Assembly: GCA_036872755.1 (NCBI GenBank)
Contig: JAVHNS010000014.1
Coordinates: 186,001 to 250,000, forward strand
Length of the DNA: 64,000 nucleotides
Direction: 5' to 3'
DNA from: Orbilia blumenaviensis
Taxonomy: Eukaryota; Ascomycota; Orbiliomycetes; Orbiliales; Orbiliaceae
Shown here: piece after piece, positions 1 to 64,000 of the stretch
Numbering within the stretch: the first letter of the stretch is position 1
Layout: each line of letters begins with the position of its first letter
The notes under the pieces: model-generated
Told to the model about the DNA's origin: nothing
Database searches by the model: none
The model's input: the letters and a program-made list of their open reading frames with translations, nothing else
Program-made: the position numbers and the translations under genes

Positions 1-2374
1 ATACGTAGACCATATCGATGTTAATGTTAACCTTACATACCAGGTATTAGGATACCAGGCCGGGCATTCGTATCGTGAGGCTCGAATTGTTTCCATCGGC
101 TCGAGGACTATCGACCTGAAGCACGACTAACATCGACAACGTTTGTAATGTTTCTAACAAATAAAAGCTTACCACCCAGTTTGGCCAACTGCCGTCGATC
201 TGAGCTCTTTGGGGAAGCTTCTCCTTATCGATTGCACACGGTTTGTGTGTCATCTCTCAACTTCAGCTGATAAAATTATGTGCAAATTGAGCTGGAGCGA
301 CCACGTGCTTACTTACTCCTTTGCCTGGGCACCAGCTGATGTGGCGCCTAGATGTGTTCGGGATCGAAACCAAGTGGTCGGATTCGAGTCGCTGGGCTGC
401 GGACAAGATGTGATCGATTGATGCATGGACCTTTCGTGCTGCTGAGCTCGAGTGCTCGATCGATGCAGCTATTTCCAATTGATAGCAGCTCTGCAGACGA
501 ACTATCCTCTCGAGAGCTACAAATAAACTGTTAGCGGCATAGGAGGCGCTGCAGCCCGGGCGCTATGTCGGCCAAACCTGTCAAAGCCAAGCTAGTTGCT
601 GCAGTTTGGAAGCGGCTAGCACTTGACGAGGCTTTGGTCGTCTTAGGCGTTGTTTCTAAGAGTATGTACTGTATGTAAACTTATCATATCTTTCATGAGT
701 TGGTTGTCTCGAACGAGCCTCTTATAAGCTTATTAGCTTACTAGTGATGGCTAGAATTGTAAGGCTGCGAAACAAAATGCGTGATTGTGACCGTGAACTT
801 AAATCGCAATATTGAAGCTGTGGCCATATGGAGGATCCAAACTGACACAAAGCTGTAACCAATATCTTCTGCTATATACATGGTATACGCACTATATTGC
901 TGTGTTGGAATCGCGCTCCCCCTTTTTTGAGTTGTTTCTCGAACGGCACTTTTTCGAATCGCCGTTCCCCGATTCAGTATCTGACCCGGAGATCAAATTG
1001 CACTTGGCAGGGTGTCGGGTTCTAGGTGCAGGCAAGCTGCAATTGCAAGGCGGGATCAGTTAATCGAATATCGAATTGAACATGCGGCATTGCATTACAT
1101 CGATGAGTAAACAAGGCACTCCCATGATCATATACGAGACCGACTTGGCTTTGGGGCTGGAGGGACCCATTTTTCACATCGTGGGAAACTACAGAACCAA
1201 GATATTCTCGAGATGCGGCTCAAGAGCCTCATCATTGCCACCTGCGGGGTATCTCAGTACTAAGTATGCAAGGACTCGCTAACGATTGGGGGCCAGGGAA
1301 CCAAAATGTCGACAAGAAAAAACTCGTTGGTTGTGGGACCGAAAATAGTTCTTTTTCGGCAGTGCGTCTGCAACTATTCCTTCGCTGTCTGCGAGTGTGG
1401 GAGGTCCTTCTCATTTTATTTGGAAATTCCTTGTTGAAAATTGCGACGGCTAGGTCGAAAAGATCCAATCAGACTCCATGGTGTTAGCCGGATTTTACAC
1501 CCATGAACCATGGGTGGAGCCGCTGGCCATTCAAATGCCAGCAGCCTGGCTAACCTCCTTCTGCATGAACTTCTTCTTGAATTTTTTGCATACATGCACG
1601 AAAACACTGGAAAAGTTGGAACGAGCCAAGGCTAGGAAAGGCTGCCCTGGGGCGACATATGCACTCTCGATGAAGTTATTATCTAGATGCATGCTCGGAT
1701 GAGTGCCTATTCCTGTCGACGCCGATAGGAGAAATGTGGGTCCGTCGACGTCTCCAAGGCGTTGCAGAAATGTTTCTAAATTTTGTCAACCTAATATGTA
1801 TTGGAGAGAGGACAGCACTAACAGCGGTCTAAAATTGACGAAAAGAGTGTGCAGAAAACCCACGAAAGGGGAAGAACAGCAGGGGCATTACCGTGCTGGC
1901 GTGATCAGATAAAAGGGCCGGGGCGGCAAATCAGACTGGTAAAGGCAGGCTCCACCCAGATCCTCACGATGAAAAAAAGGCCTCCGAAGCAAGGGTTGAG
2001 GCTGAAAAAATCATTTGAATATGGCTTAGTCCTGGTTTCGTCCTCGTATTCCAAAGTAATTGGTGGGAAGCATTTCGAACCCCGTCCAACCGGCCCAAAC
2101 TAGCCAGGTTTGGGTGTGAATCTGACAATCTGACAGATGGGGATGTTCCCAGTCGAGTATAATATCAACAAATGCCCCCAACCAGCAGGAGAAACTCTTT
2201 CGTGGATTTTCTGTCTAAAGCTTTGTTGTTTGGCCATTCTTGTTTGTTTCGATAACTTCCGACCCTCGATATCCCCTAGGGCTATTTTGGGGCCGCTTCT
2301 GTACGAATATAATTCTTGGGATCGAAGACCTCGATTTGGCGTTTAGGATTCGAATATTCGGTTGTTAGAATATC
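1..2374. other. Gene-poor left flank
   Basis: I see no supportable gene here. The open frames are all under about 90 codons, overlap on both strands and show no family features or plausible splice joins. The stretch may hold the promoter of the lectin-fold gene that starts at 2375. Base composition is ordinary, with no sign of the extreme AT bias seen at 33-35 kb. Confidence 0.5.
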
Positions 2375-4344
2375 ATGGCGAATCGATACTCGGTGAGATA
2401 TGAACCTGTCCACACGACGGTAAGGGGCCAAGAAACATGATGCTTTGACGAACGAAATATATCTCGTCATAAGATTGCGATCCATCTGCTTTCTTCGTTT
2501 CTCCTGCCATTCCGTCATGGAATATCGCATTCTAACGCTTTTTTTCCGGATGCAAAGGAACAAGCGGGCCTGGAAGTTGTCGACACGCCGCAGGCACCGC
2601 CAGAGAAATTAATACAACAACTTCAACACCCAAGCAATGACCCTGCCTATTCTTCACCAATACCCGTAGCAAGCTTAGGAGGAACCTACCCTGGTCCGCC
2701 ACCGCCACCGCCAGTCGATTCCTATGGACAGCAAGGCTTTGCAGCAGGGTCGCCAGGAGGTTATGGCGGACATCCGCAATTTAATGGAGCCCCTCCTCTA
2801 CCAGAACCAGAACCAGAGAGTCGGATATGCGGTCTGAAGAGATGGGTCTTTTTCGTTTTAATCTTGGGAGCTGTTGTGGTTGTTGCCGCAGCAGTCGGTG
2901 GTGGTGTCGGTGGCGCTCTTGCTGGGAGGAGCAATAATAATAACAACAACAACAGTAGTGCTGGTTCAAGCGATGGCCAGTCAACTACGGCAACGACGAC
3001 GACGACTGGAGGGGTGGCGACGACCACCAGTGCAGGCCCGACGAGGTACGCATATGGGTCTCAATATAATTTTCATTTTTTCTGTGACCGAAATCTAACT
3101 TATTGGCATCAATCAGCACGACAAGCGCTCCGCCTCAGCTTCCGACACCAGGGACATTTGCGGCTGTCAAGTCCTCGGATCCCAACCAAGACAACTTTAA
3201 TAGCCTGACGTATTTCTTCCAAGATATAAATACTCCAGATATCTGGATGTGGACACATATCAGGGGCCGGGACTGGGTTCAAATCGGAAAACTAGAGGGC
3301 CTAAATCCTGCACCCCGTGCAAACTCTTCTATTGCTGCTGTCCAGGCGCCAGATGCCGATACTGTATGGCAGCCCAGTCCCAACTTCACTGAGACGTTAG
3401 TGCTAACATGCGGTCCTTGATTAGATCTCCCTTTTCTATACTGCTGAAAATGGCACACTCTTCGATGTTACCGGCAGCCCACAGAATACCGATTGGAGTA
3501 TGGGTACATTAGCACCGCTCACCAATTACGGCGTTCTTGTATCTGAAGGCTCCGGCATGGGTGCTTCATGGTGGGGTAATAAAGACGACAACGGACCTGG
3601 TTATCGAATCCGTATCTACTACGTCGACAGTGCCGCAAGCCGTGTCCGCGAACTCGCATATGATGCCAACAAGACTCCTAGATGGTTTGTCACCGACCAA
3701 CAGCTGGAGACCTGTGCACCGCAAGCCAAGATTACTATCGCCCATCTTCCTCCAGAAAATTCGACAAGCACAAGGCGAGAGACTGCGCATTTATTTTATC
3801 AGAATAGAGACGGTGACCTGAGACACTTCCCTGGTTATGATGGAACCTGGGATAGCTCTTATGGTAAGCATAGGCGCTTCTCACCCACTCGTTTTCATTC
3901 TTGGTCGGATTAAGATGCTAACTATTTTAAAAACAATTAGCTGAAACTATTCGAGAAACATCGATTCCACCCAATGCGTACATCACCGCTAGTCTTTATG
4001 TTAACGCCGCACGAAACCATACCATCCGCCTATGGTACCTGGACTCTTCCTCCCGCCTAGGCGTTATTACTGGTCTGGGACAATCTAAAAAGGCATTCCC
4101 TGACTTTGACAGCCTTGGAACCTTTGATGATAGAGAACTAGTTAGCGGATTTTCCACAAACTACATCAGTTTAGGTCAAGTCGACGGAGGTTCCATAGCG
4201 GTCGTAGGTTGGGGTGATGGTAACGAACAAGTCCGCGTATACTACCGGGCCAACATTAGGGGCAATGGTGGTAAAAATGGTGCCGTGGAAATTGCAGGAA
4301 CACCTCAATGGCAATCGAAGGTCCTGGAAATTGAAGAGTTGTAG
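2375..4344 (+). CDS. Fucose-specific-lectin-fold protein, type II membrane anchored
   Basis: Five exons (2375-2419, 2558-3045, 3117-3363, 3425-3863, 3941-4344) give 540 aa. Introns of 138, 71, 61 and 77 nt carry GT-AG ends and CTAAC branch points. The order is a short cytosolic Pro/Gly-rich N-terminus (about residues 1-95), one hydrophobic membrane segment (WVFFVLILGAVVVVAAAV), an Asn/Ser/Thr-rich stalk, then a repeated beta-propeller-like region of about 330 aa. That region has blade motifs such as RIRIYYVDS, IRLWYLDSSS and VRVYYRAN, characteristic of the fungal fucose-lectin family (AAL-like). A lectin domain held outside a membrane suggests glycan binding at the cell surface. The start is the first ATG in frame with the spliced product. 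The family call rests on motif resemblance; sugar specificity is unknown. Confidence 0.72.
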
Positions 4345-5604
4345 AGGACAAAACCCATGACATAGAGGTTGGACCGAATAGAGTGTCGAGAAAAAAAGGA
4401 GTTCGACGGTGAGGCGCAGGTATCAACGACTGGGCCTCTCTTACCTTTTCTGCATTGTTTCCCTTTGATTCTTGTTTGTATTATATACCCTTTTGTGTTT
4501 TTCCTTTTCTTCCCTTCACGTCGTTCCTTTCTGACCTCCGTATGCGTGCGTCATACAACTTACCGGCTATATGCCTTTGTAATGCTCTTTTGTTTATCAC
4601 GGAGTTTTGGGAAGCTACCTGTATTTATGCTCTACTTACTAAATCAACAAAAGAACTACGCAAAATTGATAGATTTATAAATGATAATCGGTTTTCGTCG
4701 CAATATGCTAGAACTGGGTAGAGCGGTGTGTGCTTAGCGCTTTGAGATCGAAAGCTTGCCTGCACAGCTTTCGTTTATTCACAATTATCGAACCAACGAT
4801 CAATGATCCAAACCAATTTATATCGTAATAGAAACTGGTCGATAAAAAAAAAGTGCTGCCAGGTATATCCATGTCAGTTTCTGGAATCCTGTGGGTTCTA
4901 TTTCATATATGTAGGGCATGTTTCTGAAATTCTCCGGAAGTAACGTTATAACGTAATCGCCTAGCAGATCGCTAGGTTTCCATGGCTGATGCAGGACTGG
5001 CGTGAGATTATATGCATGCATGCGGTTACTGAAGTGAACATACCTAGATACCTTACTTAACCCTGAGTAATAGCTGTCCGATAGGAGGTAGACCTTGGGC
5101 AATATATTGCAGTATATGGGATTCTTTGTATCGTTGTCGCATAAAACTGGCTTCGAAGTCTATAATCTTGAGCGCTGGAGCCTGAAACGCACAACCTGTG
5201 CAACTCCGTATCCATTCCTAGCCAACGCAAATTCTATGACTGTTTAATATCAATTTACCACCTCAATATTTTGTGACAGTCTGGCGTCCGGGGCCGAGAC
5301 CAATTACGATATACAAACTTCCTAACTTTCCGAACCTTCTTTGAGTTTGCATCTTGTAAATCATCTAGTGGGAAATTCAAATTGTAATTCAACGCCACTT
5401 CGAAACCAAGCAATAATTATCTCGAAATCTGATCGAGCAGACGCTGAAAACCCGCCGGCGCTGGGTGAGCAAATGAAACAGGTATCAAGCGGATTTACAT
5501 GCTCAACAGAGAGCCATAAACTGGGTCCTTGCAACAGTGTATATATAACTACATGTAAACACTAAAATATAAGATATATATCTTCACGTATGGAAATAAT
5601 AGCA
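4345..5604. other. Spacer between convergent genes
   Basis: This is the 3' side of both neighbours. It holds a pyrimidine-rich tract (about 4436-4530) just after the lectin-fold gene, probably 3' UTR, and no coding region I can support. Confidence 0.45.
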
Positions 5605-7441
5605 CTAGCAATTGCGAAAATGTGGGAATGGCGCTTCACTCTGTCTCCTCGACCCCCCACCTGGTGGTTCTGGAATGATCCCTACGGGGCCGCCGCGTAG
5701 GGCATCCACAAGGTCCATCTTAGCATTCATGTTCCCCGTTTTGAAACTCTCGAGGTCCATTCCGTCCTTTGCCATACTGATCTCTTTGTCAATCCATCCC
5801 ATATCGCTAGATCTTTGACCGATCCGTGGCACCGGCGGCTGGTCGACAAATCCCATTCCGGGGTGAGAACTTTCAGGTGTCGACGGGCCCGCAGGTGCGT
5901 GGTCATCCCAATTAGTTGGTGGCGGGCCATATTTACCGTCGAACCCGTCTGGAAAACCGAGGTCTTCGTCGCTGAGCTCCCTCCTGCTCCGACCGATATT
6001 ACTGCTAACTACCGTCGTACTATCGCTATCAAACGGTGGGCTCAAGTCGGTGGCGTCGATTTTGGCCACAAACTTTTCATTATCATCTCTCAAGATGCCC
6101 GTGCCGTCGCTTCCTTCGTTATTGGGGCTGCGGCTAAATCTGCCATAGGTCCCTTCACCGCTGTCCTGGATGGTCTTGAAAAACTTTGATTGTGGGAAAA
6201 GCCTGATTATCAAAGGTTTTACGGCTGGGGCGCTTGAAGTTATTATGGCGACGTTGGCTTCGAGCGAAGACATCACGGAGACGTTGAAGGCGACCCATGT
6301 TGGATCTGAGGAGTTCCAGTAGTCGCGAAGGTAGTAGAAACGGAGGCCGGAGAAAATGCACACAAGAGCTCCGACGGAGAAGATAATAAGAACCACGATT
6401 TTCTGTCCAGTGGAAACCTTGAGATCTAGTTGCCCACGAAATTCGCGAGTCGGCTGTTAGCTAGTTCCTGGAATTATCTGAAATAATTTTAGATCTTCGG
6501 TCTTGAGGACTTACGGCGAACCATGACCCAGCTGAGTAAGTATACAAAAACATCTGTTGTAATATTCAAACTTGCAATCGTGTAGTTTAGCGCAATAAAA
6601 TTAACGCATGATCCGGTCGGATCTCCAAGCCTGGTGTTGAACGGCCAGCATTGGAATAGAATCGCCAAGGAAGACGCAACGGTGTATACGGTCATGAAAC
6701 CGAGGGTAATATATACAACGAGCCTAAATGGTGGTGAGACCGAAAGTCGTAGATAGAAAAGTAAAATCGATATCTTCACGAAGCCGAGAATCCAGGGATA
6801 TAACGATTGAATCGATAGCCCGATCTAACAGGGGTCCGTTAGTTTTAAAGTTTATTAACTGTACGCAATTACCCCAGTTAGGCAACGTGCCTTTTTTGTG
6901 ATAACGAATTTCTCATAGGGCACATCCCAGATATGGTGATACCAGCCCGCATTCATAGCAGCGATTTGGAGTCCATATAGGCCAAATGATGCAGCCTAGA
7001 AGACGTCACAACAACATCAATATTAGCCGATGTTTATATTGCAATTCTGGATGTAAAAGTTGGGCGTGAACTTACCATTGCCAACATAATAAACCAATCG
7101 TCCCATCCCATATATCTTGTAATCCTAGCCCGTGTATAGATTCGCAAGGTCACAGTAATCAGTGCTAAAGTCGTGAAAACCGTTGTTATCGACAACAAGC
7201 GAGGTCCACGGCTCTTCGGGTCCTATAATATTATAATATTAAGGCTGAATTAGCTCCAATCCCACCGACTGGCTAAAGTGGGATGTATATGCAGGAACAA
7301 AGCTGGTGGATCTGTGGATATATCTAAATATCTTACCACGAGATCTGCGGCAGGCCACCAAGTGGGCCGGGACCAACTGTAGTTGCCTGCGGTATTCAGG
7401 TGCACATGGCCCGAGAACCAGGTGGTATCGATATCCGCCAT
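5605..7441 (-). CDS. Rhodopsin-like 7-TM integral membrane protein (SAT4/Pth11-like)
   Basis: Five exons on the minus strand (7441-7337, 7222-7076, 6995-6873, 6824-6515, 6425-5605) give 501 aa. Introns of 114, 80, 48 and 89 nt have CTAAC/CTAAT branch points. The first half has the transmembrane pattern of the fungal rhodopsin domain: the R-x-Y-T-R-A-x-I and GWDDWFIMLA region after TM2, the GWYHHIWDVP loop, LGFVKISILLFYLRL in the middle and a helix starting VGALVCIFSGLRFYYLRDYW. The last 170 or so residues are a polar Ser/Pro/Asp-rich cytosolic tail. Relatives include Pth11-type receptors, but many members have no known ligand and this one lacks an obvious CFEM domain, so receptor function is inference. 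Confidence 0.85.
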
Positions 7442-8508
7442 CTCTCTTATTATTGCATAAGTGCCACAGTTCCCGAATCTTCCGAAATACAGAAGTGCAG
7501 AAAAAGCTCTAAGATGTCAATGGGTCTGTCAAACCGACGGTATGCTAGGGTACGTAGTGGAATTGCGCAACAAGAAGGAAGAAGAAAGCGCGCACGGACA
7601 GAATTGGATAGGAGGTTTAGCTATATAACAGAGGGCTGTACTAGCAGAAGAGATGGTAGAATGTTTGGATTTTCCGTCGTTACGGTGTGGAGAGGAAGGT
7701 TTTTTAAAAATACAATGGGTGTGTCTTGTAGCTTTAGGCTTAAGTTATCTCCTATGAAGCATGACTAACAGGTCCCCAGGAACCAAACCTAGAAGGAAAC
7801 AGTGATCGTGTGAGTAGTAATTGCAGAAATCAGGGCCTTAGGCCTCCTGGTAGTACTATAGTGGTGGCGATGAAGCCGAAATTATACTTTAGGAAGTGGT
7901 TTTCGAAATATCCTTCTAGAAATTCTAAAGTTAGAGAAGCTTGCGAGATTGATCCAAGCTTCCAAACTTAAACCAATTAATTCCTCTGACGCATTAACGT
8001 TATTATCGAGGCCTGGAACAGTGCCCATGGACCGAGAAAGCCGACTAAGATCTCAGGACGAATGGAAAGCTAAAAAAACTGCGCCGGTAATGATATAAAG
8101 TTCTCAAATGGGGATACCCTCCCACTACCGGATCCGGCCATGTCTGTTGGACTCGGATGGGATATGTGTTGATGGAAAGGTACCCGCGGAAACCTTCGAA
8201 ATCAGCTACAAATCCGGAAAGGAGGGTGAACTCTATGTTACCTTATTTCGAGGAATGGTTGGTCTATAGGCCAACTGCTGCTTTTGTAAATGAGTGTGGA
8301 GCATCTCGTATCGACATTCCTGTATGTACGGCCCGTACTTACGGCAGTGTGCAAAGGTCGAATTCTTAATATTCGAAGCTGGCTTCAAAATTTCGTGTAA
8401 CATTACAATCGTGATATTAATTATTATCCCTATAGTATTATAACTACCTACTAGATCGTCGGCGTGCGCGCTATTTCGCGGGTCGTTGAGTTATATCGTA
8501 CTCCAATT
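7442..8508. other. Spacer with no visible gene
   Basis: Upstream of the 7-TM gene and downstream of the esterase gene, both on the minus strand. Only short overlapping open frames occur. It presumably contains the promoter of the 7-TM gene; I see no clear TATA or other motif. Confidence 0.4.
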
Positions 8509-10664
8509 CTAATTATCAAGATAGGTGAAACCAAGGCCCAGGACATCACACTGTTCAATCTCGCTCAGGCCGCTTTGGTAGCCATCCCACTGCAACACCC
8601 TCATTGTTGGATTCCTCCATTTCGAAGCTTCCCACTCTCCACCTCTTTGTACCTGGCCCAAGGTATTCCAGTAGCCCCGGGCCTCAAGATACTTCTTCTT
8701 TGGGTTGGGATTGTGGTTCCAGGCGAAGGTGCTCCAGTAGTCGACTAACAACTGCGAGAATGGAATATCCTGCGCATCCCTAGGCATTGCTCCGCTCCAA
8801 ATCAACACTCCAGCGATAGTGTCCACTATCCCCGAGTGGCATTTGAAGTATTCGTCGGCAGGGGTTCCGCCAACTGGAGGCTCACATTCTGAGACAGTAA
8901 ACCTAGCTGGTTGATAGGCCCTACGAGCTTCGTATAAGAAGATCTTTGGAACTCTATTGTTCTTGGAAAGGAGGTACGCTTGGGACCACGCCTTGCATCT
9001 TGTGAATGCATTACCGAGAACGCGGACGGTCAAGTTGAACGCTGCGTGGTCTGGGTTACCACCAGTGTATAGTGGGAAGGCAGGGTGGTTGGCGAAATCG
9101 GTAAGATTCCTATTCTTAACCTCGCCAAATATTGCTTGGTCGGTACTAGCAAATTGCAGATAGTCATAAACTGATGAAGTATTACCGGAGTATCCGGAGA
9201 ACTCAGAAGAAAGAAAGACGGCCCATTCATCGCGGTTTACGCCCATCATGATGGGTACATCTGCGAGATAATCTCTGTTCGCGACAGGAAAGTCACGAGA
9301 ATGGACGATTATGTTGTCCTTGACGGGTCGCCAGGTGAGGGGCAGGTCAGCTGCAACCAAGTCGGCGGCGGGGATAGTCTTGATGCATTGAATAGGATTA
9401 GCCGCAGATGCGCATCCTGCGGCGGTAAGGACACTCTGGAACAAGGTATTAGATTCCGATAGCGTTCGTGAGTTATTTTCGATCTGATCAGCATCGTAGC
9501 CCCCCACTGGACTCTCCATAATAGCAGCTTTGAATAAACCTTTTGCTGCTTTAGAAGCCATCAACGTCTGTGTCGCTCCGGCGCCGGCGGACTCTCCACC
9601 AATAGTAACCCTCCTTGGATCTCCACCAAAGGCTGCAATGTTGGCCTCCACCCACTTCAAGGCAGTGATCATATCACCGATACCGAAATTTCCAGTGATG
9701 CCAGAGCCAGGCGTATCGGTCGCGAGGAAGCCAAAAACTCCCAATCTATAATGGAGATTGACAACAACGACATCTCCTCTACTGGCAAGATTGACACCGT
9801 CGTAGTTATTTATACTACCGCTGCCATGTGTGAAACCGCCTCCATGAATGACGAATACTACAGGTTTTAGATCCTTTGAGCGGCCAGAGAATGCTGGTGG
9901 GAGGTATGGAGTGGCAACATTCAGAAATAAACAATCTTCACTGCCACCGCTTGGTTGCGTACATTGATCACCGAAAGCTAGGGCGTTAAAAGTACCTGGG
10001 CTATCGAAGACGATGGAGTGTTTGAATCTCTGAGCGGGGTGGGCATATCGGATACCGTCGAACCGGAACCCGGCGGAGTCTCTGAATCCGGTTATCTTGT
10101 TCCTCCCAGTGTTTACAGTGATCTGGTACTGCGGCGACGTATCACTTGATGTTGCATTGCTCACTGGGGCGGAGTGAGTACAAAGAGTGGGTAGCCTGTA
10201 CTGGCGATGGCAGTCAAGCGACTTGATTTCCCCGGTTCCGCTTATGGCTCGACATGGCTTACCAGCGGCGGGAGCGATCCAGTAAAGTTCATTTTTAGAG
10301 AACTTCCCAAGATGGTGCTGATAAGATAGGGTATTATTGAGACCAGCAGAGAAAGCTTGACCTTGAGCTTCAGGAGCCCATAGACTTTCTGATAGGGTTG
10401 CACAAGATGATTGTCCATCGGCCAGAGTTTTGGCGGCTTCTACTAGGATTGCCGCCGCGGTTCTTGTAGAATATTGCTCTTTTTCAAGTTAGCACAGCAG
10501 TATATAAGTGGGAATAGCAGCGAGTGTGGCTTACCCCAAAGGTCATTGTCCTTGAGGATTGTAAGGCCTGACTGAAGGGAAGAAACTTCAGGCACGGCTT
10601 GGACAAACCCCGCTTGCCCGAGGCAGCACACAGCCGACAAAAGTACGATAGACTTGGAGGCCAT
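8509..10664 (-). CDS. Secreted type-B carboxylesterase/lipase
   Basis: Two exons (10664-10535 and 10478-8509) give 699 aa; the 56-nt intron has a TGCTAAC branch point and an AAG acceptor. The N-terminus is a signal peptide (cleavage near residue 24, ...VQA-VPE). Residues about 45-150 are an extension, then the alpha/beta-hydrolase fold: EDCLFLNV, the oxyanion loop HGGGFTHG, the nucleophile motif GGESAGAG (Ser about 340), an acidic candidate in GVNRDEW (Glu about 461) and the His motif CHSG (His about 591). All catalytic positions look intact, so it should hydrolyse carboxylic esters outside the cell; the substrate cannot be told. The N-terminal extension makes it longer than a typical 550-aa family member. 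Confidence 0.9.
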
Positions 10665-10734
10665 ATTCTCGTGGATTATGACTAAAGAACCCGGTTGAAC
10701 CTGCGTAGTACCAAAGTTGGGTTCTCTGGTCTGC

Positions 10735-10742
10735 TATTTATA
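10735..10742 (-). promoter_or_regulatory. Candidate TATA box of the carboxylesterase gene
   Basis: The minus strand reads TATAAATA here, 71 nt upstream of the esterase start codon, a plausible spacing for a fungal core promoter. This is motif match and position only. Confidence 0.4.
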
Positions 10743-11862
10743 ATCGTAGTCTAATATAGGTATCCATCTGTGTTCCATCACTTAGGGGCTAGATGTTCCT
10801 CGGGCTCATATGATCATGTAGAACGCCAGAATCGCCACCATGTGTGGTTTTTTTTTTTTTTTTTATTCTTAAGGCTTAGTTTGCGAGACAGAATAGTTTC
10901 TTTGGCGCATATGGCTCCATGATGCTAGAAATGTGTATTCTTACTCGACGAAGGAGCTGCATGCCATGCAACTAGGAAGTTCGGCTGCCTTAGCTTGGTT
11001 CCAACGCTAGGTCTGGCCGTGCCGACCCACAAACTCTGCCGTTAAATCTGCACCTGCATTCTCGTCTTGAAGGGCGTACTTGCGTCGTGTTGCAATCGCG
11101 GGTAAGAATTGGCTGCAACTTCGGCCCTGCAGCCACTTTTTGCGTATCAAGAGCTCGCGGGGCCTGCACTAGCGTTCAGTTCAACGTGGAAGCGGTGTTT
11201 CAATTGGGAAACTGGCGAATACCCTAACTTGATCTATTCCAGTGTGCATAGGCGTCGGTGGCAGGTCCCCAAATTTACGTAAACGGTAAAGGGAATCTGC
11301 GAACTGAACAGACAAAAGCTGCCCACAAGGTGCGCATTGATACTTGCTAGTTAAGCGAGATCGTCAAGTCGGCCTAGGCCAGTCCGCCGGTCCCGCCCGA
11401 GAGAAAGGCGAAGGAGGTTGGAGACATGGGATTGGGTTCTCCTGCCCTCTACGATACCTAACGAAATCTCCCCGTATATTAAAATCACTTTACAAGGAAG
11501 GCCAACAGTACTCTAAAAGTCTAAATGAAAATGCATCCGATCGGTCGGGACAGAACCTGGCCAGGTCAAGCCGGAGGTGTGGTATTTTTAGCGTTATTTG
11601 TGTTGCGCAAACTGGGAGCTAATTCCATTCCGATGCGTTAAGCTCATTAAGGTTTGCAATGTAGGGTGGTATCGCTATATGGCGTGGCTGTGACGGCTTT
11701 GGGCTTTGTATTGGCTCTCTGGCTGCTGTTCTCTTACCATCGTGTAGTACTTGGGACCCGGCTCTTTTCAATGCCTTTCTTTTTAATGAACGGGTTAGAT
11801 CTTGTACCTTTGAGCCTTTCGACAAACAAAAACCGCGCAGTACTCCCAAAGACGGGATAAAA

Positions 11863-11951
<89 letters not shown>

Positions 11952-11969
11952 ATAATAATAATAGTAATA
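11863..11969. repeat. (TAG)n microsatellite grading into AAT repeats
   Basis: About 29 uninterrupted TAG units are followed by several AAT/AGT units. The minus strand reads it as a long poly-tyrosine frame, which is a consequence of the repeat and not a gene. Confidence 0.95.
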
Positions 11970-12277
11970 AATGCTGGAATGCAGGAATGCAGGAATGTAG
12001 AGGTGCGGAAGTGGCCGGGTAGTCACAAACGGAACTTCGTTGACTTCAAGATGGTAAACCGGCCATGGGAATATACCTAACATCGGATTGTTAAATTCTA
12101 GGTCGCCCTCTTCAATAGAGATGTGGTTAGATCTATAGAAGGTACCTACCATATAAGCCAGGAAAGAAATAGAAATAAGTTAAGTTAAATGCGGCAATAT
12201 CAGACCGTAGACCTCACTCACACGATCATCATCCTTATTCTATCAACTAATTTTTGTCATTGTTTTATTATGAACAG

Positions 12278-12508
12278 GTGGGGGTGATTATGCCTATGGG
12301 ACTATTCATGGTAAATCTATATTATTTTAATCTTTGAGTATCATGTATCAACAACTCAATACTAGTTTTTTCAATTATACTAGACGGTGGTCCATGTCAG
12401 GCATATAGTGGAGACCAGTTCGGGTATAGCATTTGGCTTCATAGTTCAAGCGTACAATTCGTCGAGTCACAGGATCGAGAAGGTGGGTGGCAGGATTTAG
12501 GACACTAA
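12278..12508 (+). other. Possible orphan exon pair of a small protein
   Basis: An acceptor (ATGAACAG, with a CTAAT upstream) is followed by 33 nt of open frame, a 73-nt intron-like segment (GTAAAT...ACTAG, 12311-12383) and 125 nt of open frame ending in TAA at 12506-12508. The two pieces join in phase 1 to a Gly-rich, coding-like peptide starting GDYAYGTIHDGGPCQAYSGD and ending WQDLGH. I could not find a convincing first exon, so this may be a gene remnant or chance. Confidence 0.22.
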
Positions 12509-13786
12509 CGACAGGATAGATCAGGTAAATACGTATATGTCGGATATTAAGGTATCATTAGCGGCGTCGCAGGCTGGTCAGGGACGTCATTGGTGATAGG
12601 CTGATTTGCTTATGGGCATATGAGGATTTTGGCTGCATATGTAAACGAGGAGGGGTGAGGCTGTTAGGGACATGCACAGGCGGTGTACAGGCGGTCATGG
12701 GGAGATGTGTTTCTGCCTGCTTCTATGCGTTGTGTTGCCCGTGGCCCGGATGGATGGATTTATTAGATAGGTTTCTTCTTCCTCCAGAGCAATGAAACCT
12801 ATCATCATCCATCATCTCTCTTCATCGGCTGCTTAGCTGACCTATCAGGGGTCTCGTTTTATTTTTTGTTCGGTTTTTTTTGTCTGTCGTTTCCGACAGT
12901 GACACGCAAGACCTTTTCTACACAGTACTTTTTCTTCTACACAAGTCGTTTTTCTAGATAGAGCATAGGCAGGTGTTGGGCTGCGTACGAGAGAGGGAAG
13001 GAAAGGGGCCCCATTTTGGCATAACAAAATAAAGGGAATAATCTAATCGACGGTGCTACGATGCACAGAGTATGAGCGTAAAGTTGATGTCTTGATGATG
13101 GTGAAGAAGAGGGGGTTGTATAGGTAGTCGTAGGCTAGTTATAACAGAATAGAGATGGGTGTCAAGCTCCAGCACATGTTTGATCATAAGGAAATTGGAG
13201 CTTAAGCTTTGCTGTGACCTGCTACTAGAGTATTGAGTAGTCTCGTTAGTGGTATTGAGGTGGCTAGATCAGAGTAGCCGGATCTGGAGTTTGAATGAAT
13301 CTACCTAAGCTGGGTCAGCAGCCAGGTAAGTGCCTAGCCAGCGCTGGTTATAGTGGAACCCTCATCGCGCACGTATGACGTCATGGACTCAACACCACGC
13401 TTCGGCACATGCATCCTGGCCATGGACGGCCATGTCACTGCACTGCCCCAGACGGTTCCTAGATGGCATTTGCGGTAATTTTATTATGAAGTTATATATT
13501 CTAGTCAAGTTTGATTAGAAGTCTAGTCACGGTATGATAAAAGCCGCTCAAATCCTAGCTATCGATCATGGTGGTGCACTCAATTCCATTGTCGTCAAGT
13601 ATTGAGAAGATATAGACACATAAGCGGTGTGCGACCGACGGAGCAAGTTGTAGGTACCAACTGGAGATCTAGAGATACGCCAATTCACCTTGTTATACGC
13701 TTCAGCATATTTCAATTTGCAGTCACTTCATATTTTGTATCAACAGACGACTACATACCTGAGCTTGCGCTTGCAGCCAATTGGAG

Positions 13787-15868
13787 ATGCCAGCCAAAAT
13801 ATTCCCATGGATGAAGCAGGGTCGTCGCGAGCATACCCGCAGCAATCCCAATGCTCGCGACACCCTCCCTAAATCTCGTCCTCCCAAGTCCCGCCCTCCA
13901 AGAAGTGCGCGAGACGTCCTGTTGCACAGTCTTCCCCAGTACTCTGGCCCTTACAATGTCGGAGTGATGGAATTGGAGTTACCAGTCTCCTCACCACGTT
14001 CCTTCGGGCCCGTTAAACGAAACGGCCGACACGCCTTGACCCTGGAAACCGTCCTTTTTAATATATATTATCCCGCCGCGATAGGGACTGGAAGTGGAAG
14101 GGATCCTTCAGGGGAACATCGCACGTGGTCACGAACAACGTGGTTACCACGTCCTCGGAGCTTGACCGCCAAAGGTTACGCAAAGTTTAGCAACATTCCC
14201 GCTCCTGCCATGTTAGCCTTTTTCGGGGTAACCGCGTGGTTTACTAAGATCCCCGCGTTTCGGAATGCTCGATTGGCAGATCATTGGCCACCACCTCATT
14301 CTGCCCGCAAAGGGGGTGATAAGATGAAGAACACGGCGGGGAAGGTACCTGAAAATTTACCTGAAGATTCAAAACCCGAGTTCCCACTTCTTATCTTCTC
14401 GCATGGTCTGGGCGGTAGCCGGTCGGTATATTCCTCCGTTTGTGGCGAGTTTGCTAGCTACGGTTTTGTAGTGGTTGCGCCTGAACATCGTGATGGCAGC
14501 GGTGCTCGTAGCGTAGTCAACTATGGGCCAGAGACAAGTTTCCTTTGGGAGGATATACTTCCAGCAACCCGGACAAAAACGCCAACATCGCCTGCAAATC
14601 CTAACTTCTGGTCTGCTGAGACTGAGAAGGCAAAACTTTTAGGGCGTAAGCCGGCCCGGGCCACTACAGAGGCTATAAACAATAGTATGAGGAGCGGTCC
14701 CGTGGAGGAATCATCGCCCAGACGAAAATATATTCACCGCAGAAAACGAGCTTTCACAGCTACGGCCTCAAAGCGACGGAAATATCGGACGGTTGACTAT
14801 CTTTGGCCAAAGGATAATCCATACGATACAAATCCAACAAATACGATTGACGCAGACCTTCGCACTGCCCAGATTAATATGCGGAAAGCCGAGCTCGCTG
14901 AAATATACAAAGCGATTCAAGTTATAAACGCAGGAGATGGTGAATTACTGTCCCAAATGAATCTACGGAAGAAAGGCGCAGCAGGTGCGTCTAGTCGCGG
15001 GCTGGAGGGCGTAAGCTGGATGGAATGGGAAAACCGAGTTCAAATCAGCAATGTTACCGTCGCAGGTCATTCATTTGGTGCCGCATCAACGATAGAGGTC
15101 TTGCGCAATCCAGAGGATGTGTTTGGTTATGAGTTAGATTCTTTACAAGGAATAATTTACGATCCTTGGGGCGCAGCAATCCAAGAGCCGGAGTCGAGAA
15201 ACACAACAATCCGAGCTCCGTTGTTGGGAATCAACAGCGAAGCGTTTATGCACTGGGCTGATAACTTTGAGATGGTAATGAAGGTATTTGAAGAGGCTTC
15301 AAGGAGTAACGAAAACTGTTGGATGATGACCGTTAAAGGCACAGTCCATATCTCTCAGAGCGACTTTACCGTTGTATACCCCCGCCTTTGCGCTCTACTT
15401 TTGAAGGCTAGCGCGGACCCGGAGCGAGCGATTGACATTAACATCAACGCAAGTTTGGAGTTTTTAAAACGGGTTATGCCTGCCAATGTCGCGCAGTGGA
15501 ACCGAGTAGACGATGAAGGCCTTCTGGATGTTAGGGTGATCGGCTGGGAAGATGAGGATAGGTTTGAGAGAAGGCCTACTGCGAACGGAATCGCAAAAAC
15601 GCTCAAAGCGCAAAAGGATCTACGGAGTAGAATTCAACCCCAACTTCCAAGTCTTCTTAGACGCAGGTGGAATCAGAAGCGCAAAGGCGGCATGGAAGAG
15701 GAGGTGTGGATGCATTTGAAGCCGGGGGATATGGAGGGATTAGAGACTGGGGAACCATTAAAAATTATTAAAGGAGTCGCGGAGCTCCGAGATGCAGACG
15801 TTGGTAAAGTTAATAGCAAACCCTCCGATCCTTTAGATTCGCAAAATACCAAAACCCAAAGGCAATAA
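13787..15868 (+). CDS. Platelet-activating-factor acetylhydrolase-like hydrolase
   Basis: A single-exon frame of 693 aa. I start it at the ATG at 13787, since the codon two before is TTG. It is an alpha/beta hydrolase of the PAF-AH isoform II type: YSGPYNVGVMELE and FNIYYPA near the N-terminus, the oxyanion stretch FSHGLGGSRSVYS (His about 206), the nucleophile elbow VAGHSFGAAS (Ser about 429), an Asp candidate in IIYDPWG (about 459) and the His motif VHISQSDF (about 521). The order and spacing match the family, with a long insert between the oxyanion strand and the elbow. There is no signal peptide; the N-terminus is very basic and Pro-rich. Expected activity is hydrolysis of short or oxidised acyl chains on phospholipids, probably intracellular. 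Confidence 0.85.
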   Translation: MPAKIFPWMKQGRREHTRSNPNARDTLPKSRPPKSRPPRSARDVLLHSLPQYSGPYNVGVMELELPVSSPRSFGPVKRNGRHALTLETVLFNIYYPAAIGTGSGRDPSGEHRTWSRTTWLPRPRSLTAKGYAKFSNIPAPAMLAFFGVTAWFTKIPAFRNARLADHWPPPHSARKGGDKMKNTAGKVPENLPEDSKPEFPLLIFSHGLGGSRSVYSSVCGEFASYGFVVVAPEHRDGSGARSVVNYGPETSFLWEDILPATRTKTPTSPANPNFWSAETEKAKLLGRKPARATTEAINNSMRSGPVEESSPRRKYIHRRKRAFTATASKRRKYRTVDYLWPKDNPYDTNPTNTIDADLRTAQINMRKAELAEIYKAIQVINAGDGELLSQMNLRKKGAAGASSRGLEGVSWMEWENRVQISNVTVAGHSFGAASTIEVLRNPEDVFGYELDSLQGIIYDPWGAAIQEPESRNTTIRAPLLGINSEAFMHWADNFEMVMKVFEEASRSNENCWMMTVKGTVHISQSDFTVVYPRLCALLLKASADPERAIDININASLEFLKRVMPANVAQWNRVDDEGLLDVRVIGWEDEDRFERRPTANGIAKTLKAQKDLRSRIQPQLPSLLRRRWNQKRKGGMEEEVWMHLKPGDMEGLETGEPLKIIKGVAELRDADVGKVNSKPSDPLDSQNTKTQRQ

Positions 15869-17019
15869 TGAACAAAATTCAAATTTACCAAATGCAATCT
15901 CTCGACGCGTTTACGGTGTATAGCCGAGTACAGCTAGACTTTTTTGTGCACATGTGTGTGTTTGTGCGGGTAAATGAAATCGGTGTTCAGAGCTACGGCT
16001 AGTAATTTGAACGCAGCAGCTAGTTAAATCCGAACTCTAGAATTAACTTTACACGCATCTATTTGCGCGCCTATATACGCTTACATGTAGCTTGAGGCAC
16101 TAGTCCCATGTATATATCAGGATTTGAGATCCAGCTTGAACAAACCTAAACCCATTGTGTCGTAGATGAAGCAAAGTTAATAGGTGAGTGTTCAGCCTCT
16201 TAAGGGGGTTTGGAATATGGAAGTAACCTATAGCTAGCTCGAATGCTCTGGGCTATAAGAATAATATGAATGCGGCGCATACCATTTAGAGGTTCTTCCA
16301 GGATTGATATGACATCAGAATGAAATGCAAGATAAGTTTTGCCTCATAAATTAGATAGTTTATCTTAAAATCAATTCAAATACGCTACCACAGACCTCAT
16401 CCGGATTATTTCCGTATATACGTAGTTTAGTTTCAATCTGGGCCGATTGAGCTAAAAATACAGCCTTTGAACGTTATCCCAGATCTATAAGCCAGCCCCT
16501 TTGGCACAAAACATCGATTTGTTTCCAATTTCATGTTCAGATCTGGCATCCTAGTTTTCGAAGCATTTTGTTTTCCCGAACTATTAACATGTTATGCAAT
16601 TTTCCTTGAAATTGTGAGGGATTTATCGCTTTGAGAGCGATGCTAGCCTCGAGACCCTGTGCATATGAAACTGCAATGAGTGGCACAGGGCAGTGCTGTA
16701 GCGCTATCCTTTCCTGCTGCTGGTATACTTTTGACATTGGATCGCGTGGTCCGTCACATATAGCTCTTTGCAAGACCTTAAAAATAGCTGAGATTGATAT
16801 ATAAATGGTTATCATGATTATGGTCGGTAGTACTTACTAACCGATATTCTTAACGCTTCTCTCTCTCTTCTTATACAAACGCCCCTGTATATATATACGT
16901 ATCTATCTTTCTAGCTCTGTAGTTTCTTCTTGCCGTTAAATAGGGGGCCGAGTAACAGATCCCTACCCTCAGCGACTTATATACGCGCAATAATTTATTT
17001 ATAATCTAACGCCTATGCG
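15869..17019. other. Spacer with no visible gene
   Basis: Only short out-of-context frames are present. CT-rich sequence near 16855-16920 lies upstream of the next gene and may be part of its promoter or 5' UTR. Confidence 0.4.
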
Positions 17020-18383
17020 ATGTTCTTTTCCAGTGGTCTCAAATTCCGAGCTAGGTCTGGTCGTGACGGGACTGATACAGTGGGATTGGCTTTCTATTTG
17101 TCCCGCCTCATCACTACCATGCTATTTATTGGATGGCTAGCCACAGTTGATGGAGTCAGCCTCGGAGAAAGTGCTAACGTTGTACCTGGAGCCTCGTCAC
17201 CACCGAAAGGCACTAGCCTGAACATACGCACTGTACCATCGGACACCGGCGGTTTCCACGACGAGCTGGTAATTACCTGCGCGAACGCCAGAACAGCATT
17301 TGTACAAATACTCCAAGATCCAGACGACCGTAGTGAATTCGATAATCCAGTGCACAGACTTTTGTGGTCTTTTTTCAGACAAGAGACGGTTTCGGAGTCG
17401 ACTAGGCTGGATAGGTTTAGGAGTATGCAAACTGACTGCATATACGGCTGTCGATGTGATAGGGAAAGAGGATTGCTCATACCAAATCCTGGCAACCGCG
17501 TCAGGCTGGTTAATGGTGTTCCTAGGGGGGATTGTATTACTTACGAGGCGGCGCTTGCTTGTAGGATATTCTTTAGTAAGTAATGAGCCCCAAACTTCTC
17601 GTGGTTAGTTTATTCAAAACCCAGAAGTGTAATACCCACAACGCTCTTCATCTGAGCTAGATACGTCTAGTGGCATCATATAAAACGACTTTTGAATATA
17701 CTGATATCAGTTATATTAATCAAACTGAATTTACTTGTATCGTCTCGCTAATATCAATTAATTTTACCGCGTACATTTAATTAAATGTTAGAATGCTCAT
17801 GCGCAGCAACCATGGTCGTGAAACCACACAAAGAAATTCCTGCTTATACTTTTCAGGATCGATTCAATGAGGTTTACAAAGGCCCCAGTAATATGATTGA
17901 TACAACCCCACTGGACGTTTTCGCAGGAGACCCTGTAAACGCCCCTGGCGGGGCCCCCGTAAACGCGTTTGGGAGAACTCTAAAAGTTAAATGGGGTAAT
18001 GCCGGTTGGAAAGGCGATGAACCATTCTATTTATATGGCCCAGACGGTGTGTACTCTGACTCGGACGCCATGGGTGCGCGGTCTGGGAGCGACTATGCTG
18101 CAGGATGGGACCGTTTCAGGAACAGTAAACACCGCCGTGTGTACCGCTCCTCAATGCCTTGAGATCTTCAGTAGCCAATGCGCAATTATAAATGCTAGGC
18201 GCATGGGGGTTTGAAGTTATTAGAATGTTAATTATAGAATATCCTGTGGCAGCGAATTGTTTGGGTTTAGATAAATATGTATATTTGGTGGAAGCTAGTC
18301 ATTATGATGATCCAACTAGACTTAGAAACCCAATGTATCAAATGAGTGGCTTATTTCGAGTATTAGGATATAATTATAGTTAA
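17020..18383 (+). CDS. Putative secreted protein, unknown family
   Basis: I do not recognise this family. Three coding segments join: 17020-17575, about 17792-18124 (a second usable acceptor is at 17806) and 18199-18383, giving about 352-357 aa. The second intron (18125-18198) joins cleanly in phase 1. The first intron is long (about 216-231 nt) and its acceptor is uncertain. A hydrophobic segment (MLFIGWLATVDGVSLG, about residues 34-49) could be a signal peptide if translation starts at the internal ATG 17119, or a signal anchor if at 17020. The middle is Cys-containing (CIYGCRCDRERG); the C-terminal part has FYLYGPDGVYSDSDAMG and YPVAANCLGLDKYVYLVEAS. It could be an effector-like or other secreted protein; no function can be assigned. 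Confidence 0.5.
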
Positions 18384-20072
18384 CTAGTGCTTAAAATTTG
18401 CCTGAATTAAAAGGAGGGTCTATAACTATCTATCATCTGGAGCCGCTGAGGCCTTATCAATTGAAAATATATTTTGATAAGCTACTACATCTTGAATTAC
18501 TCGGTTAGATCTAAAGATTCGAAGCTGGTATAAGACGGAGAGAGTTTCAATTCACATGATGGGATCTAGGGGGCTGAATAAATATCTTCTATGGCAGCAC
18601 TATATGGCTCTGTAGCTGTGAATCTATGGTCATGGACTATAGCCTAGTGGTCGAAATGAAAGGGGCTTAAATCAGGGACTAGAAACTCTATAAACACGCC
18701 ACGTGTGTATGTATGTATACCACAAAGCTGTTATCTAATGGCTGGAGCGTTTAATGCCTAGGCCTAAGGGGTCCGGATAGTGGCCGGTCGACAGCACCGG
18801 CAGTTGGTGTTCCTGGCATCATAGTAATATCGTGATCCCAGTTTTCTGCAAAGACCAAGCATGGTCCCTGTGGGTGCTCGTTCCTAATTTGGTCGTCGTG
18901 ATAGATTCTGAGCTCGCGAGCTCGTGTGCAATTAGTACTAATACCTTACTAATTTCTACGGAATTGGCCAAGCATGCATGCGATGGATTCAAGCCTATAA
19001 ATATCCTTACTTTTATTTCCGTCATGTATCGTAGCCCATGTCGATATCTCTAGTCTAACGCACTCTAATAGGTATTGGTTGTGATGCTTAACTAGTCACT
19101 TGCCTCCAAACCCAGGCACTTTCCGCACAAGGGTTGTGGTGGAACAATCGTTAAGGACCGTAATTGTACAGTAATTTCAAATTTAAGGCATCTTGTAAGG
19201 TGGTCCGATGCGTCAATGGTATATCAGGTTAGCGACCTTTGGACAGTTAAAGGTTGATTTAAACTCCGGATTTGCCAACCTACTACGAGTTCGAACGTAG
19301 CTCTTTGTATAGGGCTATATATATATACATATCGAGGAACTAGCATTTACGTAACAGTTCTTTTCAACTCTTCTCTTTTTTTTTAATTAACAGTGAAACG
19401 GATAAACCGGCGATGTTGCACGGCAAATACAAGCCTGGGGTACGCATAGTAAAACACATAATTCGCTATATTATATCCAAGCTACCTAGGTAGCTGCAAG
19501 AGTCGTCATATCGTCAATGGAAGAACTAGTTAATTTACCCGATTGATGAGGCGGCTCAACTGAACCCTGCCGTCTCCCCCGCAGTTCCACAAATTATAAT
19601 CAGAAGGGTTAAATACAGCCCCACGATCGGGTCTATTAAAATCTGACGAGAGGCAACCCATTTTCGTTTCGGCCGACATGAAAAAAAAAAAAAAACGTGG
19701 CATGACTAGTACACACAAGCTTCCGCCTCCATGCTTGATCATTGCACAATTCTCGTTCGCCTATATCCTAGAGCTGCTAATGGTAGTCAGAGCTTACCAA
19801 TTTTCGTACTCGCGTATTGAACAGGGTCGCGGGAAGGCTTCGGTTCGGAGTCCGGGACGTTTATCCTGATCCCTACCTTATTCAGCGTCGAATGTTTTCC
19901 TCGACGCGCAAGACGTGATATTTAAAGCTTCGTTCTCGCATGCTAGCTTGCTACCGTAAACGTAGAACCCTATAGACTTGCGGCCCAGGGTAAGCCTAAA
20001 CTTGAGTCCTACAATTAAATCTGTTAAACCCAACAAGAGAAAAACGCTCCAGCTCGTCGGAAATCTTCGAAA
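18384..20072. other. Spacer with no visible gene
   Basis: No coding region can be supported. An A-tract lies at about 19679-19694. Short frames on both strands lack any domain or splice support. Confidence 0.4.
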
Positions 20073-20808
20073 ATGTTGGGAATCTCAAAGATAATTGCGG
20101 CGGCCTTATTCGTTACAAACGTGCTGGGAAAGACGACTCCAGTGCCTTTATGTCCACAGCCTACTCAGACCACTGTCACACGCTGGCTCGCCACTGAAAC
20201 CACCACTACGACGCTTTCGACTACGACACTTACCAATGGAATCTCTTCATTGGGGAGTGTTACCTCTACGCAGTCTTTGACTGAGACACGCACGATTACT
20301 ACTCAGAAGACGGTTTATTCTCCGTCCGTGATCACAATCCCAGGTATGCATGCATATCTATGATGCATGATCGAACATTTTATAGAACTATTAAATTGAC
20401 GCTAATTTCCGATACTTCTGGATAGAAACTACAATCACCTCAACTGTAACTGGACCAACTACCACTCTTGTTTGGTTTACTTCCAGGTCGACCGTCGTGC
20501 TACCGGGTACTCCCCCTGCATCTCTCTGCCTCACCAAGACGTGCACGTCGACAATCCAAAAGACCCTGACCACAACTTGGACAAACCGTCTATTCTACGA
20601 GACCACCTGGACAAGCACTGTTGGCCACGTTCTGACCCAGACTAAAGTCATCCTTACAACCACAACACGCACTGTTACAACCCCCGGTAGCACGACGGCA
20701 CTTACAACCGTAATTCGTACAGCCACCAATTATCCCGTTGATATCACAGATACAACGGAGTGGACCACACAGTATGCAACTGCTGCGCCTACTACTTGTA
20801 TTTGGTAA
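20073..20808 (+). CDS. Small secreted Thr-rich (mucin-like) protein
   Basis: Two exons (20073-20343, 20426-20808) give 217 aa. The 82-nt intron has GTATGC/TAG ends and a CGCTAAT branch point. The N-terminus MLGISKIIAAALFVTNVLG is a signal peptide. The remainder is dominated by Thr with Ser and Val in short repeated patterns (TTTTLSTTTL, TTTTRTVTTP), with a few cysteines. Such proteins are usually heavily O-glycosylated and wall-associated or secreted. No GPI signal is evident, as the C-terminus ends in a short polar segment. Confidence 0.72.
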
Positions 20809-21308
20809 AATTAGAAAAGTTGGTTTGAAGGGGTCAGGGGTACGGGTTGTATTGTGGCCTAAGTACTTCTGGCTTTGATGAGGATCTTGCGGGTTCCTGC
20901 TTCTTAGTGTCTTGTATATATTTCAGTCTACACAATGCTCAAGATATTATAGTGTAGTCCGAGCCTGAGTCCTAGTCCGGTAGCTCTAGGAAGTATATAA
21001 TTATAAACTCCGTACTGAGGCCTCGAGGCACGATACGAACATCTGAAATATCTATTATCTTAGGCTACCTCGCTATCGATAGCTATCCTTGTACTTATAT
21101 CTGACATTTGGGCAAGGTGATCCTTACCCACAAATATATTAGCACTTTCCGCAAAGAAAAGCATATGAATGAAACGCGTACCACATACCCAGGGAAATGG
21201 TACTTTGACAGGATTACCACGCTACTAGGCATAATACGAGGGGCCTTTTGACAACGATGAATTCGTATTGTATACTTATATTTATTACTGTAAATACGAA
21301 ATATTCGA
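20809..21308. other. Spacer between convergent genes
   Basis: This is the 3' flank of the Thr-rich gene and of the second 7-TM gene. I see no gene or repeat. Confidence 0.4.
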
Positions 21309-22748
21309 CTATCCAGGGTCTTGTGGTCCGTTTGCAATGTCTTCCCCCGCTCGAGCTCGTGCCGCCTCCGCCTCAGCAATAGCCTCCATCCTCTCAAAGC
21401 TGTCCACCCTTAAAATCGCACTCTCCCTATCCAATACAGACCCCCTTCTGCCGGATCCAGAATACTGCGCGCTCATACCTGTCCCGCTCCCCGAACTTGA
21501 ACCCCTAAAGTCCAACGATTTGCCCTCTTTATAGCTACTCCCCATATCCTTCCCATATCCAGAGCCAGTGTTGAAGGAGGTGCCTAACAGCTCAGCTCTA
21601 GTACTCCTGCTAGCAGTGAATTTACTCCATCTCCGGCGAACCAGCGCTTTGAACGCCGGAAGGCAGCAGATTATGATTCCCATTCCCTGCTCGAGGGCGC
21701 CCCAGGCATTAACTATACTGATTATGGGTGTATAGTGGGTTGTGAGAACATATGCCACACGGCTAAGGGATATTACTACACCAATAAATCCAACGGCAAA
21801 CATTCCGGCTGCTGCATAGAATCTTTGTTTGCTACTACGTTTGATGATGTGGAGGAATGAAAATGGGAAGGAGAAAACTGTCCAAGTATATATATGGTCA
21901 GTTACAGATTTAGTTCTTGATCGATAAAGGAGATTGAGTGACTGTCCGGTAGGTATCGATATATCCGACGGCTAGAATTTTCTGATGGTTTAAAGATGAA
22001 CTTACTCAGTACTTCCGTGGTAACATGCAGCGAAACCGTTCCAATAAATGCTTCTCTTGAGAAATAGGCCAAACAGCTTCTTTCATGTGTAGGGTGGATG
22101 TCCCAGTTCATCCATATCGGGTTACAACAAAAAATCGTAATGCAGACCATTGCAATGCATGAAGCAAAAGTAATCACTGCCAAACAGTGAAGCACAATCC
22201 GGTGTTTTGGTAGTGCTGCCTGGGGTACTAGTTTATAGTACAACACCACTAAATAAAACTTTACTGCCCACCAGGTTCCATAGTATGGGAGCAAGGACGC
22301 AAACATAACTTTTAGCAATGCTTTAAGCCTTTCTGGGGGTAGAATGTGATAGGCCGATAGAGGTTCATGCACATCGGGAATAACGTTCATTTTGTCAAAT
22401 CCGTCCTCGAGTATTACGGTCGCTGTATCGGCGAGATTTGATAGATAGTAGAGAAATAGCGCGAATGAGATGATCCAGTCGCTGAATGTGAAGCGGCAGT
22501 TCCTTATCTTCCAGCCTTCAAATCTGAGGTTCCGATTGCGCATGTAGAAACGCAGGCCAACAAATACACCGGCGATAGCGCCGAAAAGCCATTCTAGAAC
22601 CTGGTTAAAAAGCTTTGATTAGTGTGGATCTGCCTGTAACTGTATTTGAAATTGAGTGGATATATATAGCACAAGGGATTGTGGGGCACGGCTTGCTTAT
22701 AACAGATGGGAAACCTACATTGACCACGAGTGGCTTGACATACCACAT
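21309..22748 (-). CDS. Fungal 7-TM integral membrane protein (rhodopsin-domain-like)
   Basis: Three exons on the minus strand (22748-22719, 22600-22006, 21877-21309) give 397 aa. The introns (118 and 128 nt) join in phases 0 and 1; the first has a CACTAATC branch point. The short first exon encodes MWYVKPLVVN. The body contains LEWLFGAIAGVFVGLRFYMR, WIISFALFLYYLSNLADT, WWAVKFYLVVLYYKLVP, a Cys/Trp loop with NPIWMNWDIHPTHERSCLAYFS, HVTTEVLIFSFPFSFLH and GVVISLSRVAYVLT, consistent with seven helices. The C-terminal tail of about 110 residues is Gly/Ser-rich and polar. It resembles the fungal integral-membrane/rhodopsin-domain group but is clearly different from the gene at 5.6-7.4 kb. Ligand and role are unknown. 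Confidence 0.8.
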
Positions 22749-23662
22749 GGCATCCACATATAGCTTTCTAAGATCTAGCAATTACGTTGGATCCTAGAAG
22801 ACCTCGAGTCCCGGATTGGGTGAGCTGAATATCCGAGGTCAATAGATTAATAGATTCCCACTCGCCGGACTTATTAGCACCTCGATACGTTAATAAAAAG
22901 GGCCTTTGGTTGATACGCAGCCAGTATCTCGGGGATAGGTTTATAAAAACAGATTGATATCTTAGTTATCATTCCGGTCTGTTGGAATAAATTAATGTTT
23001 GTTGCATAGACAGCATTTAGAGGAGGGCCAAGAACTATAGATGAAGAAGCTACAGAAAATAACTCAGGGGCTACTGCCATATATCAACGTTAGGAACTCG
23101 CTTGGGGTAATGGGGATTGATATTGGGTTATTAATGCCTCTAATCCCCGCAAACGGGTAACGAGACCACCATAAAGCATGCGTCGTAAAGGGACTACTAA
23201 AGAAAGGTTTAGAGTCATGGTTTTATGTATGGTTCGGAATCCACAAGGTTCGAGATAAGATTAAGTTTGGAGCTCGATACGATGACACTAGTACATACCT
23301 AGGTAGTTATTTGCCCCTGTGATTAATTATTCATGCAGAACACCGGAGATATATGGGAGTTGTAGGTATACGTCACAGATAAACAATACGGTTATGTCTT
23401 CACGGCTGAGGTATTGTCACGAAACGGGAGGGGAATGCTTCAAAGAACAACGAAAAACAACAGGACTCAACCCAGCTCGCCCCGCCCAACCCGCACCGGA
23501 TACTTGATAAGCGTGGGTTCCCGTTAATGTGCCGGGTCGGGAGGGATCTGCCGGGCCTGTCCTTTTCCATTCAAAGCAGTTATCTATATAAAATAATAAA
23601 AACAACAAAAAAAAAAAACGAAAACAAAAGACAAAAAAGAACCCCCCCCCCACCCCAACGCC
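22749..23662. other. Spacer with A/C-rich low-complexity end
   Basis: No gene seen. The last 80 bases (about 23580-23656) are A-rich, then C-rich, and probably belong to the 3' flank of the long minus-strand gene. Confidence 0.4.
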
Positions 23663-26600
23663 CTACCAGAGGTTGACTCTCCTCACCCCCTCCATCTGGT
23701 AGTCGTCCAGCATCCACACCAACCCCCCCTTCTCGCGCTTCTGCGTCAGCAACGAGAACACCTTCGACCTCGCCACCCCACTCCTCACCCCCTCCCAAAT
23801 CCCCTCCTGCCCCTCCATAAACTCCTTCTCCCCCATCCACAACTCCCCTCTCAGCGACACCCACCTCTCCAGGCCCCCACTTCCTCTCCCTTCCACATCC
23901 ACCATGCTCTCCTGACCCCCCCAGGCCAGTCTGAGCCTCACCCACGGCAACTTCTTCTCCACCAACCTCCTAACCTCCTCCTCTTCCACCGCTGGCTGGT
24001 GCCTCAAGACCACCTCCCTAAGGCTGCATCCTTGCCAGGCATATCGGATGCCCTGTAATGGGCGCGACGAAATCTTCCCCGGAGTGGAAGGCTGGCCGGA
24101 AATTTCGATGCCGCAGATCATCCGGCACGAGGTGAGCACGCACAGCATGCTCACGTCGGTCAGATTGACCCCGCCTCGAACGGCCACCCCCACGAGATCC
24201 GGGCAAAGCTTAACCAGCTGGCAGAAATCGTCATCTTCAATGTCAAGCTGGCCCCCTCTCACCTCCACGTACACCAGCTGTCTGCACAAACCCACGTTCT
24301 TTCTCACCCGCTCCAGGATCCCCGCTGCAGCGCCGGTCTCCGTTGCAACGACAATTAGTTGCGTCGTATCGTCTGGAATAGGAACCAGGGGCTCCCACTC
24401 CGAGACAACCGCAACCCTCTTGTCGCTGCCGCCGTCCTCAGCTGGCAGAACCTCCTCGAGGTCAGAGGGATCGTCGAACTTAATGAGATCGACATCCTCT
24501 TCCCCAAGAAGGTCCCGCTGGCCTCGGGCTGGATCCCATTGCCCTAGCTCCTGAGCCTCCTCCCCCTCCTCCACCCAGTATGAGAATGCCCCCTCCCACT
24601 CCTGCATCCTCACCCGATCCCTCAACATCTCTACCTCTCTCTCCAAGTGACTAACCCTCTCCGTCAACCGGATCAATTCCACCCCCTGATCCGCGATGAC
24701 TCGCCTGTCCTCTTCCCTCTCCTGTCCCAACCGACGTAGCTCATCCCTCATGCTGGATACCGCCTCCAGCAGCTCCCTTGTGACCTTGGTTTCTTGTTCT
24801 GAGGAGTTTTCCTTCTCCCCACCCAAGAGCGCTTTAACGTCACTCTTAGGTGTGACGAGTTTTTTAACGAGGTTTTCTTTCCTCTCGAGGGGTTTAGCGT
24901 CGCCCAGGCAGACGGGTTTGCAGAGGGGGTTTCCCTTCCCCCGAACGTCCTCTTCTTCCACCCACTTCCACTCCCCTTCACTCCTCACTCTCTCCTTCTC
25001 TAGCGGCTTAGACACTGGCTCCTCGAAGGAGCAAAATCCCGCCACCACCTCACTCCATTCCTCCGCACTGTAAACACGATCTCCCCCGCCTCTCTCCACG
25101 CTGGGCGTTTCAGCTCTCCTTCTGGGGGCTGGACGCCTAATCTCCCTCACTAGGGGACTCATCGGCTCTGGGAGCGATATCTCGGTCCCCGAAAAGTAAC
25201 TCGACGAGCTGGCCGTCGGATCTGGGCCGAATTCCCAGATGCTCGACAGGGCCTGCTCAACGACCTCGCGCATCTCCGGTACCCTCAGAAGCTTTTTCAT
25301 CACGGGGGGCATCTGCTGCCCCTCCGGCACACAGAGCTCTCCGATCACATCTTCTACGTGCGGAAATGTATTGAAGGGATAGTGAAACTTTCTCCCCCCA
25401 GCACGAACGTGAACGAACCCAAACTCTCCGGAGATTTCAATCATGTCCCCGTCTATCTTAAAGCTTCGGCAGAAAAACCCTTCTGTGGGTTGCTGAGCGG
25501 TAAGCTCTTCAATCAGCGGAAACCGGCGAGGTCTTGGTGACGAAGGTGCGGATCCACAGTTCCCTCCGTGAATCGTTGGGATGTGCGTAGTCTCTGGTTC
25601 GAAAGGTGCCTTACCATTAGATGGCCCATCGAAACCGCCATGAAGACCGTCACTAGAACCGACACGAAGCGAGGTAGGTTTCTTAGCTTTAGTATTTGGT
25701 GTAGCAGCCGGAGGGTTGAATTTTCCTTCTCGAATCAAAAAATCCATTCGCTGTTGCAAGTTGTCATATGCAAGATGGAGCCTTGCCTTGAGATCCCCTA
25801 ACTTGACCGTGGGACAATCAATCATGATGCTGTCCACATCTAAACCCTCTTCCCTACTGCGAGCGAGAGTATCTCGTGCGTAACGGTAACGCTCATCCTC
25901 TTCCTGGACATGGTCGACAAGGTAGACGCGGTCATTTGTATCTGGATCTCGAGCAGCATAGATAACGCGAATGCCAGTATACTGCGAACGTTCAAAAACG
26001 GGGAGCTTCCGGATATCCTCTTCTGGAATCTTGGTGGATGAAGAAAACAGTTGGCGTGACTTGAGGGACTTTTCGTCGTCTGGGCCATCGTAGTTTGTAA
26101 AACGAGTGTATGAACTAGGGGGTTCACGTAGAGCGACAGCTGGAACATCGGAGTCTTTCTAGAGCTCCACGTCCGAAGCCGCATCTCCAGTGAGTTCATC
26201 ATACTCGTATGACTTGACCTCGTATTCAATATCATCCTGGTTGCTGTGTTGGCTAGGGGTATCAACGGGCTTTGCAACTGTAAATTCGTGGTCGGGAGTA
26301 AGAGATGAATTGCCATGGAGGGAACAACTGATACCGAGATCCATTCCATCTGCAGGGCGGGAGCAGTTCAGAACCATTAGATCGGCGCCTATGTTTTTTC
26401 CTGGATGGTTGTGGATCTTGCGTTGGACCAAAATAGAAGCAGCTGAGCGCTGAGAATCGTGACAGAGGTAGTTGGGAACGACCGGAAAGAACTTATCAGC
26501 GACAGGAGAGTGAGAGCTATAGTGATAGACGGTTCTTTGATTGGGCGTAAATGAGACCCACTTCGTGGGATTGAGAGTACTCCCGTGGTGTTCGTCGGTC

Positions 26601-27247
26601 CACACAGCACTCTCTGGGGGGACCCCTCTAGTCACCTCGAGAAAGACGAAACAGTCCTTATCGGCAGAGGAAAATTTCCAGCTATTTGGGGAGCATTTAA
26701 ATGGTCGAGGGGTGCTATCGATCTTCTCGGTTTTGGTCTGTGATTCGAGAGGTCCGTAGACATCAGATAGGGGGGCGCTATCGTTGTTCCCGAAAACGCG
26801 TAGGGAACCGCCTTCCTTAATAGAATTGAGCTTCCAGGAAGGAAACTTGTAATCCTTGGCAAGGTCCTCGAGCAGTCCTGTTGTGATGGAGCTTGAAGGA
26901 TTTGAGCTGTTGAAAGACATCTCGGTGTTGTTACAAAAGACGCGAGATTGCAAATGACTCCGAACATATTTCGTTGCATTTGTGATATGAGGGATTCCAT
27001 GGACCTTCCCTAGTGCCGGGCCTGCGGACTTCTCTTGCCCTTCATTAAGCGATAGAGTCGAGCAGCTTGAATCAGAGCTATCCACGCTCGACATCGTGTT
27101 TTCGATACCTATGTTATGCTCAAGCTCAGAGAAAATGATACGTTTTGACCGAGGCATCTCAACCGAGTTAATCGAGGGATGGGAAATTGAGTTCTCGCGA
27201 GCACTTTGCTCGGACTCAGAAGTAGAATAAGTTGATTGGCACGACAT
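23663..27247 (-). CDS. Long coiled-coil/LRR-like protein; one reading frame crossed by a single TAG
   Basis: From ATG 27247 to TAG 23663 the minus strand stays open in one frame for 1195 codons except for a single TAG at 26161-26159 (codon 363). The N-terminal part is Ser-rich and of unknown fold. After the stop the frame continues with acidic, conserved-looking sequence (IRKLPVFERSQYTG, VIYAARDPDTNDRVYLVDHV), an alpha-helical segment, a coiled coil (about TRELLEAVSSMRDELRRL to MLRDRVRMQEW) and a C-terminal LRR-like region (CPDLVGVAVRGGVNLTDVSM). The stop can be avoided by a 90-nt GT-AG intron (26204-26115, GTATGA...CCTAG, phase 2) giving 1164 aa, or a weaker 60-nt intron ending at the TAG itself. 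The alternatives are two genes or a broken one. I do not recognise the family; it shares a head-to-head promoter with the CCCH/LRR gene. Confidence 0.65.
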
Positions 27248-28008
27248 TTTGGATGAACTTGGACGGAAACAGGAGGGAAGCTATACAGCGACGCGTCAAA
27301 CTTGTATCTTGAGATGAAAATCGACTTTTTAGGGTAAAGTGAAGGGAAAAAAACTGCTACGTACCGTTTTTTGATGAAAAGCTTTATGGTTCTCAGTTGA
27401 ATTCAGGTGCAGGCTATCTATTCCAAGCTCTGAGTGATATCAAGACAGAAACAAGTCAACAAGCAGAGAACGGGGCTTGAAACGGAGAACGGTGTGCTGA
27501 GAGGCGATTCTTAAGACAAGAAGAGTCTAAAGATAGTGATATGAAGCTTTGAGCTGATGATGATGGGAGTTTGTTAGAGCTTGAAGGTGAAACGACTTTT
27601 ATTCGTTGAAGATGCTTTAGTGATTCTACTGAAGCTTGAGTGAAGAGGATGAAGAGAAGGAAAGAAAAATATGTTGTTGCTGAGCTGAGGGGGCCTTTTT
27701 ATAGTCTGGGGGGCTCACTGTGAGGGATGTGATAGTGCGAGTTTGCTGTACCCGTCTCGGCAGTAGCACGGCTGTCGAAAATACTTATTACCCCTTTGAG
27801 CCGTCGACGGTCCCCGGAAGGGAATTATTCCTGGTTGGGTATTGTCACCATAGCAATCCAGGCGCTTCTTTATTTCCATTTCTACTATCGAGATCGCTGC
27901 GGCCATCGCTTTCTTACATCGACATCACATCAATCTCTTCTGCATACGCCACCCACCTCCTACACACCTTACTACACTCAGATCAACAGACCTATTCGCC
28001 CTATAGAT
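27248..28008. promoter_or_regulatory. Shared divergent promoter region
   Basis: These 761 bp separate two divergent genes with LRR-like C-termini and should contain both core promoters. TTTTTATAG at about 27697-27705 is a weak TATA-like motif on the plus strand; nothing else is distinctive. Confidence 0.35.
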
Positions 28009-29468
28009 ATGTCATCACAAAACGCTGACAACCAACTGGGAGGGGCCCCCAAGCTCAGCCCATATCACTGCAAGTATTATGCAAAAGGAAAATGCATGCG
28101 CGGTAGCGACTGCCGCTTCTTTCACGACGCTACCCTCATCGAGGACTTTGACCAGTTGGAGATAGTTGAGTTCGATCTTTGTGACCTAGAATCTCTCGAT
28201 TCGGAAGCCTACGGTGACTACGAGGGCCCCATTAGTATATCTGAAGCCACGCCTGAGGCTATAGCTTACAGAAAGTACAAGCATCCACCGACGCCTTCCC
28301 CTCAGATCCTATCCTTCAAAGACTTGAAATCCTACAGCAAGTCACGTCTAACGCCAACTTACACCCACCTTCAATTTGGATCCGGCTTCCCGGTTACGAA
28401 TGCTCATATCCAAGACCTTTTGACTTGCCCATCGATGCTAGCCTCTTTGGAGGTTTTCATCATTAAGGGTATCGATGGTACGACCACGACAACGGGAAGG
28501 GGCAAGAGGAGAAGAGCTACAATAACAGATCCAAAGCCGATCGAAATCTCGAACGAACCGTTCATAACTATGATTCGCAAATGTCAAAGTCTTCGCGTCC
28601 TCCACCTTATCGGATGCACTAAGCTTGACGACTTCGTCTTCAGAGCTATCGCAGAGAGCTGCCCAGATCTCATGGAACTCAAGCTTACTGGTAAGCCAGA
28701 CCTTACTTCCATTGCATGCATCGAACCTCAACTCAACACACCAAAATCCAACAACCTCGCTTCCTAATTGGGACCGAGAATCCCTGCAGATGATATCCCT
28801 ATTCGGTTATCCAACATTCAATTGTCTAACGTTACACAGGTATCCCAACAAAAACAGGGTGTCTCACAAACGCTAGTTCAGTTTATGTCGTTACAAAAGG
28901 CCACAGCTGCCTCACTAAGATCCGAGAAATACACCTCACGAACCAATCGATCGGTCCGGAAGGCGTAACCCTTCTCTCAGACGCCCGACCGGTCGCCAAC
29001 ATTCTCGAAGGCGTCCAATCCGCCCTCCCAAGTAAGGGAGCCGGTCTCACCCTCACAAGCTTGGAGGGCACCAGAGTCCACCACAGCAGTTACATTGTCG
29101 CTATCGAGGCTCAAAAGCTCAGGTTCAAGGAATGCTTCGCTCCATTATGGGATATTAATAAGGGAGAACAGCCGAGTCCAGAAACGGTGGAACGTCTAGT
29201 GGAAGGAGCTTATAAGATCCCAGGCTTCTGGACCGAGCCTGGAGAGGCTGATGAGCCAGGTGAAGAAGAATGGGAAACGGGGACTGAACACTCTGCAGAA
29301 GCGGACGAAGGCATTCATCGCGTGGAGCTAGTTAATCCCGCGTACCCCGATAGCCAGAAGCTCTCGGACGACCTACTTCTTAGTTTGACTGAGGCCATTC
29401 GAAAGTTACATCGTGGCATCGCGGGCGCCGGTATCGACTATAAAGGGGAAACTCAAGATACGGAGTAG
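28009..29468 (+). CDS. CCCH zinc-finger protein with LRR-like region
   Basis: Two exons (28009-28690, 28840-29468) give 436 aa. The 149-nt intron has a TCTAAC branch point and joins in phase 1. ATG 28009 is the first in frame. Residues 21-39 form a canonical CCCH finger (C-x7-C-x5-C-x3-H: Cys21, Cys29, Cys35, His39), a fold that often binds RNA. An acidic linker follows, then LRR-like repeats (CPSMLASLEVFIIKG, CQSLRVLHLIGCTKLDDFV, CPDLMELKLTG, CLTKIREIHLTNQSIG) and an acidic C-terminus. A basic insert (GRGKRRRA) could be a nuclear signal. The CCCH plus LRR combination suggests an RNA-linked adaptor; the target is unknown. Confidence 0.78.
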
Positions 29469-31063
29469 CCCGACTTGAGCAATGCCATTCAAAGAAAGTT
29501 ATCTCCACTGTTTCATTTCTTCATTTTCTTTTTACTCTTTTTTTCTTTCTTTTTGTTTTCTTTTTTTTGCTAAGCTTCTATTGTATCGTATTACTGCTGT
29601 GTTTTACGAGTTAAGAACACTGGCTCGCCGAATGGTGAGGCCCATGTCTCGCGCTGGTAAATCTATCGTCAATTAACCTGTTAAGCCGATACGAAGTAGC
29701 CCGTACGAAGTTGCCAGTCGTAAATCAAGTATCCAGTATCAGTTCGACTTGGGTGCGTCTAGCCCCCGAGACCTAGTATCAGAAATTAGTGTGAAGTTTA
29801 GAATCTTAACTTAATCACAGTACTTGTGGCTGGTCTCGTCTTGTGGCCGACTGTTGTCTAGGACCGAAACTAATCACATTGCATCAAACCAAAACTTTCT
29901 GGCTCTGGCATACATACTCATTCACGAAGAAACAAGTATCTATATCATAAATTTCGGAGCGATGGAAGTATAGCCATGCACACAAATGGAATATAGGAGA
30001 GCATGCTCGATACACTGTAGAGACACTATTAATGCAAATTTGCAATGGCAAACTGTCCTTTTATGGAAACCCTGATTCTGTGCTATTATGTGTCTGGTCT
30101 ACAAGACAAGACAGTATGTAAACAGTTTGAACAGTTACTGATGTAATTTAGATATGGTCTTGTAACCAGTTGCAGCCTGGATAATAATTTTTGATAAACC
30201 AAACATACTAAAGGCTTACTGGCAATGTGCGTATATACGCAAGCCTTAAGTTCATCGATAATACGATCACAAGACGTATGTGAGATGCATACCTGAGTTC
30301 CAATGGAAAAGAGGTATACAGAAAAGACAAAGTATATCCTACAGACACCGCAATCCAACCCAAAAACAAATGAAAATATAAAACCGAAAAAAAAGGGTAT
30401 GACCAGGCCAAAAACGAAGAGAAACAGAAACCGGGAAAGAGACAAATGTGGCCGGAAGGCAAATACAAAGCATCCTTAACATTGAAAATAGGTAACCCGA
30501 TAACAAATAACAAAGGTTAATAAAATCCAGGTATCGTGGCGAATATAAAGGCAGCCGAAGAAAAGTATAAAAAATCCAAAAGATCGAATGTCATCGTCGA
30601 TAGGCGATCGAGCCCGAGGATGCTGGTAATGAAGAGAAAAAAAGAAGAAAAAAGTACTTGTACAGAGAGCGAAGGGGATCGACCCGAGACACTAGAGAGA
30701 GCGCACGCGGACTAAGGAAACTATAGCATCAAGCTTCTCCTAGCCAAAGCTGATTGTTTGGACTGAACAGAAGAAGCAAGAACAGGATATTAGCGGTTAT
30801 TCTCTCCTACATCTATGATATCTTCCCCGAGGCGTTTGTGGTGGTGTGTAGGTGTGAATATATATATATGGTGGAGTGAGTGTGTGTGAAGGTGAAGGTA
30901 AATGTGAGGGTGGATGGATGGATTGGGTGGGAGCTGGGAGGTCACACTTGGAATGTTGTGTTGCCGTTAGATGAGCACCGGTCAATAGTATAATGAAAAG
31001 CTGACAGTTCGCCAGCTTTGAGAGATTCCGCTGGCTTCTCATGATAAAAACTGAAAAATACGA
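29469..31063. other. Spacer, T-rich then simple-sequence rich
   Basis: It begins with a T-rich 3' flank (29515-29575) of the zinc-finger gene. Around 30835-30935 there is GT/GGAT simple sequence. The short frames on the minus strand at 30.1-30.5 kb are hydrophobic because of biased composition and are not supported as genes. Confidence 0.4.
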
Positions 31064-31640
31064 CTATTTCATTGTCCCAATATCGTCAGCCATGATCTTT
31101 CGCTTCAGTTGTAGTGGGTCTTTGAATCCTGCCCGATAGCTATCGGGCTCGATCAATCCCGTGTTGAGGACGCAATTGATAAGCCTCGGCAACACCTCAG
31201 AGGGTAGACTTACTGCTCTCTGTATTCTCTTTCCGAGTGCTCCTAAAAGCAAGAGACTTCTTTTCAACCACAGTGTCCAGGCCAAATCTGTCGAGTATCT
31301 CAGTAGCGACTTCGGCAGACCTCTTAGCAACATAGAAGTTTAGTCGCGGGTAGAGTTCCGAGTAGCATAAGTATTGGTATGAAAATGGATCTCGACTGCT
31401 GCTTGTGGACCACTCTCCATCGTATAGCAGAAAGTTGCAGTATTGGTTTGAGCTGAGGACCTTATCAAGGTCGTTGACACTATATTTCGAAATTTAAAAC
31501 ATTAATAAATTTCATCCGGTGCTAAAAAGGTGGCGGCCGCCCAAGCCCACATCCGACCAATCGGCTGGATAATGGTTTAAAATCCCCAAAAAGACCCACT
31601 CAAAAACATAGACACCTTACCTGCTGACTTCAACGAGCAT
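31064..31640 (-). pseudogene. Thioredoxin-fold gene, redox site lost and frame broken
   Basis: Exon 1 (31640-31621) encodes MLVEVSS; a 141-nt intron (31620-31480, GTAAGG...TATAG) joins in phase 2 to VNDLDKVLSSNQ. The layout follows thioredoxin: an N-terminal helix, a strand (FLLYDGEW), the position of the WCGPC active site occupied by WSTSS, a helix, a strand (RLNFYVAKRS) and a helix (AEVATEILDRFGL). The next strand and helix (LLLLGALGKRIQRAVSLPSE, then VLPRLINCVL) are only found in the +1 frame, so a 1- or 2-nt indel must lie near 31250-31280; without it the frame stops at TGA after KSTL. A conserved cis-Pro is also not visible. It is either a pseudogene, a sequence error in a non-redox thioredoxin-like gene, or (less likely) a truncated protein. 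Confidence 0.48.
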
Positions 31641-32939
31641 TTTGTTATAGAATTAATGAAGTGATCTTAAGATCCTTTTTGTTGTATTTTTTGGCGAGCT
31701 TTTGCTGGGATATAGGATATAACAATCGGTCGGTGGGTTGCCGGGAGTACTAGGGTAACTGACGTTTTCTGCAGATAATAGTAGAAATGGGGCACAATGA
31801 AAGACCGGTAGCCAACGGTTTATATAAATCCTTGGACATTTTTAGCTCACTATGATTACTTGCAGCTTGGTATACATATACCAATGCCGCATACAAACCC
31901 CTCTTTGAAGCTATACCTCACTCAAGTTAGTCAAAGCCAACAGTTTCCCTTACGAACAGCACACTAAACTCGACTGGTACCCCTTCTAGAAAATGGGCGA
32001 ATGCAAAAATTCATGATTATAGTGATCATGTAACGCTATCTTTGCAGCACTGTTTAGTCACAAAGCCGCTTTTTTCACCGGTGTGCGTAAGTTGAAGCCG
32101 GTATACGGCATTCCCTGGTTGGTTTCCCTCTAACCTTTTTCGCCCGATTCAATAATCTCGATCCGAAAGGTTTCCATTTTTGTCATGGGCGAATGATATA
32201 GTGCCGGGTGTTCGACCTTGAAGCGTATTTGGTGCTTGCAGCGCTCAGCCACGTGGCCCGTTCACGAACGGAGGTTATAGAGGTAGTATAATAGCAGGCT
32301 GGGAGGACTGTCAGTGGCCCGGTTTCACTTTTTTTTCTTTCCCCAGGTAAAAGCAACGTTGAAACAAGAGAAAATCTTTTCGGTGGCGTTTATTTAGGAT
32401 TTGTGAAGTGCGGCTTTGATCTGTGGCTTGCATATGTCGAGTGAATATGAGCATGAAGCAAACCGTTGAACCATGGGTTAACTGACCCGGAAATCCTCCG
32501 ATTTGGTGCTAAATTCCGTTGGTGATAGTACGTTTTGCTTTTCAACGTGAAACTAGACATCCTAACAGCCTAGATTTGTCCATTTCCTCGTCTCCTTTTA
32601 CCGGGAATGACATCACTACAGTATTGTCTCAATCGTGTCTTAATGCACTACGGGTAGATTAGTGTGTATCGTATCCCGTAGCTCCAGGGCGCCTAGGGCT
32701 CTCCGCAATGGAGAGATCCGGGGATTTACATCCATGTGAAATTAAACAATGTGGAGGCACCCTGTTCGATAAGCTATTGCTGTAAATATTGCCAACGTCC
32801 ACCAACCACGTAAGCGCCTAAGGGTCCTAAAATTATATCTGTGAATTATCATTGCATTGTGCACTTTATGCTAATCCATGCTTTCATGCAGGGCACTAAA
32901 AAATATTGTCTTGGCACTCTATATTGAAATAAGCATCAG
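31641..32939. other. Spacer left of the AT island
   Basis: No coding region or repeat can be supported. Composition is ordinary up to the target-site TA of the AT-rich element. Confidence 0.4.
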
Positions 32940-32941
32940 TA

Positions 32942-32989
32942 ACGTATTTAACCGGGCTGCGAAACAAACCGGCAACACAAAACGCTAAC
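32942..32989 (+). repeat. Left terminal inverted repeat
   Basis: Starts ACGTATTTAACCGGGCTGCG and continues with GAAACAAACCGGCAACAC. It matches the right end over about 46 positions and keeps ordinary GC content, unlike the interior. Confidence 0.88.
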
Positions 32990-35004
32990 CTCAAGTGGGT
33001 TGAGTGATTCTTCTTGCTAACTCCTAAATACCTTCAATATTTCTATTTTTTTTCTATAAATTTTAACCTTCTATCTTTATATTATAAAATTCATTATATT
33101 TAGTTTTAAACTATAAAGAGGATTCTTTAAATTTATTAATAATACTATAAATTAAATATAATTTAATAAATTTAAAAAAAAAAATAAAAATTTAATTTAT
33201 ATTAAAATTATTAAAAAATAAAATTTCAAAATTTTTTAAAAATACAATTAATAAATATAATATATTATTATTAATATTATATTATTAATTTATAAAATAT
33301 ATAATTTAAAAAAATTACTAATTTAAATTTTAAAAATAATTATTTATTTTAATTAAAAAATATATTTTAATAATTTATATAATAAAATTATAAAAAATTA
33401 ATTTTTTTTTTAATTATAATTTTTTTTAATTAATAATAAAAAAAATAATAAACCAAAAAATTAATATTAATTAAATTTATAAATTCTTTAAACAACATTT
33501 TAAATTAATTATAATTTATAACTATTTATTAAAATTTAAATAAAAAAAAATAAATAATATTAAAATTATATTAAATTAGTTTAAATTATATTATTAAATT
33601 ATTAAAAAATATAAAATTTTAATTAAAAACATATAAAATATAAATAAAAAAAAATTTATAATTAATTTTAAAAAATTTAAAATTATTATTATTTTTATAA
33701 TTTATAAATAATAAAAATTTTATACTCATAATACTAACAAGAAAAATATAATTATAATTAAATATATATTTATTATTAAAAAATTTTATTTTTTGTTAAT
33801 TATATATTTTAAAAAAATTTATATTTTTAATTAATATTAAAATTATAAAAAAAAAAAAATTGGTTATAAAAAATTAATATAAAAAATATTATTAATGAAT
33901 ATTTTTTTTTAGTTTAATTAAAATATTATTTTAAATTTATAATAATTTTAATTATTAAATTTTAAATTTTATAATTAAAATAATTATTTATTTTTAATAA
34001 CTATAAATTTTATATTATTATAAATTTTATTAATTTTTATTAAAATAATAAAATTATACTTTTTTATTTTTTATTATATTTAATATACTATTTATAATTT
34101 TTCAATATTAAACTCTTCAATTATTATACTATAACTTATAAAAAAAAAATTAATAAATTTTTAAAATATAAAAATATTATAATTAAAAAATTAAAATTTA
34201 AAAAATTTATTAATATTATTTATATAATTATATTTATAAAAAATTATATTATTAAAAAATAAAAAAATATTAAATTAAAATTATTTAATATATTATAAAT
34301 TTTTAAAAAATTATTTAATTTTAAAAAAAAAAATTATATAAATTTATTATGTGAAATAATTTTAAAACACAAATTATAATTTTTATAAAAAAAAATAATT
34401 TAGTAATTTTAAATTTTAATATATTCTTATATTTTATAAATATATATTAAAAAAATAATAAAATTAGTAATTTTTTATTTTAATTTTATTTTTAAAAATT
34501 AATTAAATAAAATTATTAAAATAATAATTAAATTTTTTATTAAATAAAAAATATTTTAAATAATAAATCAAAAATTAGAAAATATATTTAAAATTTAAAA
34601 AAAAAAAAAAAAGAAAAGTAAATCTTATTTATTAAAAACAAAAATGTTTACAAATATTAATATTAAAAAAATTATTAAAATTATTAAAACCCAAATAATT
34701 ACTTATTTAAAAAATAATATTATAATTACCTATATATATAATTTTAAAAATAAACAATTTATATATATTTAAAATTTTTAAATTTAAGTAGTATTAATTT
34801 AAAAAAAGGTATAAGATAAATTATATTATATTATATTGTTACTTTTTTTTTTTTTATTTATTTTATATAAAATATATATATTTTATTTAAATTTATTAAT
34901 ATATTATATAATTTAATATAATTTAATATATATTTTTATTTTTAAATATTATTTTATTAATTTATATTTATAAATATGTTAAATTTTGAGGTTTTGGTAA
35001 AATT

Positions 35005-35050
35005 TAGTGTTTCGTGTTGCCGGTTTGTTTCGCCGCCCGGTTAAATACGT
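35005..35050 (-). repeat. Right terminal inverted repeat
   Basis: Reverse complement of the left end: reads GTGTTGCCGGTTTGTTTCGC and ends GCCCGGTTAAATACGT, followed by TA. The match fades into the AT-rich interior at about 35005. Confidence 0.88.
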
Positions 35051-35052
35051 TA

Positions 35053-36851
35053 AGCCCTTGAAGTTGCAACGAAGATCATAATTAAGCTTTTATCCGGATA
35101 CCCGGTCACGACCGTGGTTATTAAGTGCATAAAAAAAAGTGATTTCCCTACTTTGATCTTAATCTTAGTCAAGGTCGGGTAATGTATTTCGCCTAGCAAC
35201 CACTCGATACTACGATAAGCCAATATAGCCCGGCCAGCGCCATATTATTGGTTAGTAAGCACACCGCTCAGAGCACGATCGCGCGACTAGGCTATTGCAA
35301 CTTAACTATGCGCTACAAGTCGGTTAAGAAGTCGGCACGCGTCGTATCCACAAAACGAACTCGTCGATGTATGCCAGCCTGGCTACGGGACTACGTGTGT
35401 GCTGAATATCTGTCTAAGTATTTATAACCTAGTGGCTATAAACCCCTATTTACGAGATAAACCTTAATTGATTATGTGTAACTGAAGCTAATTGAAATCC
35501 GGTTGAATATAATCTTGGAAATCCACACATTTTGACCTAGTCTCGGCATCTCATCACTCATACATGAGACACGTCGGATCCAATAACCAGGCGGTATATA
35601 TATACAATTATTCTGGACATCCCTAACCTAGAAATATATCGGACCGCCATTTGTTATGGGGCAGTTCCACACCGTATGACCGAATTAAACGATCGAAACC
35701 GCAATTCAAGCCTAACTTCGACGGTATTAACGAATATGTAACTTTACAGTCTGATCTAAAGGTCAGACTTGTCTAGAAAACAATCCGATAGTTATGTTAT
35801 GGTTTTTGGGATTAGAATTCCGGCTGAGTTTCATATGTATATATGGAACCGCAGATTTCGGAGTGACGTACACTGTGATAGCGGAGTAGGGCTGAAGGGC
35901 TTGGGCGCAGCGGTTTCGAGTTGTTTGGCGGTGGCTTTCAATGCCGTTTTGATTCAGAACCGCATTCCCAACCGAGTTGTCGCTTGCGATCAGCGACGCG
36001 AAGGCTGGTCTAGATGTCTTGGCAGATTGAGATCGATTTCGCCCTTGATATTGATGGCGCTGTATTCGAAATTGGAGCTAGAAGTACCGCAATCATTCAC
36101 AATCATCAATTGCTAGGCGTCGTGGAAGCGCCTGAAGTTTCGGTGGACCAGTGTCGGCCTAACAGCACCGTTGCTCGGGCGTATGGGTGCTTATACCTAT
36201 GGAATTGCGCCCAGCAATTGAACTTGTTAACTCTTTGTTGCATTATCATTATGCCAGTGAATGAGTTTGTCGTCTCTGACAGGGGTTATTTACTGGTCCC
36301 AAAAGACTGCTAAATTGAAAGAGTCGATAAGCCAGAGCTAAATAGGTATGTTTTCTGATGATAGCTAATTGGTAGCAGTTGAATCGCTAGCGCGCTAACT
36401 TCCGTACTTGTAACGCAAAATTAATCCGGATACCAATTGTCATAAGAACAGGTTTCGAAGACGTTTGTCTACTGTTTAATATCGCCCTCATGTGTTACAA
36501 AGTTGGTTTGGTACATCACAGACCCGCTTCCATATACTATAAAGTTGTCTCACAAATCCGGGCCAAAAACCGTTGTCTCGTACCCAAACCTGCCGCACAA
36601 AGTCTTTAAACCCCTTTCAATATCCACCACAATCTATAGTCAGCTTCGCAGGTTTATATAACATCTAATTGCACTTCAAAGGCTGCATTTATTACAAAAT
36701 GCAGATGAGATATTATTATGTTGTGACTAGTTATTGTAACTATTCTGTGTAGAAAAAATTTGATATAAATAAAAGTATATTTAAGGTTCGGTTAAGTGCC
36801 TCGCCGAATTAGGAAAGTTTTCTGTCTGCCTGGGGTTTAGTTAAGGCACTT
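35053..36851. other. Spacer between two mobile elements
   Basis: Open frames at 35769-36313 (+) are short, overlap each other in different frames and have no family features. I see no gene here. Confidence 0.4.
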
Positions 36852-37275
36852 TAAGCGAGATCTTGATAGGACATAAATCTGGCATAAGTATGTTAATTTA
36901 GCACAATTGTGGTCAACAGCGTCTGGGACCGAGACTATTAATTTAGAATATTTATCACCATCAGACAAAAAATGATTTTTTTTGACTTTTGTTAGGGGAA
37001 TTGTTAGTGAGTCTCAGTCAGCTTGCTAGCTTGCTAGTTTGCCAGTCTCCCTGCACAGCTACTGGCACGATTATTAACCTATGTATCAACGAGGCCGGCT
37101 GCCGGACCACCTGCCAGCTTAGAGCTAGTAGGCAAGTTGCAAGCTGGCAAGCTGGCTGAGACCCACTAACAATTCTCTTAACAAAAGTCAAAAAAACATT
37201 TTTTTGTCTGATGGTAATAAATATGCTAAATTAACATACTTATGCCAGATTTCTATTACGCTAAGATCTCGCTTA
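36852..37275. mobile_element. Foldback / MITE-like element
   Basis: Two long inverted arms make this a 420-bp foldback structure. Left: AGCGAGATCTT at 36854, then TCTGGCATAAGTATGTTAAT and TTTGACTTTTGTTA. Right: the same in reverse complement, ending AAGATCTCGCT at 37273. Both ends abut TA (36852-36853, 37274-37275). The left arm carries an insertion of about 43 bp (about 36902-36944) absent from the right arm, flanked by a direct TTAATTTAG. The inner arm has short GCTTGCTA-type repeats. There is no coding capacity, so it would depend on a transposase elsewhere. Confidence 0.7.
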
Positions 37276-37695
37276 AAAGTTCAGTGTGTGTTTGCGTGTT
37301 TCAAAGGCCGAAAATCACACAGGCCTGATTAAATAGAGCACGGCTTATATACCTAATTGATTAAGTGCAACACTTGTAACCAGATTAACTGTTCAATATC
37401 GTTAAGCAGATCTAGATGTTAACTAAATAGATCCTATTCCGAGCTGTGGAGCTGACTAGGTTAAAGGCCGTCCACACGGTTTATATCAGGCTTACCGCCG
37501 GTACCGAGTTTCCTTTTTGATGCTAAGCTAGCTGAAGATAATGTCCTAAGTACGGCGTCAAGTATAGCACCCAACGGAACTAATATTAGCTAATGTGTGT
37601 GCCAACCCGATTAGGCTCGGGTAACTACTCCAAGGTTCCCTATATCTATATTTTAAGTAACTTTGCTTTGCATACAAGCCACAGCGTCTTTAAAT
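37276..37695. other. Spacer 3' of the GH55 gene
   Basis: Nothing coding; it presumably contains the 3' UTR and polyadenylation region of the minus-strand GH55 gene. Confidence 0.4.
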
Positions 37696-40600
37696 TTAGC
37701 ACTCAGTAGCTCCACGACTGCAAACAGCCAGGCTACATAGCAACATATTGAACTGATAGAAATCATCGTCTGAGTTTGAGGTAGGCTGACATAGCCCAAC
37801 TAGCCATTGCTGAGGCTTAAAACAAATATATGTCCACCCAGGGCATAGCAAGTCGCCGGCATAAGTACCGCCACCGGCCGACTCCCAATCAAAATTGTCT
37901 GGGGCTCTCCAAGTGCAATCACTGCTACCGTCTTTAGGGTAGAGATGTTGTTGTGGCGACTTTGCACCAGGCCATGCTGAAGCCTCGTAGGGAATCGTTC
38001 CAAAACCAATCATCTCGCGTTGACAGGTTGCGAAGGTATCCGTCCCACTAGGATTTGACGTCCATTGCTCAATCCAACGGCTATTTCCTGGGGCTGGGTT
38101 GGAAGTTCGGGCCCAAAGTTCAAATCTATAATACCCAGGGTTAGAAGTGGATATTGGCCCTCCAGGTCCAGTTGTTGTAGATCCACCGCCATTGTTTACA
38201 TCTGGTGGGGACTTCCAACCACCCCCTCCTCCTCCAGGTGGATTGATTTCATAGGTTGAGTCTCCGTTACTAGTACCAGTAGTGGGAGGAAAGGCTATGA
38301 GTGGGCATGCTGCTTCCTCGTCCTCCTCATCTTCATCCTCCTCATCCTCTTCCCCCTCTTCAATAATTGGAGGAATACAGTTATAACAGGGACACGGCCC
38401 CGGAATACAAACCTCATTCGGACCAGGGAAGCAATTGGGTCCAACACAAAACCCATTGACGCACTGAGGTCCGAGGCAGGTATCCAGGCTCCCCCCGAAA
38501 TCCGTACGCCCAAAGTTAGTCCCGCCGCACGAAAGCGCCAGACACCCACAGAATATGGATGTACAGGACTTGCCACAGTTTTTATCCCCGCATCCAGATC
38601 CGCAGTTTGCGCCTTTACAGCCTCCACTGGTCCGGCTGATGTCACAATTAGAGACACATCCGAGAACTTTGCCACAGTTCGGACCGTGACAAACCCCACA
38701 CCCGGCACCAGTGCAGCCGCAGCCGGCTCCGGAACAACCCCGGCCATTATCACTGCCAAGTAATCCATCGCCATAGATTGACGTTCGATTAGTACTATTC
38801 CCAGAATTTTCAAATTCGGGTGGCACGACAACTAATTGGTATTCCGGGCTGGCCAGTTGTTTCAATGATGTAAGCTTGACTGTGTTTAGTTTGTTTCATA
38901 AACCACCTAAATGGAATTCAAATCGGGTTTATCTTTTAATGAAAGGGACTTACAAGGAAGTAGCTTCTGGGCTGCAAAAAATGCTACAATCTCCATATTC
39001 ACTTGCAGCCGTAAACGGTATGGAAAGTGGCGGTGGGACAATAGTATGTCTGACACCCTGAGTTGTGAAAGTAATTGGGGGGACGGGTATAGTTGTCTCC
39101 GCTAGAGTTGGAGTCAAGGTTATTTCATCTGTTGGTGTGGAGTTTATGATAAATGGCGAGAATGATAGAACTTCTGAGCGGATAAGGGGAGGGGTGATAG
39201 TTTTCGTAGCTCCGTTGGACGTTAGAGTAATTGGGGTTGGCTGAATGGGGGCTGAAACAGTCAGAGCAGGGAGCGACAATGTACATGGATATGTGGGACA
39301 TGAATTATAGAAATTTTCTTCACGGTAGGGGTTCCAAAATTTTGCACCAAGAGTTTGAGTATAGCTGCCACCGTCACCAAGAGCCCCGCTATTGTCTATA
39401 GGCGAGTTTTGGTTAAGGAACCATGCAGCAATTGTAGAGCCATAGGCGTTGTGGTTATCGACAGCCCAAGCAGGACGCCCGTTCCACCTTGTAATCATGG
39501 TTAAAGAAGCTTTGGTCATTAAGTTGAAGATGTGGACCCCTGTGCTTTGGTGTATCTGAAAAACTCTGGATTGGCAACTTTCTGTTTCAAGGCAGACCTA
39601 GATTGTATATATAGAGATTAGCAACGGTGCGCACATATCTTTTACGCGTCGATCAAAAATAGCATTTCTTCGGATATAATCTGTGGAAGCGTTTTCGTAC
39701 CTGAGAATATTGCTGAAACCAAGAATATAAACCAGCTCCATAGACATAAACGTTTGTACTACCAAGGATACGAACAGCCCAGGAAAAACCACATGTATAC
39801 CAATCCCCAGCCCCATTACACTGGTTGAATGGTGGGTCCATGGGAAACTTGCCCAACGAGTCCTCAAAGGGGGTTGGGGCAGCGGGGATACCTTGGTAAT
39901 AGGGACTTTCAGTCTGTATCATTCCCATCCAAATATTCCTTGCATTGTGGAATTGATATTGATAGAGGACGTTATGTTCAGATGCGGTACCGTACAGCCA
40001 TGTTGGGCCAGGCCCCTCGATCAAAAAACCTAACCGCGACCATCTTAGAGCTACCTAAAGCAGTAAAATGTAAAATACACATCAGGGTCAGATTAACATA
40101 CCTCGCGCAGCATATACATCAATTTGGGTTTGATCTGGGCCACTATCTATGTCATGATCCGCAGTCCAACTGTATTTTACACCGGAAAGGAGGTTAGCAT
40201 CTACATTATAAAACGAATTCTGCTAGGTCAGCTACTACGCTAGCTTTGTTAATTTGTGATTTAAATCATCCCCCCAGTTAGTACTTGTGCGGGATGTTTT
40301 GAAAGAAAAAAGACCTACCCCCAAACGTTCTCAAAATATCCGTTGGCTTGATTAGTAACCCGAAGGAGTAAAGAAGCGGCAATACAGTTGTTATTCACCG
40401 ATGTTGTCAATTTAGGGCAATTTCCGGCTTGCAGGTTAGTTCCATGGGCTCCACCAATCCTAATAACGCAGTCCCACATTCCTGCAGAACCTTGGGTCGC
40501 CGCTTTGACATTCCACTCAACCAAAACGGCACCAGCTGTAGGTCCTCGAGTTGTAAACATAATATCAGTAATTTCAACGTCTCCGACATCTCCAACCTGA

Positions 40601-43600
40601 CCAACACGAACAGCCACGTAGGGTTTTTTCATATCTTGGAAGTTAGGTCCTGTAGCCATGATTTGAGGCCACGCTTCGCCTACAATTATACATCCAACTG
40701 GGACCTTCAAGGTTTTCGTGATCAGATAAGTACCAGCTGGGATGAAGACTTTGTCTATACCACAGTTTACATTGAGAACTCTTTGGAGAGCCGTGGTATC
40801 ATCGTGTACTCCGTCCCCTAAATAGGTTGTATAGTATTGTTAGAAGATTAGTTCAGGCGATATAACATAGTAGACTTTCTAGGAACCAGAAGAGAGTATG
40901 ACGCTTACCATAGACACCGTAGCTTTTCGCGTTGGCAAAGCTTCCAGCGTTATTTAATACGTATTGTGGTTTGGTTCGCTCAAAGATACCCCCTGTTACG
41001 CCTGTTGGGCTTCCCGGCCCTAAAAGAGAGCTGTCGATTTTTCGAAGTGGAGTAAGGTCCATACCGGCAGTTGATAATAGTCCATCGGGGTTAGCATCAT
41101 TATATATTCTACCACGGCCCCATGAAGAGATTGTTCGAGATCCACCACTAAGGAGAGTAGATCCGGAAGCCTTGACACCAATGCCGCAATTTTGCATGAC
41201 AACGTTATCAAGGACAACCATAGTTGTACCATTGATGCTAGCTGTGCTTTCTAGAAGCACAACTGTCCCTACATCTCTAAATATTGAATCGAGTACCAAA
41301 TTAGAACCAGGATTTATTCCACCCGGGTCCTTAGTCATGTTTAGTCCAACAGTGACCCCACTCATGTATATTGATTTCCAAGTCCATCCCCTGCCGGCAG
41401 AGTATTTAGCCCCGAATGATCAAAGTCTCAATATTTTGCGACTCACCAGTCCCAATGAGACCATATTCCAGTCCTACAGCCTGAAAAAACAAGATTTTTC
41501 GTAGTAAATTGTTGATTTCCAGCGTAGAAGCCGATGTTACCCCTAGAAAAGACGATATCACCTAGATAGCCCCCACTTCCGTTTTCCATAACTATATTCA
41601 GTAGTAGTGTGAGTTGATCGGTCTGAGTGCTCGTCTGGCATACTGGTCCCACTTACATATCCCCATATGATTATTTGTGGAATCCCTTGCCATTAGAATA
41701 GCAATATTGTGTAAGCTAGTTGCCTGGGCCACTTGCCAGTGAATGGCGCAGGAAGTAGATGTTGATGGCATCTGTGAAATATCGAGAATGAAGTTGTTGA
41801 TCTGACGGTAAAAGTTATTTTGGTTGATATACCTATCAAAGATTAGAAAGGATCGTTAGAGAATAGAGGCTTGAGATTTGGATTTAATATGCTGCCTACC
41901 ATTCGTGACTATCAGGACCACCATCATAGAAATCAGAAGCGAAAATCCCTAGCAAGAAGCTCGGTATTAGCTCGAAGCTTTAGATATCTATATCCAATCT
42001 GGATTTCAACGTACCAAATCCGACAAAGGAGTTACTGGCTTGCAGGATAGGCCGGTTAACTGGATCACCAATAAACACAGTGTAGTAGTCTGAGAGTAAA
42101 CTCCCGCTGACCAGGTAAGTGCCTGCAGGAAAGTAAACAACCGCTCCGAGAACAGAAGTAGCTCCGCAGTTTTCTTCGCAACGGTTTCCTTCCCGGATTG
42201 CGTTGTTTATAGCTGCGGTATCGTCCGTTACACCATCACCTGTAATCTTAAGGGTTAGAAAATATTTGGATATAAAATGATACATAACTCATTTTTGGTG
42301 TCCTAACCTTTAGCGCCATAATCTTTAACATTCCTATAAACCTATTTTCCGGCGCTCGGTGACATTGTCAGAATTAATCGAAATAGATTAATGTGCATGG
42401 CTAAAGCTGCGGCTATACCGCTACGATTCTAAAAAATAAGGATTCTTTTGCAATTTTCTAACCTTGTATCCAGCTGGAGCTCCGACAAATTGCCCGTTAT
42501 GTTCAATGCCTTCGTACCACCACAAGGACGCGTTTGGGGGAGGTGCTCGAGGCTTCAGCATTGGCACTCCCTCGGTAGTATTTGCCGCCTTTGCATCGAC
42601 CTCAGCTATAAGGGCCGCAGCATTTGCTATAGTGCTATTTACGGAGATTTTGTAACGGCTTAATTGGACACGACGCTTTGTCTTTCTTCGGGCATCCCCT
42701 TTAGGTCCGTTTGGCGAGTTACGCCGTGGGTTAGCTACGACATAGGCATTTCTTACCTCGGTCTCTCTTTGCGCAGCTCTGACTAGTTTTCGAGCATTCT
42801 TTACTACACTTGACTCTCGCGACGTGGCGTATTTTGCAGAATCCGATAGTCTCCTAAGTCTTGCAATCCGGGATGCTTCTTCTTTGCTGAACCAAGTACT
42901 CTTGTCATCTCCATTGAGCCCCTTCCGTTCTCTTCTATCGCCGCCAGCCCTTTTAACTTTGCCTTCCGGGGAAAGAAGTTGTGGGTCAATTATTGACAGA
43001 TATTCGTCCGTTTGAAACAGGCTAGGGTCAAACTTGGGCGCCTCTGACTCGATATCTCGACTTTCAAGCTCTATTTGATCCAAAAGTCTCCGATCTTCCT
43101 CTTCTCTGCGCTCCTTCTGCTCTTGCTTGAGTCTCCTAAGAGCCTGGATCTCGTCATTTAGAAACTCATCCTCACTCGAAAGCCGTTTATTGCCTTCCGC
43201 AGCTCGTTCGTGCATTTTTGGTATGTCGCTCCCCTCCTGAACATTAGTCTCCTGCGGGTGATTCGTTTTCAGGGGCTTACTTGGAACAGAGCTGGCTGTA
43301 AACTGCTTTCCACTGGCATCAAAATATTGATCCTTCCCATCCCACCTCCGGACTATTGTTGTGGGGTTTGGGACTGCCCCACCAGTATCATAGACGATAT
43401 ATGCACGAGTCGCAGAGCTTGCGAGGGGGAGCGTGGTCGTGGCAAAAATAAACGCCGCTGCACTTAAGGGGGCTGGGTACACCCTCCTCAAAGCTTGTCG
43501 AAGGGCGTTGTTTCCGTTGCCCTGCCAGTTTTGCTCCCCTCGTCTTCTTTCGTAACCGAATATATTGCTATAACGTTGTGCATAGACGGCATTGCAACGA

Positions 43601-44548
43601 GCATCCTGTGGTGCGCCTCTGATTGTCCCCCGATTAGGATAACCAGGCCCCCCCAGGTTCGCCAACTCCTCCTTGAATCCAGCTAAATAAAAAACCTCGT
43701 TAGCCACAAAAATCTGTTTAGGCCCCCGAATTTGAATGTTGCTCCATCGAGTTCTGGGCACCTGATTTGGTATTCAAACATGGATATACAGATGTCCGTT
43801 TGGAATTCTAACATACGCAGCACAGGGAAACTCATCACACGTACTATAAACATTTAAACATTAAGATTAGCTTATATAACCTTCTGTCGTGAAATTATCT
43901 TAGCCGAATTGGAATTTTTAAGACCCCAAGGCTGCTTCAGATATCATAATTTTATACATACTATTGAAGACCAGATGCTGGGTTTGTAGAGCCTAGTGTG
44001 TTTGATATGAATGGGCTGCCAGGGATAAGTTGTTGCCCGTCCAAAGTTCCTATCACACCAGCCGCGGCGTGACCAGGCGCATTTATATACCAAATTGTCT
44101 GAGGCAAGTTAGCAGCTCCGGGGGCTGCGATTAGACCAGCCCTCATAACCCTCCAGTCTGTTTTTTCACACATTTCTTCACGCCTTTTTTCAGTCCTTGT
44201 GCCACTGCCGGCAATATCGAAAACAAATTCTTGCGGCAGCACATTCGTGGCAGGATTTTGTTGCCGCCACGCAGCGACATTTGCACAAATTGCCGGCATC
44301 ATTTGACAGTTCCAATACAAGGTTGGCATCGCAGGCCCCGTGGTACTCGCGACAAGAACCTGGACTGCAGGGGTAGCTGCATTTGGGATCCACCATTTAT
44401 TAGTCACTATGAGACCATTGTTTAGTTGCATTATGCTCGATGTCGTTGCTTGGTTATACTGGCCATTGGCCGCTGGCAACAGAAACAACTGGAGCCAAAG
44501 GGTCACCAAAAAAGCGGTAACCTTGCATAAGGTCGCCATTTTTGGCAT
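37696..44548 (-). CDS. Secreted NucA/NucB-like nuclease domain fused to GH55 beta-1,3-glucanase
   Basis: Fourteen exons: 44548-43962, 43843-43813, 43761-42463, 42341-42308, 42239-42015, 41948-41900, 41832-41657, 41591-41447, 41390-40909, 40817-40319, 40169-40102, 40029-39701, 39597-38954 and 38848-37696. They sum to 5721 nt (1906 aa). Residues 1-30 are a signal peptide. About residues 75-330 resemble DNase NucA/NucB: NCQMMPAICANV, TEKRREEMC and CDEFP at 198-202, split over a 31-nt exon. A charged coiled-coil-rich linker follows to about 600. GH55 starts at WWYEGIEHNGQF/DYGAKGDGVTDD (about 615-660); a second beta-helix begins with DGVHDDT near 1010. Then come a Pro/Thr segment, a Cys/Gly-rich repeat, a Glu/Asp run and a C-terminal domain of unknown fold. 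Expected role: extracellular exo-beta-1,3-glucanase; nuclease activity is inference. Confidence 0.82.
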
Positions 44549-47384
44549 AAACCCTTTGATATGGCCGATGTATAGACTCCAAAAGATCAGAGATGGTAAT
44601 CCTGAGATAGATATGGGTAAAATATAGAAATGATTAATTAGAATGAAATATAACTTCAGTGCCGGCGCTCTGTCGCTTTGGCTAGATACTTAAGCAATAC
44701 AAGTATGGAGGTATATTGTTAAGTTTGAGTATTGGGGAACTTTATCCCTAAATACTCGCTGTAAAGCTCTAGTCCATGATAAAACAATACAATATGATCA
44801 CAGATACGAGCTTTTTGTCTGCTTCTATTATTCTCTCGAAGAGAGTAAGTACCACGCGGCCTTGATGGTCCTCATAAAAATCCACGATATCTGCATATGC
44901 TGTTACCGATGTTATTTTGTGGACCATGTTGACAAGAGCTCTCCAATGACCCTAGTAAGTATTCTCCCTGGTTTTTCGATATTAATATATTAATATTGTA
45001 TCATTGATACGACGCCTAAGATTTGTATAGATACCCCTGATGAATCTTTTCCCGAGTCTGATGCGTCTGAATACCCTGAGCTGAACACTGCAGGGTAGCA
45101 TCCTGGAATTTTTACCTTAGTAGAGCTGATATCATGATGCTTGCGTATATATGGAAAATATTTTGATTCATACACGGCGGCACCCGCGGTATCGATGTAT
45201 TAATATCAGAAAGCAACCATTCGCAATTAAGATCGGATATATGAGCATGAAAATCAGATAGTTGTTAGCAGGAGCGCTATCTCATCATCTTTCGGGCGAT
45301 AAAGAATGTATTCGAATAGCACAATGCAATATATATCGGATGGCTTGCTCCCGCAGATATGCCTGGAGCACCTAGAACTAACCCACACCATGCTGGATAT
45401 ATGGTGCTTGCCGGTGCTATGCGTTAGTGAGACACGGTACAGGTTGGGACTTGGGGACTAGGCTAGCTCGGTAAACTGACGGCCAGATATATGCTCAATG
45501 CCTCGTCATCAAGTAACCTTCGCTAGTCGACTTGGAGCTATATTGCGTCCGTGGGTCCACTTACTGAAAGATATGTATCTGCATATTACCAGATTGCTAC
45601 CCGCGGTAAGCAGGGCAATAAAAGAGAATTGGGGGTAACACTATATAACTATAGCCATTATAACACCCTGGGATTAATAATACGGCCCGGGATCTGCGCA
45701 GCTGCATAGAAAAACAAATTTGGGTTTACTTTTTTACTAGACACCCCGACATAGGGGCCTGTTCAGTGGGTAGGTATCGAGCTATCGATTACCATCTGCA
45801 GATTTGCCAACAAGAAGTTGGTAAAGCAAATCTCTAGTTAAATTACTATAGGCCCTGCTGTAACCCATGTCGGGAGAATTCCCAAGCTGTATAGGGCATG
45901 TTAAATCCTCGGCCAAAGCCGCTAAAACCCTGTGCCCACATGTGGCACAGCGACTGGGTCGTAAGAAGGGTTCTTCTGCCCCAGTCTCGTAACTAGGAGG
46001 AATCATTAATTTGCAGCGCGACGACTTCGGGAAATGGTACTACTCTATTCATGTTAACAGGTTTGGCCACTTCGTTATGAGTTTGTTAAGTGGCACGCCA
46101 ATACGCAAAACAAACTCACAAAGCCATAGACTACTGTTAGCTTTCGGCGGATACATATTTGCATGCATGAGGCTTTGATTTTTTTTTAGTGGGTTAAGTA
46201 GCCCTGTGAATTTATATCTTTTACCACAATTGAGACAACGTACAAGTGGCTTTGTGGGGCTACCATGTAGTTATCCACGCAAATATACATATATGCATAT
46301 CGATCAGCCGTTCGACATTCGTGCTAAGTTGGCTATAGGCCTAGGTCAAGCCCGGTACCAGTGCCAGGGCTTTTAATTAATGCTTGTTCCATATAAGACA
46401 TCTTGGCTGTGCTTATATAGCGACCCTGGCACCTTTGTCTGCGTGCATATCCTGTTGTAAGTACATGCATACCACAATTGTTCAATCAATTTTGCTGCGG
46501 TTTTGTATCCCCACGCTGTCGTTATCTGGGTGAGTGATTTGACTTTTTTCCCAATGCCTCGACGCTTTTCCCTGCCCAAATTTTGCCCCTATGGCGCCTG
46601 CTCGTATTGCAGGGTTAGGGGCATAATTATCCGCTGTTTGCTAGTTTAGCCATCCCGAAGCTCGCCTGTGCGATAAGGCGCAAGTATCACGCCCAAAACT
46701 GTGCCCAAATATTTACTTTGCGCCCTTCCACCGCACAACACTTTACATGGGGGAGGTTGGGGAACAGCTTCATGAAACAAGTTAAACCTATATGGATCCA
46801 ATTCCCTCTCCACTTCCGCAGAGCTCATGATACTGGAAGTCTTAGGTCAAAGCCATTATAGGTCCTGATATCATCTTTGCCACTTTTTTAGTTGTAATTG
46901 TAATTCATCAATCATAATTAAAAGTTTAAAGCTCGAAGTTGCAGTTAGCTATAGTTAGCTATCGCTGGTATCGCCCTGCCCCGATCGATGCCGAGAAGTA
47001 TTTGAAGACGTGTCTATATATCTGCCGATATTATGCATTTGAAGGAATTCTGGTACTAAAATGTTTGATGAATCACATATATATGCCTCGGTAGAGTTCG
47101 TCAGCATTAATTCTCTTCTTACCTGCCGGGCGCCCGGCTGCTCGTTTACTCCACCCTACCCCCACGATACTTTCTAGTCATTTCGCTAGCGCATTTTAAA
47201 CTTCAATTAACTATATATGACATAAAACCGGGTTTTATCTATATATATATATCTGGCATAATCATGTCACTACCGGATTTTGAGACGCAACTGCAACTTT
47301 AAGAACGAATCATATTTTTGCTAGAGGAGTCGCACGCCCAAGTATAACTTTCATTTATCACACATCTACAAGGCTATAAAAAAT
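44549..47384. other. Divergent region between the GH55 and LysM genes
   Basis: These 2.8 kb lie between the two start codons and should contain both promoters. Short minus-strand frames at 45782-46006 (with a CATCGH motif) and 46646-46828 are not supported by context and look like debris at best. TA-rich dinucleotide stretches occur near 47235-47255. Confidence 0.4.
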
Positions 47385-49711
47385 ATGAACGAATTGTTCT
47401 TTTTCAAACTTCTTATTCTTAGTTTTGTATGTAATATCTTTGCTGCAGGTTAGTCTCCTTTGTAACTTTGATGTTTTCAGCCACCTCTCATCTCCTTAAG
47501 CTCACCATCTGATACTTACTTTAGTAACTGGACCGTGGCCAAACGATCCAAATACAGGTATGTGGATTATCGGCTGAGTCATTATTCATTCAATGTCCGG
47601 TTGGTATATTAGCGAGACCAATATTTACATTGCGACGTTTTCACAGTTTCGGATTGTTATTCGTGGCTGCGGGCTATTGAGGGAGATGATTGTATTTCAC
47701 TAGCAAGTAGGGCCCATGTCGCGGTTAATAGATTCATTATTTGGGTATGTAAACACCCAGAAGTATCTGGTGGATTAGCCACGGCTTCTATCGGATAGTG
47801 ACAAAGTGTGCCTTCGAACATTGCTGAGAGTACGGAAATATATGTTAACATATAAATCAGAACCCTAGGTAATTTTAAATTTTACTTCCCTCTGTGAAGC
47901 TTAATTGCTAACATCCTATACGAACTTCCACTAGTCTCTATGCAGACTGCGATAATGTTATCGTCGGAAATGGATACTGCATGGGTAGTTATGTAACTGC
48001 CTTATCTGCTAGCAGTACGACAAGTTCCAGTCGGACGACAACAACCAGCAGCACTACAACGACAGCAACTAGTAGAACAACTACGGGGACCACATCTTCA
48101 ACGACCTCCTCTTGGCCTACACCGTCATCTGGAACCGCACCTAATTGTATGACGTTCGCGTACTTTCGTGCCGCCGATACTTGTGATACTTTCGTCGCCC
48201 GTTATGCATCCACCGGGCTTACTAAAGCAAATCTGATATTATGGAATACGTTGCTACTAAGTGATTGCTCCGGGCTAAGCGATATAAGGGGACACAATGT
48301 CTGTATCGCTGTATCAGTGGTAACCACAACCACCACGACTAGTACCAAATCAACAACGCCATTCAATTATCCAACCCCATCTTCCGGGACCGCGGGGAAC
48401 TGCATCACACTTGCATATTTCAGGGCTGCTGACACCTGTGACATCTTTGTGGCTCGATACGCATCCACTGGACTTACAAAAGCAAATCTTATCTTATGGA
48501 ATACGTTGCTCCTAAGCGATTGCTCGGGCCTAAGTGATATACGAGGACATAATGTTTGTATTGCGATAGACCCGACGATTACTACTACTACACGCACGAC
48601 GTCCCGTACAACGAGCTCTACTTCAACCGTGTTAACTCCATCCCCTTTGATGCCAGGTGGCTGCGTCAGTAACTGCGACATGTGGTATCAGACACCAGTT
48701 GGCGGTTATGATTGCGGGACCACGATTACAATAGTGGGGAACTTTCGAGGTGTCGTGCCGGGACTTACCGTTGCCGACTTGAAAGTTTTTAACCCAGGGA
48801 TTGCTCCATACTGCGATGCCAACTCGGTCTTGCCATACGAGACATACATTTGTATCCATACGCCGGGATGGCAGCCCCAGTCTGGTACATCTACTAGCAT
48901 TTCCAGCGCTTCTACTTCTACCATTGTTACCCCGCTACCTACGCAATCGGGTATGATTGCAGGCTGTACTTGGTTTCATCGTGTTGAATTCGGCGAGTTC
49001 TGCGATATTGTAGTTCAGGATTTAATTTCTGACTTCCCTGGTCTGACTGTCGCTAAACTCATATATTGGAACCCAGGTGTCGGCCCTGATTGTGATTTAA
49101 TTCAGCAGGGCTCGTACCTTTGCGTCCAAGGGCCGAATCCCCCAAGTACCACTACAACTAGTAGAGTTGCCACCACTAGCGCTAGCCAGACCACGAGTTC
49201 CAGAGTCCCAACTACTACCAGTATTTCAAGAACGACAACCACTTCGTAGGTTCTACCCTTCGCTTCCGATTTCCTCACAAACTAACAAAAATTATGGCCA
49301 AGTTCTCGCACCACAACTACATCGGTCACGTTCACTGGGAACCCAGCATCATTCCCCTCAGCTTCTACCCCTGTCTGCGTACCAACGACGACTACTCCGG
49401 TACCAGGTAAAGTTACAGGCGGCGCAACTTTAAATACCGCCATTACTACAGCTTGCCAACAGCTCCTAGGTCCATCCGGCTCCTTCTTCATGGACATCGG
49501 CAATCCGTACAAGACAACGGTGACAGTTGGCGGACACCTCACTCAATTCCTTATTCAAATTCGGCTCGGTGGTTTCTCGGTCACACAGAGCCTGTGTGTC
49601 ACCCAGTTCCAGTCTATCAATACGAAGTGTACAACTGGTAGTCCTGCGTTGACACCTGGCGGTTGTTTTTATACTACGGATGCGAACATGGAATGTTGCA
49701 TTTTTACATAG
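47385..49711 (+). CDS. Secreted protein with five LysM domains
   Basis: Six exons (47385-47448, 47525-47557, 47647-47744, 47861-47868, 47935-49245, 49303-49711) give 640 aa. Introns are 76, 89, 116, 66 and 57 nt, with CTAAC branch points in the last two. The first 20 residues are a signal peptide. LysM1 (about 34-86) spans an 8-nt microexon AACCCTAG that supplies the N-P of the WNPSL motif. LysM2 (about 138-194) and LysM3 (about 223-278) are nearly identical. LysM4 (about 311-375) and LysM5 (about 405-460) have VFNPGIAPYC and YWNPGVGPDC. Ser/Thr linkers separate them; after a Thr-rich stretch there is a Cys-containing C-terminal domain (CQQLLGPSG to CCIFT). LysM domains bind chitin or related GlcNAc polymers. 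There is no enzyme domain, so wall binding or effector-type chitin masking is likely. Confidence 0.86.
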
Positions 49712-50828
49712 CTAATTCAGTAGTAACAGTCCCAGGTCTATTTATATATATAATATTTATGAAGCAATGACCTATTTCGGCAATATGGATTCAGTCCCAA
49801 TATTGCCATTATGATTGTCGAACACTCTCTACGTATTCATGGCTGTTATATCCCAGTAACATCCTTATCCAATTGCCCCATTCTAGAGATATGAAGCTAT
49901 ATTTAGTTTATCACACTGCTCTGCTCTTGTGTGTGCTCTGTTCTTGAACCCATCAGTGGCAAGTAGATCTATAGATCCAGAATGGAATGTACGTGATTTC
50001 ACATTGCGCAAGTAATGAGACTGTTCTTCAGCGACGATGTGGTATACCGGTACGTTTGGGCTTCGATGCGTTGCAGATTTAATCCCAGCAATCCTAACAG
50101 GCGGCTGGACCCGATACGAGATCTCGCGAGAAAGAGACTTGGCATGCAACCTGCCGGGGAATAATGGACCAACGTCCTGGAATACGAGGTGGAGCCGACA
50201 GTTCTGATATCTAATAAATGTCGCTAGCAATTGTGATGTGTCTGAAGAAGCGAATCGCGTCGTCTCGCTGCATGGCCGACCAGAGGGCAGCAGCCATGGC
50301 CACCCTAGTCACTATAGTTAAACCTTGTAATACACAGCTTAATGCGGGTATTATATGCAGGTCAAGGGCCCTTAATCCATCTTTTGTCTTAGATTAGCTC
50401 ACTATTGTGAGGATTCATCCTTCACTGCGCCGCATTGCTACATACACCCAAAACATCATTACCTCGACCGCCATTACTATAGGTTGAATACATGCTACAA
50501 TGCTAACTTTCCAATTGGCTTAAAATTCATTCTCAGAACATTACATCCGAAAAGTCTTCTTGCTGGCAAGCCTGAGATATATAGCCAGGGGCTCTACTGA
50601 CCTGATATCAAAACGGGCTAAGTCAGCACCGCGTGCCGATACAAGTGTCTCATGATTTAACGAGTAGCAACCGATGCATTCAATTTAATGCTTTTAGCTT
50701 TGAAGTACACTCAAATCAAATCATGCACAATAGGAGCTGAATTTTGGCATCTGAATATTCCCCCCCAAAACATCTCGTAACACTGACAGTTTAAAAATTT
50801 CATGCATGTCCCTCATATGATCATGACC
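49712..50828. other. Spacer with a possible gene remnant
   Basis: On the minus strand an ATG at 50297 opens a coding-like peptide (MAAALWSAMQRDDAIRFFRH) that would have to shift frame near 50230 to continue into the open frame ending at 49883 (RLHLVFQDVGPLFPGRLHAK). This may be a decayed gene of unknown family. The rest is empty. Confidence 0.25.
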
Positions 50829-52639
50829 TCAGCTCCCGTATATCGCATCATCCTCAAACCAGTGATACATTCGTCTGAGAACGAATAATGGATACTCTCT
50901 ACTGTTAAAAAGCTTAAGGTTTGATCCGTTCCTGATTAGCGCGGTCGCGGATGGTACCTGTTGAAATGCATTGATGCGTGCCTTCTTCCAGCCGTCTGGT
51001 GCTGGGTCAGACGAAGGTTGGAAACCACCGTCGCTAAAGTCGCCGATGTGAGACTTTTCCGGATCTATTATATTTCCCAGACCACTCCAAACGCCGCTTA
51101 GATGCAATCTCTCGATCTTTGAAGGGTTTATAACATCGCTAAAGAGCTTCTCCCAGTTGTAGGCGCGAGCGTACATATATACCTGGAATAAACACAAACA
51201 CCGGAGATTTTTGTGCGATTTTATCAACCGCTCCACGTCCGTGGCTGGAATCATCGCATTCATGACCAATAGCTCTTCCAGTTTGGGGAATATAATGGGC
51301 TTTACTTTGTCCCCTCCCAAGATGCAATTGAGATCCTTAATTCCAGAATTGGGAAAGGGCCCAACAACCACAAAGTCAAGCACCAGGGCTTTCAGAGTAT
51401 CCTTGCATCGATCTAACAGCTCATAGAGAGTTCCGGCGGCTGGATTACCATTCATCGAACTCAGCAATTTTGCCCCGTGCGTAAAGTTTAGCCTTAGTCG
51501 CTGGAGACTACCCATCACGTACTTGCTGCTCGTTAACAACGCGGGAGGCATATTAGTCCCTAGAAATGGGTATGCAGGGAATATGTCGAGGCATATTTCC
51601 GAAGGCTGTTGCTTTGCATCTTGAAGGATTGGAATTAATGTTTGGTAATGTCTCCAGGCGTCGCGCTCACCCCTCCTCATCATCGTCGTATAGCTTTCTC
51701 GAAGCTTGCCACTATCAATTGATCAATAATTCAGCAAACAAAACGCAGGAGTTCGCCATAGGCTCTAGACCCTACGTTGGAGAGCCCTTTACACACCTGA
51801 TAAAATCGACTTTTTTCAGGCGATGACAGCGGGACCGCCACCAGCCGATCGTAACCCTTCGTAGGGGTGGTAAAGCCAGAATTATTGCCTTAAGAGCTTC
51901 CATCGAATCTTTGAAATTCGCATCTTGCTCCGCAACAAGCTGTGCGAGAGCAGCGGCGGCTTCAACCCTATCGACATTAGTAGTATATCGACTTGGCGCA
52001 ACATATGGCTTGTCAACCCAGATATCTGCTTCCGGAATCCCGGAAAACCCCTCATTTTGTCCTCCAGTTTCGCTCTCATTTTGGTCATCGTCGTCGTCAT
52101 CTTCCCCTGTGTCACTCTCCAATTCAAAATCAGAATTAAACCCATTCTCTACCTGCCAGTCCCTAAGTGTATACGGGAACGAGTATGAAAATCCTTCGTT
52201 CTCTTCGCCCGAATGATTTCCAATACGAACACTCAAGAGGTCTAGCAAATTGTGAATTAGCCAATATGCTACCGCTAAGAGATAAATATATCATATAAGA
52301 TACTAGCCAGTTGTTCTTACCTTTGTCCCATAAAATTGGGGCATATTCAAGAACGGTAAAGTAGTGAGCGATCGGGAGAAGAGATGAAAGATAAGTATTC
52401 AATCGGCAGAACTCGACAGGTTTACGGTGCAGAAACTCGCGCCCATTGTATTCGGGGCCGCAGTCAAACCCGCGCTCATCATCCCGCCCACCTCCCAGAA
52501 CCAGGGTGCTTCGTTTTCCAAAAAGTTCGCGGGAAGCTGAGCACCGAAATTCCCTCGATGCGATGCGCAGAGTCTTGAGGTCTCTACTCGAAAGACGAGA
52601 TGTAATTCTGTCTTTTAGCTCTGCTGGGAGATAAATCAT
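50829..52639 (-). CDS. F-box protein with LRR-like C-terminal half
   Basis: Three exons on the minus strand (52639-52321, 52274-51797, 51711-50829) give 559 aa. Introns of 46 and 85 nt join in phases 1 and 2. The N-terminus MIYLPAELKDRITSRLSSRDLKTL, with RIASREFRCSASRELF, is a clear F-box (residues 1-45), which should bind Skp1 and recruit substrates to an SCF ubiquitin ligase. An acidic Asp/Glu stretch (about residues 150-175) follows. The C-terminal half has irregular leucine-rich segments (LERLIKSHKNLRCLCLFQV-like, KIERLHLSGVW), probably the substrate-binding part. The substrate is unknown. Confidence 0.82.
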
Positions 52640-54127
52640 TTCGATGAATTTTTGGTTATTTGGTCCTTTATTCCGGATATACTCAGACCGTGAGATAAAA
52701 CCAAAATAGTTTGTACGGTGAAGATAGTTAGGAGCCGGAGGGGCTGAGAACGAGAAGCGTAACCGTAATCTTGCGGCTTTTCATTCATCAATGCTGGCTG
52801 GTGTTGCACGGCTAAGTGACAGAAGAGATTCAGTTGGGCTGTGTATAGTAGTTTCAAACGACAGTCGTACTCCTTATAAACCTAGCGGGGCTGTGGCATC
52901 TGAAAGCGGGGCACCGGGCTGATTTTTCTAAATCCCAATGTTTCCTGTAGAGCTGTGCCGCATGCCTGCGCGGAGTGCAATCGGTAATCAATGCGTGTCC
53001 GCTTGAAGTCGACTGAGTCTGCCAGCTGTTTAAATCACAATGCAATGGCAGAGCTCATGCAACCCAATGGATAAAATAACCTATATTTCCAGGCTGGTTT
53101 AATGGTCAGGCTCACCTTTGTGCGGATAAAACCTTTCGACGGGCCGGCGCTAGCTATAGCCAGCTGACTCGAGCTTGTAGTTACGCTATAGTTTTAGCTT
53201 GGTAAACACAATCAAAATACAACAACATGCACAACTGACGAAAAAGTTCGGACTGTCGGGTTGACTTGGTCTCAAGGGTCGACTCAACTTCTATATAATG
53301 GTGCGAACTTGGCTACTTTACTTAATTTGCAGAGATAAGTAAGCTCCAAATAGCCCCGAACGTTACGTGACAGGCTCTTACAATTCGTCAAACGCACTGC
53401 GGATCTATCTAGGTACATTAATTTATTGCAGGAAACAGACTTTTCACTAAACCATATGAGAAGAAACTATTATAAATTGACCCAGCCACCAATGGCAATT
53501 ATCAGGGCTATATGTACAATAGCGATAATTTGTTTCCCTCACTCTGCATTCGTCGCCTCCATTATAGCAAAATGTGATAGAACAAGCACGATGAGTGAAG
53601 AGAGAAGCGAGGCTGGAGACCTCCGGCATAATATGAACAGGAATCGGAGGGATGTACGGCTGATCCCTAAAAAAATTTAAACGTTCATTCCGCCAGATTC
53701 TAAAGTATAGAAAGAATTAAACAATATTGAATATGAATTACTAATTACACCAATAATGGGGTTACCAACAAGATCAAAAGCAGAAAAAAGACTAACACCT
53801 TAACAGCACAATACATTACATTACACCCCAAAACTAACCATGTTTTTGGAAAGGTTTCCTGACCAAGGCTAGTTCCTGCTAGCCAACATTTTTCCTATGC
53901 GATTTCTAAGACTATACTACCAACATCAACAATTTGTATCGTCCGTGAGGCACCTTCTTTCAGATTTGCGACAGGCACCAACTATCGTATAGCTTTCTTC
54001 TGACTGCTTTAGAGTAACAAGGATTTACAGCCCTATCAACACCCCTACGAACAATCGTAGAGTTGTGGGCTATATTATTGGTAACACCTCCCGCCTGAAC
54101 TGTACCGCCGAACTTCCTGGTGATAAT
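52640..54127. other. Spacer with no visible gene
   Basis: Only short frames are present, including an 84-codon plus-strand frame at 53426-53680 without domain or homologous-looking features. It contains the F-box gene promoter and the 3' flank of the next minus-strand gene. Confidence 0.4.
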
Positions 54128-54736
54128 TTATGGAGAAGTAGAGCTCGTAGGAACAGATGGGAGAGGAATAGAAGTCGTGGAAATGGCCGGGATACCCAGA
54201 AGAGAAGTGGTGGGAACGACAGGGATATCAACGGAATTCGTGGGAGCAACAGTTGAGGAAACAGAGACAGTATCCTTAGGGGTCCCGGGAGCCGGTAGTC
54301 CCGGGAACGGGATAGGAAATGGAATCTGCGCGGCCACTGTGGAAGTTTCAATATCCAAAGCACGAGAGAAACCACCCGCCAGACGACCAAGGATGTCAAA
54401 GCTGCCCCTGTCCTCCGACCCGGGTCCTTTTATGGCTTCAGCGGGAAGCGTGGTTGTCGTTTCTGGGATAATAGAAGTCGAAGACGCCGTAGTCGTATTC
54501 GAAGCCGCAGATGTGGTAACAGCAGTGTCGTCTCCACGCTCCATGGTATCTCTCAGGCCCTCGATTGCTTGGAATTCAAATTCCGGGGCTGTTCGGCCAA
54601 ACGGTACTTCGGAAGCGGTAGAGGTGATAGAAGATGTTGTATTAACTGGTTTGAGATACAGGGCACTGACGAATGGAGAGGCCATCAACAAGACAACAAG
54701 TGCAGTCCCCAATGCCAACATCTTAGTGGATATCAT
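54128..54736 (-). CDS. Small secreted Ser/Thr/Pro-rich protein
   Basis: A single exon of 202 aa. The start MISTKMLALGTALVVLLMASPFVSA is a signal peptide with a good cleavage site (VSA-LYL). The mature part is rich in Thr, Ser and Pro (TTTASSTSIIPETTTTLPAE; VPTTSLLGIPAISTTSIPLP), with a less biased middle containing FEFQAIEGLRD and GSFDILGRLAGG. No cysteine occurs, so it is not a cysteine-knot effector. It is likely a glycosylated secreted or wall protein. An overlapping plus-strand frame of similar length lacks a signal peptide and is taken as the shadow. Confidence 0.65.
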   Translation of the reverse strand: MISTKMLALGTALVVLLMASPFVSALYLKPVNTTSSITSTASEVPFGRTAPEFEFQAIEGLRDTMERGDDTAVTTSAASNTTTASSTSIIPETTTTLPAEAIKGPGSEDRGSFDILGRLAGGFSRALDIETSTVAAQIPFPIPFPGLPAPGTPKDTVSVSSTVAPTNSVDIPVVPTTSLLGIPAISTTSIPLPSVPTSSTSP

Positions 54737-55986
54737 TTGGACTTCTTAGCAATTTGTAGGAGACAATTAGAAGCAGCTTTCAAACGAAGTCCCCAAGGAA
54801 CAACAAATCGGTTTTGGCGATCCCGAATTTCGTAAGTATACCGAAGTAGCTGATGTTTGAGTTGTATACAAAGGCTTGCGTCTCCGAATCAGCGTCCTGG
54901 ATAACTGAGCTCTCTGGTATCTAGCTATTCTGCCCGCCGTATTGACTTTATGTTGGACCAGAGTTTTGAGGGCTTCATAGCGGCTCTCATATAGAATCAG
55001 ATCTATAGCTACCCGCTGTAAGCAATTGAGCTTTGATTTCCGTCGAGCGCTCGAGCGCAAAGCGAATGTTGATCGATATCACAATCTCAATACCGTTTCA
55101 GACTCAAAGAGATCCCTGGCACTACTACAGACCTTTTAAAGTTTTGCAAGGAGTTAGCCAACTGTAGCTATCACGATTGGAACCCCTCCCTCCCAAAAAA
55201 AAAACCCTCCCCTATATGGTGTTATTTGATTGTAACTCCGTCCTCCCTAGTGTCTTAAAGCCCACTCGAATTAGAAGTATTACGGCCGCGATGTGGAATA
55301 TAGTAGTTGCGAATCGCAATCCATTTTGAGGTTATAGAGCGGTTAAATTATAATATTAGCGTGTGCCAGGTTAAGCTAACTCAAACATGACTCTCGCTTT
55401 CCGTTGACATTCCCATGCTAGTATAACAGAATCCGAGATTGTGGAGGGACTCGTGTCTTCTTGTTTTCGTTTTATAATTGGTCCATGTATATGTAGCTCT
55501 TCGTCGGGTGAAGATGGTATGTCACGGCATTCCAGAACCCTTGTGACATTTCCTGCGGGAATTTTGATCAGTTCGCGTACACGACCTCAAATTTTCTGCA
55601 TTCCTTACTGACGTCAGGGTCACCAGCACCATAGCCATGCATGGACCCTAGGATTCATCACAAGTAATTGATATTCGATTTTAGGAAGTAAAAATTAAAA
55701 CTTCCTATCAAGGGAGATAATCCTATTTTGTCCCTTGCTTTTACTATTCGCAGAACTCTGGACTTATAATATTTATAGAACATTTTTCACCAAACATCAA
55801 ATATTAATCGGCATCAGTCTCAGCAGGGGATCGATATTTCGCAACCATTCCAACACAGCATCAACTGACAATATCCGAAATGGCTAGATCAAAACCAACT
55901 AGGGAAATCCAAAACTGAAACTTCGAAAATTACAGACAAACATTACCACGGAACTAAGAGCCATCCGACTATAAACTCCGATGTCT
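54737..55986. other. Spacer with no visible gene
   Basis: Upstream of the Ser/Thr-rich gene and downstream of the peptidase-like gene. An A/C tract lies at about 55187-55210. No coding region is supported. Confidence 0.4.
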
Positions 55987-57756
55987 TCACACGAACTTAT
56001 TTAGGCCTCTGCCATCAACAAACGCTCCACCTATACCGACTTCTTTTACCCGTTCGACTGTCGAATTCAAAGCCGCAGGGGCGATACTAGTCTCGTTGTT
56101 GGTATAATCAAAAACGACATAAGCAGCCCTATTTTTTACGAAGTGACGATGATATCATCATTAACCTATAGTTCATCCCAGATCTGAGATACAGCTATCC
56201 TAGGATTTTGCGATACTGACCTGAAGAATGGCATCCCGAGCCAAAATCTCGGAAATATTTCCTGGGCCTCCCAATCTAACCCATCATTCGAAGGCCCGAC
56301 CATGAACAAATGGTAACACTTACCATTATACGTTACTCCGCTGGAAAATAGCTGCGAAGCATCTATCGGTATGATTATCCCCTCGAATGAAATGTGTAAC
56401 GCCCCTTGAGGGATAGATTTCTCACACGGTATACCCCAAGAAATCGGGCGCTCGGCTTTCAATTCGATCAAGCCAGGTAGTCTTCTCTGAATCTCGTGTA
56501 ATATAGAGGGTGGGACTAAAAGTTGACTTAGTATCCCAGTTAGTGATTAATATTCTATGATGTCGCATATTCCCTGATTTCGTTGGCCCTCTAGAGAAGA
56601 AAATGCAATAGTGTACTTACTGGTCGCCGAAAAATAGGTTCGCTCTCGCATGCGCGCGCCGATAACCCCTTTGATCCGTAACAACCATAGATAAACTCGA
56701 ATTCCCACCTTTCCCGTCAACCCAAAACACACCCGTTACATTTAAACCGCCAGCGGCCATGGTGTCAAATCTCTTTAATTCTCCATAAAACTTTCCTTCG
56801 TCAATAGCACCAAAGTACACCCTCCCCTCACGGCTTCGGTAGTCGTTGGCCCAAACACTCCAAACTAAGGAATTTACTTTACCTTGTAGCCGTAGATTTT
56901 CAAGAAAGGTCGGAGGGAACTCATCGGGACTAATGTGTGGAACACCTAAACCAAGGGTTGGCGCGGTAACTGTAAATTTGTCGGCCAAGCCGATGGCTTG
57001 AGATACTGCTTGTATTCCATTGATAGAAATGGTATCGGTGATATATTGTCCTCGGTGCTGCCAAGTTACCCGCGCGGTGGTATTCCAAGAGTAATCCGGC
57101 TCGTCGAGGAAGAAACGGTATCGCGGCGCCTCTATTGTCAGATTGCGACATGTTTGAGAACTAAGTGGATCATCTGAAACGTCCTCTGGTTAGCATACCT
57201 CATGAACTAGGAACGAGGGTATCTTGACGAACCCTGTCGTTTTTTTTTTACATAGTAAGACTTACATATCCCTGATATCTCTGCTAAATCGCACAAATCC
57301 CCCGACCCGTAAACTGCCAAACAATCCTTTATACCAGAGATTTTACTCAAAAACGGCACCCAAGTTATTGGTCCGTCTGTCACCGCCAATGTCAGTGTCT
57401 GTGGTGGAGTGCCTATATTAGATATGAGTTAGCAAATAGGGTCCGTTCCCAGTGAACACTTGAACCATGCCTACCAATATCCACTTCCACATAAGGGTAT
57501 ACTGAAGGAATGGGCTGTATTATTATTTATTATTTTTTCCCAAGTTAGCCCTGCATAAAGTATCGTACTTGAGCAGACTTTCAAAGTTTATCCTTACAAA
57601 CATAAGCCTAGCCCACCCATATCGCCCCTCCGTATCAGCTACGGGTTCAAGCTGAGATTTTTGGAAAACCACCTGCGATGACCACGCCGCAATAATTTTA
57701 AACGAGGACAGAAAGACGACGAAATTTACAGCGAGCCCTAGCCGCATATGGTCCAT
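55987..57756 (-). CDS. Aspartyl-peptidase-fold (A1-like) protein lacking both catalytic motifs
   Basis: Six exons on the minus strand (57756-57598, 57514-57475, 57412-57266, 57173-56621, 56526-56221, 56128-55987) give 448 aa. Introns of 83, 62, 92, 94 and 92 nt are GT-AG, several with CTAAC/CTAAT. A signal peptide covers residues 1-24. The pepsin frame is clear: YVEVDIGTPPQTLTL (61-75), the WVP after the first active site (84-86), GLGVPHISPDEFPPTFLENL, GRVYFGAIDEGKFYGEL, VPPSILHEI after the second site, CYHLFMVGP, FWLGMPFFR and AYVVFDYTNNETSIAPA. Where DTGS should stand the protein reads AVTDGPI (Val at the catalytic Asp position). The second D-T/S-G position reads FFGDHQ. Proteolysis is therefore unlikely; a binding or inhibitory role is inference. 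Confidence 0.8.
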
Positions 57757-59204
57757 CCCGCCAATTCGCTGGTTGCACTGTTATGCTGCCCCTTCAACCT
57801 TTCTCTCGCCTCTTCCTTAGGCCTTTTTTTATCAGAATTACTTTTGTCTTGAGGTAAAGCCCCTTTACGCCTTCAACTTTAACATAGAGGAATATAATTC
57901 AGTCGATATAAACGGTTGGAGTATACCTGCAAATTGAGGCTATGGGAGACTCTTGAGGAAGGATGAATATTGCTTGAAGTGTAGAACGTCGCCTCCCTCA
58001 GAAATTCCGTTCTATATATATAGATATATTAGAAAACCTATTAGCATGGAAGTCTGACGAAGATTAACCATAAATTATGCTATAACCCGCAGCCCAGATA
58101 ACTTTACAAGACCCCAGTAAACCGGTATTAGTTCCCTAATTAGGAAAAAAAAGATATGTATCTAATCCCTCATGCATAATGTGGAGTACACGAATCTGTG
58201 TTGCCTTTGTTGGATATATTCGTCTCTCTATTTGTCAACCAGCCAATCGTTAGCGAGATCTCGTACGAGGTAGACGCCAAGGTTGGCATGGCACTTGCGA
58301 GGAGGACGGCATCGGTGTATCTAGAGTATCCGGTAGACCCCAGCATCTCATAATAACGACATCAGGATATCCGCTGGTTTCCGGTTGAGAGGTACTTTAC
58401 TATACCAGTAGCCCAGACATTCCACGTCTGAATATAAATAGCAAAATAGCGCGTGGGAATCCCAATCTTTTACATTGCGTGAATTGTAAACCTTGTAAAC
58501 GGGCTCATCCTTCCTAATTTAAATACGGACGCTATGGATCGTACATACTCACCAGAATATCGCACGTAGCTTAGAAGCATTACAAAGATAGACATCAAGT
58601 CGTTGGTTGATCGGTTAATATCATAAATTTCTTGGTTTCACTATTTACACTAGAATGATAACCCCCAAATGCCTACCATAAATAACAGAAAATGGAATAA
58701 TAATGACAAATGTTACCAGAAAACTTCAGGAATCCTTAAATCACGAAAGCGAGTAGGGAATTGTATCAACCAGGCACCGGCTGTTCGCAAACAAAAAAAA
58801 GGAGAAAGGAAGGAAAGACGAGTAGTATCCACGCAAAACAGATTACCGCAACCACCTACCAGTAGAAACAATACCATAAGGGAAGAAAAGAAAGGAGAAG
58901 GAAGGGAGGGAGGGAGGGAGGGAGGGGGGGCTTGGAAAAATCATTTCAATCTGGGGCTAATAAGCACATGTTCATCAGAAATCAAACGCGATGTGGGGAA
59001 TATTGTATAATGTAATGCAAGTCGAACCCAGAAAAACCGAGTTGAAAAGGAAAAGGAAAAGGAAGGAAAAGACAATTCAAGTAGATGATATGAACGTAAC
59101 CTAAAGGCAGAATAGCGGGACTATTATTGTAGACGCGAATCTGACAAAATTTGTACCGTGGGTATGTACTTCCCGTATCTGTACAGAATAAACTTGATAA
59201 TCCT
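57757..59204. other. Spacer with purine-rich simple sequence
   Basis: It holds the promoter side of the peptidase-like gene and the 3' flank of the RING gene. From about 58785 to 58930 the plus strand is strongly purine-rich. Frames there are low complexity and not genes. Confidence 0.42.
58904..58930 (+). repeat. GGGA repeat, potential G-quadruplex
   Basis: Six runs of at least three G separated by single A, the last run seven G. This fits the G-quadruplex consensus. It sits about 275 nt past the stop codon of the minus-strand RING gene, so its C-rich complement would be in that 3' flank. Confidence 0.75.
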
Positions 59205-62200
59205 CTAGCAGCGGAAGACTTTGATTTTTTTTTCAACGCGTGCACGACACACTGGACAATTGCTACGGGGAGCAACTATCCCCTCTGGGCGGTTCGGGGC
59301 AGCAGGCGCAACGGTATCCGCGCACCATTGACAAAGGACAAGGTGAGCACATGGGAGCAGAACTAAATTTCGTTAGTTAGCTCGGAAGCAGTCCCTTTGG
59401 ATCAAGGATGGTCACTTACCCATATCAGCAATCTGCCCGTAACAAACCTTACAGTCAACCATAATCTTCAAATCCTCTTCTTTCATATTATCAGGTCTCT
59501 CGGGGTGATCCAAGCTTCTTGTAGTCTGAGAACTGTTGTTGTTTGCGCCTCGGCCTACTGGAGTTGGCCCAGAACCCCCTTCACGGCTCCACCGGTGAGG
59601 AAAGTCCATGATGCCGCTTTCTCTAGCGCTCGTTACAAAGCTGGCAATGTTACGAATCGCTGCCTCAGAATGACGGAACTGGCTCTCTGCATCGCGATCG
59701 CGGAAACGACGAACCCTATCGATTCTTGTTGGAAAGCGCTCCCGTACATCGTTGTCTGATGCCCGATTTCCCGCCTGAGATGACCCCGGCAATTGACCAG
59801 CGTCATCGGTGGAAAGCCCAAATTGACCTCGAAAACGTGCTCGTCGACGATTTGCACTCTCTAATGGTACCCTTGACAAGTAGCCATCAACAAGGGTCGC
59901 AAAAAGCTGATCATCATCACCCATTGGATTATCCAAGGGTATAAGATCCTCATAATCGCCTTCGGAGTTCGAAGATGGATCATCTTCTGTAGTGATTCCA
60001 AATGGGAGGGCATGGTCCGGAGAGCGCGTATGGATATTACTATGGGGTGATGGTTGATTGTGGCTCGGCCAGTTAACATACCATCCCTGTGAAGGGCCAG
60101 GGTGGGGTCGATGGCCGCTGGACATATCTGGTTGATTTTGCTGCACTTGGCGTTGAAGACCAGAACGTTGAAGTAACTCGTAGTTTCGCTGAGCTCTGTG
60201 TTGTTGTAGTCGATTCATATTGCCCTCGTTGTTGCTTACAGACGTAGGAGGGGATCTTAACAGCTCGCGTTGTTCTGCTTCCATTTCTCGATAGCGACGC
60301 CTGGTTTCTTCGGCTCGCTGATATTCTTCGTAATTTTGATGGAACCTGATGATTTGAGCAGAGGGAAATACCATACTGGTTAGCTAGCTGGCCATACACG
60401 TTGGGATTTCTCGGCATGGTAGGGAGGTTCCAACACGCTAGCTATAACACTACTTTCTAGCAGAGGATCTGTCGTAGGGATTCAAAGAGATACGGGTTGA
60501 GACAGTTATGGGGAGATAAGTAGATGTGTCATAGTGCTGTTTGGTGGGAGCTGCGGGGGGTGATAGCTAGATGACGATCGTAGCGCATGGAGAGGTGGTT
60601 GAAATCCATAACATGCGGCGCGAGGAGCTACCAAACCCAACCACAAAAATAGATAAAGAAAAACTTACATTGTACGAATAGGGCTTTCATAGTCTTCACG
60701 TTCAACGTCTGCCCTTGTGCCCAGAGCCTGCGCTAAAGGATTTGTTCGCTCCCTCCTTCTAGCGGGAAACCCATCGCTTCCATTCGAATTTTGGCGATTA
60801 TGGTTTGCATTACTATTTGATATGGATCCGCCTCGCGGTCTATTGAGAGTTCGGGGTGGGGAGAACCTTGGAACTGGAAGATGAGGGATACTGGGCAGGA
60901 AATTTGGAGGCAGTCGGTGCGCCGGGGACGTCAAACCACTTCTAGGCGTTGACGACTCCGTCGAACCCTGAGTGGGAGGGCTCGTAGTCTGATCTAATAG
61001 ATTAGGGCGTAGGCTTCGTCTATTTGCTGGAGAAACAAAGGGGGCCATTCCCGCGATAGGCGACCCAGACATCGTGTTTTGGGGAGTGCTTGTCGAAAAG
61101 CTACTGGAAACATCACGTCTGGGTGTTCCCATGGCTGGAGGTTCATTCAGTTGATTTCGGCTAGACTCTCCAGGAAGCAGCGAGGTGCTCCAAGGTTCGC
61201 TAGTCGGTGGGTTAGGGAGGTAAATCCGGTGCCTGAGAGAACTATGTACGGGTGGTTCGGTTTCGACCGCTCTCCCAGGCTCACTAGAAGAGCTGTTCGT
61301 CCTGTTGGAGCTGTCGGAGTTCTGACTACTTGGAAGGTCGCTCATTACCGCATCGACGATCGTGCTATCCACGCTCGTCCTGTTTGTATTGGCATGATTT
61401 GAGGAGCTGGCAGACAAGGGCCGCTGGCTTTCCCATTCGGATTCATTTCTTTCACGGAGCTGGCGACGACGATCTGCTGCAACACGATCTGTCTCAATAT
61501 CTGGCGTTACAGACGAAATAGGGCGAGCCCGATGACGAGAACGAAAGAAAGATAATACATGAGCACCAGAATGAGAGTGGTAGCGGGAGGTTTCAGAAAC
61601 TTCAACAGGGGAGGCAGGATGACGTGGCAATGGAATGGAATGAAAAGAAGAAGAAGATGGAGAAGACGAAGCAGCAGTGGTGCTACCAACAAGTAGAGGC
61701 CAGCCCTCCGAGGTGGTAGAACCAGCAGCGTAAGGAGACGTACCGGCAGTGATACGGCCTGCTTCTCGATCACGATCCCGTTCACGTTCACCGTCGATAA
61801 CAGGCGCCGGTCGACCAGTGTTGTCCGCTGAAGCATTTGGGCGAGTGTTCGGCATGTTTTCGGAAGGCGTACCCCCTCGACGCCTATTCATTCGGTGAGG
61901 GGATACTTGAGCTGATGGGTTAGCAATCGTATTCGTAATCAGAGATACACCTCCTGTTGTGGACCGACTTTCGTCTGATGATGTGTGATGATGGGAAATA
62001 TTGTTGTTGCCTTGACCATGGATGTTGTTATTATTGCCAGCCGTTCCAGATGCCTGAGAATTCGATGCTGAATGAAGAAAATTGCCAAAGCTGGCAACCC
62101 TTCCAAAACTGATCCCTATGTGCCCCAGATTTGGATGAGCGGCCGAGCTTCCACCTCCATGACCACCACTATTGTTATTATTGTTATTGTTGCTGCCGTT

Positions 62201-62794
62201 GCTGCCGTTGCTGCCGGTCCCACTGTTGTTCCCAGTACTACTACCGCTGCTGCTGCTGCTACTGCTTCCAGTGCCAGATAACATTGGCATATCGAAAGGC
62301 CCTGGTGTGCTCAACAGCTGAAAATATTCATCCCTTGCCTGCATGGTAAGGGATCCACCCCTGGACTGCCTATCCAACTCTGTCATCCTTTTGGCCTTAT
62401 AACGAGCGGTGTAGTACTGCCTGCGCAAAGTTTCGAACTCCGGCGAGTACCTCGGCTCATCTGCAATTCTGGTTTCCAATTCTCCCCATGAACGAATATG
62501 CTGAGCGACGACCGGATGGTATTCGTTGGAGAAATTGGGGCTCATCAGTCGGAAAACAGCGTACGAAGGTGGAAACCCATCCTCAGGGGCAATCGGAGCC
62601 GGATGAGCTGAAGGTGGAAGAGGATGTCGGGATGAGCCGGGGTGGGTAGGAGTTTGGATCGAGGTCGCAGTATTCGGTGGAGTGGCGAGATGGAAAAGAT
62701 CCCACGCCGTGAGCCGGGGCTGACTATTATCACGATATGAGGGGGCTCTTGTGTTCAGTCTATCCCAATAATCTAAATTGGACGCCAGAATCAT
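59205..62794 (-). CDS. Large RING-finger protein, probable E3 ubiquitin ligase
   Basis: Three exons on the minus strand (62794-60669, 60375-59420, 59362-59205) give 1079 aa. The last 50 residues hold a C3HC4 RING: Cys1017, Cys1020, Cys1032, His1034, Cys1038, Cys1041, Cys1063, Cys1066; the 57-nt intron with CTAACTAAC splits it in phase 1. The first 140 residues look folded (LASNLDYWDRLNTRAPSYRD, FRLMSPNFSNEYHPVVAQHI). The middle is long and disordered with Ser, Asn and Gly runs. The first intron (60668-60376, 293 nt) has a perfect GTAAGT donor but an acceptor only a few bases from the nearest CTAAC. If it is not spliced, the N-terminal part would be a separate 709-aa protein. Start taken at ATG 62794 (MILASNL). 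Likely role: substrate ubiquitination; target unknown. Confidence 0.78.
62150..62275 (-). repeat. Trinucleotide repeats encoding Ser/Asn/Gly runs
   Basis: Inside the RING gene the coding strand reads a poly-Ser stretch, GSNGSNGSN and a poly-Asn stretch. Such triplet runs expand and contract without breaking the frame and mark a disordered linker. Confidence 0.7.
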
Positions 62795-64000
62795 GCACCC
62801 GCCGGCCAGAGCAGGCGGGGAGAAAGACACCAAGTTAGCAGACGGAACCTCCAATCAAAGGCTCCTCGACAAAGGCAATGCAAGGCGAAATTACAGTTCA
62901 AACAGGTAAGATTAAGTGCAATCGCAGTCAAGCTGGTGATGGTGTTGTTGCAGCAGGACAAGAAAGGGCAAGACACTCAGGCAAGCAAGCAGGGTTGGCT
63001 GTTCTGTTTGTTCAGCCGAAGGTTTACAAGAAAGAGAGGCGGCCCGACTCCGAAAACAACGAACTCGAAGCAGAAGGGAAACCACCCAGTTCTTATGCTT
63101 TCGTGCCCAAAACTGTAGCGTCCCACTAGCACTGCGGGATGTGCTCATGAAGGTTTTTGCAAGCCGCTCAATTGGTGGCAGGTCACAGACTGGGTAGGCC
63201 ATTAACAGCGCAAACGATCAACGCAAATGCGGCAGACATGGCACGTACAGCACGATCATGGTATATATGAGCAGAGCTTAGGGGTATTGGGCCAGTTATA
63301 AGCAAGCAAGTAGGCAAGCAAATGGAGAGCGAGCGAGCAGCACTTGAGTGGTGGCGGCCAAATGGTAGGAGTTATCCGGAGCACACACATTGGGTTTCTT
63401 TCTTTCTTTTTTTTTTTTAATCGATCAAAGATGAAAACGCTCGTAAAAAAATATATATCAGGAGGGGCGGGGGGTAAGGTACCTCTACAGTATGAGCAAT
63501 AATGAGCCCATCTGGGTGCATCAAGAACTACACCGCCGCCGTCGACGTATCTGAAGTTTGAGTTATGCCAATTTTAGCTTTCTGTTCAGTTCCTGTTGTA
63601 TTTCACTCTGCCGACCCTGGCGCAGCAATTCGCTCTTCGAAACAGCCCCGTAGGTGGTACAAAATAACAGGAAGAAAAATCAATTTTTTTTAAGAAAAAA
63701 AAAAAAAAAAAAAACAGGTAAGTGGGTAAGAGGAACACTTGATTCGGCTGCCAGGATTGTAGTGGTGTTTTCGTCACTTTAGATCCGGAGGATTGAGCAT
63801 CGAAGGGGAGCCAAAGGGACGAGAACAGGTGAACCGATCGGGTCTATCAGGGACTAAGAAAACTCAAAGAGAATTTGGCGGGAGGATAGCGGTGGATATA
63901 AGTACCTTTCGTAATATTGTTCATGGGGCCTGTTGTCGCCACAGGAGCAGCATTCTCCTCGGTGAAGGGAACACCTTGTAACGTCTTTGTGTGCGCATTT
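62795..64000. other. Right flank, 5' region of the RING gene
   Basis: Probably a long promoter and 5' UTR. It has a CTTT/T-tract near 63400-63419 and an A-tract near 63697-63714. The antiparallel frames of 60-95 codons show no domains. No gene supported. Confidence 0.4.

Follow-up and report, generated by a model that had tools for sequence, protein, structure and literature searches.

A 64-kb window of the Orbilia blumenaviensis genome (the whole stretch of DNA that was analysed, 64,000 nucleotides) was found to contain a transposon whose interior has lost nearly all of its C and G through transitions and whose inverted ends have kept near-normal GC. The element is very probably a dead copy of the Fot1/pogo type (Tc1/mariner) that was decayed by RIP in this nematode-trapping fungus of the class Orbiliomycetes. 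Both the transposon family and the process are already known, and it is the spared margin at the ends that is the unexpected part of the result, with strong statistical evidence behind it. The features of the element in window coordinates are as follows:

32940..35052, + strand: Fot1/pogo-type DNA transposon, in all probability decayed by RIP; 2,113 bp including both TA
32940..32941, no strand: left TA target-site duplication, from sequence inspection
35051..35052, no strand: right TA target-site duplication, from sequence inspection
32940..32988, + strand: left terminal inverted repeat (TIR), 49 nt with TA, GC 0.449
35004..35052, - strand: right TIR, 49 nt with TA, GC 0.469
32989..33055, no strand: left subterminal margin, mostly spared, from C/G loss by distance and logistic fit
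33140..34980, no strand: saturated interior, from C/G loss relative to the second copy on C10
33133..34853, + strand: decayed Fot1/pogo transposase frame with many stops, from a transition-tolerant profile alignment

The two arms (32940-32988 and 35004-35052) were paired at 46/49 nt (94%) with TA at both outer ends, and inside the TA the TIRs start with ACGT and are about 47 bp long. Interior GC was 0.038 (alignment columns 100-2014) in comparison to 0.479 and 0.447 in the left and right 10-kb flanks, and a scan of the window in 200-bp pieces at 100-bp steps gave GC below 25% nowhere else. The element was assigned to the + strand because the decayed transposase aligns on that strand. A preliminary description of this DNA had proposed a TA-flanked insertion of the Tc1/mariner type with an interior of almost pure A+T and GC-bearing ends, which is borne out and can be narrowed to the Fot1/pogo kind. 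Its estimate of inverted ends of about 46 bp with normal GC agrees with the 49-nt arms, but on the left the GC-bearing margin proved wider than the TIR. Elsewhere in the window, on the - strand at 23663-25837, an open frame of 724 codons without a match in Pfam was observed; it lies in a stretch where GC reaches 58% and the GC skew of the + strand falls as low as -0.35.

The second copy and the composition of the ancestral interior

A search of the genome with the left end identified one other locus that carries both ends, C10:1168359-1170472, in the opposite orientation. TA is also present at both ends of this copy, and outside the TA the flanks of the two loci look unrelated by eye. The window copy and the C10 copy (2,114 bp) aligned end to end with 306 transitions and 0 transversions, and the single indel between them is a 1-bp deletion in the window copy relative to C10, located in a run of A near 33850. 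A transversion-free alignment to an independent locus rules out an assembly artefact, a gap fill or chance, and with them the gap-filled or misassembled interior that the preliminary description had raised as a way in which the structure might disappear. The same description had held that a lack of other TIR copies would argue against a transposon, and what the genome contains is the C10 copy together with related termini on C9 and C13.

The C10 copy is less decayed than the window copy, with an interior GC of 12.9%, yet it is not intact, so the proposed comparison of TIR-bearing copies, in which a GC-bearing coding interior was to indicate RIP, leans towards RIP without having supplied an undamaged coding copy. 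Among interior C/G sites seen in C10, 92% of the C and 93% of the G were gone from the window copy, and among those seen in the window copy C10 had lost 67% of C and 84% of G. Strand asymmetry is typical of single RIP events, and the centre of the C10 copy, where columns 600-1800 in window orientation retained 113 C versus 14 G (sum of 150-column bins), fits such events.

Capture-recapture of the C/G surviving across the two copies gave an ancestral interior GC of about 0.44, similar to that of the flanks, a value that assumes independence between the copies and is a lower bound where they share hot and cold spots. The estimate was 0.27 when the ends were pooled into the interior, and estimates by block varied widely (for example 0.13 at columns 1914-2014).

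Loss in the window interior occurred in every context, at CpA 107/113 (0.95), CpT 88/98 (0.90), CpC 29/33 (0.88) and CpG 2/2; loss is saturated there and the context bias is weak. RIP indices, given as TpA/ApT and (CpA+TpG)/(ApC+GpT), were computed for interiors and flanks, much as the preliminary description had suggested, and the outcome was mixed: the window interior was positive (1.04; 0.61) and the C10 interior was mixed (1.00; 1.06), with values of 0.82; 1.13 in the left flank and 0.93; 1.16 in the right flank. RIP occurs in the sexual cycle and needs RID. Taking these observations together with the methyltransferase genes described below, we infer that the process was RIP proper, and passages of PMC3828140, PMC3164635 and PMC7882544 report RIP in Orbiliomycetes.

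Transposase remnant and related sequences

Plain searches for coding content returned nothing, as expected of a destroyed frame: read-through pieces compared with Pfam matched 0 families in both sets tried, and none of the 7,997 candidates scored when the read-through frame was used in a protein search had E <= 1. The PF03184 (DDE_1) profile had no match in the whole genome, which is weak evidence given that the control genomes likewise gave none. A tolerant profile was built from the first 70 proteins of 480-600 aa among 120 fungal pogo-type transposases listed with PF03184, and each codon was scored by the best residue reachable by undoing C to T or G to A changes. Frame +1 of C10 (the + strand of the window) scored 646 in comparison to 338 +/- 13 for 30 codon shuffles (z 24.1), the remaining five C10 frames gave z <= 1.6, and even without tolerance frame +1 reached 24.7, when no shuffle exceeded 18.2 (z 7.2). 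In the window copy z was 14.5 in frame 1, 8.8 in frame 0 and <= 2.5 in all others, a division of the signal between two frames that the 1-bp deletion predicts.

The alignment covered profile columns 1-558 of 560 over window positions 33133-34853. Of the 77 conserved columns in the alignment, 38 can be led back to the family residue by undoing transitions (null 9.3 +/- 2.8) and 39 cannot, and in 19 the residue is unchanged. An open transposase frame is absent, with 44 stop codons in the best C10 frame and at least 66 in every window frame. This alignment, in combination with the TA duplication, the size and the ACGT ends, identifies a Fot1/pogo-type element.

Other relatives of the interior, among the best 40 of 381 candidates, were C9:1909414-1910543, C3:2623234-2624076, C11:1822669-1823495 and C19:57830-58533, which had 75-79% identity to the C10 copy at 516-806 bits, with the next match in that set at 150 bits; these are probably older members of the family. 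Beside the C9 relative lies a patch of higher GC (L092:101-275, about C9:1908350-1908524; 25-bp bins mostly at 28-48% and a single one at 4%) between AT-saturated stretches, which may be inserted unique DNA or a fragment that escaped mutation. A MITE-like, non-autonomous element of 629 bp whose right part is AT-rich was observed on C2 (L062:582-1210, C2:1013081-1013709), with TIRs identical to the window left TIR at 35/49 and 37/49 positions and further diverged partial matches on C18, C9, C7, C3, C6 and C4. Its comparison with the C18 relative gave 113 transitions and 66 transversions, and as this number of transversions indicates an old divergence the pair was not used as a RIP replicate. 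Eight other loci with near matches to the TIR (six to the outer and two to the inner TIR 18-mer) held no stretch matching the window left TIR at 30/49 or more. A separate AT-rich (14-20% GC), strand-asymmetric repeat (L055:1901-3018, C5:2657661-2658778) had 71 genome matches including itself, several of them a few kb or less from where a contig begins or ends (C6, C14, C10) and others internal. It may be a subtelomeric repeat that was hit by RIP, although negative RIP indices were obtained for it.

Loss of C and G towards the ends of the element

Loss was counted by using each copy as the informant for the C/G sites of the other. The window copy had lost 3/44 sites in the terminal 49 bp and 4/20 at 49-75 bp in comparison to 202/217 beyond 200 bp (ends versus interior, Fisher p = 1e-31), and for the C10 copy the corresponding counts were 4/45, 2/18 and 45/60 (p = 3e-12). 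The difference was also present at CpA sites alone, where the window copy had lost 3/13 less than 75 bp from an end versus 95/101 beyond 200 bp (p = 3e-8), and where ends and interior of C10 differed with p = 0.003. The expectation in the preliminary description that RIP would reach the termini as well is reasonable, and yet they were mostly spared.

The margin is graded. From the left end of the window copy inward, successive bins lost 0/9, 2/13, 1/12, 1/3, 4/7, 7/9 and 13/14, and from the right end 0/12, 1/11, 3/7 and 7/7. Half of the sites were lost at about 116 bp from the left end (bootstrap 79-162), a margin wider than the TIR, at about 56 bp from the right end (bootstrap 41-66) and at 80 bp from the left end of C10 (bootstrap 54-195), while the logistic fit for the right end of C10 (midpoint 258, bootstrap 41-360) was uninformative because the window copy has too few C/G there to serve as informant. 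Similar ends were seen in two relatives: one end of C9 had 19/49 GC in the terminal 49 bp followed by 2/26, and one end of C13 had 26/49 followed by 3/26, C9 having been found through its interior and C13 through a query that included terminal sequence and is biased to copies with recognisable ends. The other end of C9 had no TIR in the 451 bp read. On the C9 and C13 ends the GC step coincides with the TIR boundary, and on the right ends of the two full copies it lies close to that boundary. End sparing was thus counted over 4 copies and 6 ends, with the C3, C11 and C19 relatives left out.

These observations are best accounted for by a Fot1/pogo transposon that inserted at TA and was then duplicated in O. 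blumenaviensis. RIP very probably followed, changing C to T in each strand of the two copies and removing nearly all C:G pairs from the window interior in every dinucleotide context. The mutator would act only within the shared homology and poorly in its last ~50-115 bp, and the TIRs, being the last bases of that homology, would keep near-normal GC while the flanks stay clean. We give roughly even credence to the view that the margin reflects such an edge effect of homology recognition in RIP.

Losses that appear in just one copy must postdate the separation of the two, and this timing bears on a different explanation, sparing by function, in which copies kept moving after the first rounds of RIP and only those whose TIRs and subterminal binding sites still functioned were passed on. 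A non-autonomous copy needs its TIRs, short TIR-sharing elements exist in the genome, and the GC step at the TIR boundary on C9 and C13, and approximately there on the two right ends, would suit such selection. The one-copy losses, in spite of this, postdate the last common ancestor and yet show the full contrast between ends and interior counted above, and as a resident copy is not under selection for its TIRs, selection for mobility explains the sparing poorly. The missing DDE_1 match in the genome also counts slightly against it, the control genomes being blank as well, and we consider sparing by function unlikely. Alternatively, a host or transposon factor bound to the TIRs, or chromatin, may have blocked the mutator. 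Shielding of this type is consistent with the C9 and C13 ends, where the margin equals the TIR, and in the window copy the spared left side takes in subterminal sequence to which further protein could bind, but the left gradient extends over ~75-200 bp in a manner that is not footprint-like and a transposase source was not found in the genome (again weak evidence); its probability is similarly low. Gene conversion might also have restored the ends, with unmutated TIRs of the short TIR-sharing elements or of each other as donors, and related TIRs are present in the genome. Such conversion is very improbable, as the base at TIR position 19 tells the two sides apart, with T on the left and G on the right in the window element and in C10 alike, indicating that no left-right homogenisation took place there, as the TIRs of the short C2 element show 12 and 14 mismatches in 49 bases to the window left TIR, and as the spared left margin continues past the TIR. 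The same end-specific difference, kept in both copies, disfavours the earlier suggestion that the termini were turned over separately. An interior GC of ~4% might finally suggest that AT-rich cargo, or a centromere-like or replication island, lies between the TIRs, as the preliminary description had also allowed, but the C10 copy, the ancestral GC estimate from capture-recapture and the still alignable transposase describe an ordinary coding transposon and exclude this possibility, and many other AT-rich stretches in the genome match.

The poor fit of selection, the lack of homogenisation and the wide, graded left margin together point to a property of the mutational process, either an edge effect or shielding. 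The unequal margin width at the two ends (116 versus 56 bp) argues against an edge effect, and as the margin stops at the TIR boundary on C9 and C13, a TIR-specific cause retains some probability. The earlier proposal that the termini were protected can be kept in the sense of a mutational margin, and what protected them is a matter of the likelihoods given here.

Methyltransferase genes and comparison with known systems

A PF00145 search of the genome gave four matches at three loci (L071, L072, L073). Two of these loci are similar to a 537-aa DNMT from Ascobolus immersus (E 1e-79 and 1e-37), which we take to be Masc1, and one DNA methyltransferase open frame corresponds to TWF730_004874 (100% identity over 94% of the query). 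The ENV motif of the third locus is replaced by ETD and EQT in the two Ascobolus-like loci, which is a RID/Masc1 trait. The third locus matched PDB 7r76 over ~1,035 residues (E 3e-218), an entry listed as Rad8 and presumably Cryptococcus Dnmt5. By similarity, the genome has two Masc1/RID-like loci and one Dnmt5-like locus. No DIM-2-like locus was found among the PF00145 matches, in agreement with PMC7882544, which did not find DIM-2 in Orbiliomycetes. In Neurospora without DIM-2, mutation of the single-copy linker between repeats drops to nearly zero, according to a passage of PMC11969663, and the absence of DIM-2 would fit the clean flanks of the Orbilia element and may explain why mutation did not leak into them.

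We suggest, tentatively and with some doubt, that RIP in Orbilia, acting with RID-like proteins and without DIM-2, hits nearly every cytosine of a duplicated sequence yet misses the outer 50-115 bp of the homology and spares the flanks, that the margin is a fossil footprint (half-length) of the homology-recognition unit, and that DNA transposons keep mobilisable ends as a result. There is no settled account of how RIP detects homology between intact duplexes, and a natural, near-saturated pair with measurable edges such as this one offers models a length scale of ~50-115 bp. If the suggestion is true, RIP can kill the transposase and leave the ends usable by another transposase, which would bear on the persistence of short non-autonomous elements in RIP-competent genomes.

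The element shares with fungal Fot1/pogo transposons (PF03184, HTH_Tnp_Tc5 PF03221, HTH_psq PF05225) the TA duplication, the size of ~2.1 kb, the ~47-bp TIRs, the ACGT ends and a near full-length alignment to the transposase profile on one strand, and differs from usual members in having no intact reading frame, an interior of 4% GC and a coding region that is invisible to Pfam unless transitions are allowed. For Sclerotinia Tc1/mariner elements, a section of PMC4188875 gives lengths of 1.3-2.4 kb with TIRs, and ACGT ends in non-Pogo families. The two RID-like proteins that resemble the Ascobolus immersus DNMT are a point in common with the MIP/Masc1 system of Ascobolus. MIP of Ascobolus methylates and does not mutate, whereas the product in the Orbilia element is mutation.

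With RIP in Neurospora and the Pezizomycotina the Orbilia system has in common that only C:G to T:A changes occur, that both copies and both strands of repeated DNA are affected, and that RID-like genes are present. In Neurospora, RIP is described as covering the full extent of homology and leaking outward (PMC4858203, PMC7296669), and in Zymoseptoria the ends of transposable elements, mostly LTRs, are described as RIP hot spots (PMC10294615); these descriptions count against a spared margin as a general property of RIP, and the Orbilia ends depart from the Neurospora account in PMC4858203. No report of spared repeat ends was found in a literature search whose coverage lay outside most subscription journals and whose results were in part off-topic. 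The Orbilia element departs from known RIP in its setting, a genome in which no DIM-2-like locus was found, and in its outcome, which combines a near-complete loss of C and G in all contexts with clean flanks and with a margin at the repeat ends that is nearly unmutated.
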